Below, piece by piece: positions 1 through 64,000 of a stretch of 64,000 nt of DNA. Origin of the DNA: Pseudomonadota bacterium (GTDB lineage: Bacteria > Desulfobacterota > Desulfobulbia > Desulfobulbales > SURF-16); contig JAHILF010000011.1 of assembly GCA_018897105.1 (NCBI GenBank), forward strand, positions 1 to 64,000, in the 5' to 3' direction. The position numbers were made by a program, and so were the translations under genes. Numbering within the stretch: position 1 is the first letter of the stretch; every line of letters starts with the position of its first letter. Under the pieces are notes generated by a model, which did no database searches, was not told where the DNA came from, and was given only the letters and a program-made list of their open reading frames with translations.

Positions 1-56
1 AATTGCCGCTGGACTTCCTCCAAGGTGGGGGGCGTTGAGGGTATGTGCTGTTCCAT
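1..56 (-). CDS. N-terminal fragment of an unidentified protein, cut by the window edge
   Basis: An ATG at 56 on the minus strand opens a frame (MEQHIPSTPPTLEEVQRQ) that runs off the left end without a stop. A clear GGAGG ribosome binding site lies seven bases upstream of the ATG. Only 18 codons are visible, so no family can be named; the proline-rich, then acidic start resembles a flexible N-terminus before a folded domain. The AT-rich stretch just upstream (about 65-90) would suit a promoter. The call rests only on the start signal and the open frame. Confidence 0.5.
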   Translation of the reverse strand, partial: MEQHIPSTPPTLEEVQRQ

Positions 57-234
57 CGGTTATCCTCCATATATAATGAATGAATAACCGACTATAATGC
101 ACCGCGTCAGCTAAGTCACACAGGCTTGCCGGAAGTACACCAATAAATGATGAGCTCATTGAGCGGTGACTCAAAACTGCTATTTCACATAAAATTACTT
201 GCGGCGGAATGATTTAATCTCCACCATTGCTGCA

Positions 235-277
235 CAAAAAAAAGCCCCGTCCTGCCGGATTGGCAGCAGGTCGGGGC
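235..277 (-). terminator. Intrinsic terminator, possibly for the GGDEF/FIST unit
   Basis: The arms 244-256 and 262-277 form a GC-rich hairpin, followed on the minus strand by eight T residues (A-run 236-243 on the plus strand). It is the first minus-strand terminator after the GGDEF gene. The inverted-repeat element at 301-588 lies between that gene and this hairpin, so the element may have landed between a gene and its terminator. A T-rich run at 290-300 could let it also work on the plus strand. Confidence 0.65.
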
Positions 278-300
278 CGGTTTACTTCCTTATTTTTTTA

Positions 301-588
301 TGTGGGTATGTACTTGACCCCAGTAAAGAACAAACTCACCTAATGAGTTTCACGGATGTTTACCTGTCTAATACTTTGGCCTAACCACGTTTATGGTGTC
401 AGAATAAAATACCCATCGCGAATAAAAAAATGCCGCGATACCAGCGTGTTAACTTTATATCTGGATCAGAAGCATCCCTGTTGTAAACTCTACTGCCAGT
501 CAAGTTTACGGTTTGATGGCAGCTTCCGACTGCGGGGATACAAAAAATATGAGAAATAGCAATGGGTGGAGTCATGTGCATACCCAAA
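301..588. mobile_element. MITE-like inverted-repeat element, copy 1
   Basis: This 288-bp stretch recurs nearly identically at 3032-3319 in the same orientation. It starts with TGTGGGTATGtACTTGAC and ends with the reverse complement of the same motif (GTCATGTGCATACCCA), giving terminal inverted repeats of about 18-21 bp. There is no convincing transposase; the short frames inside it lack start signals and are not conserved as protein. This is the structure of a non-autonomous transposable element. Target duplications are unclear because both insertions sit in runs of T and A. Confidence 0.75.
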
Positions 589-715
589 TTTTTTTTAATC
601 TTAGTTGCTGTTCAGTTGCACGTTAATCAGCCTGTCCTGCACACCGAAGGGGTCTTTGAATGGGTGACCCCGTTTTTGCCACGTTTTTTGTTACACAAGG
701 CGCGAGCCGGGGCGT

Positions 716-1489
716 TCAAGGCGCAAAGAAATTGACCCGGTTGCGCCCGCTTTCCTTGGCTTGATACATCGCCATATCCGCCCACTTGAGCACGTCTTCC
801 TGGCTGGCTTCGTGACTGATGAACAGTACCGCGCCGATGCTCGATGTGCAGTGATGTTCCACCTTGTTTTCTCCGCCATCTTCTCGCTTGCGCGACAGCC
901 AATAAGGCTCGGCCAGCGTAGTGCGAATTTTTTTAGCGACGATATCGGCCTTTGCAACGGATCGCTGTTTATCTGTATCAAGCTCGCAAAGTATCACCAC
1001 GAACTCATCGCCGCCGAAGCGCGCGACAGTATCCGTTTCGCGCAGGCAATGGGTGAGGCGATGCGCCACTTCGATCAGAAGCAAATCACCCACTTCATGG
1101 CCGTGCGTATCGTTGAGCGGCTTGAAGTTGTCCAGATCAAGGAACAACACCGCGCCGTAACGGCCGCTGCGTTTGCTGGTGGCCATCGCCTGCCCCAAGC
1201 GGTCGGTCAGCAGGCGACGATTGGCAAGTTGTGTCAGGGTGTCATAGAAGGCGAAGTTGCGAATTTGCTTTTCGCTTTCCCGCAAGTCGCGGGTAATTTT
1301 CTCGTTTACCCGCATTGCAGCGTCTAGCTCTTCGGTGCGACGGCGCACCTGATCTTCGAGTGTGATCCCGGTCTGAAACAAGTTGAAGTCCGAACCCTGG
1401 ACGCTCGCGTTGCGCTCGGCGCGATTCATCAGCGACTGGATGATTTTATTCAGACGCGCGATTTCCGCCTGTTCGGTTCGGTCAGGCAC
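716..1489 (-). CDS. Diguanylate cyclase (GGDEF domain) partner of the FIST protein
   Basis: This is a 257-residue protein with a short N-terminal coiled segment (about residues 1-85) and a C-terminal GGDEF domain. The active-site loop reads RFGGDEF. An RxxD inhibitory site (RETD) sits exactly five residues before it, so the protein should synthesise cyclic di-GMP and be product-inhibited. No membrane segment is seen. The start is set at GTG 1489: it overlaps the FIST stop (GTGCCTGA) and has an AGGAGG box at ideal spacing. The longer upstream frame is antisense-like and lies inside the FIST gene. Translation is coupled to FIST, so the FIST sensor probably controls this cyclase. The family call is firm; the input signal is unknown. 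Confidence 0.9.
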   Translation of the reverse strand: MPDRTEQAEIARLNKIIQSLMNRAERNASVQGSDFNLFQTGITLEDQVRRRTEELDAAMRVNEKITRDLRESEKQIRNFAFYDTLTQLANRRLLTDRLGQAMATSKRSGRYGAVLFLDLDNFKPLNDTHGHEVGDLLLIEVAHRLTHCLRETDTVARFGGDEFVVILCELDTDKQRSVAKADIVAKKIRTTLAEPYWLSRKREDGGENKVEHHCTSSIGAVLFISHEASQEDVLKWADMAMYQAKESGRNRVNFFAP

Positions 1490-2663
1490 GGCGCGCCTCC
1501 TGACCAAGTTGGGGATAAATGGGTTCCGGGGCAGCGCCGATGGCGATTCCGGTAAGCGTCTGGTTGATGTGTATGCCGTGGAATTGTTCGCCGTAGCTGC
1601 TGAAACCGATGGTGTTGTTGTCCCGGAAAATCTCTTCGACGCGATCTTTAAAACCGTTCTGCGAAATTTCAAGATTGCGCAAAATGCAGTCGCAGCCGAG
1701 CACGAGTAACGGCTCCCCGATTTCCACCCGAACCATGTCAAAAGTCCGCTCAAGGTTGTTCACCAAGTCCATGCCATGCGCCATCCGCAGCACCAGCCCC
1801 TCCTCGATCGCGCAAAAGAAAGTCAGGCTGCCGTCGGCGTTAGCCTTCTGGATCGAGCGCACATAGTCCGTGCCATCTATCATCACCACGACGGGCAACG
1901 CGGCGAAAAGCATGTGGTTGAGATCATTCACTTCGACACCCACCAGCCGGGCGTATTCCTCGGCGGCGGGCAACCCATTGATCTCCGTGACAATGCGTTT
2001 GGCGGGATCGGCCCCAGTGACCACCAGCCGTGTATCGGTAGGAACAAAATGCTGTGTCTTGAATATTTTGAAAGGCAACGAAGTGTTAATCAGGATCAGC
2101 GCGGCACTATCGGAATGGAAGCGTCCATCGCAATAAACACTGGTCTTTTCAAATTTCAGATCGTCCCCAGCCGAGCCGCCGAACATCGGTATCTTTCCTA
2201 ACCCGTACTGCAACGCGTGAGCTACCGGCTCTTCACGAATAGACAAACCGTCGATCATCATAAAGACGAAGCTGTTTTCAGGGCTTGCTTGCGGGGCTTT
2301 GCTTTCAAACTGCTGTAACAGCGATTGGGCAAAGTCATACCCCCGGACAATATCGAACTGGCCCAGATGATCCAACAGCCCGCTGACCGCCACGCAACTG
2401 CCCGCCGGAAAACCCGCCCCGGACAGGCTGTGCTTAAGATAACCGGATGGCCCGATTTCTCCCGCCGTGGTACACCCAACCACTTGAACTCCGGCAAACA
2501 GACGATTCATTTCCGCAGCCAGCACATCGAGGTCGTATTCGCTGGAGCAAAAGAAAATCACCAGCTCAATGTTGGGTTGTGACACGGCGGCATGAAATTC
2601 CTGCACGGCTTGAAGCGTTTCTGTTGCGCACGATTGCGCCGTGCGAATATTTTGAATGTTCAT
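1482..2663 (-). CDS. FIST-domain sensory protein
   Basis: This is a 393-residue soluble protein with the FIST N domain (roughly residues 35-215) followed by the FIST C domain (roughly 225-370). FIST domains occur in signal-transduction proteins and are thought to bind small ligands such as amino acids, from their genome context. There is no output domain within the protein; the overlapping downstream GGDEF gene supplies one. The start at ATG 2663 is chosen because the segment before it lacks similarity to the family and a GAAGG box lies upstream. The pair is bracketed by two copies of the 288-bp element. Confidence 0.88.
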   Translation of the reverse strand: MNIQNIRTAQSCATETLQAVQEFHAAVSQPNIELVIFFCSSEYDLDVLAAEMNRLFAGVQVVGCTTAGEIGPSGYLKHSLSGAGFPAGSCVAVSGLLDHLGQFDIVRGYDFAQSLLQQFESKAPQASPENSFVFMMIDGLSIREEPVAHALQYGLGKIPMFGGSAGDDLKFEKTSVYCDGRFHSDSAALILINTSLPFKIFKTQHFVPTDTRLVVTGADPAKRIVTEINGLPAAEEYARLVGVEVNDLNHMLFAALPVVVMIDGTDYVRSIQKANADGSLTFFCAIEEGLVLRMAHGMDLVNNLERTFDMVRVEIGEPLLVLGCDCILRNLEISQNGFKDRVEEIFRDNNTIGFSSYGEQFHGIHINQTLTGIAIGAAPEPIYPQLGQEARRA

Positions 2664-3031
2664 TATTACTACCTTCGTTTGGTCGCTGGTAAGGTGTCCG
2701 GGGTTAATTTTACTCTGACCCCGCAATAGTTCCCGCCGCTTTGTTCGAAAAACCTGTTTTACGGTTTTTGGCCTAATTACAAACAGTTACGATGGTCTTT
2801 GCAACAACCTTCTTTAATATGCCGTGCTCTTAGATTGCATAGAAGCGCCTCTCGCTGTTCTTTCCGTATGATTAACATGTTTCACTCTCTGTTCAAGTTA
2901 CTGTTTGTTAATCGAATCCATAAAACCTCTTATCCTTTTTTAGCTCTACCGTTTTGGGTGAGACGCGGCAAACCGCAGGTTTGACTGTCGAACTCTACAC
3001 ATTGGGTTAACCGCATTTTTCTTTTATTTTA
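2664..3031. other. Intergenic region upstream of the FIST gene
   Basis: This stretch of about 370 bases separates the FIST start from element copy 2. It should hold the promoter of the FIST-GGDEF unit, but no -35/-10 pair stands out enough to mark. No coding frame has a credible start or family resemblance. Confidence 0.4.
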
Positions 3032-3319
3032 TGTGGGTATGCACTTGACTCCAGTAAAGAACAAACTCACCTAAAGAGTGTCACGGATGTTTGCCTGTCT
3101 AATGCTTTAGCCTAACCACGTTTATGGCGTCAGAATCAAATACCCATCACGAATAAAAAAATGCCGCGTACCAGCGTGTTAACTTTATATCAGGATAAGA
3201 AGCATCCCTGTTGTAAACTCTGCTGCCAGTCAAGTTTACGGTTTGATGGCAGCTTCCGACTTGCGGGGATACAAAAAATATGAGAAATAGCAATGGGTGG
3301 AGTCATGTGCATACCCACA
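3032..3319. mobile_element. MITE-like inverted-repeat element, copy 2
   Basis: This is the second copy of the element at 301-588, same orientation and length, differing at scattered positions. Its ends are intact: the left end reads TGTGGGTATGCACTTGACTCC and the right end, reverse-complemented, matches it over 21 bases with one difference (A for T). No transposase is encoded. Copies 1 and 2 flank the FIST-GGDEF pair, the geometry of a composite unit. Confidence 0.78.
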
Positions 3320-3338
3320 TTATATCATATAAATAATG

Positions 3339-3950
3339 AAGTGGACCCCATGTCAAGGACAAAAAAACTGACAGAATAAGCTATACTCCCTTACCTGTTT
3401 TTCTGGCTCCTGGCACCGAGGGGAGCTGTTGATTTTGGGGTCGAGAATGGGCTTTCCGGATAGCTCGTCGGAGACCCCAAAAGCAGCGGCGGATTCCTGG
3501 TGGCTGGCCTCAGCATGTGCCTTGTTTCCCTTAACGACAATGACGAAGTCATCAGCATACCGACAATAGGCCACCGCCGGCAACCATTGCCGATTCTCAA
3601 GAAAGACAATGGGGCATTGGTCTTTGATACAGTATCATGTCCAGTTGGTGCTGAAGATCTTGCTCCAGTGCCTGCTTGTGTATACCGTCGACACCCGGTG
3701 TCTTTGCGCCACTCGACGCTAAGGTTACTCGGGCGGCATCTTGCAACCATGACCGGTTAGCAATTGTCCTCAGAAGACGGTCAAACTTACGTGCCTTGTC
3801 CGCCGAAGACCATGTGGCCAGTTTATTTAGCATTTTGCTGATTATCAAAGGTCTTCACCTCACTACGGTCAGATAATTTGCTTAACAAACTACTCAAACT
3901 GTTCCCCTTTGCCATGCAGCAGGCTTTCCCTGCTTCTATGGGGTCCACTT
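3339..3950. mobile_element. Relic flanked by 13-bp inverted repeats (IS3-like ends)
   Basis: AAGTGGACCCCAT at 3339-3351 is repeated inverted and exact at 3938-3950. Ends of this kind (TGAAGTGGACCCC) resemble IS3-family tips, but no IS3 transposase remains between them. The interior instead holds a damaged group II intron reverse transcriptase. This looks like nested, decayed mobile DNA. The assignment to IS3 is by appearance of the ends only. Confidence 0.45.
3353..3848 (-). pseudogene. Remnant of a group II intron reverse transcriptase/maturase
   Basis: The upstream part (minus strand, 3848 downwards) encodes a typical LtrA-type N-terminus, ending in the GAKTPGVDGI motif that precedes RT motif 0/1. 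A later part in another frame encodes the catalytic motif RYADDFVIVV followed by a K-A-A-E pattern. About 130 residues expected between these two parts (RT 1-4) are missing, and the frame is shifted. No maturase X or endonuclease domain follows. The gene is a dead fragment with an internal deletion; no intron RNA domain V could be recognised nearby. Confidence 0.75.
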
Positions 3951-4322
3951 TATGAATTTCTGTTAACTCGTCACTTGTGCTTGAAAACCATATAGCATAT
4001 TGTCGTCGAAGGTTTTTTGTAATTGATCACAGGGTTCAATGCCTTTCCGCGTTAAAGAAAACAGTACACAATCAATCTGCGCCAGACGCGGGTCGGAGCA
4101 GTCTCGAAATATTTACAGTTCACAATAAAACAGATTGGGATTGGGGAAATCATCACCCGCCAAGGGAAGGGGGATTTATTGGGGTGACAGAGAGGATTGC
4201 AAATTACGCCGCCCCGGCAAATATGTGCCGGGGCGGCGCTACGTCGATGCGGCTAACCTTATCAGGCTAGAGAGGAAGCCTGAACTCCGAACGTCTTACT
4301 CCGGAATTTGGAAGCCTCATTT
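3951..4322. other. Intergenic region with no credible gene
   Basis: Short open frames here lack ribosome binding sites and family resemblance. The only notable structure is the strong hairpin at 4207-4238, annotated separately. Confidence 0.4.
4207..4238 (-). terminator. Strong hairpin, probable terminator of the split-Soret-like cytochrome gene
   Basis: A perfect 13-bp stem (CGCCGCCCCGGCA / TGCCGGGGCGGCG) with a six-base loop lies 85 bases beyond the stop of the minus-strand gene. The T-tract after it on that strand is short (TAATTTG), so termination may be weak or the hairpin may protect the 3' end. Confidence 0.5.
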
Positions 4323-5117
4323 TTATTTCTTGGCCATGGGTGCCGAGGGAACATCATCGCCGTGGCATTCCATGCAGTTCATCTGGGCGGTGATGCCGTA
4401 ATCCTTGACCGGCGTATGCGTGCTTGAAGGTTCGTACTTGCCGTCTTTCCAGCTGTTGAGCAGTTCAACAAGATGGAAGGCGTTACTGGCCGCAACCCGT
4501 GCGCACCTGTCTTTCCGCTCCGGGCTGCCGATGGGATAACCCGACGCCTTCATCCATTTCCCGACTGAAACGTGACACAGGGGGGATTCGGCTGTGGTCT
4601 TGACAAGTTCGGTGGTGATCTTGGGATTTTTCGGGACAAAAATCGGCATGGAAGCATCGGAATACCACTCGAACATATCCTCGCTGATATGATGGCCTTC
4701 TGGGGCACCGGCGGTTCTCGGCCCGATGATAAGATTGGCAACGATGGCAGCGCCGGTATTGGAGCCGCATGTCATGCCCCAGCCCACCATGCCGCCTTCA
4801 AGAAAGACAAAGGAATCCACGGGGAAAGATGTATAAGGTTCACCGACCTTTTCCCGTAATTGGCTGAAAACGCTGTTGATTACTGCGGCACCGCAGAAAA
4901 CCCGGTACCATTCTTCGTAAGCAATCTCTGCGGTCTTGGCAGGATCGAGCTTTTCATAGGGCCATGGCCATTTTTCGGTCGGACCTCCCTTTGCCTCAGC
5001 GGATTTCAACAGGCCACCAAAGTGGGCCATGGTCGCACCTGCCGCCAGGGCGCTGGTACCAATCATCATCTGGCGTCGTGAGACGCCGCTGCTTCCCATT
5101 TTCTCATCTGCTTTCAT
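4323..5117 (-). CDS. Tat-exported split-Soret-type cytochrome c / C_GCAxxG_C_C family protein
   Basis: This is a 264-residue protein. The N-terminus has a twin-arginine signal (SRRQMMIG, about residues 13-20) followed by an Ala/Gly-rich hydrophobic stretch and an AEA cleavage region, so it should be exported folded. The mature part carries the cysteine pattern of the C_GCAxxG_C_C family (FCGAAV near 75, TCGSNTGAA near 116, PLCHV, RCARV) and a C-terminal haem motif CMECH. This matches the split-Soret cytochrome c known from Desulfovibrio, a periplasmic redox protein of uncertain role. The start at ATG 5117 has a GGAGA box. A long non-coding stretch lies upstream, so it is probably monocistronic. 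Confidence 0.85.
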   Translation of the reverse strand: MKADEKMGSSGVSRRQMMIGTSALAAGATMAHFGGLLKSAEAKGGPTEKWPWPYEKLDPAKTAEIAYEEWYRVFCGAAVINSVFSQLREKVGEPYTSFPVDSFVFLEGGMVGWGMTCGSNTGAAIVANLIIGPRTAGAPEGHHISEDMFEWYSDASMPIFVPKNPKITTELVKTTAESPLCHVSVGKWMKASGYPIGSPERKDRCARVAASNAFHLVELLNSWKDGKYEPSSTHTPVKDYGITAQMNCMECHGDDVPSAPMAKK

Positions 5118-5698
5118 CAATTTTCTCTCCTTAGTTTTCAGGTTACAGTTTCTTCCTGTATCATTATAACTGGCAGATTCAACCGTGCTCAGTCGCTAGA
5201 AACACGAAAGACTTGGCTGAACCTCCGACAGGAAGAGCTCTATTAGGCACACCGCGCAGAACACGCATCGGCATGATGCAAAAAACCTTTCCCGGTACTG
5301 CCCAAAACTGATTCCGGTTGAGGTAACACCCAAGCAAAGCTCGTAACAAAAAACGGTTATGGCAATCGGCTCGACCCGCGAGGCAGAGCGCCTTGTTCAT
5401 AACTTACCTGCAAATGATGTAAATACTCGCGAATGCATCTGCATTGCGACATCAAGACGATAACACCTAACACTAACCTCATGGTACCACATTGTGTCTT
5501 TTTTTAACAAACAATACATTATCTGTCAATAGTTGATATTGTTTTTTGAAACAGTAATCCGCAGAAAATTCTGGCCTCGGGATAGTTAACTTTGTGGCTG
5601 GATCGCAGATATTTATTTCGTGCTACACGGAGCTGAGATATGGAATAACACAAGAAAAATGAGAACCGGTGATCACCTGTCCACTTATGCAATACACC
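5118..5698. other. Long intergenic region between cytochrome and permease
   Basis: About 580 bases without a convincing gene. A 73-codon minus-strand frame (5179-5400) is described separately as doubtful. AT-rich patches near 5480-5560 could contain the cytochrome promoter, but nothing is clear enough to mark. Confidence 0.35.
5179..5400 (-). CDS. Doubtful small protein, 73 residues
   Basis: An ATG frame with a weak AGGT box upstream encodes a basic, Leu/Cys-rich peptide without a recognisable domain. It lies directly upstream of the split-Soret-like cytochrome gene on the same strand, leaving little room for a promoter if real. No family is recognised and codon use is not persuasive. It may be a chance frame. 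Confidence 0.2.
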   Translation of the reverse strand: MNKALCLAGRADCHNRFLLRALLGCYLNRNQFWAVPGKVFCIMPMRVLRGVPNRALPVGGSAKSFVFLATEHG

Positions 5699-6979
5699 TT
5701 ACAGCAGAATCCAGAACAGCAGGCAGCCGGTGAGAGCGAAACAGAAGCAAGGCGCCACCAGCCGGCGCCAGGCGCGGGCCAGGTCGGCCCCGAAGAACTC
5801 ACAGGTGAGTATAAAGCAGATGTGGATGGGGGAAATCATCACCCCGGTGAAGCCGGCAAAGGAGGCCAACACCAGATAAGGGATCATCAACTCCCGCAGG
5901 TTCAGGGCATCGAGCAGACCCAGCAGCAGAGGAAAAGTAGCGCCGACAAAGGCCACATTGATGCCTGACACCATGCCCACCAAAAACGGAAGAAAGACCG
6001 AGGCGGCGAAAAGGGCGATGCCGTCCCCGGCGGACAGGGCCATGGCATCCACCACGCCGGCTGCCTGCATGATATCCTTGAAGATAAAGATGGCGGCAAT
6101 GACAAAGAGCATGGTGCGCAGGCTTTTCTTGGTCAGCACATCAAAGAGAAAGGCCGCGCCCAGCCGGTTCTGGACCATGACGCAGACCACGGCCACAAAG
6201 AGTGCCGCAATCACCCCCCACTCAAAGGGCACGGCGGGCGCCCATTCGGAAAGGCTGCCTTCAAGGCCAACGGCCCCGACAATGGCCACCAAGAGCGGCA
6301 CCCCCTCCTTGAGGGCAACCCGGATACTGCGGGGCGCAACCGAAGGGACCACCACCAGATCGGCGCTCTTCAGCACGCCGGGCCGCAGGAAAAATATCCA
6401 GCCTAAGGTAAACATGGCAATCACCCCGGGCCAAGTGCGGGAAATCAAGGTGACAATGGGAATGTCGGCCAGGGCCACGGTGAGAATGATGCCCGGATAG
6501 AGCGGCCAGGCCAGCTCCCACACATGGCGGAACCAGTAATTGATCACCACACGCTCTTCGTTTTTCAGCGACATCTCTGCGGACACGGCCTTGACCATGG
6601 GGGCGGAAAATACCGCGCCGCCGGGCATGGGCAGCAGCCCGATGAGGGCCGGGAAAAAGACAAGCCGCAGCCGGGGGCTGGTCAGATAGCCGGACAAGGC
6701 GTCCATCAGGCGGCGAGACTGGCCGGAGCGCTCCAGGGCATCGGAAAGGATGAGAATCAGCCCGACAATGGCAGCCAGAAAGAGAAACTTCTCTCTGGTC
6801 AGCGCGACTGCCGATACCCGCAGCAGGGGCATGGGGCCGAGATAGAAAAGAAAACCCATGGCCACTCCGCCGGCCAGGATGGACAGGCCGAGGCCGATCC
6901 TGAGACGGATGCCCAACAGAATGAGACCAAAGGCGCCGAGCACCTTTATAAAGGGAAGTGATGCATTCAACCATTCCAT
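5699..6979 (-). CDS. DUF401-family integral membrane transporter
   Basis: This is a 426-residue, very hydrophobic protein with about ten to twelve predicted membrane segments. The pattern of paired half-repeats, with conserved LLPMPGGAVFSAPM near residues 115-130 and a second Pro/Gly-rich re-entrant-like segment near 390 (ISPIHICF), fits the DUF401 group within the ion-transporter superfamily. These are thought to be permeases for organic anions, substrate unknown. Start at ATG 6979. The gene stands alone and no regulator is adjacent. Confidence 0.85.
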   Translation of the reverse strand: MEWLNASLPFIKVLGAFGLILLGIRLRIGLGLSILAGGVAMGFLFYLGPMPLLRVSAVALTREKFLFLAAIVGLILILSDALERSGQSRRLMDALSGYLTSPRLRLVFFPALIGLLPMPGGAVFSAPMVKAVSAEMSLKNEERVVINYWFRHVWELAWPLYPGIILTVALADIPIVTLISRTWPGVIAMFTLGWIFFLRPGVLKSADLVVVPSVAPRSIRVALKEGVPLLVAIVGAVGLEGSLSEWAPAVPFEWGVIAALFVAVVCVMVQNRLGAAFLFDVLTKKSLRTMLFVIAAIFIFKDIMQAAGVVDAMALSAGDGIALFAASVFLPFLVGMVSGINVAFVGATFPLLLGLLDALNLRELMIPYLVLASFAGFTGVMISPIHICFILTCEFFGADLARAWRRLVAPCFCFALTGCLLFWILL

Positions 6980-7422
6980 AGACAAACCTGCGCCGGGAAA
7001 GAAAAATTGCCACCTAAATGATTTCCTATGACATCAATCTTGCCGCCAAGTTTGTACAACGGTCTGGTGTCTGATGAAATCAGCCTACTGAAATTTGATG
7101 GCTCCGTATTTATTTGAGGGTAATAATTTCCTGTACCGAATTTCCGTGACGATAAATCAGGACTTATCATGCACTGTACCGCTGTCGAGTTTATTACGAG
7201 ACAGTCAAATTTACACATGCCGCTGAAAAGAATTCTACAAAAAAAATGCCACAGGTGGTAAAAAAGATGAAATAATCTGCAGGGAAACGGCTGGACTCTT
7301 TACCAGGTAAAAAAGTAAAATATGCTGCACGGCATCTCATTTCAGTAAACATCACGTTTTTATATGATGCCGCGCAGACCGCCGATTTTCAAGACCTTAT
7401 CCGGAAACCAGAGGAGAATGCC
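6980..7422. other. Intergenic region between divergent genes
   Basis: About 440 bases separating the DUF401 permease and the RAM-domain protein, which are transcribed divergently, so both promoters should lie here. No operator palindrome or riboswitch was recognised. Confidence 0.35.
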
Positions 7423-7698
7423 ATGGTGACTTCCATTATTCTGATGAATGTTGAGCGATCAAAAATAAATGAAACAGCGGAAAAGCTGGCTGAGACAGAC
7501 GGCATTTCCGAGGTCTATTCGGTGAGCGGCAACTACGATCTGGTGGCCATTGCCCGGGTCCGCACTAACGAGGATCTGTCTGATCTGGTGACCAACCACC
7601 TGCTCAAGATCGACACCATCCGCAAGACGGAAACCATGCTCGCCTTCAAGGCCTTTTCCCGACATGACCTGGATGCCATGTTCGCCATCGGCATCTAA
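7423..7698 (+). CDS. Stand-alone RAM-domain (Lrp/AsnC ligand-binding) protein
   Basis: This 91-residue protein is a complete RAM domain, the effector-binding half of Lrp/AsnC regulators, without the usual N-terminal helix-turn-helix. The typical core (V-Y-x-V-S-G-x-Y-D near 28-37, then a T-x-T-M terminal strand) is visible. Such stand-alone proteins assemble as ring-like oligomers that bind amino acids and may modulate full-length regulators; the partner is not in this window. A GAGGAG box six bases before the ATG fixes the start. Confidence 0.85.
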   Translation: MVTSIILMNVERSKINETAEKLAETDGISEVYSVSGNYDLVAIARVRTNEDLSDLVTNHLLKIDTIRKTETMLAFKAFSRHDLDAMFAIGI

Positions 7699-7760
7699 CC
7701 AGACCTAAAATCCCGGCACAGGGGTCCGCCCGGGCCGGACAACCGCTGCCGATTTTCCTG

Positions 7761-8603
7761 TCAACCCTGCGGCAGTGCGATGTTCTGGCCGGCAAGGACC
7801 TTATCCAGGGCGCGGCTCAGCTGGCCGAGATGGATTTTTTCCTCGTCAGCCATGTCCTGGTAGAATTGCTGCAGCTTGGGTGCTTGATTTTTCCGGGACA
7901 GACGGCTGTAAAGATCATAGGCCTGGGTTTCCAGCATCATGCCCAGATAGATGATATCTTCAATGTTTTCGATATCATTGCTGTATGCCTGCAGGGTTTT
8001 ATCCTTGTCAAAGCCGCCTTCCATGAGAGAAAAATTCCTCCCTTCCGCACCAGACGCCATCTCCACCCGATACTGACGCAGGAGCTTTGCCATATGGCCG
8101 TCCTCAAAGTCCGCCATGAGTTTGAGCAGCGCCTTTTGCTCCGGCTGGGCAACAACGTCCACCATGGCCAGATAAAACTGCTGCAACCCCGCCTCCATCA
8201 TATAGGCCATTTGAAAGACATTCTCAAACTCATCGGAGACGAAAAACTCCATGCCCCTGGTCTCGTGACCGGAAACCAAAAAGCCGTTCCAGGCCCTGAT
8301 GCCGCCCTTGATATTGATCACCTCGGGAAACCCTTGACCTTTCAGGACCTGGCAGGCGGCCCTGCTGCGCATCCCGCAATGGCAATAGACCAGGGTCGGA
8401 ATACGCGAATTCAGCTCCGAACTGCGCGAAAGCAGATCTAAAAGCGGGATGTGAATGGCGTCGGGCAGGTGTTTTTGTTCAAATTCACTCCGTTGCCTGA
8501 CATCCAGCAGCTGATATTCCGCTGCCGATTTTTTTTGCATGAAGATCCGCGCTTCAGCCGCGGACATACTCTGCCCTGAAGTAAAGAGTGTTTTCCAGCT
8601 CAT
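7761..8603 (-). CDS. Rhodanese / ferritin-like (rubrerythrin) fusion protein
   Basis: This is a 280-residue two-domain protein. Residues about 12-105 form a rhodanese domain with the active cysteine in the loop CHCGMRS, expected to carry a persulfide. Residues about 125-275 form a four-helix ferritin-like domain with E and ExxH motifs (EAGLQQFY, ADFEDGHM, MLETQAYDLY, ADEEKIHL) that would bind a di-iron centre. The combination suggests sulfur- or peroxide-linked redox chemistry in the cytoplasm. ATG 8603 is used; its ribosome binding site is weak, and a GTG at 8648 would add 15 residues, so the start is uncertain. An SDR remnant lies just upstream. Confidence 0.85.
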   Translation of the reverse strand: MSWKTLFTSGQSMSAAEARIFMQKKSAAEYQLLDVRQRSEFEQKHLPDAIHIPLLDLLSRSSELNSRIPTLVYCHCGMRSRAACQVLKGQGFPEVINIKGGIRAWNGFLVSGHETRGMEFFVSDEFENVFQMAYMMEAGLQQFYLAMVDVVAQPEQKALLKLMADFEDGHMAKLLRQYRVEMASGAEGRNFSLMEGGFDKDKTLQAYSNDIENIEDIIYLGMMLETQAYDLYSRLSRKNQAPKLQQFYQDMADEEKIHLGQLSRALDKVLAGQNIALPQG

Positions 8604-8649
8604 GACTGTCTGCCATGCCGACCAGGCCTTGCCGGCGATCCTCCGCACC

Positions 8650-8893
8650 CTACAGCAGAACGCCGAGGCCGACTAAGACCTGGACCGGTTAGAGACAGAG
8701 GATAAAGATACCCAGGATGCGATGCAGACTGCGGCTGGCCGCCCCGGGAGCCGGCCTCGATGGCCTGCGGGTCCGCGGCCTCAGCCGGACGTCGGCAACA
8801 GTCGATAACTTCCCAGCCGTTTCGGGCAAACTCCAGGGCAAGCTCCAGGCCGATTCCCCGGTTGGCGCCGGTGATAAGTATGGTCTCTTTCAT
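8650..8893 (-). pseudogene. Truncated short-chain dehydrogenase (SDR) remnant
   Basis: From ATG 8893, with a good GGGGA box, the frame encodes a perfect Rossmann start (ILITGANRGIGLELALEF, TGxxxGIG motif) for about 42 residues. It then loses all SDR character. The catalytic YxxxK region and the remaining 200 residues are absent. The following 90 bases read in a different frame give a hydrophobic helix (HRILGIFILCL) that resembles the last helix of MarC-type membrane proteins, with stop codons inside. A deletion joining two genes is the simplest explanation, though the second part is a weak match. Confidence 0.6.
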
Positions 8894-9018
8894 GATTGTC
8901 CCCTCTTATGTGCTGTGGCAAATCCCAAAACTCATTCGTCCTTGAATAAAAGATACCCTGTAGATATGAGCTGCCGCGGAGCCAGGGAGCGCTTGCCCCG
9001 ACGGGCAAACCGAGACAG

Positions 9019-9549
9019 CTAATGCCCGGATAAGTTTGCAGCCCGCAACCCTGCCATGACTGCGGCACAGACCTCCTGCGGGCTTCGATGACGGCAGTCG
9101 ATGCTGATCTCGGCATACTGCAGATACAGAGCGGAGCGTTCGGCAAACAGGTCCTCCAGGGTCTGCTCCGGCCGTTTGACAAGGCCTCTGGTGTCGAAAT
9201 TATGAATTCTTGATCGCAGGGTGGGCAGGTCAACCTCCAGCAGAACGATCACGCCGTGGTACTGGAGCTGGGCCATGGCGGTTTGGCTGTAAACCGCGCT
9301 GCCGCCTGTGGCGATGACGTAGTTTGTGCAGTGGAGGTCGAGCAGAACCTTCTCCTCGATCCGGCGCAGGGCGAGATAACCTTCCCGGTCGACGATATCC
9401 TGCAGGGAGCGGCCATGGACAGCAGTCCGAATAAGGGCGTCGGTATCAATGAAGTGCATTGAGGCGCGCTGGGCCAGGAGGCGGCCGACGGAAGACTTGC
9501 CCGCGCCGGGCATGCCGATCAGAACAATATTTGAGCGGGAATCAGACAT
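9019..9549 (-). CDS. aroK: Shikimate kinase
   Basis: This 176-residue cytoplasmic kinase phosphorylates shikimate at the 3-hydroxyl in the chorismate pathway. Seen in the sequence: the P-loop GMPGAGKSSVGR near residue 12, the shikimate-binding DTD (residue 36 region), R at the EEK helix (LRRIEEKVL), the ATGGSAV loop, and a lid arginine region (VKRPEQTLEDLF). Length is normal for the family. It stands apart from the class II DAHP synthase at 58.4 kb, which catalyses the first step of the same pathway. Confidence 0.93.
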   Translation of the reverse strand: MSDSRSNIVLIGMPGAGKSSVGRLLAQRASMHFIDTDALIRTAVHGRSLQDIVDREGYLALRRIEEKVLLDLHCTNYVIATGGSAVYSQTAMAQLQYHGVIVLLEVDLPTLRSRIHNFDTRGLVKRPEQTLEDLFAERSALYLQYAEISIDCRHRSPQEVCAAVMAGLRAANLSGH

Positions 9550-9629
9550 AGGATGAGGATACTATTGAAGGCATAAGGCATAAGGAAGGGTAAGGAAAAC
9601 GGGGAATCTTGTCAACCGCTTAGGGGCAT

Positions 9630-9899
9630 TCAGTCGCCTCTGTGCCAGATCAGCTGCCCGTCCTTGAAGACCTGGCGTACCCGGTGAAAGGGGATCGAAC
9701 AGATTTCCCCGTCAGGGTCATAAAGCAGAAAAGAAAAATGGTCGCCGGGGATCAATTCCATCATGGAGAAAGGGACACTGATGATTGTATCTTCAATGCG
9801 GTCGTAATAGCCGATGTCAAAATTTCCCCGGCCAAAATCTTTATCCCAGATGATTCTATTGAGCAGATCCTGGATGGGTATCATCTGATTTTGTTTCAT
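9630..9899 (-). CDS. DUF504 (MJ1316-type) protein
   Basis: This is a 90-residue protein with the DUF504 fold: IQDLLNRIIWD, GYYDRIED, then the terminal IPFHRVRQVFKDG-LIWHR. The family (PF04457) is linked to RNA end recognition or repair in some fusions, but its role in bacteria is unproven. The start is placed at ATG 9899, inside the 3' end of the upstream gene; ATG 9884 is possible. The overlap with the secreted protein gene suggests translational coupling, although the two have no obvious common function. Confidence 0.75.
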   Translation of the reverse strand: MKQNQMIPIQDLLNRIIWDKDFGRGNFDIGYYDRIEDTIISVPFSMMELIPGDHFSFLLYDPDGEICSIPFHRVRQVFKDGQLIWHRGD

Positions 9900-10296
9900 C
9901 ATCAGGCAATGGCTGCACCGAAAGGTCTCCTGCCTGTTCGCTATGATTCTGCGCTTCCTGCTGCGCTCTCTCACAGATAATCCTGTCACCGTCCGGAAAG
10001 GCGATCAGCAGGGAATCCCCGCGAAAATTATAATAATAGTTCACCGGACCGTATGCCCCCTCCACCCGGATCGCGCCGACCACCATGCTGTAGGCAGTCC
10101 GTTCGCCGTTCATATCAAAATACTCTTTGTCAATGACCAGCTTGACCTGCCGCCCATGGATACTCACGCACTGCCAGGCGCCCCTGACCCGTTGCGCACC
10201 ATGCTGGAACTGCGCGGCAAAAACCTTTGGTCCGGCAAATAAGAGAACCTGGCTGAATACGATACCGGACACAAACGCCTTTCCAATACATTTCAT
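9856..10296 (-). CDS. Putative secreted protein of unknown function
   Basis: This is a 146-residue protein with a signal peptide (basic start, hydrophobic core SGIVFSQVLLFAG, cleavage after VFAA). The mature part (about residues 29-110) looks like a small beta-rich domain, followed by an acidic, low-complexity tail. No family is recognised. An AAAGG box precedes the ATG. Its last 15 codons overlap the start of the DUF504 gene. Confidence 0.65.
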   Translation of the reverse strand: MKCIGKAFVSGIVFSQVLLFAGPKVFAAQFQHGAQRVRGAWQCVSIHGRQVKLVIDKEYFDMNGERTAYSMVVGAIRVEGAYGPVNYYYNFRGDSLLIAFPDGDRIICERAQQEAQNHSEQAGDLSVQPLPDDETKSDDTHPGSAQ

Positions 10297-10535
10297 GTTA
10301 TGCCTTTAAGCCGATTGCTGAGGTTCAAATGCAACTCCTGTTATCCGCTGCCGGTAGCGAAAACTCTAGCATGAACCCGCGCCAAATGGCAAGAAAGTTG
10401 TCAGGGGGACGGCAAAGAAAATGCATGGTAACAATAAAGAACAGGGGAAAAATCGGGAATTACAGCTTACATAAAAATGCAATCTCCAGACTTCCGCAAG
10501 CTGTCGGCAGGCAGGCTGCAGGATTTGGCAGAACA

Positions 10536-11837
10536 TCACCCCACCCACAGATGGCAGATGGCCACCGAAGCGATAATGCCTGCCGCATCGGCACACAGGG
10601 CGGCGGGCAGGGCGTGGCGGGTTCTTCTGATGCCCACGCTGCCGAAATAAACGGCCAGCACGTAAAAGGTGGTTTCCGTGGAGCCCTGCATGGTGGAGAC
10701 CAGCAGGGAGAGGAAGCTGTCCGGGTCCTTGTTGACGATCTCGCTCATGATGCCGAAGGCGCCGCTGCCGGACAGGGGCCGCATCAGCGCCATGGCCAGG
10801 GCCTCGGCCGGCATGCCCACCGCCTCGGTAAGCGGTGACAGGAGTTTTATCATGATATCCATGGCGCCGCTGGCCCGGAACATGCCGATGGCGACAAAAA
10901 TCGCCACCATGAAGGGAATGATGCGCACGGCGGTGGAAAACCCCTCTTTAGCCCCGTCGGTGAGGGTTTCGTAAATCTTTACCCCCCGCAGGTAGCCGAA
11001 AATAAGCAAGACGGAGATGAGCACGGGAATGAGCCAGCTTGAGATGGTGTTTAAGGTGTCGGCTGCGTTCATGGAAACCGCCGGGGCATTCTGCCACTGG
11101 TAGACCATGCCGCCGGCAAAGGCAAGGATAAGCAGCCAGATGAAGATCCTGCCGCTTCTGCCCGGGGGCAGCAGATCAGCCCCCTCCTCCCCGCTCTGCT
11201 CCTCACTGTTGTCCGCTTTTTCATAGGGTGCGGTCTGCAGCACCTCTTGCCTGGCGGACAGCATTTTGGCCATGAAAATGGCCACAAAGGTTGAGCAGCA
11301 GGTGGCGACCAGCGACGGGATCAGCACGGCAGCCGGACTGGTGGCATTGGCCGCGGCCCGCACCGTGATCACCCCCAGGGGAAGCAGGGTGACGCTTGAG
11401 GTGTTGATGGCAAGAAACAGACACATGGCATTGGTGGCCGTGCCCTTTTCCACCGCGAGCTTGTCCAGCTCCTGCATGGCCTTGATGCCCATGGGCGTGG
11501 CCGCATTGCCCAGCCCCAGGGCATTGGCCGCCATATTCATGATCATGGCGCTCATGGCCGGATGATCAGGGGGCACATCCGGGAAGAGCCGTACCATGAC
11601 GGGGCGCACCCAGCGGGCGACAATGCGCAGCAGACCGCCGGCCTCGGCCACCTTCATGATGCCGAGCCAGAGGGCCATGGGGCCGATGAGACCGATGGCC
11701 AGGGTGACCGCCCCCTTTGCCGATTCAAAAGAGGCCTTGGTGACTTCATCCATCCTGCCGGTATAGGCTGCGGTCACGGTGGCGATGAGCACCATGGAAA
11801 GCCATATGATGTTGATGGCAGAAGGTTTTTGCTTCAT
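10536..11837 (-). CDS. Nucleoside-recognition (SpmA/SpmB-type fused) membrane protein
   Basis: This 433-residue membrane protein contains two Gate/nucleoside-recognition domains, equivalent to SpmA (about residues 40-190) followed by SpmB (about 270-430). Signature stretches are NMAANALGLGNAATPMGIKAM and, in the second half, SGSGAFGIMSEI and MQGSTETTFYVLAVYFG. In Bacillus the separate proteins affect spore core dehydration; in non-sporulating Proteobacteria the fused form is of unknown function, perhaps a transporter. An acidic cytoplasmic linker near 230 joins the halves. GGAG precedes ATG 11837. Confidence 0.85.
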   Translation of the reverse strand: MKQKPSAINIIWLSMVLIATVTAAYTGRMDEVTKASFESAKGAVTLAIGLIGPMALWLGIMKVAEAGGLLRIVARWVRPVMVRLFPDVPPDHPAMSAMIMNMAANALGLGNAATPMGIKAMQELDKLAVEKGTATNAMCLFLAINTSSVTLLPLGVITVRAAANATSPAAVLIPSLVATCCSTFVAIFMAKMLSARQEVLQTAPYEKADNSEEQSGEEGADLLPPGRSGRIFIWLLILAFAGGMVYQWQNAPAVSMNAADTLNTISSWLIPVLISVLLIFGYLRGVKIYETLTDGAKEGFSTAVRIIPFMVAIFVAIGMFRASGAMDIMIKLLSPLTEAVGMPAEALAMALMRPLSGSGAFGIMSEIVNKDPDSFLSLLVSTMQGSTETTFYVLAVYFGSVGIRRTRHALPAALCADAAGIIASVAICHLWVG

Positions 11838-12190
11838 GCAGGCACTCCGGTTTGTTTTTGCCGAGATCTCGTTGCCTTTGCACAGAGGAGGCGACACGGA
11901 CAGCTGCGGCAAGCCGCCGCCGTTTGATTATTCTGCCACAGCATACGCAAAATATCTTCTTACGGCAAACAATTCATGTCTATTTTCACAAGGAACGGTG
12001 ATGGCGGGAGCGGAGAGGGGGGAAGAATACGGCTGATTCGGCCGGCAAGCATTCACATCAATAAATGAGCTTACGCTTGACCTTGTTTCCACTTTTATCT
12101 TATAAAGCCGGGTACACCAATGTCAGCGGATGTTCATCTCGTCATTTTAGCCATGAAACCCTGCGAGGTCACTCTACAACCTGTACAGTT
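11838..12190. other. Divergent intergenic region upstream of mntP
   Basis: About 350 bases between the SpmA/B-like gene and mntP. I looked for a yybP-ykoY manganese riboswitch, common upstream of mntP, and did not see its conserved loops. No gene is supported here. Confidence 0.4.
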
Positions 12191-12751
12191 ATGGAACCGG
12201 TCACCCTTATTTTCATAGCCCTGGCCCTGGCCATGGACGCCTTTGCCGTGGCCCTGGCCGCCGGCGTTGCCCTGCACCCGGTGAGCAAAAGGCAGCTCTT
12301 CCGCCTGGGCTTTCACTTCGGCCTTTTCCAGGGACTGATGCCGATCATCGGCTGGCTGGCCGGTCTTGGTGTGCAGGGTCTGATCAGCGCCTATGACCAC
12401 TGGCTGGCCTTCGGCCTGCTCTCCTTTGTCGGGGGCAAAATGATCTTTGAGGCCTTTCAGGATGACGAGGAGAAGCAGAAAACCGACCCCACCAAAGGGG
12501 CGACCATGGTCATGCTCTCCATTGCCACCAGCATCGACGCCTTGGCGGTAGGGCTTTCCCTGGCCGTTATCGGCGTCAACATCTGGACCCCGGCCCTGGT
12601 GATCGCCGTGACCGCCGCCACCCTGACCGTGGCGGGCATGCTGCTGGGCGGCAAAATCGGCATGATCTGGGGCAAACGGGTGGAGGTGCTGGGCGGCCTG
12701 CTGCTCATCGGCATCGGGTTAAAAATCCTGGTGGACCACCTGGGGCAGTAG
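12191..12751 (+). CDS. mntP: Manganese efflux pump MntP
   Basis: This 186-residue inner-membrane protein has six hydrophobic segments arranged as two three-helix repeats. Each repeat has the conserved acidic motif that binds Mn2+: ALAMDAFAVALAAG in helix 1 and ATSIDALAVGLSLA in helix 4. It exports manganese from the cytoplasm. ATG 12191 fits the family's N-terminus; a convincing ribosome binding site is not visible. The TAG stop lies inside an inverted repeat that begins at 12748, so this repeat appears to have inserted exactly at the end of the gene. Confidence 0.92.
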   Translation: MEPVTLIFIALALAMDAFAVALAAGVALHPVSKRQLFRLGFHFGLFQGLMPIIGWLAGLGVQGLISAYDHWLAFGLLSFVGGKMIFEAFQDDEEKQKTDPTKGATMVMLSIATSIDALAVGLSLAVIGVNIWTPALVIAVTAATLTVAGMLLGGKIGMIWGKRVEVLGGLLLIGIGLKILVDHLGQ

Positions 12752-12881
12752 GGGCACCCCTTGTGGGTGCCCTGGGTCGGGCTGCCCGTTGTTTGCCATT
12801 GTCTCTGTATTTCTTCGGGTATCCATGCTGGCCAAATTGGGAGCCCAGCCGGGATAGGGCACCCACGAGGGGTGCCCCTAC
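12748..12881. repeat. Inverted-repeat element of the GTAGGGGCA type, copy A
   Basis: The left end (GTAGGGGCACCCCTTGTGGG and on to 12773) is repeated inverted at 12856-12881 with one mismatch over 26 bases. Between them lie about 80 bases with no gene. A related element occurs at 55631-55738. Such small palindromic elements are often dispersed in bacterial genomes between genes; they may be REP-like or MITE-like. This copy overlaps the mntP stop codon. Confidence 0.7.
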
Positions 12882-12886
12882 ACACC

Positions 12887-13252
12887 TCACTTCTCACTCT
12901 TAACTCCTGACTCCTGACTTTTCACTTCCACCTTCAGCACCACCCTCTCCCTTTCCCGCACCGCAGGGCGCCACTGGCTGAGCTGCGCCAGACTGCCGGT
13001 GGGGCAGGCCTCCACGCACACCCCGCAGAAGACGCAGGCGAACGGCTCGTATTCCCACAGACCTTCCTTGCGGCGAACGGTGAGGCATTGCGAAGGACAG
13101 GTGCGGGCGCAGGTGCCGCACAGGATGCATTTTTCCACATCATTGACCAGCTGGCCGCGGCTGCCGACAAAGAGCTGCCGCGGGCTCTGGGGGTATGGCC
13201 GGGTGGCGCAGCGGCTAAACAGGTTTTTCAGGACAACCGGGATCATGAACAT
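12887..13252 (-). CDS. echF: Ech hydrogenase subunit F (2[4Fe-4S] ferredoxin-like)
   Basis: This 121-residue subunit holds two classical 4Fe-4S motifs, CILCGTCARTCP (about residues 45-56) and CVFCGVCVEACP (about 74-85). It would pass electrons from reduced ferredoxin to the small subunit EchC. It is the last gene of echABCDEF, 10 bases after echE. The start ATG 13252 follows a GGAG box. The last ten residues (SQESGVKSEK) come from a low-complexity repeat (CTGACTCCTGACT) and are unlikely to be structural. Confidence 0.9.
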   Translation of the reverse strand: MFMIPVVLKNLFSRCATRPYPQSPRQLFVGSRGQLVNDVEKCILCGTCARTCPSQCLTVRRKEGLWEYEPFACVFCGVCVEACPTGSLAQLSQWRPAVRERERVVLKVEVKSQESGVKSEK

Positions 13253-13262
13253 ATTTGCTCCG

Positions 13263-14339
13263 TTACCGTTCCGTACAACTGATGCAGGGATCAATGGACA
13301 GCAGCACCACCGGCACGTCGGCCAGCTCAATGCCCGGCAGCATGACAGTCAGGGCCGGGATATTGGCAAAGGTCGGGGTGCGGATGCGCAGGCGGTCCAG
13401 GAATTTGCCGCCGTTTGCCTTGATATAGTAGAGACACTCCCCCCGAGGCTGCTCGGCCCTGGCCACAATCTCCCCCTCCGGCCTGCCCTTGACCGGCACG
13501 CTGATGTCGCCTGTCGGCAGTTTGCCAATGGCCTGGCGGATCAGATCGATGGACTGGCCCAGCTCGGCAAAGCGCACCCTGCACCTGGCATAACAGTCGC
13601 CGTCCTGCTCCACCACCGGGGCAAAATCAAGCTCGCAGTAGGCGGCATAGCCCAGCAGGCGCATGTCCTGGGCCACCCCGCAACTGCGCAGCATCGGCCC
13701 GACGCAGCCAAACTCCATGGCCTGTTTCCCAGAAAGTACCCCTTTGCCCCTGGTGCGCTTCTGCACCGTGTAATCATGCAGGATGGTGCGGCCCATGGCC
13801 TTGATCCCCTTATCCACCTCCGCAAGTTCCGAGAGAATCCAGCCGGTCTGGCCGGTGTCCAGGTCCCGCCGCACGCCGCCGATGACGTTGACCGAGAGGA
13901 TCACCCGGTTGCCGGCCGTGGCCTCGTTGATGTCCATGATCCGTTCCCGCACCTTCCACAGCTGCATAAACAGGCTCTCAAAACCCATGGCATCGGCAAA
14001 CAGGCCCAGCCACAGCAGATGGCTGTGCAGCCGGTGCAGCTCCGACCAGATGACCCGCAGGAACCTGGCCCGGGGCGGTGGCTCCACCCCCATCAGCGCC
14101 TCAAGCCCCTGGCAGTAGGTGAGGGCGTGGATCATGGAGCAGATGCCGCACACCCGCTCAACGACCTGGATCATCTGGCGGAAATCCCGGATATCCGCCA
14201 GCTTTTCCAGGCCGCGGTGCACGTAGCCGAAGGCCGGGGTGGCGGAGATAACGATCTCATCCTCAATCTTGAGGTTAAGGTGCAGGGGCTCAGGCAGCAC
14301 CGGATGCTGGGGCCCGAAGGGAATAACGGTGCCGGCCAT
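13263..14339 (-). CDS. echE: Ech-type [NiFe] hydrogenase large subunit EchE
   Basis: This subunit of about 358 residues is homologous to NuoD but retains both nickel ligand pairs: ERVCGICS near residue 65 and DPCISCTER at the extreme C-terminus. It is therefore a true group 4 hydrogenase rather than a complex I subunit. The protein ends right after the distal motif, as Ech large subunits do, with no cleavable C-terminal extension. ATG 14339 gives the typical start (MAGTVIPFG). A GTG at 14345 overlapping the echD stop would add two residues. Confidence 0.93.
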   Translation of the reverse strand: MAGTVIPFGPQHPVLPEPLHLNLKIEDEIVISATPAFGYVHRGLEKLADIRDFRQMIQVVERVCGICSMIHALTYCQGLEALMGVEPPPRARFLRVIWSELHRLHSHLLWLGLFADAMGFESLFMQLWKVRERIMDINEATAGNRVILSVNVIGGVRRDLDTGQTGWILSELAEVDKGIKAMGRTILHDYTVQKRTRGKGVLSGKQAMEFGCVGPMLRSCGVAQDMRLLGYAAYCELDFAPVVEQDGDCYARCRVRFAELGQSIDLIRQAIGKLPTGDISVPVKGRPEGEIVARAEQPRGECLYYIKANGGKFLDRLRIRTPTFANIPALTVMLPGIELADVPVVLLSIDPCISCTER

Positions 14340-14341
14340 CT

Positions 14342-14707
14342 TCACTGCCCCCCGGCCGGCCCGCTGGGCCCACGAAAAGGTGGTGGGCTGTCTTCCCCCT
14401 GCAGGTACAGGGTGCGCCGGTAATCAGGAATAAGACCGCTAAAACAAAGGCCGAAATGGTCCTGAATCTCATTTTCCACCAGAAAGGCGGCAGCATAGAT
14501 GCCGCAGATGCTGGGCACCTCATCTCCGCTGACTGTCAGCCGCAGATGGCTGAGCGAGAGCTCCCGGTCAAAATGATAGAGCATCTCGGCCCCGGCGCTG
14601 TCCGCCCTGACACAGGTGATGGTGACAAAACGGCAGCCTTGTTCCTTTAAAGCGGCAACCGCCCGGCACAGCTCCCCGCTTTCGATCCTGTCCGCGGTAA
14701 TGGTCAT
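14342..14707 (-). CDS. echD: Ech hydrogenase subunit D (NuoC-like)
   Basis: This 121-residue protein matches the 30-kDa/NuoC family, with the conserved AAFLVENEIQDHFG stretch near residues 73-86 and a PDYRRTLYL tail. It is a structural subunit of the hydrophilic arm. Its ATG overlaps the echC stop (ATGA) and its stop overlaps the GTG option of echE, giving tight translational coupling. It is shorter than NuoC, as usual for Ech. Confidence 0.88.
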   Translation of the reverse strand: MTITADRIESGELCRAVAALKEQGCRFVTITCVRADSAGAEMLYHFDRELSLSHLRLTVSGDEVPSICGIYAAAFLVENEIQDHFGLCFSGLIPDYRRTLYLQGEDSPPPFRGPSGPAGGQ

Positions 14708-15162
14708 TTCCCCTCCCCTTTTCCTTTACTTTTTTCCCTGAATTTTTCCAGGGCCAGCACCACCCCGTCGATGATGGCCTCGGGCCGGGCCGGGCAGCCC
14801 GGCACATAGACATCCACCGGGATGACCTTGTCCACCCCGCCCACCACATTGGGCGCCTCCCTGAATATGCCGCCGGAGAGCCCGCAGGCGCCGATGGCCA
14901 CCACCACTTTGGGTTCCGGCATCTGCTCAAAGAGAACGGTCAGCACCTCCCGGTTGCGGAGATTGACCGTGCCCGTCACCAGCAGGATATCGGCATGCTT
15001 GGGATTGCCCACGTTCACCACCCCGAAACGCTCCACGTCATAGACCGGGGTCAGACAGGCCAGGGTCTCGATGTCGCAGCCGTTGCAGCTGCCGCAGTCA
15101 AAATGGAGCAGCCAGGGAGATCGGCGCCGGGCCGTGCTGATCAGTTTATCGATGAGTCCCAT
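14704..15162 (-). CDS. echC: Ech hydrogenase small subunit EchC (NuoB-like)
   Basis: This 152-residue subunit carries the single proximal 4Fe-4S cluster ligands: CGSCNGCD near 23-30, GACGLSGG near 93-100 and PGCPARPE near 121-128. It contacts the NiFe site of EchE. The basic C-terminus (KSKGKGEGK) is low complexity. Six bases separate it from echB. Confidence 0.92.
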   Translation of the reverse strand: MGLIDKLISTARRRSPWLLHFDCGSCNGCDIETLACLTPVYDVERFGVVNVGNPKHADILLVTGTVNLRNREVLTVLFEQMPEPKVVVAIGACGLSGGIFREAPNVVGGVDKVIPVDVYVPGCPARPEAIIDGVVLALEKFREKSKGKGEGK

Positions 15163-15168
15163 GCCCTT

Positions 15169-16023
15169 TTACCCTTTGAGCCAGGAGAGATTAAGCGCGG
15201 ACAGGACAAAGGCCGCGCCCCAGCCCCAGCCGAGCATCCAGCGCCAGGTCAGACGGGCTGCGACGTTGTCCAGCATAATGACTGCCAGGAAAGCCGCCAG
15301 GGGCAGCAGGATCATGGCCGGGGTACTGGTTGCCCAGAACAGGGAACAGATGGCGAGATAGAGCACAATATCAAGCCAGTGGGCGATTTCCAGCAGGCCG
15401 AGATAGGGACCGACATATTCGGTGAACACCCCCCGCACCAGTTCCTGATGGGCGTGATGGCAGCCGGCCAGATCAAAGGGCGATTTGCGCATCTTAACGG
15501 TCAAGGCAAAGAAAAAGGCGGCAAACAGCAGGGGCAGACGGTAAAGCAGCGGCTCCGGCAGGGCAGACAATTCACTGAGGCGAAAGCTGCCCGTGGTGAG
15601 ATAGAGCGCCCCGGCAATGAGAAAAAGCAGGGTCTCACAGCTCAGCATCTGCCATAGTTCGCGCTGGGAAGCGGTCTGGCTGTATGGCGAAGGGGAGGCC
15701 ATGGCCCCCAGCACCAGAAAAACGCCGCCCACCATATGGACAAAGAGGATGACCAGCAGATCCCCCTGCAGGGCAAAAAAAACCAGGGCGAAGGCGGCTG
15801 CCCCAAGGCTTGCCACCGGAGAAAATGCCTGCCACGGGTTGGTGACCATCCTCTCCTTGGCCATGAGCTTGATCACATCCAAAAAAGGCTGGCTCAGAGG
15901 CGGACCCTGGCGTGACTGGAGGCGTGCTGTAAGCCGCCGGTCTATGCCGCTGAGCAGTCCTCCCAGAAGGATCGCGGCACAGGGCACTGCCAGGGCAAGA
16001 GCGGCTGTCTGCATCATTTCCAT
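15169..16023 (-). CDS. echB: Ech hydrogenase membrane subunit EchB (NuoH-like)
   Basis: This 284-residue subunit with about eight membrane helices is homologous to NuoH/HyfC and anchors the hydrophilic arm. Conserved features are RLQSRQGPPLSQPFLDVIKL near residues 32-51 and the acidic loop KSPFDLAGCHHAHQELVRG near 180, which faces the quinone-like cavity. ATG 16023 overlaps the end of echA by ten bases; ATGs at 16017 and 16014 are alternatives. Confidence 0.9.
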   Translation of the reverse strand: MEMMQTAALALAVPCAAILLGGLLSGIDRRLTARLQSRQGPPLSQPFLDVIKLMAKERMVTNPWQAFSPVASLGAAAFALVFFALQGDLLVILFVHMVGGVFLVLGAMASPSPYSQTASQRELWQMLSCETLLFLIAGALYLTTGSFRLSELSALPEPLLYRLPLLFAAFFFALTVKMRKSPFDLAGCHHAHQELVRGVFTEYVGPYLGLLEIAHWLDIVLYLAICSLFWATSTPAMILLPLAAFLAVIMLDNVAARLTWRWMLGWGWGAAFVLSALNLSWLKG

Positions 16024-17930
16024 AATGCACCGCCCAGCATAAGAAAAAGAAGCCCTGTGGCGGCCAGATTCACCCACAGGGTCCAGCGCTCTTCGCCAAA
16101 AAGCGGGACGAGATAAGCGTTTTCCACCACCGCCCGCACCGGCCGATTCAGTGGCCCGACAAAATGATCAGGCAGACGCGTATTTGCTCCGGACATATAC
16201 GCAGTGCCCTTCCTGCCGACCATGGCCTTGCTGACCCCGGACAGGGCCAGCAGCCCAATGAGCGCCGCCACGGCAAAGACCACAATAAGGGGAAACGACC
16301 CCACGGCAGTCGTCAGCATTCCAGCCTGGCCGGCAGAGAACGCCCGGCCGACCGGGAACAGGGAAGTAAGCGGCACAAGCAGCCGGCCATAGAGAATTGG
16401 GGCGGCAAGCCCCAACATAACGGCGCCGCACCCCAGGGCCGCAAGCGGGAAACGGGTGAGAAACGGTTTGATCTCTGGCTTGAATCCTGTTGTCTGCCCG
16501 CTGGCCAGCAGGGTCCCGGCCAGTCGCACCCAGTAGAGGAGAGTAAAAGAGCTGCCCAGCACCAGCATGAGATAAAAAACCACATGATCCGCCCCGGCCT
16601 CAAAGACCAGCCATTTGCCGAGCAACATGCCGAAGGGCGGCACAATGATCGTCAGCATTCCCAGCACCGCAATCATGCCGGTGAAGGGCATTTGCGCACA
16701 CAGGCCCCGCATCACCTCGATATCGCGGCTGTGCACCTGCTGCTCCGCTGTGCCCACGCAGAGAAAGAGCAGCCCCTTGGAAACGGCGTGGAAGAGAATC
16801 AGCAGGATGCCTGCCGCCACGGCACCAGGCGTGCCGATCCCGGCACAGGCAAAAATCAGGCCCAGGTTGCTGATGGTGGAATAGGCCAAAACCTTTTTGG
16901 CATTACGCTGACCGATGGCAAGAGCCGCGGCGGCAAAAAAGGTGAAGCCGCCGGCCAGCATGAGCCCCTGGGCGAGCAGGGTGTGAGCAAAGGCCGGGGC
17001 AAAGCGCAGGGCCAGATAGACCCCGGCCTTGACCATGGTGCTCGAATGCAGGAGCGCTGAGGTGGGCGTCGGCGCCACCATCGCCCCCAACAGCCACTTC
17101 TGCCAGGGCAGCTGGGCGGATTTGGTGCAGGCCGCCAGCACAAGCAGTGCCAGGGGCAGCAGGGCCGCGGGATTTCCGGCTGTTGCCGCCACCAGCCCGC
17201 CCATATCAAGCTGGGCACTCTGGCTATAGAGTCCCCAGATGGCGAGCAGCAGCAGCAAACCGCCCAGTCCGTTCATCCACAGGGCGGTCAAGGCGTTGCC
17301 CACCGCTTCCTCGGTGCGGTCATGGGCGATCAACAGAAAGGAGCAGAGGGTGGTCAGTTCAAAGAAAAAATAGAAATGGGCCAGATTGTTGGTAAGCACC
17401 AGCCCGTTCATGGCGCCGAGAAAGAGCAGCAACACGGCAAAGAACTGCGGTTGGCGCGATCGGGCAAGATTTTGATGCTGCTCATGGGCCTGCATGTAGG
17501 GAATGGCGTGCAGACAAATGAGCCCACCCACCAGGCACACCACCCGAACCAGGACGAGGGACAGAATATCGACCGCAAACAGGGCATGGCCCTGGTCTTC
17601 GGCAAAGACAAAAAATTCAAGCCAGGCAAACAGGCCAAGCTGGCTGGCCGTCAGCATGATAATGAGAAAATTACGGTAACGGCAGCCCAGAAAGAACATG
17701 ATGGCCAGCAGCAGGAAATCCCCGCCGGTGATCACCGGGTCAATGATTCCAGCCCACCGGAGGCCGGCATCCGGGGCAAGAGGCCCCTGCAGCAGCAGAC
17801 TGCTGACGGCAAGCCCTGCCGCGGTGGCGATGACGATAAATGAGCGGCAAGCGGATGAGCGGATAACAAAACACGCCAGGGCGGCAAGAAAAGGAACAAT
17901 GAGGAGAACGACCGGAATGGCCTCTGACAT
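16014..17930 (-). CDS. echA: Ech hydrogenase antiporter-like subunit EchA (NuoL-like)
   Basis: This 638-residue subunit has about sixteen membrane helices and belongs to the NuoL/MrpA family. Key charged residues for ion translocation are visible: the TM5-like glutamate (FYFFFELTTLCSF) and the TM7/TM8 lysine-histidine pairs (KSAQLPWQKWLLGAM, then LLHSSTMVKAGVYL). It would couple hydrogen production from ferredoxin to proton or sodium translocation. First gene of the operon; an AGGA box precedes ATG 17930. The divergent sigma-54 regulator starts 144 bases away. Confidence 0.92.
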   Translation of the reverse strand: MSEAIPVVLLIVPFLAALACFVIRSSACRSFIVIATAAGLAVSSLLLQGPLAPDAGLRWAGIIDPVITGGDFLLLAIMFFLGCRYRNFLIIMLTASQLGLFAWLEFFVFAEDQGHALFAVDILSLVLVRVVCLVGGLICLHAIPYMQAHEQHQNLARSRQPQFFAVLLLFLGAMNGLVLTNNLAHFYFFFELTTLCSFLLIAHDRTEEAVGNALTALWMNGLGGLLLLLAIWGLYSQSAQLDMGGLVAATAGNPAALLPLALLVLAACTKSAQLPWQKWLLGAMVAPTPTSALLHSSTMVKAGVYLALRFAPAFAHTLLAQGLMLAGGFTFFAAAALAIGQRNAKKVLAYSTISNLGLIFACAGIGTPGAVAAGILLILFHAVSKGLLFLCVGTAEQQVHSRDIEVMRGLCAQMPFTGMIAVLGMLTIIVPPFGMLLGKWLVFEAGADHVVFYLMLVLGSSFTLLYWVRLAGTLLASGQTTGFKPEIKPFLTRFPLAALGCGAVMLGLAAPILYGRLLVPLTSLFPVGRAFSAGQAGMLTTAVGSFPLIVVFAVAALIGLLALSGVSKAMVGRKGTAYMSGANTRLPDHFVGPLNRPVRAVVENAYLVPLFGEERWTLWVNLAATGLLFLMLGGALWK

Positions 17931-18074
17931 GCTGCTTCCTGTGGTACTGAAGAGGAATCACCGGCAAGCCCGGCGAAGTATTTTTTTTCACCTTACCATA
18001 AAATCCACGGAAAATCTGCCGAAGTAAACGGAACTGGAGCAAAAACTCTGTTCGGAAGGTTCAGGCCGGCGGGA

Positions 18075-19523
18075 ATGAGAGAGATCAGGTTCCTGTTGAC
18101 CTTCCTCCCATCCGGGCGTATAAAACAGATCATGAGCGGAGGCAAAAAAAACAGAAAGCCAGCCGTGGTGACACCCACCGAGGCAATTCTGGAGAGCATC
18201 TCGGACGGCGTCTTTACCGTGGATATGGATTGGCGCATCACTTCGTTTAACCGGGCAGCCGAGGAGATCACCGGCGTACCGAGGGAGGAAGCGATCGGGC
18301 GCCGCTGTTCCGAGGTTTTCCGGTCCAGTATGTGCGGCGCCGACTGCGCCCTGCAGCAAACGCTGCAAACCGGCAAACCCATTATCGGCAAGTCCGGCTA
18401 TATCATCAAGGCAGATGGGGACCGCATTCCTATCAGTGTCTCCACGGCCGTCCTCAAGAATGGTGACGGCCAGGTGGTCGGGGGTGCGGAAACCTTTCGC
18501 GACCTGAGCGATGTCGAAGCCCTGCGCCGGGAACTGGACAGTCGCTTCCGGGTAGGGGATCTGGTGAGCCGCAGCCCACTCATGCAGCGGGTATTCGAGG
18601 TCCTGCCCGCCATCGCCACGAGTCCCAGTACAGTGCTGATTCTCGGCGAAACCGGGACAGGCAAGGAGCTGATGGCCCGCACCATTCACTGTCTGAGCCC
18701 GCGGGGGAAGGGACCGTTTATCGCCGTCAACTGCGGGGCTCTGCCGGACACCCTGCTTGAGTCCGAACTTTTCGGTTACAAGGCCGGCGCCTTTACCGGC
18801 GCGGTCAAGGACAAACCCGGCCGTTTCGCATTGGCCTCCGGGGGCACCATCTTTCTTGACGAAATCGGCGATGTGAGCCCGGCGCTGCAGGTGCGGCTGC
18901 TACGCGTGCTGCAGGAGCGGACCTTTGAGCCCCTGGGCTCGACCCGTTCCGAGACGACGAATGCGCGGGTTCTCGTCGCCACCAACCGGGATCTGGCGGA
19001 ACTGACCCGTAGCGGAGCCTTCCGGGAGGATCTCTACTACCGGGTGAACGTGGTCCGGGTGCAACTGCCTCCCCTGCGCCGCCGCAAAGAGGATATTCCG
19101 CTGCTGGTGGAGCATTTTGTCAATCGTTTCAACAGGCTGCAGCGCAAATCCATCCAGGGCATCGCCGCCGAGGCCCTTTCCCTGCTCATGGCCCACCACT
19201 GGCCCGGCAATGTGCGGGAACTGGCAAATGTCATCGAACGTTCTTTCATCATGTGCAGCGAGGGCCTTATCGGCATCGGCCATCTGCCGGAGGAGCTGAC
19301 GGCCCATGGGCTATCCGCTGCCATGGGCGCCGATGTGAGCTCAGCCCATGATCTGCTCGACGCCCAGTCCATCCGCACGGCACTGGAGCGCAACGGGTAT
19401 AACCGCCTGGCCGCGGCCCGCGAGCTCGGCATCCACAAAACCACCCTGTTCCGCCGCATCAAAAAACTGGGGATCTCCCTTCCTGAAAAGGATGGCCGCT
19501 CCGGCAAGGCCCGCATACAGTAG
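18075..19523 (+). CDS. Sigma-54-dependent transcriptional activator with N-terminal PAS domain
   Basis: This is a 482-residue enhancer-binding protein. Residues about 35-150 form a PAS domain with a cysteine cluster (RRCSEVF...MCGADC) that could sense redox state or hold a cofactor. Residues about 165-405 form the AAA+ domain with Walker A GETGTGKE, the sigma-54-contacting GAFTGA loop and Walker B GGTIFLDEIGD. The C-terminus has a Fis-type helix-turn-helix (LAAARELGIHKTTLFRRIKKLGI). ATG 18132 is an alternative start. It lies between the ech operon and a sigma-54 promoter at 19653, which it most likely activates. The layout resembles the DVU2106 regulator beside the ORP genes of Desulfovibrio. 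Confidence 0.93.
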   Translation: MREIRFLLTFLPSGRIKQIMSGGKKNRKPAVVTPTEAILESISDGVFTVDMDWRITSFNRAAEEITGVPREEAIGRRCSEVFRSSMCGADCALQQTLQTGKPIIGKSGYIIKADGDRIPISVSTAVLKNGDGQVVGGAETFRDLSDVEALRRELDSRFRVGDLVSRSPLMQRVFEVLPAIATSPSTVLILGETGTGKELMARTIHCLSPRGKGPFIAVNCGALPDTLLESELFGYKAGAFTGAVKDKPGRFALASGGTIFLDEIGDVSPALQVRLLRVLQERTFEPLGSTRSETTNARVLVATNRDLAELTRSGAFREDLYYRVNVVRVQLPPLRRRKEDIPLLVEHFVNRFNRLQRKSIQGIAAEALSLLMAHHWPGNVRELANVIERSFIMCSEGLIGIGHLPEELTAHGLSAAMGADVSSAHDLLDAQSIRTALERNGYNRLAAARELGIHKTTLFRRIKKLGISLPEKDGRSGKARIQ

Positions 19524-19652
19524 CGAATACGCACTGCCATTCTCACCTGCAGTAGCCAACCCGCAACCATCACTTCACCTACCCCGCTTCATCTATATTT
19601 ATTTTTACTATATTTACGTATAGTTAAATTGATTTCCCCCACCGAGCGATTT

Positions 19653-19668
19653 TGGCACGGCAAATGCT
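19653..19668 (+). promoter_or_regulatory. Sigma-54 (-24/-12) promoter
   Basis: TGGCACGGCAAATGCT agrees with the consensus TGGCAC-N5-TTGCW at every position except the first T of the -12 element. The GG and GC dinucleotides have exact spacing. It lies 35 bases before the ATG of the NifX/ORP-like gene and 130 bases after the activator gene. Confidence 0.82.
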
Positions 19669-19702
19669 CTCTTCATAAGCCAAAGGATACACAGGGCTTC
19701 AT

Positions 19703-20095
19703 ATGAGAAAAGCGGCATTTGCTTACTGGGACAATCGCATTGCGCCGGTCTTTGACAGCGCCAACCAGATTTACCTCGTTGCGATCGATTCCAACCGGAT
19801 CACCGCAGAAACACTGGAGGTGCTGCCCGATGATCAGTTGGTGCAGAAGGCGCTCCGTCTGGCGGAACTGGCCGTTGACACGCTGGTCTGTGGTGCGATT
19901 TCCAGATCTCTGCATGAGATCGTTTGCTCTTATGGTATCCAGGTGGTCCCATTTGTGGCCGGAGAACTGCATAAGGTCATCCAGGCCTGGCGCAGCAACA
20001 ATCTGTCTGCGGATGTCTTTGCCATGCCGGGTTGTCGTCGGCAGTGCCTCAGCTTGCGCAAATGCACCGCAGGACGAAGGAGAAATATCGCCTGA
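19703..20095 (+). CDS. NifX/NafY/ORP-like dinitrogenase cofactor-biosynthesis family protein
   Basis: This 130-residue protein has the MTH1175/NifX RNase H-like fold: the N-terminal strand with APVFDSAN, the LADTLVCGAISRSLHE-like glycine turn near 60-75 and G-I-x-V-V-P-F-V-A-G. Members bind metal clusters, for instance FeMo-co precursors or the Mo-Cu cluster of orange protein. Its basic, Cys-containing C-terminus (CRRQCLSLRKC) is unusual. It is the first gene after the sigma-54 promoter, and a Mrp ATPase follows, as in ORP clusters. No nif genes are present, so nitrogen fixation is not implied. Confidence 0.82.
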   Translation: MRKAAFAYWDNRIAPVFDSANQIYLVAIDSNRITAETLEVLPDDQLVQKALRLAELAVDTLVCGAISRSLHEIVCSYGIQVVPFVAGELHKVIQAWRSNNLSADVFAMPGCRRQCLSLRKCTAGRRRNIA

Positions 20096-20221
20096 ACCAT
20101 GTCGAATATCCAACTGCGAAGCCTGAAATATGTCTCAGTTTCATGATAAGTATATTGATCCGGAAACTTACGGAGTATGAAAAGTTTCATGTTATTAACA
20201 AATTGATATCGGGAGTGGAAA

Positions 20222-20626
20222 ATGAAAAAGGAAAGAATTTCCATAAAATTGTTTGGCAGCAGTCTGGTTGTGACAGCATTTATAACCTTGGCTGGCGCCG
20301 GTACATCCTGCGCTGGCACAGACATGGCTGGCATGATGGCTGAAGGTATTCCCTATGAATGTGCTGAGGTGCCGAAATGTAAAGCCGCCCCAAACGATAA
20401 TCGGGCCGCCACGGAAGCCTTAATGGCGGAAGGTATTGTTTATGCCGATTCCGTCATTGCCGACGACGCAGTGTTGATTAAGCTGGACCACCGGCAGACG
20501 TTGCTGCAGGGCATGGAAGCATGTCTCTGTGAAGATCCCACCTCATTGGTTGTTGCGAGCCAGATAGCCAATACAAAACACAGGCTCTTGAGTCAAAACC
20601 GGCAGCAGGAAGCGAGAAATAAATAG
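20222..20626 (+). CDS. Small exported protein of unknown function
   Basis: This 134-residue protein has an N-terminal signal peptide (KKER start, hydrophobic core, cleavage near SCAG). The mature part contains four cysteines (YECAEVPKC, ACLCED) and two repeats of the motif MAEGI-Y, giving a small internal duplication (about residues 38-45 and 67-74). A GGGAG box precedes the ATG. It lies within the sigma-54 cluster, but I recognise no family. Confidence 0.65.
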   Translation: MKKERISIKLFGSSLVVTAFITLAGAGTSCAGTDMAGMMAEGIPYECAEVPKCKAAPNDNRAATEALMAEGIVYADSVIADDAVLIKLDHRQTLLQGMEACLCEDPTSLVVASQIANTKHRLLSQNRQQEARNK

Positions 20627-20751
20627 TACACCGCATGTACCGGCGCGATACAAGGGCCTGAAATAGAAATCCAAGAAGAGTGCTGAAGTACTTCAAAGTA
20701 CTTTTATAAAAATTACCCACGACAAAAAAACCGACCAGAGAGGAGATGACA

Positions 20752-21066
20752 ATGCCAAGAGGACAAGGAACAGGACCCATGGGAATGGGGGCCATGACGG
20801 GCCGTGCAGCCGGATTCTGCGCAGGGTCGTCAATGCCCGGTTATGCAATTCAAGGCCAGAAACGCGGTCCCGGCGGTTGCCGCCGGGAACAGCGACGTCG
20901 CTGCTCTGTCACCAACGGGCAGGGCAGAGGGCGCACCAGGGGAAATGTCGCCCCGTATCAGTTTCTCGGCCAGGCGAGAGGAGAATACAACTTGAGAGAT
21001 AAGGCCGATGCCCTGCAAGCGGAACTTAACCACCTCAGGATGCGCCTGGAGGAAATTGAACCCTAA
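20752..21066 (+). CDS. DUF5320 family protein
   Basis: This protein of about 104 residues begins with the typical MPRGQGTGPMGMGAMTGR motif, followed by Gly/Arg/Cys-rich sequence and a C-terminal coiled coil (residues about 80-104). DUF5320 proteins are found next to NifX-like and Mrp-like proteins in anaerobes; they are suspected metal-cluster accessory proteins, role untested. ATG 20752 is chosen over ATG 20746 because the GAGGAG box directly abuts the first ATG but is six bases from the second. Confidence 0.85.
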   Translation: MPRGQGTGPMGMGAMTGRAAGFCAGSSMPGYAIQGQKRGPGGCRREQRRRCSVTNGQGRGRTRGNVAPYQFLGQARGEYNLRDKADALQAELNHLRMRLEEIEP

Positions 21067-21345
21067 TTGCCGCCCGACAAGGGCAAGCAGGACGGCAGCA
21101 TCGGCTATTTGCCCGGTGCCGCCGCTCAAGGGAGAAAAATGGAGATGGAAAAATGGCGCCATTAGCCTTAGTATTGCATAAAAATAAAGGACTGCTCCTG
21201 TACCGTGTCCGCCAGGCATTTCAAGGATATCGCAGGGAAAAACGATGTTGGAGGTCACGAATCCACCGAGGAACTAAGCTTGTCCCATCAATAAACAGTT
21301 ACTGCAATAATGCAGACACGACGCAACAGGAGGAAACAACAAAAG

Positions 21346-22347
21346 ATGCAATCCACAGATGAGAATGGCACCAACCACGGACAAGCGGAACCAGACCAAT
21401 CCACCCCTCAGACCGGCAAAACCCGCGGAACCTGCGGTGACACCAGTTGTTCGGCATCCCTCCGTCAAGCTGAAGAAAGCGCGGAAGAATTTGCAGAACG
21501 CCTGAAACTTGCGTCACGGCTCTGCCATATCGGTCACAAGGTGGTGGTGATGTCCGGCAAGGGCGGGGTCGGCAAGAGCACGGTGGCGGTCAATCTTGCC
21601 GTGGCCCTGATGCTGGCCGGCAAGCGGGTCGGACTGCTGGACGTGGATATTCACGGCCCCAGCATTCCGACCATGCTGGGCCTTGAGGGAGAAACGATCA
21701 GGGCGGATGGCGAAGATCTGCTACCCGTGGACAGGGACGGGCTGAAGGTGATGTCCCTTGGTTTTTTACTCAGGAACCCGGATGATGCGGTGATATGGCG
21801 GGGGCCGATGAAAATCGGCGTCATCAAACAGTTTCTGATGGAGGTGGCCTGGGGTGAGCTGGACTTCCTGATCATCGATTCCCCGCCCGGAACCGGGGAT
21901 GTGCCCCTTACCATCTGCCAGCTCATTGACGGACTGGACGGCGCGGTCATTGTCACCACCCCGCACAAGGTCGCCACGGTGGATGTGCGCAAATCCATCA
22001 CCTTCTGCCGGGAACTCAAGGTGCCGGTGCTCGGGGTGGTGGAGAACATGAGCGGTTTTGCCTGCCCGAAGTGCGGTGATGTAACACAGGTTCTCTCGTC
22101 AGGCGGAGGCCGGGGCATCGCCGAGTCCATGCAGGTGCCGTTCCTGGGGGCTATCCCCATGGACCCCATGGTAGCGGAGGCCTGCGATAGCGGCCGCGCC
22201 TTTGTCCGGCATTATGCCGCTTCTCCCACGGCAAAAATCATGCAAGAGATTATCGCACCCATTGCCGCGCTGGATCAGGAGCAAGCACCTGCCCCAGCGC
22301 AACCGGCCGAAAAACAGACAGCCGCTCATCTGGCCGGCACGCTGTAG
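21346..22347 (+). CDS. Mrp/NBP35-type Fe-S carrier P-loop ATPase
   Basis: This 333-residue cytoplasmic ATPase has the deviant Walker A SGKGGVGKST (near 70), the DVDIHGPS switch, and DSPPGTGD near 180. A CPKCG motif near 235 can bridge a 4Fe-4S cluster across the dimer, and an N-terminal CGDTSC patch may bind another. Family members carry and transfer Fe-S clusters. Adjacent NifX-like and DUF5320 genes point to assembly of a metal cluster on the NifX/ORP protein. AGGAGG lies twelve bases before ATG 21346, a little long; an ATG at 21310 lacks a box. Confidence 0.9.
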   Translation: MQSTDENGTNHGQAEPDQSTPQTGKTRGTCGDTSCSASLRQAEESAEEFAERLKLASRLCHIGHKVVVMSGKGGVGKSTVAVNLAVALMLAGKRVGLLDVDIHGPSIPTMLGLEGETIRADGEDLLPVDRDGLKVMSLGFLLRNPDDAVIWRGPMKIGVIKQFLMEVAWGELDFLIIDSPPGTGDVPLTICQLIDGLDGAVIVTTPHKVATVDVRKSITFCRELKVPVLGVVENMSGFACPKCGDVTQVLSSGGGRGIAESMQVPFLGAIPMDPMVAEACDSGRAFVRHYAASPTAKIMQEIIAPIAALDQEQAPAPAQPAEKQTAAHLAGTL

Positions 22348-22357
22348 GCGGGTAACA

Positions 22358-22792
22358 ATGCCTGTATCCACTGAATCCTGCACCGCCAGCTACCCCGTCA
22401 ATGACCACTCCCTGTGTCTACCGGGCGGCTACCAAAATCCCTGGTCGCTAAATCTGTCATTCCTGACGGAAAAAGACGGGGTTGTCTTCACGCAATTCAA
22501 GGGCCACGCCGGACTGCAGGGTTATGAAGGCATCCTGCACGGTGGCGTTATTGCCGCACTGTTTGATACGGCGATGGCCAACTGCCTGTTTTATCACGGC
22601 GTTGAAGCAGTCACCGGGGATCTTCGGGTGCGGTTCGTCAAGTCTGTTGCCTGTACCGATACTCTGGAAATACGGACCTGGGTGGTGTCAAGTTGTCCGC
22701 CGCTCTATCATCTGAAGTCGGAAATGGTCGTTGCCGGCTCCACCATGGCCCGGGCCAAGGCCAGATTCATGCAGCGCCGGGTGATGTCATGA
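22358..22792 (+). CDS. PaaI-type hotdog-fold thioesterase
   Basis: This 144-residue protein has the hotdog fold with the catalytic region LQGYEGILHGGVIAALFDTAMANCL (near residues 48-72; HGG and the acidic D are seen). It would hydrolyse acyl-CoA or aryl-CoA thioesters; substrate unknown. It starts ten bases after the Mrp gene and its stop overlaps the next ATG, so it is co-transcribed with the cluster. Its relation to metal-cluster assembly is unclear. Confidence 0.82.
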   Translation: MPVSTESCTASYPVNDHSLCLPGGYQNPWSLNLSFLTEKDGVVFTQFKGHAGLQGYEGILHGGVIAALFDTAMANCLFYHGVEAVTGDLRVRFVKSVACTDTLEIRTWVVSSCPPLYHLKSEMVVAGSTMARAKARFMQRRVMS

Positions 22793-23625
22793 TTGCGCCG
22801 AAACTGACCATCACCATTGTGGTCGATAACCAGGCCGGGGACGGGCTGCGAGCGGAACACGGTTTGTCACTTTGGATCGATGACGGCGACACAAGAATTT
22901 TGTTTGATACCGGCCAGGGAGCAGCCCTGGCGGACAACGCCGGCAAACTGAAAATCGGGCTGGAGCAGACTGATATCCTGGTGTTGAGCCACGGTCATTA
23001 CGACCATACTGGGGGTATCCCTCTTGTCCTGAAAGCTGCGCGGAAAGCAAAGGTTTACTGCCACCCAGGGGTGGTGCAACCCCGCTACTCCACGCGGAAC
23101 GGGACGGCAAAAGCGATCCACATGCCGCGCGAGTCCATGGCCGCCATTGATAAACTGCCGGCAGAGAAGCTCAACTGGATGCCCCGGGCGCGGCTGGTTG
23201 CCAGGGGAATCGGTCTCACTGGCCCCATCCCGCGGCAGACAGACTATGAAGACACGGGCGGCCCCTTCTTCCTTGATCCCCAAGCCAGGCGTGCGGACCC
23301 CATTAAGGACGACCTTGCCCTGTGGATACGGACGGAACAGGGGTTGGTTGTCTGTGTCGGCTGCTGCCATGCCGGGATCGTCAACACCCTCAAGCATGTC
23401 TTCCGGCTGAGCGGCATCATCAGACTGCGCGCCTTGATCGGCGGCTTACATCTGCTGAACGCCCAAGAAGAGCGTCTGGCGCAAACCGTGGCTGCCCTGC
23501 ACGACTTTGCCCCGGAGCTTATCGTCCCCTGTCACTGCACCGGCCACAAAGCCACGCAGCTGCTGACCTCCTCCTTCGGCGAACGTGTTGTGCCGGGCAG
23601 GGCAGGGGCACGATACTCCTTTTGA
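22789..23625 (+). CDS. Metallo-beta-lactamase-fold hydrolase (MJ0301-like)
   Basis: This 278-residue protein carries the MBL metal motif LSHGHYDHTGG near residue 64-74 and downstream metal-binding CVGCCHAG and a C-terminal CHCTGH. It resembles archaeal and bacterial MBL proteins annotated as dihydropterin ribofuranosyl-aminobenzene phosphate synthases, but that activity is unproven in bacteria. Its ATG overlaps the thioesterase stop (ATGA). Last gene of the sigma-54 cluster. Confidence 0.85.
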   Translation: MIAPKLTITIVVDNQAGDGLRAEHGLSLWIDDGDTRILFDTGQGAALADNAGKLKIGLEQTDILVLSHGHYDHTGGIPLVLKAARKAKVYCHPGVVQPRYSTRNGTAKAIHMPRESMAAIDKLPAEKLNWMPRARLVARGIGLTGPIPRQTDYEDTGGPFFLDPQARRADPIKDDLALWIRTEQGLVVCVGCCHAGIVNTLKHVFRLSGIIRLRALIGGLHLLNAQEERLAQTVAALHDFAPELIVPCHCTGHKATQLLTSSFGERVVPGRAGARYSF

Positions 23626-23711
23626 ATCAGCTAATAAGGTAGCCGAGGAGCCTTTTTCTGCTTATCAGAATCATTATTTTTTATTACCGACTTCTTCCTT
23701 CCACCAAAACA

Positions 23712-24851
23712 CTACCACCTTGAATGCTCTTTTCTCCATCTGAGAGCGGATTTCAGTCCTTCCCGGGCGAGCCTTCTCCCCTGAATCTCGTCAAACAGGG
23801 CAAAATTAACAGCATTGATGGCATCAACGTTTCTCTTACTTTTATCCTCAAAAGCTTCCCGGTTCAGAACTTCACGGAAAACAGTTTGAAATTCCTGGAG
23901 TCTGTTTTCGGTGAAGATCTTCTGAAAGTGAACCTGAGGCTGCTCCGCATAGCAGAATTCATCGAACCGCTTCATGATATACGTGAGCGTTCTCACTGCC
24001 AGCTTGAAGCCAAAAGTCTCCTCCAGCATTGCTTCGAAGACGAGTGGTAATGTCGTCTGGTCCGATTCATCCGCACGAATCTCTTGGGAACCGGGCTCAG
24101 GGGCAAGCGGAGGCGCCAACTTTGCTTTCCCTTTTCGGGTTCTCTGCAGCTGATGAACCTCTGCCTGCCGGCATAAGTGCTCCGCCTGCAGAGCAGCCGC
24201 CTGCAGGTAGGCGCTCAAGGTGTAGAAACCAGTGTGGATATAGGCAGGAAGCGCAGCGCCGCTTCGGCTGAACACATATCTGTATTTGTGATCGATCTCG
24301 CCCCACGCCTCCTCGAGGATAGTCCGTAATTGGAACTCGACCCGCAGCCCTTGCAAATCATCGGCAGCATCTGCATTCTCGCCCAGCTCTACCTGGTAGT
24401 GAATGGAGGAGTAACCGCTGTAGCGAAGATCCAGGCCTTCCGGAATCGTCTCACCGGGGTCTACCGGCAGAACAAATGATCTCTTGTGTGTCGGTCTGCG
24501 GATGAATCGCAGGATTTTCTCCTCGGCCAGAAGCCCAAGATACGCTTCGACTCTCTTGATATCTGAAAGCCGGAGGCATATCAGTCTGATTCCCAGCAGA
24601 TCGCCGATTCTTTCCTGAAAATTCTTTGGCGTGATAGGCGCAGCTTCACCCACAAGTTTTTTATTCTCTTCATCGATTTTCTCAATGAGCCTCGCATTAT
24701 CCTTGATGCGATAGATAATTGTATGCAGACTTTCCTTTGGTGAGGAGGGATCGTCCCTGATGAGATGAACAATGTACGATGCGAGTTTCTCGTATTTCTC
24801 CTTTTGCTTGAAGAACGAGATTAAAATATCTTCCTTCTGACGTTTTCTCAT
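23712..24851 (-). CDS. RelA/SpoT-domain protein (small alarmone synthetase-like or toxSAS)
   Basis: This is a 379-residue protein. Residues about 45-205 form a nucleotidyltransferase-like RelA/SpoT synthetase domain: RIGDLLGIRLIC, YSGYSSIHYQVEL and VEFQLRTILEEAWGEIDHKYRY match the ppGpp synthetase motifs. There is no hydrolase, TGS or ACT domain. A further 150 residues of helical C-terminus are not recognised. It may make (p)ppGpp, or pyrophosphorylate another target like toxic SAS enzymes. The co-directional gene 114 bases upstream encodes a two-helix membrane protein that could be its partner. The ribosome binding site is weak. Confidence 0.82.
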   Translation of the reverse strand: MRKRQKEDILISFFKQKEKYEKLASYIVHLIRDDPSSPKESLHTIIYRIKDNARLIEKIDEENKKLVGEAAPITPKNFQERIGDLLGIRLICLRLSDIKRVEAYLGLLAEEKILRFIRRPTHKRSFVLPVDPGETIPEGLDLRYSGYSSIHYQVELGENADAADDLQGLRVEFQLRTILEEAWGEIDHKYRYVFSRSGAALPAYIHTGFYTLSAYLQAAALQAEHLCRQAEVHQLQRTRKGKAKLAPPLAPEPGSQEIRADESDQTTLPLVFEAMLEETFGFKLAVRTLTYIMKRFDEFCYAEQPQVHFQKIFTENRLQEFQTVFREVLNREAFEDKSKRNVDAINAVNFALFDEIQGRRLAREGLKSALRWRKEHSRW

Positions 24852-24965
24852 GTACCAGGCCCCCCTGTGTAGATCCCGGATCTGCCCGGAAGCAACTACC
24901 TGTATATTTATTTGCCTCGCACGAAAAGCTCAACACCCGCTGATAGACGGCTGCGCAGCGACCGG

Positions 24966-25586
24966 TTATTCGCGGTCCGGTGGAGCGACTGATTGGAACC
25001 CCATATCCCCGTTCGCCATCGTTTCCGGTCCGGAACGGAAGACTGGTCGGACAGACGCCAGGCGCTGGTAGAGCTTGATATTCCTGAGCCGGGGAAACCA
25101 TTCAATCAAGAAAGTCGCCAGGGACTCCCACAGTGAGACCCAGGCTGCAACGATGAGCCCCTCTGAGAACACATAGGCCACGACCGTGCGTTCCGATCCC
25201 AGCCAACGGTTAACCCATACGGAAATAAACAGGATGGCAATGCCGATACAGAAGAGAATAAGCGACCGACGCAGCATCTGCCGGACCTTTTGCCGCTCAA
25301 TTTCGACCAGGTACAGGAAGAAGTTGTTGATGCTCCCCCTGATACGGGAAAGTCCGGTGTCATCCGGCGGGTTGACCAGGGTAAAACTGATGGTGAATGG
25401 TTCATTGCCCAGTTCTCTTGCACAGTCGATCAAGTAGTCGACCAGGTCTTGGTCCAGGTCCCTGCGGATATAGGGCGCACTCTTGTCAAAATCACTGTAG
25501 AGATCTTCCACCTTGTCAGCAGCAACATCGATCAGAATGCTGCCGCCAGCGTCACGTTCGTACCGATTGAGAACGTCTTTCTTCAT
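24966..25586 (-). CDS. Two-helix membrane protein of unknown function
   Basis: This 206-residue protein has a soluble N-terminal half (about 1-100, acidic, mixed alpha/beta) and two membrane helices at about 107-127 and 135-160 (LILFCIGIAILFISVWV; VFSEGLIVAAWVSLWESL), then a basic tail. No known family is recognised. It is followed on the same strand by the RelA/SpoT-domain gene, suggesting a functional pair. It could be a membrane anchor, a sensor or an antitoxin. Confidence 0.65.
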   Translation of the reverse strand: MKKDVLNRYERDAGGSILIDVAADKVEDLYSDFDKSAPYIRRDLDQDLVDYLIDCARELGNEPFTISFTLVNPPDDTGLSRIRGSINNFFLYLVEIERQKVRQMLRRSLILFCIGIAILFISVWVNRWLGSERTVVAYVFSEGLIVAAWVSLWESLATFLIEWFPRLRNIKLYQRLASVRPVFRSGPETMANGDMGFQSVAPPDRE

Positions 25587-25660
25587 TCTCGATCACCAAA
25601 AAAATAAGAGCTGCAATTGCTGTAATTCTATCAATTGGGGGGGGGAGAAGCAAATGGTTG

Positions 25661-25942
25661 TCACTTCCCGATCCGCTCCAACACTGCATTTTTAGCTTCA
25701 CTGTGTTCAATCCCGGCACCAGAGTCAATTTGGGCAATCGTTGTTTGAATGTCCTCCAGGAGTTCAATTTTTTCCTGCATGGCTTCATATTCTGCCACAT
25801 CAAGCAAGACGGCCACCCCTTTGCCGTGCTGGGTAATGAGAAGAGGTCTTTTTGTGTTACGAACTTGTTTGAGAAAAGAAGCAATTCCAGTACGGAACTC
25901 TGACAGAGGGCGAATGTCTTGATCGAATTTCAGTCTTTGCAT
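25661..25942 (-). CDS. Phd/YefM-type antitoxin without adjacent toxin
   Basis: This 93-residue protein has the Phd/YefM fold: PLSEFRTG, then RPLLITQHGKGVAVLLDVAEYEAM, followed by the toxin-binding C-terminal helix. The usual RelE or Doc toxin gene should follow within a few bases. Instead 75 non-coding bases and the two-helix membrane protein follow. AGGTG precedes the ATG. It is probably an orphan left after toxin loss, or it controls the downstream genes. Confidence 0.8.
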   Translation of the reverse strand: MQRLKFDQDIRPLSEFRTGIASFLKQVRNTKRPLLITQHGKGVAVLLDVAEYEAMQEKIELLEDIQTTIAQIDSGAGIEHSEAKNAVLERIGK

Positions 25943-26087
25943 AATGCACCTCGCTGCTGTAAATTTAGTACATCATACAGTACGTTTTATTGTAATATCA
26001 AGTTTATTTGGGGGGAAGGAGTGCACGGCCCCGGGAATGAGGTTTACCAAGTGGCCGCGATAAAGTCGGATGCGGGAGGTGAATATT

Positions 26088-26147
26088 ATGCCGGAACTGC
26101 GATGTCCGGAATGCGGCAAGACCAATGAAGCGACGGTAGCAAGATAA
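26088..26147 (+). CDS. 19-residue zinc-knuckle-like micro-ORF
   Basis: The sequence MPELRCPECGKTNEATVAR is preceded by an excellent GGGAGGTG box seven bases upstream. It is followed after eleven bases by an intrinsic terminator. The CPECGK motif is half of a zinc ribbon. It could be a genuine small protein, or a truncated zinc-ribbon gene whose second half was deleted. The combination of a strong start site and terminator around 20 codons is striking, but there is no proof of translation. Confidence 0.45.
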   Translation: MPELRCPECGKTNEATVAR

Positions 26148-26158
26148 TATGCCCAACA

Positions 26159-26191
26159 TGGCCCGCTTGGAAGAAGCGGGCCATTCTTTTA
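26159..26191 (+). terminator. Intrinsic terminator after the micro-ORF
   Basis: A perfect ten-base stem (TGGCCCGCTT / AAGCGGGCCA) with a five-base loop is followed by TTCTTTTA. It could also serve NDH-2 transcripts on the opposite strand, which end at 26277. Confidence 0.8.
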
Positions 26192-26276
26192 TTCGATCAA
26201 CCGCGGATAACCCGAGTCTGTCTCCGGGTTTAATCATCCAGGAATATTCTCCTCCCCCGAATAGCTATTTCCTGTT

Positions 26277-27560
26277 TTACCCTTCTTTGTGTTCTTCGCC
26301 TGTATTCTTCCGGTAAAAGCGCCATTCCTTATTGATGATCAGGCGGGCGCCGCGGCGGAATTTGAAAAAGGACCAGACCCAGTGCAGGGTTACAAAAAAT
26401 TTGTTTTCAAAGCTGATGAGATAATAGATATGGATGACCACCCAGGCCAACCAGGCCAGGAAACCCTGAAGGCGCAGGCTCCCCAGTTCGATGATCGCCT
26501 TGCTGCGGCCGATGGTGGCCATTTGGCCTTTATCCAGATAACGGAAATTGCGCCGGTTCTTGCCAGCTGTTTCCCGCAGAATGTTACGGGCGATAAAACG
26601 TCCCTGCTGCAGGGCAACCGGAGCCAGGCCCGGCAGAGGAGTGGTGCGGCCGTGGGAAAAACTGGCCAGATCCCCGGCAACAAATATTTCAGGATGATTT
26701 TTGATGCTCAGATCGGCTTCCGCCACAATCCGACCCAGCCTGTCGGTCTCCACGCCCATGCGTCTGCCGATGGGCGAAGCTTCCACCCCGGCGGCCCAGA
26801 GGATGGTGCTGGCCTCCAGCCGTTCGTCACCGATCTGCACCCCCTCCCCGTCAATGTTGGTAACCGGGCTTGCGACGCGGACCTGCACCCCGAGTGTCCC
26901 CAGGTCATGGGCCGCTTTGTCCGCCATCTTTTCGGAAAAGGACGGCAGAATGCGCGGGCCTGCTTCAATCAGGATGATGCGCGCCTGGCGCGGATTGATG
27001 TTGCGGAAATCCTTGGCCAGGGTATAACGGCATATCTCGCCGATGGCGCCTGCCATCTCCACGCCGGTCGGACCGCCGCCCACGATAACAAAGGTGAAAT
27101 GCTTGAGCAGACTGCTGCAGTCCCTGGTCCGTTCCGCCTCTTCAAAAACAGATAAAACCCGCCGCCGGATTTCGGTGGCCTGTTCAATGGTTTTGAGCCC
27201 CGGCGCATACTCCTCCCATTCTTCGTGGCCGAAATAGGCATGTTTGACGCCGCAGGCAAGAAGCAGATAGTCATAATGGAGACTGCACTCCCTGGCGGTC
27301 ACAATGCGCTGCAGGGGATCAACCCCGGTCACCTCATCCTGCAGCACGGTGATATTGGCGTATCCGGCCAGAATGCGGCGGATGGGCACGGCGATTTCCG
27401 CCGGACTCAGGGCTGCCATGGCAACCTGGTAGAGCAGGGGCTGAAACAGATGATGATTGTGATTGTCAATCAGGGTGACACGGATATCTGTTTTGTTGCC
27501 CAGGATTTTGGCGGCGTTCAGTCCGGCAAAGCCCCCGCCGACGATAATTACATGTTTCAT
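26277..27560 (-). CDS. ndh: Type II NADH dehydrogenase (NDH-2)
   Basis: This 427-residue flavoprotein oxidises NADH and reduces quinone at the inner membrane without pumping ions. It has the FAD-binding VIIVGGGFAGLNAAK start, the NADH-binding FVIVGGGPTGVEMAGAI near 165, and the FAD motif EIFVAGDLASF near 300. A C-terminal hydrophobic/amphipathic region (WLAWVVIHIYYLISF) should attach it to the membrane. ATG 27560 is chosen because the FAD motif starts directly there; 70 preceding codons do not resemble the family. Confidence 0.92.
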   Translation of the reverse strand: MKHVIIVGGGFAGLNAAKILGNKTDIRVTLIDNHNHHLFQPLLYQVAMAALSPAEIAVPIRRILAGYANITVLQDEVTGVDPLQRIVTARECSLHYDYLLLACGVKHAYFGHEEWEEYAPGLKTIEQATEIRRRVLSVFEEAERTRDCSSLLKHFTFVIVGGGPTGVEMAGAIGEICRYTLAKDFRNINPRQARIILIEAGPRILPSFSEKMADKAAHDLGTLGVQVRVASPVTNIDGEGVQIGDERLEASTILWAAGVEASPIGRRMGVETDRLGRIVAEADLSIKNHPEIFVAGDLASFSHGRTTPLPGLAPVALQQGRFIARNILRETAGKNRRNFRYLDKGQMATIGRSKAIIELGSLRLQGFLAWLAWVVIHIYYLISFENKFFVTLHWVWSFFKFRRGARLIINKEWRFYRKNTGEEHKEG

Positions 27561-28344
27561 GGCAGCATACAAGATTGGTTCAAGTTTATCCCGAAGTCGT
27601 CGCCTGCAGTCGGCATGCATTTGCACCAGAAAGGAAAGACATACTTTCTGATCAAAGAAAACCTTTTCAAGGCCATCGAGCCTCTTGCAAAATGAACATC
27701 TACTCCGATCGGCTAAAAATAACCTGTGCGGCGTCTTCCTGGTGAAATCGTCCTCAACGTAGCACTGCAACGCTTCCGGGCGATTTCACCACTCATCCTT
27801 GCCCAGAATATTTTTCTCTCGATCTCGCTACGACGTTCATTTTGCAGGAGGCTCCATCTTAAGTACTTTAGCGCACTGAAGACACTTAACCGGTTTCAGG
27901 CCAGCACTTGAGAGCGTAACGCAACTCATTGAAATTGTGCAGTAAGCTCAGAAGTTCTGCGTTTCTCCTTCTTTCAGCAGCCAGTCATTCTTTTATTATT
28001 GGCATTTCGCCTAACAAAAAGCAAGTGGAAATACCACACTCCCCTTTACCGGGGATTCCCGCGCCCAAGGGTTGTGAAAACCCGATCAATTACAGGCCTC
28101 TCTGTCTACGATCCCTTATCACCCGACACTTCCCAATATCAGCTATCGGAACTTCTTGAAGGCAAACCGATATTAATTATTTATTTGATTTTTCTTTCAA
28201 AATGCATTATTTTATAGGTATAATTACGTAGGCAACAGATCAAAATGGCTAACAGACTGAAAAAATGATGATTTTTGGAAATGACCAGTACAACAGAGAA
28301 GTGAAAAGCACTTTTGCCCCAAAAATCATTCATGAGGTGTCGCA
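27561..28344. other. Long intergenic region with a large palindromic element
   Basis: About 780 bases without a supported gene. The only marked structure is the nested palindrome at 27678-27854. The stretch 27930-28340 is AT-rich and should contain the promoter of the multihaem cytochrome; no specific motif is clear. Confidence 0.4.
27678..27854. repeat. Nested palindromic element (MITE- or REP-like)
   Basis: The outer arms GAGCCTCTTGCAAAATGAAC (27678-27697) and GTTCATTTTGCAGGAGGCTC (27835-27854) are inverted with one mismatch. Inside, GGTGAAATCG (27741-27750) and CGATTTCACC (27781-27790) form a second exact pair. The whole could fold as a long hairpin of 177 bases. No coding potential. Likely a dispersed genomic repeat; only one copy is in the window. 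Confidence 0.65.
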
Positions 28345-29562
28345 TTGCGTGTACTTAATAAGTCATTTTGCTTTGGTGAGCGCTGTTCAGCCAAAATCAG
28401 TAAAAGATTTTCTTTAGCATCCCGCCCCCCTTTCTTCACTTTTCTTCTCTTGCTTGGATTTGCGGCAACGGTCAACGCCGGCGTCATAGGCATCTGCTCA
28501 AACTGCCATACCATGCATAACAGCCAGGACGGGACAGAAATGGCACTCCTTGGCGGAGGGACCGGCCCCAACCCCTTTCTGACCCGCGGCAGCTGTACGG
28601 GATGCCACGCCATGGGTTCAGGCAGTAAGATAGTCACCCTGGGCGATACACAGATTCCCCAGGTCATGCATACTGATGGCACAGACGACCTGGCCGGGGG
28701 CAATTTCGCCTATATGCTGGGCATGAAAGGCAGTGGCGCTTCTGACGCCAAAGGCCATAATGTTGTTGATTTTCCAGGTGAAGAAGACGGTACGCTCTAT
28801 GGCCCCCCCGGCGGGATCAATCTTTTCTCCCATGCTGACGGTGGAATAGTCAACACCACCAACCTGACCTGTGCCGGCACCAACGGCTGTCACGGCTACC
28901 GTTTCACCAGCTACGGCAGCGGAGTCAGCGCCTTGAACGGCGCGCATCATGCCAATGTTGACGGCAGATGTGACGTCGCCGACACACCAGCCAACAGTTA
29001 CCGCTTTCTCTATGGCGTCATGGGACTGGAGAACCAGAATCCAACCGGAAAATGGCAAAATGTCTCATCAGGAAACCATAACGAATATTTCGGACAGACA
29101 ATGCCGAAACAGCTCTCCTGCGGCATTCCTTCAACAAGCTGCCATAATGCCAACGGCATCGGCCCGCCCAACCACACCATGAGCGAATTCTGCGCCACCT
29201 GTCACGGCAACTTTCACACCTTGACAGTAGGGACCTCGGAAGGGATCGGCACCGGCATGAAGCCCTTTATCAGGCATCCTACGGATATTGCCCTGCCGAA
29301 CAGTGGCGAATATACCAGTTATAACGGTGATAACAGCTACAGTGTTGAAGCGCCGGTCGCCCGGGCCGGCGCTGTGCCTGCCGCCGTGAGTGGTACGGTA
29401 AATCCTGCATCCGGAACCGATGTGGTGATGTGCCTGTCCTGCCACTTCGCCCATGGAAGTAATTATAGTGATATCCTGCGCTGGGATTACACGGACATGG
29501 TGGCCAATGGCGGAGCAAACGACTCAGGCTGTTTTGTGTGTCATACCACCAAGGATGACTAA
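28345..29562 (+). CDS. Exported multihaem cytochrome c
   Basis: This is a 405-residue periplasmic or cell-surface protein. After a basic start it has a signal sequence (FFTFLLLLGFAATVNAG, about 30-46). Five canonical haem motifs are seen: CSNCH, CTGCH, CATCH, CLSCH and CFVCH. Two further motifs have abnormal spacing: a CX5CH (CAGTNGCH) and a CX6CH (CGIPSTSCH). Several distant histidines can be sixth ligands. It probably relays electrons in respiration. The start is TTG 28345, supported by a GAGGTG box; no ATG or GTG fits the signal peptide. A terminator follows at 29692. Confidence 0.85.
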   Translation: MRVLNKSFCFGERCSAKISKRFSLASRPPFFTFLLLLGFAATVNAGVIGICSNCHTMHNSQDGTEMALLGGGTGPNPFLTRGSCTGCHAMGSGSKIVTLGDTQIPQVMHTDGTDDLAGGNFAYMLGMKGSGASDAKGHNVVDFPGEEDGTLYGPPGGINLFSHADGGIVNTTNLTCAGTNGCHGYRFTSYGSGVSALNGAHHANVDGRCDVADTPANSYRFLYGVMGLENQNPTGKWQNVSSGNHNEYFGQTMPKQLSCGIPSTSCHNANGIGPPNHTMSEFCATCHGNFHTLTVGTSEGIGTGMKPFIRHPTDIALPNSGEYTSYNGDNSYSVEAPVARAGAVPAAVSGTVNPASGTDVVMCLSCHFAHGSNYSDILRWDYTDMVANGGANDSGCFVCHTTKDD

Positions 29563-29691
29563 ACAGTCATTATTCCTTACTGAAGCATTTCGGTCAGGCC
29601 GGGGCTAGTGGATTGGCTGCTGCTCAGGATTTTCCCCTGCAGACAATACCACTTGCCCCGCTCAACCTCCCCGCACCGCCTGCCGCCAACC

Positions 29692-29725
29692 TGGCCCGCT
29701 GAAAAAAGCGGGCCATCTTTTTATT
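29692..29725 (+). terminator. Intrinsic terminator of the multihaem cytochrome gene
   Basis: TGGCCCGCT / AGCGGGCCA form a nine-base stem with an A-rich loop, followed by TCTTTTTATT. The hairpin is almost the same as that at 26159-26191. It may act for both convergent genes, because the VapC-like gene ends at 29780 on the other strand. Confidence 0.8.
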
Positions 29726-29779
29726 GAGTGGGCCGCGGCAACACCGCCGGTATGCCACACCCGGCATTTGCCGCAGCAT

Positions 29780-30202
29780 TTACCCCTTGCCCAAATACTC
29801 AGTGCGAAGGCCTGCATTCCCGGCTGCCAGCGATTGCCTGCTATCCGAAGTGACAAACAGGTCAGGCCCCCACTCAAGCGCACAAGCCACATGCAGGGCG
29901 TCCATTGCCCGCAGGTTGCCGTTCTCCAGCAGCCTTATCGAGCGGGAGACCACGGCGGGCGTAATCTGCAAAATCGTTGCATCATGCACATCAGCCAGCA
30001 ATTGCCTTTTGGCCGCCCGGTAATCCGCGGCAGTCAGGAAGCCTTCCCGCATGCGCCGGTTAAGGCCGGAGACGATTTCAGGAACCAGAATGATACAGAG
30101 AGCCAGCTCCGAGGCATTCTGCAGCAGGATTTCCAATTCATCACTGCCGGCCTCCTGGATATACCGCTTGGCAAGGGCGGATGAATCCACGGCAAGCTTC
30201 AT
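29780..30202 (-). CDS. vapC: PIN-domain toxin (VapC-type RNase)
   Basis: This 140-residue protein is a PIN-domain ribonuclease. Acidic active-site residues are seen: D6 in AVDSSALAKRY, E42 region in VPEIVSGL, D100 in RAMDALHVACAL and D117/D119 in FVTSDSRQS. It is expected to cleave tRNA or other RNA when not held by the antitoxin. The ATG overlaps the antitoxin stop by four bases. Family and pairing are clear; the RNA target is not. Confidence 0.9.
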   Translation of the reverse strand: MKLAVDSSALAKRYIQEAGSDELEILLQNASELALCIILVPEIVSGLNRRMREGFLTAADYRAAKRQLLADVHDATILQITPAVVSRSIRLLENGNLRAMDALHVACALEWGPDLFVTSDSRQSLAAGNAGLRTEYLGKG

Positions 30203-30432
30203 GCCCCGGACTCACGCTCTTCCAGGATGGCGGAGGACAACTCGCTTCCCGGGATTTGCAAGCGAATTCCCGGTTGCTTCCATGCCGGGGACAATGAGGA
30301 TCTCCCGGAAAATGGCACGATTTCGGCAACCGGTTTTCCCCGACGAATAAGAACAAGTGTTTCCCCATGTTCAACCTCGTCAATGAAACCGGATGCATTT
30401 TTACGGAAATCGGTGAATGAAATAGTTTTCAT
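30199..30432 (-). CDS. Phd/YefM-type antitoxin of the VapC toxin
   Basis: This 77-residue protein has a Phd-type DNA-binding N-terminus (FTDFRKNASGFIDEVEHGETLVLIRRGKPVAEIVP in order) and a short C-terminal toxin-binding tail. It should neutralise the PIN toxin and repress the operon. The AGGAGG ribosome binding site lies inside the right arm of a perfect palindrome at 30440-30475, so operator occupancy would cover the start region too. Confidence 0.9.
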   Translation of the reverse strand: MKTISFTDFRKNASGFIDEVEHGETLVLIRRGKPVAEIVPFSGRSSLSPAWKQPGIRLQIPGSELSSAILEERESGA

Positions 30433-30439
30433 AGCTCCA

Positions 30440-30475
30440 CCTCCTGAGTGTACATTAAAATGTACACTCAGGAGG
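30440..30475 (-). promoter_or_regulatory. Perfect 36-bp operator palindrome of the toxin-antitoxin operon
   Basis: CCTCCTGAGTGTACATT (30440-30456) is repeated exactly inverted at 30459-30475 around a central AA. It lies eight bases before the antitoxin ATG (minus strand) and includes its Shine-Dalgarno sequence. This is the arrangement of a Phd-type autoregulatory operator. In RNA it would also form a 17-bp hairpin sequestering the ribosome binding site. Confidence 0.85.
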
Positions 30476-30504
30476 ACATTTTATCAAGGATTCAAGAGTG
30501 CATG

Positions 30505-30594
30505 GGGGCAAGGGGGGCAAGTCTGCTTTTGGCTTTTGATTAGTTTTTTTGAATTAGAAAGTCAACGGCAGACTTGACCCCTTCCTTGTTGTGC
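30505..30594 (-). other. attC-like site of the signal peptidase cassette (eroded 3' end)
   Basis: Read on the minus strand, it begins with R'' box GCACAAC (30594-30588), followed by AAGGAAGGGGTCAAGTCTGC. A loop of about 40 bases leads to the complementary arm GCAGACTTGCCCCCCTTG. GCACAAC is the exact complement of the GTTGTGC half-site at the other end of the same cassette (31503-31509), as integron logic requires. The final GTTRRRY core is not present; only its first G remains. Confidence 0.55.
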
Positions 30595-30620
30595 TTTCGA
30601 TGTATTTTCAATAAGGTACT

Positions 30621-31493
30621 TCACAAAATTGGTTTTCCAATCCTGTCCCATCTGACAGAACCAGCTTCTTTGTCCCAGGACCAATAAATATTGATTATTT
30701 TGGCTTTGATTGTGTCTTTTTTTACAAACCCCCAAAAACGGCTATCATACGCATTGTCTCGATTGTCCCCCATAACGAACACTGAATCAGTGGGGACCGT
30801 TATTGGGCCATAAAAATCTCTTTGGTTCTCTCCTGTAGGGAAAATTTTGGGGTCTTTATGGATTGCATAAGGTTCTTGCAAAAGCTTGCCGTTTAGGTAA
30901 GTTTGTTTTTCCTTTATTTCGATAGTATCTCCGCCCAATGCCACAACTCTTTTAATAAAATCCTGCTCAGGCTTAACAGGATAAGGAAATATCACAATGT
31001 CCCCACGGTCTGGTTCCTTATTTTTGTATATATGTTTATCAACAAGTATCTGGTCGCCGATTAAAAGTGTTGGAATCATTGCTCCTGACGGAATTTTGTA
31101 TGCCTGAATAAAATTTTGCTTAACTGTTTTTGCAACAATAGGATTCACTATTTGAGAATTGGCTTGCCAGATGGCAATGAGGACGAGATAGCCAACTATT
31201 GGTTTTAGCCTGAGAGTATTTTCTGGATCTCGGGCAATGAGAATGGCATCAACGATGGCAAAAACATAAAGTCCGATAAATATAAGGGCAGGAATTACGA
31301 TGTTAAAGGGAGGAAATGGTTTGGTGCAAATGATTACAGCGGTGGCAGCGAGCAGCAAACTCGCAACATATATAAATATTCCACGTTTGATTTTACCACA
31401 TGATATCTGACCAAGGCCTAGCATTAGAAAATTAAGAAATGCTGCACCAATGATATTGATAGTTTTATTTTTTGCTAATCTATTCTCGTTCAT
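30621..31493 (-). CDS. lepB: Signal peptidase I, carried in an integron-like cassette
   Basis: This is a 290-residue inner-membrane protease that removes signal peptides outside the membrane. Catalytic serine is in IPSGAMIPTL (near 137) and the general-base lysine in DFIKRVVALGGD (near 189); the later MGDNRDNAYDSR box is intact. An N-terminal extension of about 110 residues with four hydrophobic segments (LNFLMLGLGQISCGKIKRG start) replaces the usual one or two anchors. The gene is AT-rich compared with its neighbours. Its ATG lies 12 bases after an attC core site, typical of a cassette gene. It is probably not the housekeeping copy. Confidence 0.9.
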   Translation of the reverse strand: MNENRLAKNKTINIIGAAFLNFLMLGLGQISCGKIKRGIFIYVASLLLAATAVIICTKPFPPFNIVIPALIFIGLYVFAIVDAILIARDPENTLRLKPIVGYLVLIAIWQANSQIVNPIVAKTVKQNFIQAYKIPSGAMIPTLLIGDQILVDKHIYKNKEPDRGDIVIFPYPVKPEQDFIKRVVALGGDTIEIKEKQTYLNGKLLQEPYAIHKDPKIFPTGENQRDFYGPITVPTDSVFVMGDNRDNAYDSRFWGFVKKDTIKAKIINIYWSWDKEAGSVRWDRIGKPIL

Positions 31494-31502
31494 ATTATTT
31501 CA

Positions 31503-31570
31503 GCACAACGTGCCGGCTCACTTGAAAATTGGCCGCAGGCCAAATTTTCAAGTGCAGCCGATTGTTAGAC
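31503..31570 (-). other. attC recombination site (integron 59-base element)
   Basis: On the minus strand, R'' GTCTAAC begins immediately after the TAG stop of the upstream gene. Then come arms GGCTGCACTTGAAAATTT and its partner, ending in R' GTTGTGC. The two arms pair over about 20 bases, except for two extra bases (G and T) on one arm. Such extrahelical bases are a hallmark of attC strand selection. Total length of 68 bases is typical. R' deviates from GTTRRRY at one base. Confidence 0.85.
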
Positions 31571-32293
31571 CTACTCCAGTTTATCGACCACAAAACGATC
31601 GACCATCTTTCCGAATGATGTTTGCTCCAAACAAGTTCTTAGATCGTCCTTGCTTTTCATACATTCCACTGGAACCATGTTAAACCCGAATCTGAAATTG
31701 CTGCCAATGAACCCAGATCGGTCTATGATTGCGGTTATCACTTCGGAATTTAAGACATAAGTGATCGCATACGCTGCTTCGTTGTTATAAACGATATTGT
31801 TAAAGCGTCTTGTGTTTTTGGTTGCTGATCGATAATGCTTAAATGCAGGAATGTTCAATAGATTTGGATGTGAAACCGTTTTGCACTTAACTATTTTGTG
31901 AGGGGTTACGATAAATATGTCAATTTTAGAAGGAGAAATGAAATTAGGTTCAAATTTATCAGCTCCCAAGTACAATTCAGAATAGGGTTCTGTTTCTATA
32001 CGGCTAGACTCTAAAGGTTTTAAAATAATTGGGGGATCAAACTTATCAATTTCCCATGAGATATCTTGGTCAATAACCGCATAGATTGCAAATACAGTAA
32101 CTGGTTTGTCCTTCAAATTAACCAGAACAACTTCACTTATTCTTTTGGCTGTTGTTCTTTGATACTGGACTGTAAATGAAGCAGCGACTTTTATTCCAAG
32201 TTTCTTCCATGCAAGATAGAATGAAAGTGGGAAAATAACTAGTCCCGGAACAAGCTTGAAGAACTCCTGAATAGACAGAACCAATTCACACAT
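31571..32293 (-). CDS. Cassette-borne protein of unknown function, one membrane segment
   Basis: This 240-residue protein has one N-terminal hydrophobic segment (LVPGLVIFPLSFYLAW, about residues 13-28). A soluble domain of beta-rich character follows, with no recognised family. AT-rich codon use matches the lepB and DUF262 cassettes. The stop codon directly abuts the R'' box of an attC, and the cassette's 5' half-site TTAGAC (32314-32309) is complementary to that R'' box. Unknown proteins are usual in integron cassettes. Confidence 0.7.
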   Translation of the reverse strand: MCELVLSIQEFFKLVPGLVIFPLSFYLAWKKLGIKVAASFTVQYQRTTAKRISEVVLVNLKDKPVTVFAIYAVIDQDISWEIDKFDPPIILKPLESSRIETEPYSELYLGADKFEPNFISPSKIDIFIVTPHKIVKCKTVSHPNLLNIPAFKHYRSATKNTRRFNNIVYNNEAAYAITYVLNSEVITAIIDRSGFIGSNFRFGFNMVPVECMKSKDDLRTCLEQTSFGKMVDRFVVDKLE

Positions 32294-32314
32294 TCATTAT
32301 TCCAATTAGTCTAA

Positions 32315-32474
32315 TCGCGGCGCTGACCCGTGGAGCGAAGCTTGCTGCGCCGCAGGCGCATGCATGCGAGAGCCATCGGGTCAAGTGCCTTGTTCCGGCG
32401 CAAAGCGCCGGGGCAAGGCGCTTGACGAAGTCAGCGCCGCGATTCCCGGCGTCAAGTGAACCGCCTTGTTCGCT
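32315..32474 (-). other. attC-like structured site of the DUF262 cassette
   Basis: Read on the minus strand, AGCGAAC (32474-32468) lies 14 bases after the DUF262 stop, and its complement GTTCGCT occurs upstream of the same gene (34197-34191). Long arms follow: AATCGCGGCGCTGAC pairs with GTCAGCGCCGCGATT at the far end, with an inner hairpin CCGGCGC-TTT-GCGCCGG. The outer part of the right arm seems to be missing, where the next cassette (TTAGAC) joins. It is an imperfect or truncated attC. Confidence 0.55.
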
Positions 32475-32488
32475 GTTATTCTTCGCTA

Positions 32489-34159
32489 TTATGCTGATAC
32501 CGTAGTATCTTCTTCGTAATCATCTCTAAGTTCTTGCTGCTCTTTTTTATCAATTTCTTGTTTTATAATACGTTTACCAATTTCCTTGCTTACCAGTTTT
32601 GCTCTTTCATCAAAAAATGCTTCATAATCGTTTTCCCATACTCCGAAATCATCTAAGTCGTTAATAAGATGTGACTTCATTGCGGTTTCTAGATCATCAT
32701 TAATTTTTGCAAACTTCTTCATATAAGCGGCAGGAGACTTAGCGCCAATTTCCCTTTTGTTAAGGAAATCGTCTACTATTGTTATGTTAAGGATGTGGTT
32801 AATATAAATATCATCTTCATTTTGCTTCTTCAGATATGCCTTTGGGAAAAAATGATGATAATTCTTGCTGTTTGCTTGCTTTAGCCAATAATTACTAATA
32901 TTTACTAAAGAGTTATCATTAAATGACTTAGGTTGAAAATAAGCATAGATTGACAAGATAGCTTTTATGTAACTTCTACCAGCACTGAACCATCCATTTT
33001 CGATAATAAAATCCTTCGAGGTGTCAATAGACCAGTCATAAGTTGGCAATTTACCTTTTAGAATCATATCGATTCTTTTCACATCTTGAGCCAACTTACT
33101 TTCGACAGCTGATGAGTAACGACCGGAAAGTGAACACCTCCAAAAAAAATCTTGAAGGTATTTCTGTTTATCACCTGTTGGCTTGTCTTGGTGGTGATAG
33201 AAAAAATAAGAAAACGGCACAATCAATGCGTTGTATGGGAGTAATTGAGAAACAGGGATGCGATAAAATCCCTTAAAATATTCAACTGTACGCTCGATTG
33301 AATCTATTGCTTTATCCCAAGTATCTATGAATTTTTTCTTGTCGAGCTTTAAGATTATTTGACGTTTACATTCTTTGGTAATTATTAAGGAGATAACTTG
33401 GAGAACTGTTGCATCGGAAATTGTTTCGTAATTATGTGGTTTAAGGCTTTCTATTAATTCATTAAATTTTTCAGACAAATCAAAATTTCTATCTTGATCA
33501 AACGTCTTGGCAACCATTATTTCAAATAATGATAATGGTTTCCCTCCAACATTGATTCGAGTAAAAATCTCTGTGGCAATATCGATAGGGGCGTCCTTTA
33601 TTTGTATTATTGAGTATTGATAACTTTCAATTCTGTTTTTGTACAATTTCAACTTTTCATGATGTTCGGGCGGGTATGATGCCAGAACAGTAAAGTCACC
33701 TGTCAATAAGGCAAGAATGCTAATGTAGCTATTTTCTGGTTTATCTTCGGTGTCAAGAAATACGATTTGATCGTGTTCTTCTGCTAAAAGGTTAATGTAA
33801 ATTTGTGCAAAATCGTCTATTCGCTTCCCATTTTCCCTGTTTATGGAAATTCCTTTCAGGCATGCATAGAGGCTTGTTAATCGTTGTTGTCCATCAAGAA
33901 CGTAATCAATAGACTCCCCCTTATCCGCTTCGGGTAGAGTTTGATTTCCCAGATTTCTAATCGAGCGCAATCGATCTTTTGTTTTCCAAAATATAAAAGT
34001 TCCTATTGGGTATCCCTTGATTATGCTATCAATTAATCCGGCAGATTTCTGGATAGACCACACGAAATCTCTTTGGAATTGCGGTATCTTGATTTGCCCT
34101 TTTTCAATTTCTGAAATGAGGCTCAAAAAGGTACGGGTTTGTGGCTCCGGTAATTTCAT
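32489..34159 (-). CDS. DUF262 / HNH-like protein (GmrSD-type), candidate anti-phage nuclease
   Basis: This is a 556-residue AT-rich gene. The N-terminal DUF262 (ParB/Srx-like nucleotide-binding) domain has IPQFQRDFVW near 25-34, GTFIFW and the DGQQRLTSLYA motif at 89-99. The C-terminus contains NYHHFFPKAYL near 434 and a conserved LNIT segment, resembling the DUF1524 HNH nuclease of GmrSD-type enzymes. Those act as type IV restriction enzymes on modified phage DNA. Whether the HNH triad is complete cannot be decided by eye. It sits as the first of three integron-like cassettes, without a methylase. Confidence 0.8.
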   Translation of the reverse strand: MKLPEPQTRTFLSLISEIEKGQIKIPQFQRDFVWSIQKSAGLIDSIIKGYPIGTFIFWKTKDRLRSIRNLGNQTLPEADKGESIDYVLDGQQRLTSLYACLKGISINRENGKRIDDFAQIYINLLAEEHDQIVFLDTEDKPENSYISILALLTGDFTVLASYPPEHHEKLKLYKNRIESYQYSIIQIKDAPIDIATEIFTRINVGGKPLSLFEIMVAKTFDQDRNFDLSEKFNELIESLKPHNYETISDATVLQVISLIITKECKRQIILKLDKKKFIDTWDKAIDSIERTVEYFKGFYRIPVSQLLPYNALIVPFSYFFYHHQDKPTGDKQKYLQDFFWRCSLSGRYSSAVESKLAQDVKRIDMILKGKLPTYDWSIDTSKDFIIENGWFSAGRSYIKAILSIYAYFQPKSFNDNSLVNISNYWLKQANSKNYHHFFPKAYLKKQNEDDIYINHILNITIVDDFLNKREIGAKSPAAYMKKFAKINDDLETAMKSHLINDLDDFGVWENDYEAFFDERAKLVSKEIGKRIIKQEIDKKEQQELRDDYEEDTTVSA

Positions 34160-34190
34160 TGTTTATCATCCTTAGATCATTTTATAGTTA

Positions 34191-34197
34191 AGCGAAC
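34191..34197 (-). other. Core half-site GTTCGCT at the start of the DUF262 cassette
   Basis: GTTCGCT lies 32 bases upstream of the DUF262 ATG and is the exact complement of AGCGAAC behind its stop codon. In a cassette, this is the remnant of the insertion core (G followed by TTRRRY). The RRRY rule is only partly met. Confidence 0.45.
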
Positions 34198-34419
34198 AAG
34201 TAATTCTGCAGACCCGCATATCTTCCCAAATTGGATGATATACAGAAAAGCAACTAACAACTCTATGATCTTGCGAAGATAATCACATTCAAAAAAAATT
34301 GCCAAAAAATACATAAATCCCGCTTTTTTTCTCACTCGCTGGCAGTCCCTCCGGACACAACGCCTTGAAGTAAAGAGCAGCAGGGCGGGTATAAAACCCG
34401 CCCCTGCGGCAGCCCATGC

Positions 34420-35742
34420 TCACTCCAGCTCCGCGCTCACCTTGTCGCCCCGGATGTCATCCTGAAAAAGCGACATCCCCCTTTCCATGGCGCAGAAGTC
34501 GCCGCACATGGTGCAGGTTTTGGCATTGCCCGGGGTGCGGCTCCGGCGGATGGCCGCCGCCGCCTCCGGGAACATGAGCAGGCGGAAATGGTCGTCCCAG
34601 CGGGTGTCCCGCCGGGCCAGGGCCACGGCCTTTTCCCGCTGCCGGCGCTCCGGGTATTTGGCGATGTCGCCGATGCGGGCCGCCAGTCTTGTGGCCCGCA
34701 CGCCCTGGCGCACATCATCCTCGCTGGGCAGGGCCAGATGTTCCGCCGGGGTGATATAGCAGATCAGGTCGGCCCCAAAGCGTGCCGAACTGGCCGCGCC
34801 GATGGCCGCGGTGATGTGATCATAGCCCGCCCCGCTGTCCGCCGGCAACGGTCCCAATACATAATAGGGGGCGTTGCCGCTCATCTTTTTTTCCAGCAGG
34901 ATATTGGCCTCGATCTCATCAAGCGGCACATGGCCCGGCCCTTCCACCATCATCTGGCAGCCCAGGTCCCGGCCGATCTCCGCCAGCTCGCAGTTGATGA
35001 TCATCTCGGCCATCTGGGCCCGGTCATGGCTGTCGTGGATGGCCCCGGCCCGCAGGCCGTTGCCCAGCGACAGCACCGCGTCATATTTTTTCATCAGCCC
35101 GCACACCCGGTCAAACTGCTCGTACAGGGGATTTTCCCGGTTGTTGTACTCCATCCAGGAGATCATGAAGGTGCCGCCCTTGGACACCAGGCCGCCGTAA
35201 CGGAAGCCCTGCCTGCGCAGGCGGTCGATGCTGAAGCGGTTGATGCCGCAGTGGATGGCCATGAAGCTGATGCCGTCGGCCAGCTGGCGTTCGATCAGTT
35301 CAAAAAGATACTCCGGGTCAAGTTTGTTGGGATTGCGGTACTGGCGCGCCGCCTCGGCAAAGGCCTGATAGAGCGGGACATTGCCCACCGGCAGGGAGGT
35401 TGTTGCCAGGATCTCCCGGCGCATTGCGTCAAGCCTGCCGCCGGTGGACAGCTCCATCAGGGTATCGGCCCCTTCGTCTTCCGCGATGCGGGCCTTGCGC
35501 TTTTCCATCTCTGGATCATCAATATCCGACGAGGTGCCGATGGAGGCATTAACCTTGGTGCGCAGTCCGGCGCCGATGCCGACGATCCTCTGGCCGGGCC
35601 GGTTGGGATTGTTCAGGATGACGATCTCGCCTGCGGCCACCTTGCCTCTGATCTCTTCCTCCGCGCACTGCTCATCTTGGGCGACACGTTGCATCTGCGG
35701 GGTGACAACTCCTTCCCGCGCCAGTTCCAGCTGGGTTTTCAT
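34420..35742 (-). CDS. bzaF: ThiC-family radical SAM enzyme, likely 5-hydroxybenzimidazole synthase (BzaF)
   Basis: This 440-residue protein belongs to the ThiC family, which rearranges aminoimidazole ribotide. The C-terminal CTMCGDFCAME (CxxCxxxxC) cluster motif is present, as are MVEGPGHVPL and the SGADHIT-like YDHITAAIG segment. ThiC makes the thiamin pyrimidine, while its paralogue BzaF makes 5-hydroxybenzimidazole, a cobamide lower ligand. The leader here is a cobalamin riboswitch with terminator and no TPP riboswitch, as reported for bza genes, so BzaF is favoured. ThiC remains possible because the two are very similar. The start ATG 35742 has a GGAG box; the longer frame runs into the terminator hairpin. 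Confidence 0.78.
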   Translation of the reverse strand: MKTQLELAREGVVTPQMQRVAQDEQCAEEEIRGKVAAGEIVILNNPNRPGQRIVGIGAGLRTKVNASIGTSSDIDDPEMEKRKARIAEDEGADTLMELSTGGRLDAMRREILATTSLPVGNVPLYQAFAEAARQYRNPNKLDPEYLFELIERQLADGISFMAIHCGINRFSIDRLRRQGFRYGGLVSKGGTFMISWMEYNNRENPLYEQFDRVCGLMKKYDAVLSLGNGLRAGAIHDSHDRAQMAEMIINCELAEIGRDLGCQMMVEGPGHVPLDEIEANILLEKKMSGNAPYYVLGPLPADSGAGYDHITAAIGAASSARFGADLICYITPAEHLALPSEDDVRQGVRATRLAARIGDIAKYPERRQREKAVALARRDTRWDDHFRLLMFPEAAAAIRRSRTPGNAKTCTMCGDFCAMERGMSLFQDDIRGDKVSAELE

Positions 35743-35792
35743 ACTCTCTGCTCCTTCGGGCCGTTCAGCCGCTTGGTCACTGTCCTGCGGGC

Positions 35793-35844
35793 AAAAAAAA
35801 ATCCGTGCCGCAGCACCGGCAACTACCGGTACTGCAACACGGAT
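35793..35844 (-). terminator. Intrinsic terminator in the leader (riboswitch expression platform)
   Basis: A long GC-rich stem (35801-35819 with 35826-35844) is followed on the minus strand by eight T residues. It lies 20 bases downstream of the cobalamin aptamer and 50 bases before the ATG. Such placement suggests transcription is stopped when cobalamin is bound. Confidence 0.85.
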
Positions 35845-35864
35845 TAAGGACATCTCCATGAATT

Positions 35865-36183
35865 ATGATCCTGGCAGGTCTTCTGACTTGCAGATCGTCC
35901 CGCAGCCACGCCTTCCCGTCATCTGGGAACCTTGAAAAATTACCCTCTAGCCCGATTACTACGTCGCGGCGAAAAGAAAAATGCTCACATATGACCTATA
36001 TGCTGCGCTCTTTATTTTCACCGCTCCTTGTCCTCGAACCAGATGCTTAATTTTTCAAGGCACCCATTAAAACAGTGGCATTATGTGGCAGCGGTCCCTG
36101 CTTACAGCGCTGGCCCAACGTTACGGATTTGCACCGCATTCCCTTTTCACCGCCGGTCCGGAGACCGGCGACACCGAGATCAT
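35865..36183 (-). promoter_or_regulatory. Cobalamin riboswitch upstream of the ThiC/BzaF gene
   Basis: The minus strand shows the classical order of conserved elements: AAAAGGGAATGCGGTGCAAATCCG, then GCTGTAAGCAGGGACCGCTGCCAC, GCCACTG, GGGAAGGCG and finally GATCTGCAAGTCAGAAGACCTGCC. The P1 helix closes between ATGATC (36183-36178) and GATCAT (35870-35865). The aptamer is longer than normal because a palindromic element lies in the variable arm between GCCACTG and GGGAAGGC. All core elements appear intact. Confidence 0.88.
35925..36065. mobile_element. MITE-like palindromic element inserted in the riboswitch
   Basis: The ends GGGAACCTTGAAAAATTA and its near-complement (TAATTTTTCAAGGCACCC) bound a stretch of 141 bases. 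The same element, with the same end sequences and interior blocks (TCTGGTTCGAGGACAAG, TTTCTTTTCGC, AGTAATCGGGC), occurs at 49465-49624. There is no transposase. It is located in the variable arm of the aptamer, where it can fold on itself as an extended stem. Confidence 0.8.
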
Positions 36184-36310
36184 CTCTGTTAAGACAAAGA
36201 GAATTACCGAAACAGCGCAAGAATGCAAGTCAAAAAAAGCGACTGCGAGCGGTCAGGCAGTTATCCCCCCTCAGGGGCAACATATTCTGCCTGACGGCAT
36301 ACTCCGGCAA

Positions 36311-36715
36311 TCAGTATTGACTGCCGCCGCCTCTTCTTCCGCCTCCGCCGCCGCTGCCATATCCTCCACCACCCTGTCTGCCGCCGCCGCCCTGCCGGCC
36401 ACCGCCGCCGCCACCGGGCCGTCCGCCGCCGCCGGGCCGTCCACCACGTCCGCCGCCGCCACCGGGTTTATCCGCCCGGGGCCTGGCCTCGCTTACGGTG
36501 AGTTTTCTTCCCTTCAGTTCCTTTTCAGTTAAGCCATTGATCGCTGCCTGCGCTTCAGCTTGGGAGGGCATCTCGATGAAACCAAAACCTTTCGATTTAC
36601 CAGTGAACTGATCTTTAATGATGATGGATGATTCCACCTCGCCGAATGCCTTAAAGGCATCCTTTAAATCCTCTTCCGTGACCTCATACGACAAATTGCC
36701 TACATAGATTTTCAT
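36311..36715 (-). CDS. Glycine-rich RRM RNA-binding protein
   Basis: This 134-residue protein has one RNA recognition motif (residues 1-80) with RNP-2 IYVGNL and RNP-1 KGFGFIEM. It is followed by a tail of Gly/Arg repeats (RGGRPGGGG type) of about 50 residues. Such Rbp proteins in bacteria are often cold-inducible and bind mRNA. A GGGGA box precedes ATG 36715. The Gly-rich coding DNA is a CCGCCGCC-type low-complexity run and may be length-variable. Confidence 0.92.
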   Translation of the reverse strand: MKIYVGNLSYEVTEEDLKDAFKAFGEVESSIIIKDQFTGKSKGFGFIEMPSQAEAQAAINGLTEKELKGRKLTVSEARPRADKPGGGGGRGGRPGGGGRPGGGGGGRQGGGGRQGGGGYGSGGGGGRRGGGSQY

Positions 36716-36920
36716 TTGATTCCCCTCGTTGAAGCATAATCCGCTTCCGGATTGCACCGATCATGTGACCACGCAGAAAAGGCTGACAGACAATGTGCCC
36801 GTTCCTGGTCTCCTATTGTTCTAAGATCTCTATAGCACATAGTTTTTTTACGATCTATTAATTTCTTTGGCTGATCGAGGAAATATGAGGCGAAACTGTG
36901 GAGCAGCGCCTGATAGTTGC

Positions 36921-37541
36921 TCATTTTCCGCCGGATTTTTTTTTGCTCCCGGGTTTGCGCACTGAAAAGCCAAAGTGGCCGACAACCGGTCCCAGGGCAA
37001 AATACTGGCCCAGACCGTAGGCCAGCAGCCCGGCTTTGTCCAGGCGGAATTTACCCCTGGCGTCCAGCAGGGTCGAAGTGACCTGCACGGCAACCACCTC
37101 CGCCAGAAACATGGTGTGGGTGCCCAGGGGCAATGCCTGCCGTACCCGGCACTCTATATTGATGGGGCATTCCAGGATAATCGGACACTGCACCTTCAGG
37201 GCCTGGGCGGGGGTCAGGCCGGATTCGGCGAACTTGTCCACCTTGCGGCCGGAGACCATGCCGCACCAGTCGGTGGTCTTGGCCTGGGACAGGGACGGCA
37301 CATTGACGGCAAACTCGCGGGTGGTCTCGATGATTTCATAGGAATAGCGTTCAGGCCGGACAGAGATGGACAGCATGGGCGGATCGCTGCACACGCTGCC
37401 GGTCCAGGCAATGGTGATGATATTCGGCGGCCATTGCTCCGTACCGCCGCAGCTGACCAGTACCACCGGCAGGGGTGACAGAACATTGCCCGGTTTCCAG
37501 GACTGCTTCTCTATCCGTTCTTTTCTTGCCACTCGTTTCAT
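36921..37541 (-). CDS. Flavoredoxin / flavin reductase-like protein
   Basis: This 206-residue FMN-binding protein of the flavin reductase-like family shows PLPVVLVSCGG, NIITIAWTGSVCSDPPMLSISVRPERYSYE and an EFAVNVPS strand. Flavoredoxins in sulfate reducers transfer electrons to thiosulfate reduction or other acceptors. ATG 37541 is given, but an AGAGG box adjoins it directly; GTG 37532, nine bases after that box, may be the true start. It follows the ene-reductase gene on the same strand after 51 bases, so both may form an operon of flavin enzymes. Confidence 0.88.
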   Translation of the reverse strand: MKRVARKERIEKQSWKPGNVLSPLPVVLVSCGGTEQWPPNIITIAWTGSVCSDPPMLSISVRPERYSYEIIETTREFAVNVPSLSQAKTTDWCGMVSGRKVDKFAESGLTPAQALKVQCPIILECPINIECRVRQALPLGTHTMFLAEVVAVQVTSTLLDARGKFRLDKAGLLAYGLGQYFALGPVVGHFGFSVRKPGSKKKSGGK

Positions 37542-37592
37542 CCTCTTCGCCGCTTATGCTACGCCACACTCCCCTTTTACAAAAAAGGCGCC

Positions 37593-38732
37593 TCAACTGT
37601 AATCAGACTCCGCCCCAGGCTCGATTTCCTTGTTTTCGCCACGCTCCCTGGTGACACAATAGACGCCCTTGCCGCTAAAACCAGGGGCAAAACACAGATT
37701 GTCCGACACGCATTCCGCCTTGCGCCGATCCCCGGCCTGCCAGCGGTTAATCAGATCGGGTTCCCGGATGAACGGCCGGCTCATGGAGATATAGTCGGCG
37801 ATGCCGTCGTCAACCAGCTTTTCCGCCACCGTGAAAGAGCGCATGCCTCCCACCAGGATCAGGGGGATATTGAGTTTCTGCTTCAACTCACGGGCATATT
37901 GCCGGTAATAGGCCTCCTTGTCTTCGGAGTGGATGCCGGGGCGGCTGGGAGCCAGTCTGCCGGTACGGATAATGCCGCCGCTCAGTTCAATTGCATCAAA
38001 ACCCGCGTCGGCAAACATCTGCGCCGCCTGCATGGAGTCCGCAGCCGTGAGACCGTTGTCGATAAAATCACCGCAGTTCATTTTAATCAGCAGTGGATAA
38101 TCAGGGCCCACCTCCTGCCGTACGGCCCGGCACACGGCAAGATGGATGCGGGCCCTGTTTTCGATGGCCCCGCCGTATTCATCCCGGCGCCGGTTGAAGG
38201 CCGGCGAGAGAAACTGGCTGAGCAGATAGCCGTGGCCCGCATGGATCTGCACCCCGTCAAAACCGGCCTCCCGGGCCCTGCGTGCGGCAGCGGCAAAGGC
38301 GGCGATGATCTTTGCAATCTCACGGCCGCTTATCTCGATTGCCCCGGCATCTGCAGCACCGTCCCCTTTGGACACCGTCAGGGCAGGCCGGCCGGTCAGA
38401 CCCACCTCGGCAAAGACGCCGGCATGGGCCAACTGCATGACAATCCTACCACCATCATCGTGCACCGCCGAGGTCAGTTCCTTGAGCCCCTCCACCAGCT
38501 CATCCTGATAGACACCGATCTGCCAGGGCGTGCCCTGTCCTTCCGGGCTGACGTAAGAATGGCTGCTGATAATCAAGCCCACCCCTCCCCGCGCCAGGGC
38601 GGTGAGGGTGCTAATCAGTCGCGGCGTCACCGCGCCGTCGACGGTGGCCAGGCCTTCCCAAGTAGCGGAGCGGACGAAGCGGTTTGCCAGGGGCATGCCG
38701 TTGATAAAACTGCGCGCAAATAATTCACTCAT
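37593..38732 (-). CDS. Old-yellow-enzyme-type NADH:flavin oxidoreductase
   Basis: This 379-residue TIM-barrel FMN enzyme has the OYE family sequence: FVRSATWEGLA near 20-30, QLAHAG near 100, the HAGHGYLLSQFLSP substrate and FMN loop near 180 with catalytic His pair, and the phosphate-binding LVGGMRS and SMSRPFI near the end. There is no C-terminal Fe-S/second flavin domain, though CVSDNLCFAPGFSGKGVYC contains three cysteines that resemble the start of the cluster region of enoate reductases. Substrate unknown. Confidence 0.88.
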   Translation of the reverse strand: MSELFARSFINGMPLANRFVRSATWEGLATVDGAVTPRLISTLTALARGGVGLIISSHSYVSPEGQGTPWQIGVYQDELVEGLKELTSAVHDDGGRIVMQLAHAGVFAEVGLTGRPALTVSKGDGAADAGAIEISGREIAKIIAAFAAAARRAREAGFDGVQIHAGHGYLLSQFLSPAFNRRRDEYGGAIENRARIHLAVCRAVRQEVGPDYPLLIKMNCGDFIDNGLTAADSMQAAQMFADAGFDAIELSGGIIRTGRLAPSRPGIHSEDKEAYYRQYARELKQKLNIPLILVGGMRSFTVAEKLVDDGIADYISMSRPFIREPDLINRWQAGDRRKAECVSDNLCFAPGFSGKGVYCVTRERGENKEIEPGAESDYS

Positions 38733-39101
38733 AACGTTTGATGGACTCGTAACAACTGAAAATTACCACAGAGAGCACAAAGCCACAGAACTAACTGACG
38801 GTAATAAAAAATATTTCTCTGCGATCGCCGTGTTTTTTGTGATGAAAACCTTCTCCTTTTTAACCGATCAGACAATAATTTAAAGGTAATTGACAGTCAA
38901 ACAAATTCACGTCCCGCAAACTCCTCTAAACGGCACGTTACCCCAGATGCATAACATTGCCAGCAAAGGCCGCAGTAATTCAGGGTAAAATAAATGAAAA
39001 AAAGAATGGCCATTTTACTTTTCCCGTTGATTTTGCTAAATAAATTGTAGTAACACTGATTATCAGCATAAATGAGAAATGAATAAATGACGGTTAAGAT
39101 T
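38733..39101. other. Intergenic region between divergent genes
   Basis: About 370 AT-rich bases separate the ene-reductase and the SH3-domain gene. Promoters for both are expected here. No gene, operator or RNA structure is evident. Confidence 0.35.
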
Positions 39102-39821
39102 ATGAAAACAAATGGCTATCACTTGAAGAGTGTTCTGTTTTTCCTCCTGTTCTGCCTCTTTTTTGTTACCGCAGCCCAGGCGGAGGTCGTGTATGTGACC
39201 GATCGGCTTGTGGTGCTGCTACGCAGTGAACAGGGGGCTGGCGAGAAAATCGCCAAATTGTTCTCCGACACGCCCCTGCAGCTGCTGGAAAAAAACGGCC
39301 GCTTTCTGAAGGTACGCACCCAGGATGGCGAAGAAGGCTGGCTGGAGGAACAGTATACGACCACCGATCCTCCCAAACAGCTTATAATTGACAGCCTGGA
39401 GACGGAGATCAAACGCCTGGAGGCAAACATTACCCAGTTATCCAAGGAAAGGGGTCCTCTGGGTGAACAGCTTGAGGAGAGCAAACGCGAACATGCCGAG
39501 CAGGTAAAGACGCTTGAAGAAAACATGAACCGACTCCAGGCTGAAAGGGATCAGCTTGCCGCCAAGTATCAAGGGATGGAAGCCGCCTACACGGATATCA
39601 GAGAAAAATCAGGCAATGTTGTGGAGATTGCCGATCAACTTAAACGCCTGCAGGGTGAAAACAGTCAACTTGCAGTGCAGGATAAACTGTTCAGGGAGGA
39701 AAATGAGGCACTCAAGAAAAAAGCCAATCTCTACTGGTTCATGGCCGGTGCCGGCATTCTTTTCCTGGGTTGGATCATCGGCAGAATCCCCCGCCGCCGG
39801 GGCAGCGGACTGTCCATGTAG
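39102..39821 (+). CDS. SH3-domain protein with coiled coil and C-terminal membrane anchor
   Basis: This 239-residue protein belongs to the TIGR04211-type family. A signal peptide (SVLFFLLFCLFFVTAAQA) is followed by a bacterial SH3 domain (about residues 24-90). Next comes a long coiled coil (about 95-205, Leu/Glu/Lys heptads) and a C-terminal transmembrane helix (LYWFMAGAGILFLGWIIG) with basic tail. It is probably periplasmic and tethered, perhaps envelope-related. An ATG at 39087 would add five residues. Confidence 0.82.
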   Translation: MKTNGYHLKSVLFFLLFCLFFVTAAQAEVVYVTDRLVVLLRSEQGAGEKIAKLFSDTPLQLLEKNGRFLKVRTQDGEEGWLEEQYTTTDPPKQLIIDSLETEIKRLEANITQLSKERGPLGEQLEESKREHAEQVKTLEENMNRLQAERDQLAAKYQGMEAAYTDIREKSGNVVEIADQLKRLQGENSQLAVQDKLFREENEALKKKANLYWFMAGAGILFLGWIIGRIPRRRGSGLSM

Positions 39822-39852
39822 AGCCCCCAGCCTTCCTTCGCCTGCCATCGGA

Positions 39853-40371
39853 TTGGCATACCGACGCAAAACTCACATAACCCTTCTTGTTTTGAGCCTG
39901 CTGCTCCTGCCCCTGTCCGCCCGGGCCACGAACGGTTACTGGGCTCATGGCTACGGTTCCAAGAGCAAGCCCATGGCCGGAGCCGGGGCGGCCCTGCCCT
40001 TGGATGCCATGGACGCAGCGCAGAATCCGGCCAAAATGGTCTTTCTCGGCAACCGCATGGATTTCGGCGTTGCCGCTTTCCTGCCTGAGCGGAGTTTTAC
40101 TGCCAACGATGACGGCGGCAGCGGCTACCCCGCCCTTTCACCGGGCACCTATGACAGTGAATCAGACCAAGCTGTGGATGTCGAAATTCGATGCTTACCG
40201 TGGTCTTTTTGCCGAGCAGGGCAACTTTGACATCCCGGCTAATTTCACCGCCGGCCTGGCCTGGGACCGGAAAACAGGGTGAGCGGCACCAATCCCAACA
40301 CCGGCCCGCAGACCGGCTCGCTGGAAATGAGCCAGTACGAGGTTGAGGTCGGCGTCGGTTTTCTTTTTTAG
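39853..40371 (+). pseudogene. Internally deleted FadL/OmpP1-type outer membrane protein
   Basis: The N-terminal part has a signal peptide and the family start TNGYWAHGYGSKSKPMAGAG, followed by ALPLDAMDAAQNPA (FadL hatch region). It breaks off after about 110 residues. A central fragment in another frame (FDIPANFTAGLAWDRK) and a C-terminal fragment in the first frame (MSQYEVEVGVGFLF, ending in the terminal Phe used by outer membrane barrels) remain. Roughly 250 residues are missing. It is a decayed gene with two deletions and frame changes. Confidence 0.75.
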
Positions 40372-40725
40372 AAAACGTCTCTGACATTTTCCCCACTCAG
40401 ATCCTTCTTCCCCTTAAAAGAACATTTCCCGGGTGACTTTTTGACAGGATTTCCCGGCAAAATTGCCACAGAAGATAAATCTTATGCTCTGGACTTGGAT
40501 CTGTTAATGGCTGATACTCAATTCCTGACCTCGATCCATGTGAATGGAGAAATTTTCACCCACAAATCGTTATACATTTACATTTAAAAAAGCAATTGGT
40601 AGTCTAAAAAAACTTTGGTATCAGACCTTAGTGTCACCTTGCCACATCCCCTAAAAACCTATCACCATACAACCAGACGGAGAAATTCTATGTAGCTTAA
40701 GACAAATTGACAGAAGGAGGAGAAA
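40372..40725. other. Intergenic region before the beta-helix gene
   Basis: About 350 AT-rich bases with no supported gene. It probably includes the promoter of the beta-helix protein. Confidence 0.35.
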
Positions 40726-42802
40726 ATGAAGAAAATTTTGTTTTTTATGGCACTATTCGCACTTCTTATTCAAACTGACAAAATTCTTGCTGCAACACGT
40801 TACGTTCCCGCTGATTACACCCATATCCAGGATGCCATTGATGCCTCATCAAGCGGCGACATTATTCTGGTAAGCAGCGGCTATTATGCTGAACACCTTA
40901 CCTTGAAAAGCGGAGTTGATGTCATCGGAGAAAGTCCGACAAACACCTATCTGAGCGGTGGCCTCTCCGGCTCGGTGGTCACTGCAATCAATGTGACAGA
41001 TGCCGAATTTTCCGGTTTCTGGATCTATCTACAGCGGCTCGGTTAGCATTGATGCGGGTATAAAAATCTCCGGTGGGTCAGTTGTAATAACCAACAACAC
41101 GATCTCGCATAACAACAAAAGAGGCGTTTACATCACCAATGGCTCTTCGGCAATTATCCGCAACAACACCATCCGCCATAACGGTGATCCGGATGACGAC
41201 TTGCATGACTATGGTATCATCTCCCTCAGTTCTACCCCGCTTATCACCAATAATATCATAAGGAACAATTACGGTTCCGGCGTCTATTTCGCCTGGGCTG
41301 ATTCTGCCGGCGCCAAGCTAATCAACAACACCATAGTTGATAACGACAGTGACGGCGTCTGGAGCTGCTGCGAGGCCGCTCCAGTGATTAAAAATAACAT
41401 CATCACCGGAAATACCGCCGGTATCTCCGCAAGCTTCGACGCAATCCCGGAAATCTCCTACAACGATGTGTGGAACAATAGTTGGCTGGACTACAATGCA
41501 CAGCAGGGAGGTGTGGCGTCGCCGGGCCCCGGCGACATTTCGGTTGATCCGCTTTTTGATACGGTCAACCCAAGCAAATATTATCTGGCTGAAGGGTCAC
41601 CCTGTATAGATGCCGGTGATCCCGACCCGGTTTATGATGATATAGACGGCAGCAAGAACGACATGGGAGCCTGGGGTGGTGGCTTCGGTGCTCCCTCCTC
41701 CAGTTCCGCCGCTCTTGCCAGTGGTTTTGTTTTCACCACCATCGGCAAGATTCCTGTTTCAGAAATCACCCAGGGATTGGGCGATCAGAAAGGATTGGCC
41801 AATGTCTCTTCCGCCGTTCATACCGATCTCGGTATTCCCATGTACACAGACTCCCCTTTTGGCGGCAAACTGTGGCTGAGCGGCCTCTTCGGCACCGAGG
41901 ATACCTCGGTTCGCTACTACCAGATCCTGGCGGCAAAATGGACAGGCACCTCCCCACCTGTTGAGGCTGATTTTCAACTGCTCAAGGATCCTCTAACCAA
42001 AATCAAATATATCATCAATACGGACGGTACCGTCACCGCCCAACGGGTAACCCTGGGTCCCCTGTCGCAATACAGCATGGAAGGCCTGTATGAACGGACC
42101 AACATCGGCTACTGGGCCCACAGTGATCTCAAACTGATCTGGGACACGACCCGGGTGGGAAACGGTGTCTATGATATCATGGTCAAGGCGTACAGGCTTT
42201 CAGGTATTTATCCCTTCTATACCCTGGAAGAGGTCTCGCTACCCTATAATGCCCAGGAAAGAATCACCGTGACCGTCAACAACTCGCCGGTGACAGCAAC
42301 GATTCACAGTGTCCACTATAATAACGGGCTGGAGATTCCCGAATGCGCCATCATCGGACTGACCTCCAATACGGAGAATCTGAAATTCTACATCACCGCC
42401 TCGCACCCTGACGGCTTTCTGCTTCAATACCATATGGAAGCCCTGTATGGAAAAAACAACTCGGCCGGTTATGTGACAAGCGACAAGTATACGAGTGCCC
42501 TAGCAGCTATCCCTCCCGTATGGTATGGGGTTACCAACCAGGAAGTTGATTCACTTACGGCCATGAAAGATGGAATGCTTGCCCCTTGGGAGCAATGTGC
42601 CTACCAGTTCAGGTTACGGGTATGGGCCAGGACCACTGACGGCTATAATTACATTCGAAGTGCCGAGTTTAACGACCACTATTATCTGCAGTTCGATCAA
42701 GTCAACACCTGTCCGGGTGATATTGACAATAGTGGAGCAGTTGACGGACTCGATGTCATGGAAATGTCAACTGATTACGGAAGAACGGATTGTTTAAATT
42801 AA
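40726..42802 (+). pseudogene. Secreted parallel beta-helix protein with dockerin-like C-terminus, one frameshift
   Basis: Two frames form one protein of about 690 residues. The first (40726-41046) gives a signal peptide and the first beta-helix coils (HIQDAIDASSSGDIILVSSG). The second, entered near 41020, continues with right-handed beta-helix repeats (ITNNTISHNNKRGVYI, IIRNNTIRHNG), a middle beta-sandwich-like region and the C-terminal GDIDNSGAVDGLDVMEM, a calcium-binding dockerin-type repeat. A one-base indel explains the break; it could be a sequencing error. An AGGAGG box precedes the ATG. It likely acts on or binds extracellular polysaccharide. Confidence 0.75.
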
Positions 42803-42906
42803 AAGCATTCCTAACGCTGTCGGCACAGGTGAAGATTTTCTTCTGTGCCGGCGGCATCTCCTGATCACCTGTTGGCGACTTTAGGAAATTTCAATAAGGT
42901 TTTTCC

Positions 42907-43974
42907 ATGAACAAGAACATGCTGGTTATTATTGCAGCAATTCTAACCATCGGCCTGATTGCCTTCTTCTTCCTCAAGACCGCCTCACACCAGACCGGCG
43001 CCATTGTCACCACCGGCATTATCGAAGGGACGGAGGTCAATATCGCCGCCAAGCTATCCGGCAGGATTGCCGAGATCTGTTGCCGGGAGGGTGACAGGGT
43101 CACCAGCGGACAACAGGTTATGACCCTGGAAAATGAGGATCTGACCGCCTCCCGCAATCAGGCTGCCGCAGCAGTAGACAAGGCGGAGGCCGAGGTCATC
43201 ATTGCCTGGGCCGCCATCGAAAACGCCCGGGCCAATGGGCAGAGTGCGGCGGCTGACATTGCCACCGCCCGGGCTGACCTGCTGCGCTTTCAGGCCGGCG
43301 AGGAGGACGCCGGACGCCATCTTAAGAGGATCACCAAACTCTACCGGCAGGAATCAGTCGCCAGGGAAACCTATGATTCCGCAGTGACGGCTTATGATAT
43401 GGCCAGAGCGGAAACCCATGCGGCCCGGACTCGCATCGATTCCGCCCGGGCCCGGCAGAATGCGGCCCAGGCCCAGCTGCGCATGACCCAAAGCCAGCAG
43501 CAGTCCGCCGAGGCCGGGGTCAGGGAGGCCCGGGCCGAACTGCAGTTCAGCCTGGCCAGGCTGGCGGACACCATCATTACCAGCCCACTGGCCGGCACGG
43601 TGGTCAACCGGGTGGTGGAAAAAGGTGAAACCATCACTGCCGGGGTTACCGCCCTGACCATAGTCGACCTGGGCAGCCTGTATGCCCGGGTTGATCTGGA
43701 TGAGAAAATGATCAGCGATCTTGCCCTGGACAATGAAGCGGTCATCCGCGCGGAAGGTCTTCCCGGCCGGGTTTTCCAGGGCAAGGTGACCGATATAGGC
43801 AGATACGCGGAATTTGCCACCCAGCGGGATGTGATCAGGGGCCGCCAGGACATCAAGACCTTCAGGGTAAAAATCACCCTGACTGACAACGAGGGTCTGC
43901 TCAAGCCTGGCATGACCGTTGACGTGGAGATTCGTGAAAGGACTGCTGATGACCCAGAAAAACATCGCCGTTGA
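42907..43974 (+). CDS. HlyD-family periplasmic adaptor of an ABC exporter
   Basis: This 355-residue membrane-fusion protein has one N-terminal membrane helix (about 5-24). A split biotinyl-lipoyl domain is seen at GTEVNIAAKLSGRI and later TIITSPLAGTVVNRVVEKGE. An unusually Ala/Arg-rich coiled coil (about 75-215) lies between, followed by beta-barrel and membrane-proximal domains. It overlaps the ABC ATPase gene by 26 bases. Together with the next two genes it forms a YhiI/YhhJ-like export system for drugs or lipids; no outer-membrane channel is adjacent. Confidence 0.9.
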   Translation: MNKNMLVIIAAILTIGLIAFFFLKTASHQTGAIVTTGIIEGTEVNIAAKLSGRIAEICCREGDRVTSGQQVMTLENEDLTASRNQAAAAVDKAEAEVIIAWAAIENARANGQSAAADIATARADLLRFQAGEEDAGRHLKRITKLYRQESVARETYDSAVTAYDMARAETHAARTRIDSARARQNAAQAQLRMTQSQQQSAEAGVREARAELQFSLARLADTIITSPLAGTVVNRVVEKGETITAGVTALTIVDLGSLYARVDLDEKMISDLALDNEAVIRAEGLPGRVFQGKVTDIGRYAEFATQRDVIRGRQDIKTFRVKITLTDNEGLLKPGMTVDVEIRERTADDPEKHRR

Positions 43975-44956
43975 GGTGACCGGCATTACCAGGAAATTCG
44001 GGGAGTTCACGGCAGTGGACAACATCAGTTTCCAGGTATCGGAGGGGCAGATTTTCGGGTTTCTCGGCACCAACGGCGCCGGCAAAACCACCCTGATCCG
44101 CATGTTGACCACCCTGCTGCGTCCCACCAGCGGCCAGGCACGGGTGGCAGGCTTTGACGTAACCGCAGATCCCGACCAGGTGCGTCGCTCCATCGGCGTG
44201 GTGCCCCAGTCCCTGACCAGCGATCTTGATCTCACCGGCTATGAAAACATGGATATCTACGGCCGCTTTTATAACATCAGCGCCAGGGAACGCAGGGAGC
44301 GCATCCCCCACCTGCTTGAACTTGTCGGCCTGAGCGCCTGGGCCGATCATATGGTCGCCTCCTATTCCGGCGGCATGCGCAGAAGGCTTGAGCTGGCCCG
44401 GGTCCTGGTCCACCGGCCCCGCATCCTCTTCCTCGATGAGCCCACCATCGGCCTTGACCCACAGTCCAGAAGGGTGGTGTGGGATTTCATCCGCACCCTG
44501 CGGCAGGGCGACGCCATGACCCTTTTCCTCACCACTCACTACATGGACGAGGCAGAGGCCCTGTGTGAACGGGTGGCGATCATCGATTCAGGCAAACTGA
44601 TCGCCATCGGCTCCCCTGATGAGCTGAAGGCACGGATCCCAGGCAGTGACATTGTAACCCTCAAGGTGCCGCAACTGACTAATGACACGGTGGAGCAGAT
44701 CGGCAAAATCCCTTTCGTTCATTCCGTCACCATGGAGGAAAACACCCTGCGGGCCTATGTGGATAACGGGGCTGAAAATCTGCCGCTGCTGATCGAGACC
44801 ATCAAGGCAGACGGGCTACGGGTGGTCTCCGCCACCCTGCATGAACAGTCCCTGGAGGATGTCTTTATCCATTTCACCGGCAAATCCATCCGGGAAGAGA
44901 CCAAGAAAGTCAATTTTCTCATCGGGGCGGGGATTCCCCAGAAGTGGGGCAGATAG
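43949..44956 (+). CDS. ABC transporter ATP-binding protein (DrrA/CcmA type)
   Basis: This 335-residue ATPase has Walker A GTNGAGKTT, the signature YSGGMRRRLELA, Walker B RILFLDEPTIGLD and the H-loop TTHYMDEAE. The C-terminal extension of about 100 residues is typical of DrrA-type exporters. ATG 43949 lies in the end of the HlyD gene and has an AAGGA box. Confidence 0.93.
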   Translation: MTQKNIAVEVTGITRKFGEFTAVDNISFQVSEGQIFGFLGTNGAGKTTLIRMLTTLLRPTSGQARVAGFDVTADPDQVRRSIGVVPQSLTSDLDLTGYENMDIYGRFYNISARERRERIPHLLELVGLSAWADHMVASYSGGMRRRLELARVLVHRPRILFLDEPTIGLDPQSRRVVWDFIRTLRQGDAMTLFLTTHYMDEAEALCERVAIIDSGKLIAIGSPDELKARIPGSDIVTLKVPQLTNDTVEQIGKIPFVHSVTMEENTLRAYVDNGAENLPLLIETIKADGLRVVSATLHEQSLEDVFIHFTGKSIREETKKVNFLIGAGIPQKWGR

Positions 44957-44974
44957 GCAAAAGGAGGTGTGAAC

Positions 44975-46090
44975 GTGAGGCTGCTTGCCGTAATCGACAG
45001 GGATCTCAAAAAATTCAGGCGCAACCCGGTGGTCATCGCCATGAGCATCCTCATGCCCATCCTCTATCTGGTGATCCTGGGCAATTCCTTTCAGGGAAAG
45101 CTGCAGGGGCTGCCCCTGGCCGTGGTCAGAGATGATACCGGCCAATCGTCCCGGCGGGTCATGGAAAACCTGCGCGCCATCGCAGCCGGGCCCCAGACCT
45201 TCAGCATCATTAGCTTGAAGGACCAGCAGGAGGCCATTGCCGGGGTCAAGGCCGGCATCTACAAGGCGGCGATCATCATCCCGGCGGACTTCAGCAGAAA
45301 AGTCGCCATGCAGGCAGTGCCGGAAATCGGCCTTTTCCTTGACAATACCGACGGCATCTCGGCGGAATCGATCCGGGGGGCGGTGAACGGTGCCATCCGT
45401 GCCATAAAGACGGAATATGTGCCCATCAGAGAGAAAGCGGATGAGGTCCGGCTGCGGGACATCAATCTCTACGCCAAGGTGGACTACTTTCAGTCCCTGG
45501 TCCCAGGGGTGGTCATCATGGCCATCTTCCTCGGCGCCCTGACCACCGGCGCCTTCAATCTGGTGATGGACCGTTTTCTCGGGGTGGATGAAAGCTACAT
45601 GCTGACTCCTCTGTCCAAAATGGATATTGTCGGCGGCCTGATCATCAGCGGGCTGCTGGTCACCACCTGCATCGCCACCCTGATTTTTATCGTCAGCATC
45701 CTGATAACCGGCATTCCCTTTACCAACTGGCTGAAACAGGGTGTTTCCGTACTGGTGGTCATCGTGCTGACCACCCTGGGCCTGCTCAGCATGATGTTCG
45801 TGCTGATGGGACGCCTCAGCCATCCCCGCATCGTGGGCATCCTGAGCGGCTTTTTAAACGTCATTCTGTTTTTCCCCAGCGGTGCGGTCTACCCCATTGC
45901 CAGTTTTCCCCATTGGCTGCAGCTCTTTGCCAAGGTAAACCCGGAGGCCTACGCGGTGCATGCCCTGAAAACCATCCTGTTCAAAGGTACGGGAATCAGC
46001 AGCATCTCGCATGATCTTGCCTTCCTCGCCTGCTTCACCATCGTCATGATGACCACCGCGGTACTCAGTTTCAAAAGAACCGTCAGGTAA
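44975..46090 (+). CDS. ABC-2 type permease
   Basis: This 371-residue permease has one N-terminal helix, a large periplasmic loop (about 45-175) and five helices in the C-terminal half, with the ABC-2 motif (FPSGAVYPIASFPHWLQ near 300). GTG 44975 is preferred over GTG 44969 because AAGGAGG is seven bases from the former and only one base from the latter. It is the last gene of the exporter operon. Confidence 0.92.
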   Translation: MRLLAVIDRDLKKFRRNPVVIAMSILMPILYLVILGNSFQGKLQGLPLAVVRDDTGQSSRRVMENLRAIAAGPQTFSIISLKDQQEAIAGVKAGIYKAAIIIPADFSRKVAMQAVPEIGLFLDNTDGISAESIRGAVNGAIRAIKTEYVPIREKADEVRLRDINLYAKVDYFQSLVPGVVIMAIFLGALTTGAFNLVMDRFLGVDESYMLTPLSKMDIVGGLIISGLLVTTCIATLIFIVSILITGIPFTNWLKQGVSVLVVIVLTTLGLLSMMFVLMGRLSHPRIVGILSGFLNVILFFPSGAVYPIASFPHWLQLFAKVNPEAYAVHALKTILFKGTGISSISHDLAFLACFTIVMMTTAVLSFKRTVR

Positions 46091-46214
46091 CAAGAGCTGT
46101 TTGCGCCATCAATCCGGGTTCAGCGCTGGCTGATCCCAAGAGCAGCCAGCAGCTCCTGAAAATCGTTAAAAATCACTAAAAATCGGGGGAAACCAACCAT
46201 TGCGTGCAGGGGTA

Positions 46215-47333
46215 TCAACCGCCATCATTCTTCGCTTTTCTGCTGCGTTTGCATTCGTACATCTTTTGGTCCGCCTCGGCAACAAGCTGCTCCAGCGTGC
46301 AGGGATTTTCCGGGTCATAGCGGGCCTTGCCGAAACTGATCCCCAGTTGATAGCTCCGGTCCGGCCTGGCATTGAATTCGCGCTGCTTTTTCTTTATGCG
46401 TTCCAGCACCGGGTGCTCGCCCTGAACCTCGGTAACGCTGGTCAGCAGCATGGCAAACTCGTCACCTCCCAGCCTGCCGCAACCGACGAGATCAGCACGC
46501 CTGAGCGAACAGCATATAAGCTGGGCGGTCTCGCAAATAGCCTCATCACCCATGTCATGTCCAAGAGTATCATTTATCCATTTCAAATTGTCGATATCGG
46601 CAAAAATAAGATAGAGTTCGCATTTGAGTCTTTCCGCCAGCAGGATCTGCTTTTCAGCAAGCTGCATGAAACCGCGGCGGTTTGAGATGCCGGTCATATC
46701 ATCGGTGAGGGAAAGCTCCTTGAGTTGCTCCTCCAGGGCCTTGCGTTCAGTGAGGTCGGTAAAGGTTTCGATAAGGCAGAGACGACCCCGCAGGGTGGTG
46801 GCGATGACCGATTTCAGCACCGGCATTTGTGTGCCGTCGGCCCTCAGCAAGATCCGCTCCGAGCGGTCGATGAGCTGACCTTGATCGGTGATGGGGCACT
46901 CCCCCAAACTTTTGGGGCAGATAAAATTGTGGCATTTGCGGCCGATGATCTTTTCCCGATCCACTCCGATCATTTCCCGGGCCGCGGGATTGACATCAAG
47001 GATACAGTGGCTCTGCCTGTCAATCACCACCATGCCGGTCTGCATCGTCTGAAAAAGGGCTGTAGCGTATTGTTCCGATTCCTTGAGGGCTGCCTCGATG
47101 CGTTTACGTTCCGCAACTTCCCGGCGCAGCATCACCATCTGCCGTATGCCGAGATAACTGATCCCGCAGGCGACAATCAGCAGAAAAATAAAAAGCTCGC
47201 CAAACTGCAGGTACTGATAGCGCAGACTCAACCCAAAAATCATCCTGGCCAAGTCAAAATATACGCTCAGGGCAAAAACAATGAGGCAGATGACGATAAC
47301 CGCGCAGACCTCAAAACGGCTTTTGTCAATCAT
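46215..47333 (-). CDS. Membrane-bound PAS-GGDEF diguanylate cyclase
   Basis: This is a 372-residue protein with two N-terminal membrane helices (about 10-30 and 45-65). A PAS domain follows (about 85-200) with a cysteine cluster KCHNFICPKSLGECP like that in the sigma-54 activator at 18 kb. The C-terminal GGDEF domain has RLGGDEFAML. An RRAD motif lies upstream but two extra residues break the usual inhibitory-site spacing. It should make cyclic di-GMP in response to a signal sensed by PAS. Start at ATG 47333 with a GGG-containing box. Confidence 0.9.
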   Translation of the reverse strand: MIDKSRFEVCAVIVICLIVFALSVYFDLARMIFGLSLRYQYLQFGELFIFLLIVACGISYLGIRQMVMLRREVAERKRIEAALKESEQYATALFQTMQTGMVVIDRQSHCILDVNPAAREMIGVDREKIIGRKCHNFICPKSLGECPITDQGQLIDRSERILLRADGTQMPVLKSVIATTLRGRLCLIETFTDLTERKALEEQLKELSLTDDMTGISNRRGFMQLAEKQILLAERLKCELYLIFADIDNLKWINDTLGHDMGDEAICETAQLICCSLRRADLVGCGRLGGDEFAMLLTSVTEVQGEHPVLERIKKKQREFNARPDRSYQLGISFGKARYDPENPCTLEQLVAEADQKMYECKRSRKAKNDGG

Positions 47334-47365
47334 GGGACCCTCTATTATGGATGCATGGGACATGC

Positions 47366-48985
47366 TTAATCATTCAGCAGTCCCGCCGTCTGCAGCATGG
47401 CCCAGCCCGCCTCATCCTCAGCAGCGGCGGAATAGGCCCCATCCCGGCTGCGACCGGCAAAATGACCCAGCAGCCGGGTGGCCAGCTTCTTGCCGAGCTG
47501 CACCCCCTCCTGATCAAAGGAATTGATGTTCCAGATAAACCCCTGGAAGGCGATCTTGTTCTCGTAAATTGCCAGCAGGCTGCCCATACTGCGCGGGGTC
47601 AGCCGCTGCCCCATGAGGACGGAATTGGGCCGGTTGCCAGGGAAACGCCGGTTGGGATTTTCATGCTCCTGCCCCGTGGCCAGGGCCAGGGACTGGGCCA
47701 GCAGATTGGCCAGCAGCTTTTCCTGGGAGCTGGTTTCCTTGATCAGCAGATCCTGATCATACTGGCTGTGGCGAAAGCCGATGAACTCAACGGGAATAAC
47801 GGTGGTGCCCTGATGGATGAGCTGGTAAAAGGCGTGCTGGCCGTTGGTGCCGGGCTCACCCCAGATAATGGGGCCGGACTGATAGGCAAGCTTCCCGCCC
47901 TGGCGATTGATTGATTTGCCGTTGCTCTCCATATCGCATTGCTGCAGATGGGCGGCAAAACGGACCAGGCCCTGGCTGTAGGGCAGAACGGCCAGGGTCT
48001 CGCAGTTTAAGAAATTATGGTTCCAGATGCCGATAAGCGCCATGAGCAGGGGGATATTTTTACGGATATCCCCCTGTTCCGCCGCCACGTCCACCTCGTG
48101 CGCCCCACGCAGGATCTCGACAAACCCCTCATAGCCCAGGGCAAAGCCGAGCATCACCCCGCCCACCATGGAGGTGGCGCTGTAGCGGCCGCCGATATAA
48201 TCAAACATATAAAAGGAGCGGAGATAGCGCTCCGGGTTGTCCATGGGGCTCCCCTCGCCGGTCACGGCCACAAAATGGTCCCTGGGATTGAGTCCGGCAT
48301 TGCTGTAGGCCTGGCGCACCAGCTCCTCATTGGTCAATGTCTCCAGGGTAGTGCCGCTCTTGGATACCACGTTGACCAGGGTGCGGGAAAGATCAAGACC
48401 ATTAAGCACGGCCGCCGCATCATCCGGGTCCACATTGGAGATGAAATCAACCCGGCGGCCGCTGATGCGAAAGGCGGCCAGGGCATGATACAGCGCCCGA
48501 GGACCGAGATCCGAGCCGCCGATGCCCACCTGCACCATATTGGTGAAAGACTCCCCCCGGCTGTTGACAAGGGAGCCATCGGCCAGATCAGCCAGAAACC
48601 GCTGCAGCTTCTCAAGTTCCTGCGCGGCCTGGGCCGAGGCGGCAGGTTCCAGGGGAGAGGCGGAAAAGACATCGCGGGTGGCCGTGTGCAGGACCTGGCG
48701 GTTCTCACACTCATAGCCTTCGATGCGGTTCATCACTGCACCCTTTTTCATTTCCAGAAACTGAGCCACCGCCCCGCCTTCATCCGCCAGTTTCTGCAGG
48801 GCGGCAAGCACCGCATCATCCACCCGCTGGGTGCCGTAGAGAAGATCAAAGCCGGCAGTGGAAGAAACACGGCTTTTGATGCGTTGTGCGCCCACAGCGC
48901 CCCGGGCAGTCAGATCAAAGGGATTGCTGGCCAATGTTTTCAGGGTGGCGTACGAAGGCAGTTGATCAAGATTGATATAGCTCAT
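47366..48985 (-). CDS. pgi: Glucose-6-phosphate isomerase
   Basis: This 539-residue cytoplasmic enzyme interconverts glucose-6-phosphate and fructose-6-phosphate. Family motifs are seen: VGIGGSDLGPRALYHAL near 150, VVSKSGTTLETL near 205, GGRYSATSMVG near 265, and GxxANGQHAFYQLIHQG (here EPGTNGQHAFYQLIHQG) near 375. The catalytic lysine lies in the C-terminal WNINSFDQEGVQLGK. ATG 48985 is used because AAGGA is seven bases upstream of it rather than of ATG 48991. Confidence 0.95.
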   Translation of the reverse strand: MSYINLDQLPSYATLKTLASNPFDLTARGAVGAQRIKSRVSSTAGFDLLYGTQRVDDAVLAALQKLADEGGAVAQFLEMKKGAVMNRIEGYECENRQVLHTATRDVFSASPLEPAASAQAAQELEKLQRFLADLADGSLVNSRGESFTNMVQVGIGGSDLGPRALYHALAAFRISGRRVDFISNVDPDDAAAVLNGLDLSRTLVNVVSKSGTTLETLTNEELVRQAYSNAGLNPRDHFVAVTGEGSPMDNPERYLRSFYMFDYIGGRYSATSMVGGVMLGFALGYEGFVEILRGAHEVDVAAEQGDIRKNIPLLMALIGIWNHNFLNCETLAVLPYSQGLVRFAAHLQQCDMESNGKSINRQGGKLAYQSGPIIWGEPGTNGQHAFYQLIHQGTTVIPVEFIGFRHSQYDQDLLIKETSSQEKLLANLLAQSLALATGQEHENPNRRFPGNRPNSVLMGQRLTPRSMGSLLAIYENKIAFQGFIWNINSFDQEGVQLGKKLATRLLGHFAGRSRDGAYSAAAEDEAGWAMLQTAGLLND

Positions 48986-49102
48986 CGGCATGTCCTTGCT
49001 GTTTATCGATTAATCTGTTCGTCAGTGGAAAATTCATCACAACACATTGATGTCCCGGCAAAAAGTTCCCATTTAGTATTTGAGCACAAGGACAAAAGTC
49101 CG

Positions 49103-49411
49103 TCAAATTCTTTTGCGCTCCTGGTCAAGAAAATCCGGTCCTTCGAGCTGATAGATGCGCACCTGTCTGCTGCGGGGAAACTCCCTTTTGGCCATGGATT
49201 TCAGCACCCTGGCCAGGTCCGTAAAACTGACCTGCATTTCATGCTCCTCATAGCCGCGCTCCCTGACCAGGAAACTGTCTTCCGCCAGCCTGATAATGGA
49301 GACGCCGCGGTTGCGTTTATAGGTGAGAATTTCAACGCCCCGAGGCGGCTCTATTTTACCGACCAGCAGCAGTACCCGCTTGATCGCCGTGTCAATGTTG
49401 ATCAGGGCCAT
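49103..49411 (-). CDS. Conserved-looking hypothetical protein, 102 residues
   Basis: This short soluble protein, upstream of pgi on the same strand, has a balanced mix of basic and acidic residues and alternating strands and helices (GVEILTYKRNRGVSIIRL; DLARVLKSMAKREF). No family is recognised. Its codon use resembles neighbouring core genes. A weak ribosome binding site precedes the ATG. Confidence 0.6.
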   Translation of the reverse strand: MALINIDTAIKRVLLLVGKIEPPRGVEILTYKRNRGVSIIRLAEDSFLVRERGYEEHEMQVSFTDLARVLKSMAKREFPRSRQVRIYQLEGPDFLDQERKRI

Positions 49412-49464
49412 TGCGCTTTCTTACACATGAGATAAAAAACGATTACTTCTTAGACGGGGCTGTT

Positions 49465-49624
49465 GGGTGCCTTGAAAAATTAGGTATCTGGTTCGAGGAC
49501 AAGAAGCAGTGAAGATAAAAAGTACCCTATGGGGTATAAACTCCGCATATTGAGTATCTTGTGAGCATCTTTCTTTTCGCTACGACGCAGTAATCGGGCC
49601 AGATGGCAATTTTTCAAGGTTCCC
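49465..49624. mobile_element. MITE-like palindromic element, second copy
   Basis: This 160-base stretch shares ends (GGGTGCCTTGAAAAATTA ... TTTTTCAAGGTTCCC) and internal blocks with the element in the cobalamin riboswitch at 35925-36065, there in inverted orientation. It lies between the 102-residue hypothetical gene and icd. No coding potential. Confidence 0.78.
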
Positions 49625-49730
49625 CATATTGATATTTGCAATCCCAAACCGTATATGCTAATGCTTTCTTGCACATTTGCGGCTGTCACCTGCTGAGGCG
49701 AAAACGTTTTTGTTTATTATAACAAATTGA

Positions 49731-51989
<2,259 letters not shown>

Positions 51990-52236
51990 GGGCAGACATC
52001 CTGGCAATTTTCTTGCTGGTTCCCTCGCTCCCGCGTGGGAATCAGCAGATCAGCCCTTCTTATTCGGGATGCTTCACGCCCAAAGTAAAAATTTGGGTGA
52101 AACCCGAAGCAGCAATAATGTCATCAAATAATTTATCTGAACAGCCATTCCGATATGGAGTTAGGGAAGTTGACGGCGTGAGCAAATCGCGGGCACAGTA
52201 TCGCTCCTGTCGCTCATTTTATCCCCACGCGGAGTG

Positions 52237-53712
52237 TCATTCCACCACAGTCCAGCCTGCTTCCAACGTACTCCGTCCCTTTTGGGTCAAGCGGTATTTT
52301 TGCAAGCTGCTTCTTGGTTTTTCAGGGATAGTCATTTCGATGTACCCTGCTTCCAAGGCTGGCAGCAAATAGGTCTTGCGGAAATGATCTTCATGCTTAA
52401 GCCCCAATGCCTGTTGGATTTCTACCCGTTTCATCGCATCTTTCATGACTTGCAGGATCCGAATAACTTCCTTGGCAACTTCCCCGGCAACTTCCCCGGT
52501 GACTTCCCCGGTGACTTCCTCGGTGACTTCCTCGGTGACTTCCTCGGTGACTACCCCGATAAAAAAAGTCAAGGTTACACCATGCCCGGTTTCCGAGCGC
52601 CATTCAGGTATTGGCATTCCTCGTTCAGCGCAGGATTTTTGGATCATAACACTTCCTCGACCAAGCTTTTCCATCATCCCCCGAAGATACAATACATGGG
52701 CGATATCCGGATTACGCAGCACCGATATATGGCCTACGGCAAGTTTGGAAGGGGTGACCCCTTCAGGGAAACTGCCTGAATTCCATATCTCCAGCCGTTT
52801 CGGATAGATATGGACAGCAATGCCACCTGAAAAATCGGCATAATCACGATGAGCAAAAGCATTGACCAGCCCTTCTCGAACTGCTTCGCGCGGATAAAGA
52901 GATTCATCCTGCCGTTTAAGCTTGTCTTCACTAAACCGGGACCTCGTTGGCGTATTTCGCAGGACAAAAGAAAATACCTGCTCAAGCACCGGAACAATAG
53001 GCCCTTCAAAAGACTTCATGTCACGGTAAGTATCGTCAGCCTTGTCGGAGGTAAAACGCACTGCACGAACTCGGACTTGCGGATGCCGGAGAGCCGGGTT
53101 CTTTCCGAACAGTACATCTCCGCCATTGGTCACACGGCCATACTTCGATAGAGCCAGATTTTCCAAAATCATAAGCGGATCAGCCTTTTTGCGGGATTGA
53201 ACACGGAAGGTTTTGTCCACAGCCTGGGCAATTGCATGGATTTCATCCATGTCCAGATCTTCTTGGTCGACGGAGGAAAAACGCCGTTCCCATCGTTCCG
53301 GTTCCACTTGGCGCCGCATAACCATATCGCGGATTGTCTCGACATCCGCTTTGACGGTTTGCTCCCCTTCCCGGATAAAAATATCATTCTGAAAAGCATA
53401 GGGGTAATCCTTGCCGGCCGGAACTTCGACGACCAGTACCTCTTTATCTTCCACTTTTTGCAGTTCCACGGAGATAAGGGCCTTGGGAGAGATGCCCTGG
53501 GTTAATTCCTGTTCCAAATGGGCCGTATCGAAAGGTTCATTAAGGCCGATAATTTCTCCGGTATCGCTGACGCCGCATACGATATAACCTCCCCCTGAGT
53601 TAAGAAAAGCACATGTCTGGCGGCCCACAATTTGCGACCTGCAGCCCGCTTTAAACTCCATGCGCTGCCCTTCCCCCAGCATAAGCAGCTCACTCAATGT
53701 CTTCCTGTTCAT
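52237..53712 (-). CDS. AlbA/Schlafen-domain ATP-binding protein
   Basis: This 491-residue protein starts with an AlbA_2/Schlafen domain (residues about 8-125: EGQRMEFKAG, LNSGGGYIVCGVSDTGEIIGL). A GHKL-like ATP-binding domain follows (REAVREGLVNAFAHRDY near 275, MEKLGRGS near 345). The C-terminus is a winged helix. A linker (about 388-420) consists of VTEEVTEEVTGEV repeats coded by eight 12-bp units. It overlaps the DUF4062 gene by four bases. Such proteins are found as regulators or effectors in anti-phage and mobile loci. Confidence 0.88.
   Translation of the reverse strand: MNRKTLSELLMLGEGQRMEFKAGCRSQIVGRQTCAFLNSGGGYIVCGVSDTGEIIGLNEPFDTAHLEQELTQGISPKALISVELQKVEDKEVLVVEVPAGKDYPYAFQNDIFIREGEQTVKADVETIRDMVMRRQVEPERWERRFSSVDQEDLDMDEIHAIAQAVDKTFRVQSRKKADPLMILENLALSKYGRVTNGGDVLFGKNPALRHPQVRVRAVRFTSDKADDTYRDMKSFEGPIVPVLEQVFSFVLRNTPTRSRFSEDKLKRQDESLYPREAVREGLVNAFAHRDYADFSGGIAVHIYPKRLEIWNSGSFPEGVTPSKLAVGHISVLRNPDIAHVLYLRGMMEKLGRGSVMIQKSCAERGMPIPEWRSETGHGVTLTFFIGVVTEEVTEEVTEEVTGEVTGEVAGEVAKEVIRILQVMKDAMKRVEIQQALGLKHEDHFRKTYLLPALEAGYIEMTIPEKPRSSLQKYRLTQKGRSTLEAGWTVVE
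52465..52560. repeat. Eight tandem 12-bp repeats inside the AlbA-domain gene
   Basis: Units of the form RACTTCCYCGGY follow one another without spacers from 52465 to 52560. Each equals four codons (encoding the repeated E-V-T-E/G on the minus strand). Copy number changes by slippage would lengthen or shorten the linker without shifting the frame. Confidence 0.9.
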
Positions 53713-54353
53713 GACTGTTCTCCTTTACGGTTGATCGAGTCACTCACCGTGGAAGGATCAGAAAAATTTTCTTTAATAAAGGCTTCTACTTCCTGGTATC
53801 TTGAGAATTGAGCAGTGGCAAAAAGAAAGGCATCTTCATCAGTCTGGAATTTCTGCACCCAGTTTCCCTGCCGGTCACGGAGAGGTTGCTGGGAAAGAAT
53901 AGCCTCCTCATACATGTCGATGAGGCGAAGATCTGATATTGACGATGCTTTATTCTTGAGCTTGAGCCCGGACCTGCGTTGTTGACCGGCAAAGCCAAGA
54001 TCATTTAGCAGTTTACGAGAGAAAACAACATGATCATGCGCGAGCAGCCAGCGAGGCTTCCGGAGCTCTATAGCCTTGTTGAGTTCCTGGTGGGAAATGG
54101 AAATACCATCTTCTTCTCTGCCGCTGCCATATTGTGGGGTAATCAAGCACAAAAACAAATCGCATTTTTCAACCGCTTTGATGCAGTTTTCAAACGCCGA
54201 CCGATTAGAGAAAACCGGCATGGTGCCTTTGTGGGACATCCAAACCTCATAACCAAAAGCTGTCAGCAGAGTGTATATCCGGTCAAGGAGCTCTTCAATG
54301 CCGTAAACGGTTGAAGAGACCATGATTGTAAGTTTTTGCCTCTTTGGCGGCAT
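53709..54353 (-). CDS. DUF4062-domain protein
   Basis: This 214-residue soluble protein has an N-terminal DUF4062 domain: IMVSSTVYGIEELLDRIYTLL and a later C-D-L-F-L-C-L-I-T-P-Q-Y-G-S-G strand. DUF4062 often stands before NACHT, TPR or other modules in large signalling ATPases and is thought to have a TIR-like or flavodoxin-like fold. Here it is a separate protein between a RES protein and an AlbA protein. Its ATG abuts the RES stop and its end overlaps the AlbA start by four bases. Confidence 0.82.
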   Translation of the reverse strand: MPPKRQKLTIMVSSTVYGIEELLDRIYTLLTAFGYEVWMSHKGTMPVFSNRSAFENCIKAVEKCDLFLCLITPQYGSGREEDGISISHQELNKAIELRKPRWLLAHDHVVFSRKLLNDLGFAGQQRRSGLKLKNKASSISDLRLIDMYEEAILSQQPLRDRQGNWVQKFQTDEDAFLFATAQFSRYQEVEAFIKENFSDPSTVSDSINRKGEQS

Positions 54354-55553
54354 TTACAGATCTCCGCTTTTATGTTGAATCGCTTTACACAGCTCAGACC
54401 ACGTTTGAAATTCGATTTCCTCTGCTCTGGAAAGGGTCACTAAATCACTGAAGCAATTTCCCTTTTTTGGAGGGGGAAACAATACGATATTACGTCCTTC
54501 TTGCCTTATCGAGCTTGGGTATTCCAGACTATCTATTGGTTTCCCATCTTCCGACTTAAAGATCTTGGCGAAATACTCACAGACAACCTGGGAGGGAACA
54601 TAATCAAGATGTTCAGTGCCATCCTTCTGGACAGGTTTTGAAATTTCCCTTATGAAATCATTGAGAAACGCGATCAATTCTCTTTCGTGATATCGTTCAT
54701 TATCAAAAATGGATGGCATGCCCGGCAGAGCAATTAAATCAAGTATTCGGAGATCTCGACGTACTTTAAAACAACCCACCGCAGCTTGGCAAGGCGGTTT
54801 ACTCAGCACTTCAGCAATGGCTGTTTCACGCTCCCTAGCCAGATAGAGATAACTGATTCCTGCAGGATTCATGCGCCCTGACTGTGCCTTGCTATTGGGA
54901 GGAGCACCAAGATTCTTTTCGATGTCAGCAAGATACCAATCTTTATCAATTGGCCAGTGGCGGACACGAAACAAATCAGTTCCGGCCTTCAAAGGCTTGA
55001 TCAATTTCTCCGCTGAGACAATCTGGCCGATTTCCTCGAACAATTTTACCGGGGATTTTTCAAAGGAGAATTTATATTTCGACTCAACAGATGAAAAAAA
55101 GAAACGCACGCGATGTTTGACACCTTGGACAAATTTTTCCCACGAATACCTCATGGAGTTGCCGGGGTCGTGAAAACTGCCAGGGTCGTCAACCCATCTG
55201 TCCCACCAAAAGGCAGAAGCCACGTCTTTGAAAAGAGCTTCATGGCATTTGAGAGGGATTTTTCGCAAGGCGTCCGCGGTGGTCAGCAATTCAGCTAAGT
55301 CACATTCATCTGGATAATCATAGCCAAAAAGATGAAAGAATGCCGATGCAATCGGTTCCATAATCGCTTCAACTGACGCGGCGATATTTTCCTCGCTACC
55401 TTTGCCACAATAATCGCATTCTTTTTTAGCTAAATTTTTTGCGATAATGCCTTTAAGAAAACTATCCTCAACACAATCAACACAAACATACTTCTCGGGG
55501 GAACTAAATTTTTGCTCATAATCTTGTGCCAACTTTGTTTTTTCTTTACCCAC
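54354..55553 (-). CDS. RES-domain protein with zinc-ribbon/HEPN-like N-terminus
   Basis: This 399-residue protein begins with two CxxC pairs (C24/C27 and C46/C49), resembling a zinc ribbon. A helical region of HEPN/RES-N-terminal-domain type follows (about 60-190), and then a RES domain (about 205-375: LFRVRHWP with the key Arg, YLYLARERETAIAEV with key Glu, and a downstream Ser/Tyr region). RES domains in toxin-antitoxin systems degrade NAD+. First gene of a tight three-gene operon with DUF4062 and AlbA. NAD attack on infection is a reasonable guess but untested. Confidence 0.85.
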   Translation of the reverse strand: MGKEKTKLAQDYEQKFSSPEKYVCVDCVEDSFLKGIIAKNLAKKECDYCGKGSEENIAASVEAIMEPIASAFFHLFGYDYPDECDLAELLTTADALRKIPLKCHEALFKDVASAFWWDRWVDDPGSFHDPGNSMRYSWEKFVQGVKHRVRFFFSSVESKYKFSFEKSPVKLFEEIGQIVSAEKLIKPLKAGTDLFRVRHWPIDKDWYLADIEKNLGAPPNSKAQSGRMNPAGISYLYLARERETAIAEVLSKPPCQAAVGCFKVRRDLRILDLIALPGMPSIFDNERYHERELIAFLNDFIREISKPVQKDGTEHLDYVPSQVVCEYFAKIFKSEDGKPIDSLEYPSSIRQEGRNIVLFPPPKKGNCFSDLVTLSRAEEIEFQTWSELCKAIQHKSGDL

Positions 55554-55630
55554 CTCAGCCTCCTAAATTTCAATGATTTGGCTGTCGTTGCGATTGGGTG
55601 AAATTTCTATTAAGCCTATAGGTGTTCAGA

Positions 55631-55738
55631 TGTAGGGGTACCCCTTGTGGGCACCCATTCCTTTTGCGGGTTCTCTTTGGCGACCAATGCGAGGCAAAAT
55701 TACCTACTCACCGGGCAACCACAAGGGTTGCCCCTACA
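55631..55738. repeat. Inverted-repeat element of the GTAGGGG type, copy B
   Basis: TGTAGGGGTACCCCTTGTGG on the left and CAACCACAAGGGTTGCCCCTACA on the right are inverted with a few differences. It is related in its ends to the element at 12748-12881, but the middle differs. It separates the RES operon from the phosphomannomutase gene. Confidence 0.65.
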
Positions 55739-55749
55739 CAGACTAACCC

Positions 55750-57114
55750 CTATTTTTCTTGATACTCCGCTATAATCCCCAGCAGCTCTTCTGTTTTTTT
55801 CGCCAGCAGCGCCCGATCCCCCCGGCTTTCGACGTTAAGCCGCAGCAGGGGTTCGGTATTGGATCTGCGAACGTTGAAACGAAAGGCGGCGCAGCTCATG
55901 CTCAGCCCGTCGGTATAATCCCTGTCCGGGCATTCGTGGTTGAAAAGCTCTTCTATCCGGGCCAGCACCGCGTCCGGATCAACCACCCGGCGGTTGATCT
56001 CCCCGCTTACCGGAAAGGCCGCCTGCCGGTCACTCATCAGCTCGGATAGCCTCCGGCCGCTTCTGCTTACCAGCTCGGCCACCAGCAGCCAGGGAATCAT
56101 GCCGGAATCGCAGTAGGCAAAATCGCGAAAATAATGATGGGCGCTCATCTCGCCGCCATACAGGGCGTCTTCCGCCCGCATCCGCTCCTTGATGAAGGCA
56201 TGGCCGGTCTTGCTCATCACGGGAATTCCCCCGGCCTGCCGGACGATGTCCACCGTATTCCAGGTAAGGCGGGGATCGTGGATGATCTTCTCCCCCGGCC
56301 GCTTAGCGAGCAGGGCTCGGGCCAGCAGGCCGACAACATAATAGCCTTCGACAAAGGCCCCGGTTTCGTCAAAGAAAAAACAGCGGTCAAAATCCCCGTC
56401 CCAGGCAATGCCAAGGTCCGCCCCATGCTCCAGCACGGCCCGGGCGGTGATCTCTCTGTTTTCCGGCAGCAGCGGATTGGGCACGCCGTTGGGAAAGGCT
56501 CCGTCCGGCTCGTGGAAGATCTTGACAAAGGTAAAGGGCAGCCTCTGCTCCAGCAAATCGATGACCGGACCGGCGCAGCCGTTGCCCGCATTCACCACAA
56601 CCTTGAGCGCCTTCAAGGCAGCGGGCTCCACATAGGTGAGCAGATGGTCAATATAGGCCCGCTGAATATTGACTTTCTCCATCCTACCGCGCACTGCCGA
56701 GTCCACCCTGGTGCGGGCGGCGGCCAGTCGCTCGATATCGCGCAGGCCGGTATCGCCGCTCACCGGCACCGCCCCTTTTCTCACCAGTTTCATGCCGTTA
56801 TAATCAGCCGGGTTATGGCTGGCGGTGACGATAATGCCGCCATCCACCTCCAAGTTGAACGCCGCAAAATAGATCTCCTCGGTGCCGCAGAGTCCCAGAT
56901 CAACCACATCAACACCGGCGGCCAGAAAGCCCTCGGCCAGGGCTCCGGACAGGGCAGGTCCGGAGAGGCGGATATCGTGGCCGATGGCCATCTTCCGCGG
57001 TTGGAAACAGGAGGCAAATGCCTGGCCGATGTGAAAGGCAAGCTGTTCATCCAGCTCATCCGGCACACGGCCTCGGATATCATAGGCCTTGAAACATGCA
57101 AGTGGCGCAGTCAT
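55750..57114 (-). CDS. Phosphomannomutase/phosphoglucomutase
   Basis: This 454-residue enzyme interconverts hexose 1- and 6-phosphates for polysaccharide and lipopolysaccharide precursors. It has the phosphoserine loop [11 protein letters not shown] near 97, the metal-binding DGDFDR near 245, the sugar-binding GGEMSAHH near 325 and the phosphate-binding [14 protein letters not shown] near the C-terminus. ATG 57114 has a GGGAG box and begins the typical FKAYDIRG start. It is similar to ManB/AlgC; specificity cannot be told from sequence. Confidence 0.93.
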
Positions 57115-57221
57115 ATGGGTACTCCCGCAAAAAGAGATCAGAAAACCAGGAAAAAATTGACACAAGACACTTAATTGACCATTATCAGGACCTTCTTGTC
57201 AATTTTAAAAAAGGGAAGCCA

Positions 57222-57824
57222 ATGAATCCAGAAATTTTACCGGCAGATATTTCCCGCCGGATAGCAGCGCTGTACAGCGAGATGGAAAAGGCCTATGATG
57301 AACTGGCGCAAGACCTGCATTTTTCCTGCGCCGGGTGCCCGGACAACTGCTGCGACAGCTATTTCCAGCATCACACTTACTCTGAATGGGCCTATCTGTG
57401 GGAGGGGCTGCAAAAACTTACGGAGGAGCGAAGAGAGAGGTTTATGGCAAAAGCCGGGGAATATGTCAGACAAAGCCAGGCCATGCTGGCCAGGGAGGAA
57501 CGGCCAAATCTCATGTGTCTGCTTAATGAGGATGGGCTCTGCGCCCTGTATCCCCACAGGATGATGATCTGCCGTCTGCACGGCATCCCATCCGCCATGA
57601 CCAGGCCGGATGGGAAACGGATGGAATTTCCCGGCTGCTTCCGCTGCCAGGAGATCGTTGCCGGCCGGGAGGATATCCCCCATCTTGACCGGACGAAAAT
57701 GTATCAGACGCTGGTCGAAATCGAAATGGATTGGCTGGGCCCCAAACGGCGCATCCTGCCAAAAGTCAAAATGACCCTGGCCGAAATGATTGTCAAAGGC
57801 CCACCCAGCTTCAATTTCTGCTGA
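57222..57824 (+). CDS. YkgJ-type cysteine-cluster protein
   Basis: This 200-residue cytoplasmic protein has the metal-binding pattern CAGCPDNCC near 36-44, then CLLNEDGLCALYPHRMMICRLHG and a final CFRC. The spacing matches the YkgJ (CxxCxxxCC) family, which probably binds a zinc ion or Fe-S cluster; function unknown. ATG 57222 with a GGGA box. It ends seven bases before the converging HTH gene. Confidence 0.85.
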   Translation: MNPEILPADISRRIAALYSEMEKAYDELAQDLHFSCAGCPDNCCDSYFQHHTYSEWAYLWEGLQKLTEERRERFMAKAGEYVRQSQAMLAREERPNLMCLLNEDGLCALYPHRMMICRLHGIPSAMTRPDGKRMEFPGCFRCQEIVAGREDIPHLDRTKMYQTLVEIEMDWLGPKRRILPKVKMTLAEMIVKGPPSFNFC

Positions 57825-57830
57825 TTGCCC

Positions 57831-58199
57831 TTAGAAAAGCGAGGTAAGGACCTCGCATTCCTGGCAGATTTTCAGCTTTTCCCGACAGCCTTTCTCATTA
57901 GTGCAATCACAGAGGGTACCGCAGATGAACCAGCAGAGATGGCCGGCCTGGAACTCCCATGCCGGGCATTGCTCCTTCCGGTCGCAGTTCTTTCTCTCCC
58001 AGCACGGCTTGCGATTCTTATCCTGTCGGCGCTGACTGGAAAGCAGGAAGAATATCTGCCGCTGGACATAGGAAGGAATCGTCCGCCAGCCCTGCTCATA
58101 GCTGTGGATGGCCTTTAACGAAACACCGAGAAGAGCGGCAAGTTCCTTCTGGGTTTTCCCCATCTGCTTCCGCGCTTTAGCAAATTCAATTTTATCCAT
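57831..58199 (-). CDS. HTH regulator with two-CW cysteine domain
   Basis: This 122-residue protein has an N-terminal Xre-type helix-turn-helix (about 5-45: KTQKELAALLGVSLKAIHSYEQGWR). A C-terminal two-CW domain follows: CWERKNCDRKEQCPAWE ... HLCWFICGT, then more cysteines (CDC, GC, CQEC). It is likely a metal- or redox-responsive DNA-binding regulator. The target is unknown. It lies convergent to the YkgJ-type gene. Confidence 0.85.
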   Translation of the reverse strand: MDKIEFAKARKQMGKTQKELAALLGVSLKAIHSYEQGWRTIPSYVQRQIFFLLSSQRRQDKNRKPCWERKNCDRKEQCPAWEFQAGHLCWFICGTLCDCTNEKGCREKLKICQECEVLTSLF

Positions 58200-58307
58200 G
58201 ACGTATCAATCTTAATTTTTTCTATTCTGAGCAAAATTTACGAATTAATGCCACACCGTAGCATAAAGGTCAAATATATTCTTAGCATATTCTAGGTAAA
58301 AATACTC

Positions 58308-58349
58308 AAAAAAAATAAAAAGCGGCTATAACAAAATGTTACAGCCGCT
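58308..58349 (-). terminator. Intrinsic terminator of the DAHP synthase gene
   Basis: AGCGGCTATAACA (58321-58333) pairs with TGTTACAGCCGCT (58337-58349). On the minus strand a T-rich tract follows (complement of 58308-58320). It lies 28 bases beyond the stop of the class II DAHP synthase gene. Confidence 0.85.
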
Positions 58350-58376
58350 AAAAATGCAAATTGCACGTCAGCAATA

Positions 58377-59714
58377 TCAGCTGCGAATCATCTCGGCAAG
58401 CTGGAAAGCAAGCTCCAGACTCTGTTCGGCATTCAGACGGGGATCGCAGTTGGTCAGATAATTCTGCTGCAGATGCTGGTCAAGAATATTTCTGCCGCCG
58501 CCGGTGCACTCGGTGACATTATCACCGGTGAGTTCGAAATGCACCCCGCCCGGTATTGACCCCTCGGCCCAGTGGATTTCAAAGAAACATTGCAGTTCGT
58601 GGAGAATCTCATCAAAATTTCTTGTCTTGTGGCCTGTTTCAGCCGTGTAGGTGTTGCCGTGCATGGGATCACAGCTCCACACCACCTTATAACCTTCCTT
58701 TTTGATCTCCCGGATCAGGGACGGCAGATATTTATCCACATCCTTGGCGCCGAAACGGGTGATCAGGGTCATCCGTCCCGGCTCATTTTCCGGGTTAAGC
58801 CGTTCAATGAGCTTTTTGATCACGTTGATATCATGCTTGGGCCCGACCTTCATGCCGATGGGGTTCAGGACACCGCGCAGGAACTCGACATGGGCGCCCT
58901 CCAGCTGCCTGGTCCTGTCGCCGATCCACACCATATGGGCGCTGCAGTCATACCAGCCCCCGGTAATGGAATCCTGCCGGGTCAGCGCCTCTTCGTAACC
59001 AAGGAGTAACGCCTCGTGGGAAACATAAAACATGGCCTGGTTCAGCTGGGGAACGTCGGTATTGATCCCGATGACCTCCATGAAATGCAGGGCCTGATCA
59101 ATGTTGCGGGCCAGCCGTTCATAGGAGCGGCCCATGGGCGATGATTTGACAAACTCGTTGTTCCAGGCATGCACCCGGTGCAGGGCGGCATAACCGCCTT
59201 TGGTGAAAGCCCGGGTAATGTTCATGGTGGCGGCCGCCAGGTAATAGCCCTTGAGCATGCGCTGGGGATCAGGGCGACGAGCCTCCTCGTTCGGCTCGAA
59301 ACTGTTGACCATATCACCCCGATAGCTGGATATTTCCTTGCCGTTCACGATTTCCGTGTCAGAGGAGCGGGGTTTGGCATACTGGCCGGCCATGCGTCCC
59401 ACCTTGATGACCGGTTTGCCGCCCGCATAGGTTAAAACAACGGCCATCTGCAGAATGACCTTCAGGGAATCCCTGATGCCGGGCGCGGTGCAGTGGGTAA
59501 AATCCTCGGCGCAGTCACCGCCCTGGAGCAGAAAGGCCTTGCCCTCCACCGCAGCGGCGAGCTGTTTTTTCAGATCCCTGATTTCGCCGGCAAAAACCAG
59601 GGGGGGCAATTTGGCAATGGTATCAACAGACTCCTGGTAAGCCTTCTTATCAGGCCATTTTGGTTGTTGTAATGCGGTAAAATTCTGCCAGCTTGATTTC
59701 GTCCACTCAGACAT
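58377..59714 (-). CDS. 3-deoxy-7-phosphoheptulonate synthase, class II
   Basis: This 445-residue enzyme condenses phosphoenolpyruvate and erythrose 4-phosphate in the first step of the aromatic amino acid pathway. Class II (plant-type) features are LLQGGDCAEDF near 62-72, KVGRMAGQYAKPRS near 104-117, and the conserved STITGGW-like DSITGGWYDCSAHMVW, GPKHD and CDPMHGNT. A GGAGA box precedes ATG 59714. Feedback is unclear; no ACT or mutase domain is fused. Confidence 0.94.
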   Translation of the reverse strand: MSEWTKSSWQNFTALQQPKWPDKKAYQESVDTIAKLPPLVFAGEIRDLKKQLAAAVEGKAFLLQGGDCAEDFTHCTAPGIRDSLKVILQMAVVLTYAGGKPVIKVGRMAGQYAKPRSSDTEIVNGKEISSYRGDMVNSFEPNEEARRPDPQRMLKGYYLAAATMNITRAFTKGGYAALHRVHAWNNEFVKSSPMGRSYERLARNIDQALHFMEVIGINTDVPQLNQAMFYVSHEALLLGYEEALTRQDSITGGWYDCSAHMVWIGDRTRQLEGAHVEFLRGVLNPIGMKVGPKHDINVIKKLIERLNPENEPGRMTLITRFGAKDVDKYLPSLIREIKKEGYKVVWSCDPMHGNTYTAETGHKTRNFDEILHELQCFFEIHWAEGSIPGGVHFELTGDNVTECTGGGRNILDQHLQQNYLTNCDPRLNAEQSLELAFQLAEMIRS

Positions 59715-59873
59715 CTGATTTCTCCGTTATTTGGCTGTTTCGCAAAAACTTTCAGCCCCTGTTCATGGGAAGCGTAAGCTCCGGACAGGGTAATTTGTCA
59801 ATGTATCGTGTTGCTCGGGGTCGTTGCAAGTGTTTTTATGAGTCCATCGCCTAAGAGCTTTAAATAAGCTCTG

Positions 59874-60464
59874 TTAATCCCCGCCTCTGCCCTGCGGGGC
59901 TCCGGGTAAGGCGCACGGGCCCCCGGCACAACAGATCTCCACATCAAAGGCGTTTAAAATGCGCAGCTCCCGCTCGTATTTCGCCTGGTCAGCAAATGAG
60001 TCAAACTTAAATTTATCAAACATTTCAGCAAGTTCTGCCATTGACGGAATTGCCGCCAGGCTGGTGCCAAGCACCTCGCCGGTTTCCGTGTCAAGCAGTT
60101 CCGCATCCTGGCCGTTGGTCACCACGGCCAACGGGATTCTGGACTCCTTATCCAGCACTCTGGCCGCCGCAATGGTGGGCCGTTCCCTGGTTACCAGGGA
60201 ACCGGGGGCATAACGGATGATCATGCATTGCCTGCCCCCATGATGCACCGTGATGTCTACTTTAGAGACGACAAACTGTCCGGCGAACAGGGTTTCGATC
60301 CTGCGCCGCATCTCCAGGGCGCTTTTCGGATAGCCCTTTTCCTCGACCAGCAACCGGGCAAGCTGCTGGCGGATGCGTTCGTCATCGGTGTCAGTCAGCG
60401 TTTCACCGGTGACATAATCCGTGCACGTACCATAGACAATGTGATGCAAAGGGATATCAGCCAT
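59874..60464 (-). CDS. HsdR_N-type (type I restriction R N-terminal-like) protein, stand-alone
   Basis: This 196-residue protein shows the N-terminal nuclease-like fold of type I restriction R proteins: RRRIETLFAGQFVVSKVDITVHHGGR and a VTNGQDAELLDTETGEVLG strand. Helicase domains and HsdM/HsdS partners are absent. Such stand-alone proteins are common in Deltaproteobacteria and may not act in restriction. The C-terminus is Cys/Gly/Pro-rich (ICCAGGPCALPG). ATG 60464 has a GGAGA box. Confidence 0.8.
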   Translation of the reverse strand: MADIPLHHIVYGTCTDYVTGETLTDTDDERIRQQLARLLVEEKGYPKSALEMRRRIETLFAGQFVVSKVDITVHHGGRQCMIIRYAPGSLVTRERPTIAAARVLDKESRIPLAVVTNGQDAELLDTETGEVLGTSLAAIPSMAELAEMFDKFKFDSFADQAKYERELRILNAFDVEICCAGGPCALPGAPQGRGGD

Positions 60465-60546
60465 CGCTTGCTCTCCTGCAACCAATGTCATTAACTTAAA
60501 AATGAGCTGCAGAGGGGACCGATTTTATTTTTCCTTTGCCAAAGCC

Positions 60547-60593
60547 GGGGACAGAATGATTTTCGCCCAAACCGCGAAAAAAATTCAGTCCCC
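60547..60593. repeat. Imperfect palindrome (REP-like)
   Basis: GGGGACAGAATGATTTTCGC (60547-60566) is repeated inverted at 60574-60593 with three mismatches around a seven-base loop. A partial third copy of the arm is at 60514-60532. No gene. Confidence 0.55.
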
Positions 60594-60664
60594 TCAGGCT
60601 GGAGGAAAAATTTAATCTGTCTCCCGGCCTTAAGTTAACGACATTGCTCCTGCAACTACAAACA

Positions 60665-60691
60665 GGAAAAGGGCCGTCAGGCCCCTTTTCC
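60665..60691 (-). terminator. Probable intrinsic terminator of the AcsE-like gene
   Basis: GGAAAAGGGCC pairs with GGCCCCTTTTCC around a short loop about 30 bases beyond the stop codon. The stem includes the T-run on the minus strand, as in many terminators. Confidence 0.65.
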
Positions 60692-60721
60692 GCAATTACC
60701 TATTGTCAAACCGCTTTCTTT

Positions 60722-61618
60722 TTACAGTTCAAGCCATGACTCGGAAAAAATGGTCTGGCCGGAGAGAACCTTGTAGGTCTTGTAATGCTCAAGCGCGGAA
60801 CCGGCAAGGCCTGCCGGGCCGGGGTCATTGCCATCCATCATGCCGTGCACCAGGCTCACCAGTTCAGGGCGCTCGCCCTTGCAGATAGCCATCAGTTCCG
60901 CATCATAGGAATTGACGATTGCCGTGGTGAGGCCATACTTCATCAACATGACCAGATAGGTCCGGTCAAGGTATTTACGCAGATGGTCGGCAACACCGTT
61001 GGACACATTGGACAGGCCGATGGTTGATCCGGCGCCCGGGGCGATATCCTCCAGCATGCTCAAGAACTCAAGACCTGAGGCGAGCTGATCGGCACCAAGG
61101 GTGATAGGCGTGCCGATCGGATCAAAAAGCATTTTCTCGTTGGGGATTCCGGCCTCGGCCAGGGCCATCATCAGGTCGACCGCCATTGCCGCACGCTCGT
61201 TGGAATCACGGGGCATGCCTTCCGGACCCCAGAGCAGGGCGATGACATTGCAGCCCGCTTCGGCGGCTACCGGGATCAGTTTTTCCATTCTTTCCGGCTG
61301 AGCGGAGATGGAGTTCATGATGGCATTGGCCTTGTTCTTCACCACTTTGAAGCCTGCGGCCATGGCATCGGCATTGGTGGTATCCAGGCACAGGGGGGTG
61401 TCGGTGACAGCCTCAACGGTCTGCACCACCCAGGGCATCAGCTCGGTGCCGTCCTTGCGGGCCGGGCCGATATTCAGATCAAGGTAGGCGGCTCCTGCTT
61501 TGCTTTCCTCTTTGGCCATCTCCTGGATGGGAGCAGGATTTCTCTCTTTCATGGCCCCGCCGCTTCTCTTGCCCATGATGTTGATGCTTTCAGCAATTGC
61601 TAATACCGTCTGAGACAT
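60722..61618 (-). CDS. acsE: Methyltetrahydrofolate:corrinoid/iron-sulfur protein methyltransferase
   Basis: This 298-residue TIM-barrel pterin-binding enzyme transfers the methyl group of methyl-tetrahydrofolate to the cobalt of the corrinoid Fe-S protein in the Wood-Ljungdahl pathway. Seen: AYLDLNIGPARKDG near 44-57, LCLDTTNADAM near 76-86, NSISAQPERM near 102, and GLSNVSNGV near 199. An AGGAGA box precedes the ATG. No other acetyl-CoA synthase genes are in the window. A related methyltransferase of another corrinoid pathway cannot be excluded. Confidence 0.9.
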   Translation of the reverse strand: MSQTVLAIAESINIMGKRSGGAMKERNPAPIQEMAKEESKAGAAYLDLNIGPARKDGTELMPWVVQTVEAVTDTPLCLDTTNADAMAAGFKVVKNKANAIMNSISAQPERMEKLIPVAAEAGCNVIALLWGPEGMPRDSNERAAMAVDLMMALAEAGIPNEKMLFDPIGTPITLGADQLASGLEFLSMLEDIAPGAGSTIGLSNVSNGVADHLRKYLDRTYLVMLMKYGLTTAIVNSYDAELMAICKGERPELVSLVHGMMDGNDPGPAGLAGSALEHYKTYKVLSGQTIFSESWLEL

Positions 61619-61656
61619 GGAATCTCTCCTTATCTAAATATTATTTGAAGGTCATT

Positions 61657-61761
61657 TATGATGGTCTCGTAAAAAGTCAAAATTTCAAAAAATGATGACA
61701 CTAACTCAATGAGTTACGACGCAAAAAAAACGTTTTTGGGACTTTTTACGAGTTCATCATT
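61657..61761. mobile_element. Short MITE-like element with 22-bp terminal inverted repeats
   Basis: ATGATGGTCTCGTAAAAAGTC at the left and GACTTTTTACGAGTTCATCAT at the right are inverted with two mismatches. The interior (about 60 bases) has a smaller palindrome, ACTCAATGAGT. It lies upstream of the AcsE-like gene, within its likely promoter region. No coding potential. Confidence 0.72.
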
Positions 61762-61946
61762 TATCCGCAGGAAAAAACTGGCATTATAAATTATTAACTT
61801 GACAAAATAGCGGGATACGGAGGGCTTGTCAACACGCAAAACTACCTATACCGTTGCAAAAAATAACTGTAACTTCATAATACTGCGGCCGGCATAAGGG
61901 GTCGTAACCCAATGGTTGGAAATGTAATGGTCTTTCACCAGCCAGT

Positions 61947-63581
61947 TTACCTATCCCTTATAGTGATCCTTTTCCCGTTCTGGGTGATCAGCCAGTCGAG
62001 TTTCTCCCAGAGCCGCATGAAGAGTTCCGGGTCAAATTCTCCAACCTCCTGCAGACCACTTTTTGTGGCGGCATAGAGCTTCCGCTCGGCCAGGAGCCTG
62101 TACAGAATTTCCATTCCCAGGCGGGTTCTCTGGTTTTTCTCCGTCGAGTCCGCCAATAGCTGATCAAGGTTCTGGTTCTGTCCGACAAACTCCAGGCCTT
62201 TGAGAAAGTTGATGATGCGCGCTGCGATAAACAGGGTGTACAGATCCCGGCGTTTGACGCCATCCGTCTCGATTGCCATGGCGGTGGAGCGGGAGAGAAA
62301 GATATCCTCTGACGTCATGGGCGGGAATTTCTCGGCAATGGCGGTGCCCGGCGTAAGATAAAAAATCGACACCCCGATCAGCACCGGCAGCCGGGCCAGG
62401 GTCGCCAGGGATTCAATCATGTTCTGCAAATTGTCCCCCGGCAGTCCGAGGATCAGGTAAGCCACCATGGCAAATCCCATGTCAGCGGCATTTTTCACCA
62501 CCTCGCTAAACTGTTCCACCTGGTGGGTGCGGCCCACTGCTGAGAGGATTTCCTGCCTACAGCTCACCAAGGCCAGATTGAGGTGGGTGAAGCCCGCCTG
62601 CTGCATGAGCTGCAGGGTCTCGGCATCCAGGCTGGCGTAGGAGACGCCGTTCATGGCCAGCAGCTGGATGTCCCGCCCATGAAACCGCTCCAGCAGCAGG
62701 TGACAGAGATGCTTGATCTCCCTCTTGTCAAAGGTGAGGTTGTCGTCCTCAAAGTCAAAAACGCGAAAGCCCTGAGAGTAGCGATGATCGATCTCAGCCA
62801 GCACATCCTCCGCCGTCCTGCGCCGATAACAGCTGCCAAAGGTCAGGCGCACCGAACAGAAGGTGCACTGCAGCGGGCAGCCCCGGGAGGTGAGCACAAA
62901 GGTGATTGGCTTGCCGTTAACCAGATAGCGGCCTGAGTCGTTATCCGGCAGATCAGGTATGGGCAGCTCATCTAGGGGATAATTGGGCGCCAAGGGGTTG
63001 AAAAAAAGTTCGCCCCCCTCTTTGTAACCAAGATTCGGCACCTCACTGAAGCCCTGCCCCTGCTGCCAGGCCTTGAGAAATTCCACCAGCGGCCGTTCCC
63101 CCTCGCCGCGGATAATAAAATCCACCTGGGGATCATTCAGCATCATCTCCGGCGCGCAGGAAACATGGGAGCCGCCGACAAGAATGGAGCAGCCTATTGC
63201 CTGTTTCAGCCTGGCTGCCAGAAAGAGAACTTCCCGGTAATAGGGGGAAAAAAGAGAGGAGATGCCGATGATGTCCGGCCTTTCCTCCAGCACCTCGCGG
63301 ACAATCTCTTCAAACGGCGCGCCGAAGTGATAGTACTGATGAAAGGTGCTGAAGGGGCCGCTGTCGGCGCATTGATAAAACGGCTTGAGATAGCGGAGTT
63401 CCCGGGGCAGCGGGATGGTCTTTCTGCCCCAGACGTGGTGAAAATCCCGAACCGTAACCTGAAATTCCGGCAGAAACTTCTGCACTGCCGCCTTGAGGTA
63501 ATAGAGACCTATGGGCTGCAGGCGGATATCAGTGTCATAAAAATCCTGCACCGGCGGCTGAATCAGTAGAAGTTTGGGCAT
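61947..63581 (-). CDS. B12-binding radical SAM protein
   Basis: This 544-residue protein has an N-terminal cobalamin-binding domain (about 1-175: LLLIQPPV, DIIGISSLFSPYY, ILVGGSHVSCAPE; the usual DxHxxG is not obvious). A radical SAM domain follows (about 220-430) with the cluster motif TSRGCPLQCTFCS. A helical C-terminus of about 100 residues is of unknown use. Family members perform methylations or rearrangements; substrate unknown. ATG 63581 starts the typical PKLLLIQPP segment. Confidence 0.88.
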   Translation of the reverse strand: MPKLLLIQPPVQDFYDTDIRLQPIGLYYLKAAVQKFLPEFQVTVRDFHHVWGRKTIPLPRELRYLKPFYQCADSGPFSTFHQYYHFGAPFEEIVREVLEERPDIIGISSLFSPYYREVLFLAARLKQAIGCSILVGGSHVSCAPEMMLNDPQVDFIIRGEGERPLVEFLKAWQQGQGFSEVPNLGYKEGGELFFNPLAPNYPLDELPIPDLPDNDSGRYLVNGKPITFVLTSRGCPLQCTFCSVRLTFGSCYRRRTAEDVLAEIDHRYSQGFRVFDFEDDNLTFDKREIKHLCHLLLERFHGRDIQLLAMNGVSYASLDAETLQLMQQAGFTHLNLALVSCRQEILSAVGRTHQVEQFSEVVKNAADMGFAMVAYLILGLPGDNLQNMIESLATLARLPVLIGVSIFYLTPGTAIAEKFPPMTSEDIFLSRSTAMAIETDGVKRRDLYTLFIAARIINFLKGLEFVGQNQNLDQLLADSTEKNQRTRLGMEILYRLLAERKLYAATKSGLQEVGEFDPELFMRLWEKLDWLITQNGKRITIRDR

Positions 63582-63670
63582 CACTCATTTACGCCCTGAT
63601 TCTATTTTTTGCAAAGAATTGTTTCAACCTCTGCAGTCCAGGACTGCCGGCAACTCAAATCAACGCATGA

Positions 63671-63922
63671 TTACTTCGTGGCATACCGGGCAGGTTCATT
63701 AAAAAATGTCATGTCGGCATATACGGTATAGACCTTGCCGGCATGTTTCACATTTTCCGGATAAGCCTTGCGGATTTCCGAATCGTTTTGTCCGGAATTT
63801 TGCACTTTCAGGCTGCAACATTGGTTGCGCCAATGATTATTGTGCCGATACTGTTCATGCCCGGCAGGGAAATTTTTCACAAAGGCAAGACAGGGGATAA
63901 AACTGCTTACTGCAGGGGACAT
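63671..63922 (-). CDS. Doubtful small protein, 83 residues
   Basis: This frame starts at ATG 63922 without a clear ribosome binding site and ends at 63671. The first part could be a poor signal peptide; the second half (KAYPENVKHAGKVYTVYADMTFF) looks like real protein sequence with strand pattern. An in-frame stop lies 45 bases upstream of the ATG. It may be the remains of a larger secreted protein. No family recognised. Confidence 0.3.
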   Translation of the reverse strand: MSPAVSSFIPCLAFVKNFPAGHEQYRHNNHWRNQCCSLKVQNSGQNDSEIRKAYPENVKHAGKVYTVYADMTFFNEPARYATK

Positions 63923-64000
63923 GCCCTTTACAAACGTCCGCTTATTGCTTTCCCGGGTCTTCGCTCAGAACAATCAGCTGTTGATCACCCAGGGAAAACG

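What the first reader, a model, noticed from the sequence alone, without database searches (positions are those of the whole stretch)
35925..36065. A transposable palindromic element sits inside a cobalamin riboswitch aptamer
Seen: conserved aptamer blocks flank a 141-base element whose ends and interior recur at 49465-49624. The insertion is between GCCACTG and GGGAAGGC, a peripheral arm that varies in length in this riboswitch class. Since the element is itself palindromic, it can form an extended stem and may leave the aptamer core functional. Insertion of a mobile element into an RNA sensor without destroying it would be a notable route of riboswitch evolution.
Basis: partly seen in the sequence, partly recalled or inferred. 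Interest (0 to 1): 0.85.

Follow-up and report, generated by a model that had tools for sequence, protein, structure and literature searches.

The report
Mobile hairpin element inside B12 riboswitch
A small jumping DNA element that folds back on itself has landed in an outer loop of a vitamin-B12-sensing RNA switch, and the sensor's core sequence and predicted fold look intact, which shows one way such RNA sensors can acquire new arms.

Summary
The finding holds. Window 35856-36193 (-) is an Rfam cobalamin riboswitch (91.4 bits) ahead of a ThiC paralogue, probably BzaF. The element is a MITE: 17-bp terminal inverted repeats, 17 matching places in this genome, matches in 24 of 58 genomes of the order searched (own genome included), and 4-bp target duplications (23 of 47 copies exact, 2.4 expected). 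Orthologous leaders in three same-genus species, and in more distant relatives, lack it. The core is 98-100% identical to those relatives, and the terminator and ribosome site are kept. In folding, the element pairs only with itself and 99.5% of aptamer pairing is unchanged; random genomic 141-mers at that site keep 75% on average. Nearly every copy of the family would do the same, so this tolerance is a by-product of the palindrome, not an adaptation shown here. A second member of the family interrupts a cobalamin aptamer in another family of the order, between P2 and J2/3. Two hits are close to what chance gives, so no targeting is claimed. Ligand response was not tested. The duplication at this copy is only 2 of 4, and no transposase was found.

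The parts
35856..36193 (-). Cobalamin riboswitch aptamer (RF00174), interrupted by the element
   Evidence: 91.4 bits, model positions 1-189, 148-nt insertion
35925..36065 (-). 141-bp MITE in the loop between GCCACUG and GGGAAGGC (L11 by the btuB naming, inferred)
   Evidence: Terminal repeats GGGTGCCTTGAAAAATT / GGGAACCTTGAAAAATT; 17 places in the genome; absent from orthologous leaders
35800..35845 (-). Intrinsic terminator downstream of the aptamer (likely expression platform), 20-pair stem followed by T8-9
   Evidence: Terminator scan; stem kept with changed sequence in three same-genus relatives
34420..35756 (-). ThiC paralogue, probably bzaF; likely true start ATGAAAACCCAG preceded by AAGGAG, not the 35859 start of the listed ORF, which lies in the riboswitch
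   Evidence: NCBIfam ThiC hits; BzaB model below its cut-off; start, AAGGAG and neighbouring sequence conserved in relatives; better-scoring ThiC elsewhere in the genome without a riboswitch. End coordinate approximate
49465..49624 (+). Second copy of the element in the window (160 bp, long subtype), outside any riboswitch
   Evidence: BLAST within the window and genome search

Best explanation
A non-autonomous DNA transposon (MITE) of a family spread across this order inserted into the distal loop of the peripheral arm (L11 by the btuB naming) of a cobalamin riboswitch upstream of a ThiC-paralogue (probably bzaF) gene. Shown: insertion relative to orthologous empty sites, family copies with target duplications, retention of every core block, the terminator and the ribosome site, and predicted independent folding. 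Inferred: because the element is a near-palindrome that pairs only with itself, it extends the arm as a long hairpin outside the ligand core, so the aptamer still binds cobamide and still controls the downstream terminator, perhaps with altered kinetics because about 141 nt more must be transcribed before the B12 box and the closing P1 strand appear.
For: Empty sites in G004, G002, G001 and further genera, collinear on both sides. MITE signature: terminal repeats, 4-bp duplications in 23 of 47 copies against 2.4 by chance, spread over the order. Core blocks 98.3% and 100% identical to relatives, against 73-82% for flanking leader, terminator and gene start in G002 and G004. Element-aptamer pairing about 4e-6 expected pairs; 99.5% of aptamer pair mass kept, against 75% for random genomic inserts and 89% for shuffled ones. 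Rfam still scores it 60 bits over threshold.
Against: No ligand-binding or expression data. Thermodynamic folding does not cover tertiary contacts or co-transcriptional folding, and P10-P11 contacts J6/3 in known structures (PMC5359240). The age of the insertion is unknown, so core conservation may partly predate it. Flanks agree at only 2 of 4 duplication bases. No transposase was found.
Confidence: 0.75

Rival explanations
1. The insertion damaged the switch: the element is a recent or tolerated lesion and the riboswitch no longer responds, or responds weakly, because arm geometry, timing or RNase III cleavage of the long hairpin disturbs it.
For: A 53-pair hairpin is a plausible RNase III substrate (inference); Rfam score 91.4 against 111.1 and 107 for the G004 and G002 orthologues; no functional data.
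Against: Core, terminator and ribosome site unchanged; the score loss is what a long insertion costs; the predicted fold is intact.
Confidence: 0.2
2. The arm is an ordinary long variable insertion of the riboswitch that merely resembles a repeat.
For: Long stem-loop insertions are common in riboswitches (PMC2258182).
Against: The arm is absent in orthologues and shares terminal repeats and interior with dispersed copies that carry 4-bp duplications.
Confidence: 0.01
3. A chimeric assembly joined a repeat copy into the leader.
For: Draft genome of 177 contigs with 2.29% contamination.
Against: Both flanks are collinear with the orthologous leader and its neighbours. This copy is at most 79% identical to any other copy in the genome, so there is no identical sequence for an assembler to confuse.
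Confidence: 0.02

Closest known systems
Cobalamin riboswitch, RF00174, with variable insertions (Barrick and Breaker 2007, PMC2258182)
   Same: Same aptamer class; long stem-loop insertions at peripheral sites that do not disturb the core are described there.
   Different: Here the insertion can be traced to a mobile element with other copies in the genome and empty sites in sister species.
Pneumococcal BOX element between two T-box riboswitches (PMC3049150)
   Same: A small mobile repeat forms part of a riboswitch leader, and the switches are thought to keep working.
   Different: BOX lies between two riboswitches; here the element is inside one aptamer.
Bacterial MITEs in general (review PMC10969869)
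   Same: Short, gene-free, terminal inverted repeats, fixed-length target duplications, dispersed copies.
   Different: The review calls effects through riboswitches conceivable; it reports none inside an aptamer.
Rickettsia palindromic elements (summarised in PMC10969869)
   Same: About 150-bp palindromic elements inserted in genes apparently without loss of function.
   Different: Those are best known as in-frame insertions in protein genes; different sequence and host group.

Membership tests
Cobalamin riboswitch (RF00174) | Covariance-model score over the curated threshold, full length | tested here: met
   91.4 against 31.5 bits, model 1-189
Cobalamin riboswitch (RF00174) | Conserved core blocks and B12 box present | tested here: met
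   AAAAGGGAA, GCCACUG, GGGAAGGC and GCAAGUCAGAAGACCUGCC all present; 98-100% identical to relatives
Cobalamin riboswitch (RF00174) | Located upstream of a cobamide-related gene | tested here: inconclusive
   Upstream of a ThiC paralogue; ThiC models pass, the BzaB model is below its cut-off. The BzaF name rests on the riboswitch context and on a second, better-scoring ThiC in the genome
Cobalamin riboswitch (RF00174) | Binds a cobamide and regulates the gene | not testable with these tools
   Needs probing or reporter assays
MITE (non-autonomous DNA transposon) | Terminal inverted repeats | tested here: met
   17-bp GGGWRCCTTGAAAAATT at both ends
MITE (non-autonomous DNA transposon) | Dispersed multiple copies, short, no gene | tested here: met
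   17 places in the genome, mostly 141-162 bp when complete
MITE (non-autonomous DNA transposon) | Target-site duplication of fixed length (family) | tested here: met
   4 bp, 23 of 47 exact against 2.4 by chance
MITE (non-autonomous DNA transposon) | Target-site duplication at this copy | tested here: inconclusive
   Flanks ATCT and ATTA agree at 2 of 4
MITE (non-autonomous DNA transposon) | Autonomous relative with the same ends and a transposase | tested here: inconclusive
   No convincing transposon-length pair of these ends in seven genomes or the held loci; no match in plasmids

The most novel reading that the evidence does not exclude
Self-folding MITEs act as ready-made peripheral domains for structured RNAs. 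Any copy of this family can enter an aptamer loop without mispairing, so such elements are a recurrent source of riboswitch arms, with a second case in another family of the same order.
Probability: 0.3. Interest if true: 0.75.

Novelty: new variant of a known kind. Interest (0 to 1): 0.55.

Why it matters
Riboswitches often carry long variable arms whose origin is unknown. Here the origin of one is visible: a mobile element caught inside an aptamer, with the empty site preserved in sister species. It gives a natural test of how much extra RNA an aptamer tolerates and whether mobile palindromes supply RNA domains.

Tried and rejected
An exact pattern scan of about 85,000 species genomes for the element end behind GCCACTG gave three loci; none holds a riboswitch: two are chance or coding contexts and one is an element copy just downstream of a GCCACTG that lies near the end of a coding sequence. 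Search for an autonomous transposon by paired ends 230-6000 bp apart gave only chance-like pairs. Plasmid search: no match. Other element loci scanned with Rfam show no element inside another RNA family. Idea that the element targets riboswitches: two hits against an estimated 0.24-0.36 for random intergenic insertion, P about 0.02-0.05, rests on assumed intergenic fractions and a capped copy count, so not claimed. Idea that this copy was selected for harmless folding: 28 of 30 family copies and orientations fold as harmlessly.

Full report
OBSERVATION. The window carries, on the minus strand at 36193-35856, a full-length match to the Rfam cobalamin riboswitch (91.4 bits, threshold 31.5). The model is interrupted by a 148-nt insertion between AUGCCACUG and CGGGAAGGC. 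The second copy at 49465-49624 is confirmed.

WHAT THE ELEMENT IS. A genome-wide search gives 17 places; the terminal 17-mer GGGWRCCTTGAAAAATT (up to 2 mismatches) occurs 33 times against 2 for the reversed control. In 58 genomes of the same order, own included, 24 have matches. In 47 distinct candidate copies taken from the loci held, the flanks show a 4-bp duplication and no other length: 23 exact against 2.4 for shuffled flanks, with T and A preferred. Terminal repeats, constant duplication length, no gene and dispersed copies are the marks of a MITE. Two subtypes differ by an internal stretch of about 20 bp; the riboswitch copy belongs to the short one. No autonomous partner was found.

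IT IS AN INSERTION. The downstream gene is a ThiC paralogue, about 80-91% identical in the closer relatives. Leaders upstream of the orthologues in G004, G002 and G001 (same genus) and in several other genera have the same riboswitch with an ordinary short loop at that point. The promoter-proximal leader (in G002 and G004), aptamer, terminator and AAGGAG-ATG are collinear. Only this genome among 258 of the order has the element end next to GGGAAGGC in exact form, and a scan of about 85,000 species genomes found no other riboswitch case.

WHERE IN THE APTAMER. Published work on the E. coli btuB aptamer names the conserved internal loop J10/11-J11/10, capped by P11 and L11 (PMC5359240); the P8-P10-P11 domain is called optional (PMC2258182). 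By order and conserved blocks the element is in L11. This naming is my inference.

DOES THE APTAMER SURVIVE. Core blocks are 98.3% (58 nt) and 100% (24 nt, B12 box) identical to each of three relatives. Flanking leader, terminator and start of the gene are 73-82% identical in G002 and G004. The arm below the insertion keeps pairing through changes visible (GCCAC/GUGGC here, ACCAC/GUGGU in G004, ACCAU/GUGGU in G002). The terminator keeps its stem with a changed sequence. Folding: expected element-aptamer pairs 4e-6; 62 of 63 listed pairs are within 0.2 in probability of the joined-flank form. Controls at the same site keep less: random genomic 141-mers 0.75 of pair mass on average (5% reach 0.99), shuffled elements 0.89, the element 0.995. 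The same element placed elsewhere in the aptamer keeps 0.91 on average and down to 0.69, so the site matters too. But 28 of 30 other family copies and orientations also keep at least 0.99: harmlessness is a property of the palindromic family. These are thermodynamic predictions; tertiary contacts and co-transcriptional folding are not covered.

A SECOND CASE. In G034 (another family of the order) an element of the same kind (L137:1002-1146) lies between the P2 hairpin and the AAGAGGGAAC block of a cobalamin riboswitch. The P1 arms ATCTTCAGG and CCTGAAGAT lie on either side (L137:974 and 1276), and the flanks AACA/AAGA agree at 3 of 4. Rfam scores it 98.8 bits but fits P1 to the element, because the true P1 and P2 lie beyond it. 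Whether that junction insertion is tolerated is less clear. With 204 copies counted (a lower bound) and about 580 nt of cobalamin riboswitch per genome, random intergenic insertion would give about 0.24-0.36 hits. Two is mildly above that and no evidence of targeting. In both cases the transcribed strand is the one with the more stable hairpin (-65.7 against -41.6, and -47.5 against -25.5 kcal/mol); with two cases this may be chance.

THE GENE. NCBIfam gives ThiC (560.9 bits) and leaves the BzaB model below its cut-off (508 of 700). A second ThiC in the genome scores higher (636.8 bits) and shows no Rfam match within the 3 kb examined. A ThiC paralogue under a cobalamin riboswitch suggests BzaF, the first enzyme of anaerobic benzimidazole synthesis (PMC6461909). 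This is an inference, not a test.

MECHANISM. Most likely the element hangs as a long hairpin off P11 and the switch still works as a transcription-termination off-switch (inferred). The added 141 nt are transcribed before the B12 box and the closing P1 strand, so folding time could change (inferred).

NOVELTY. In the open-access library searched, long stem-loop insertions in riboswitches are described (PMC2258182). A BOX element between two T-box riboswitches is described, with RNA-seq suggesting continued repression (PMC3049150). A 2024 review only calls MITE effects through riboswitches conceivable (PMC10969869). I found no report of a MITE inside an aptamer; subscription journals were not searched.

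Noticed in passing
L137:1002-1146 (G034:C53): A member of the same element family interrupts a second cobalamin riboswitch, between P2 and J2/3; the same 3-kb stretch holds two further cobalamin riboswitches without the element.
   Followed up: partly
window 34420-35859 (-): The mechanical ORF of the ThiC paralogue starts inside the riboswitch; conserved AAGGAG-ATG about 120 bases downstream is the likelier start.
   Followed up: partly
window 35925-36065 and L137:1002-1146: In both riboswitches the element lies in the orientation whose transcript forms the more stable hairpin, by about 22-24 kcal/mol.
   Followed up: partly
G037, a 1.7-Mb genome of the same order: First-look search gave 135 candidate places for the element family, far more than in most relatives; a possible recent expansion and a place to look for the transposase.
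   Followed up: no
L006:1865-2335 (G000:C61): Two tRNA genes followed by a group II intron match lie a few hundred bases from another element copy.
   Followed up: no
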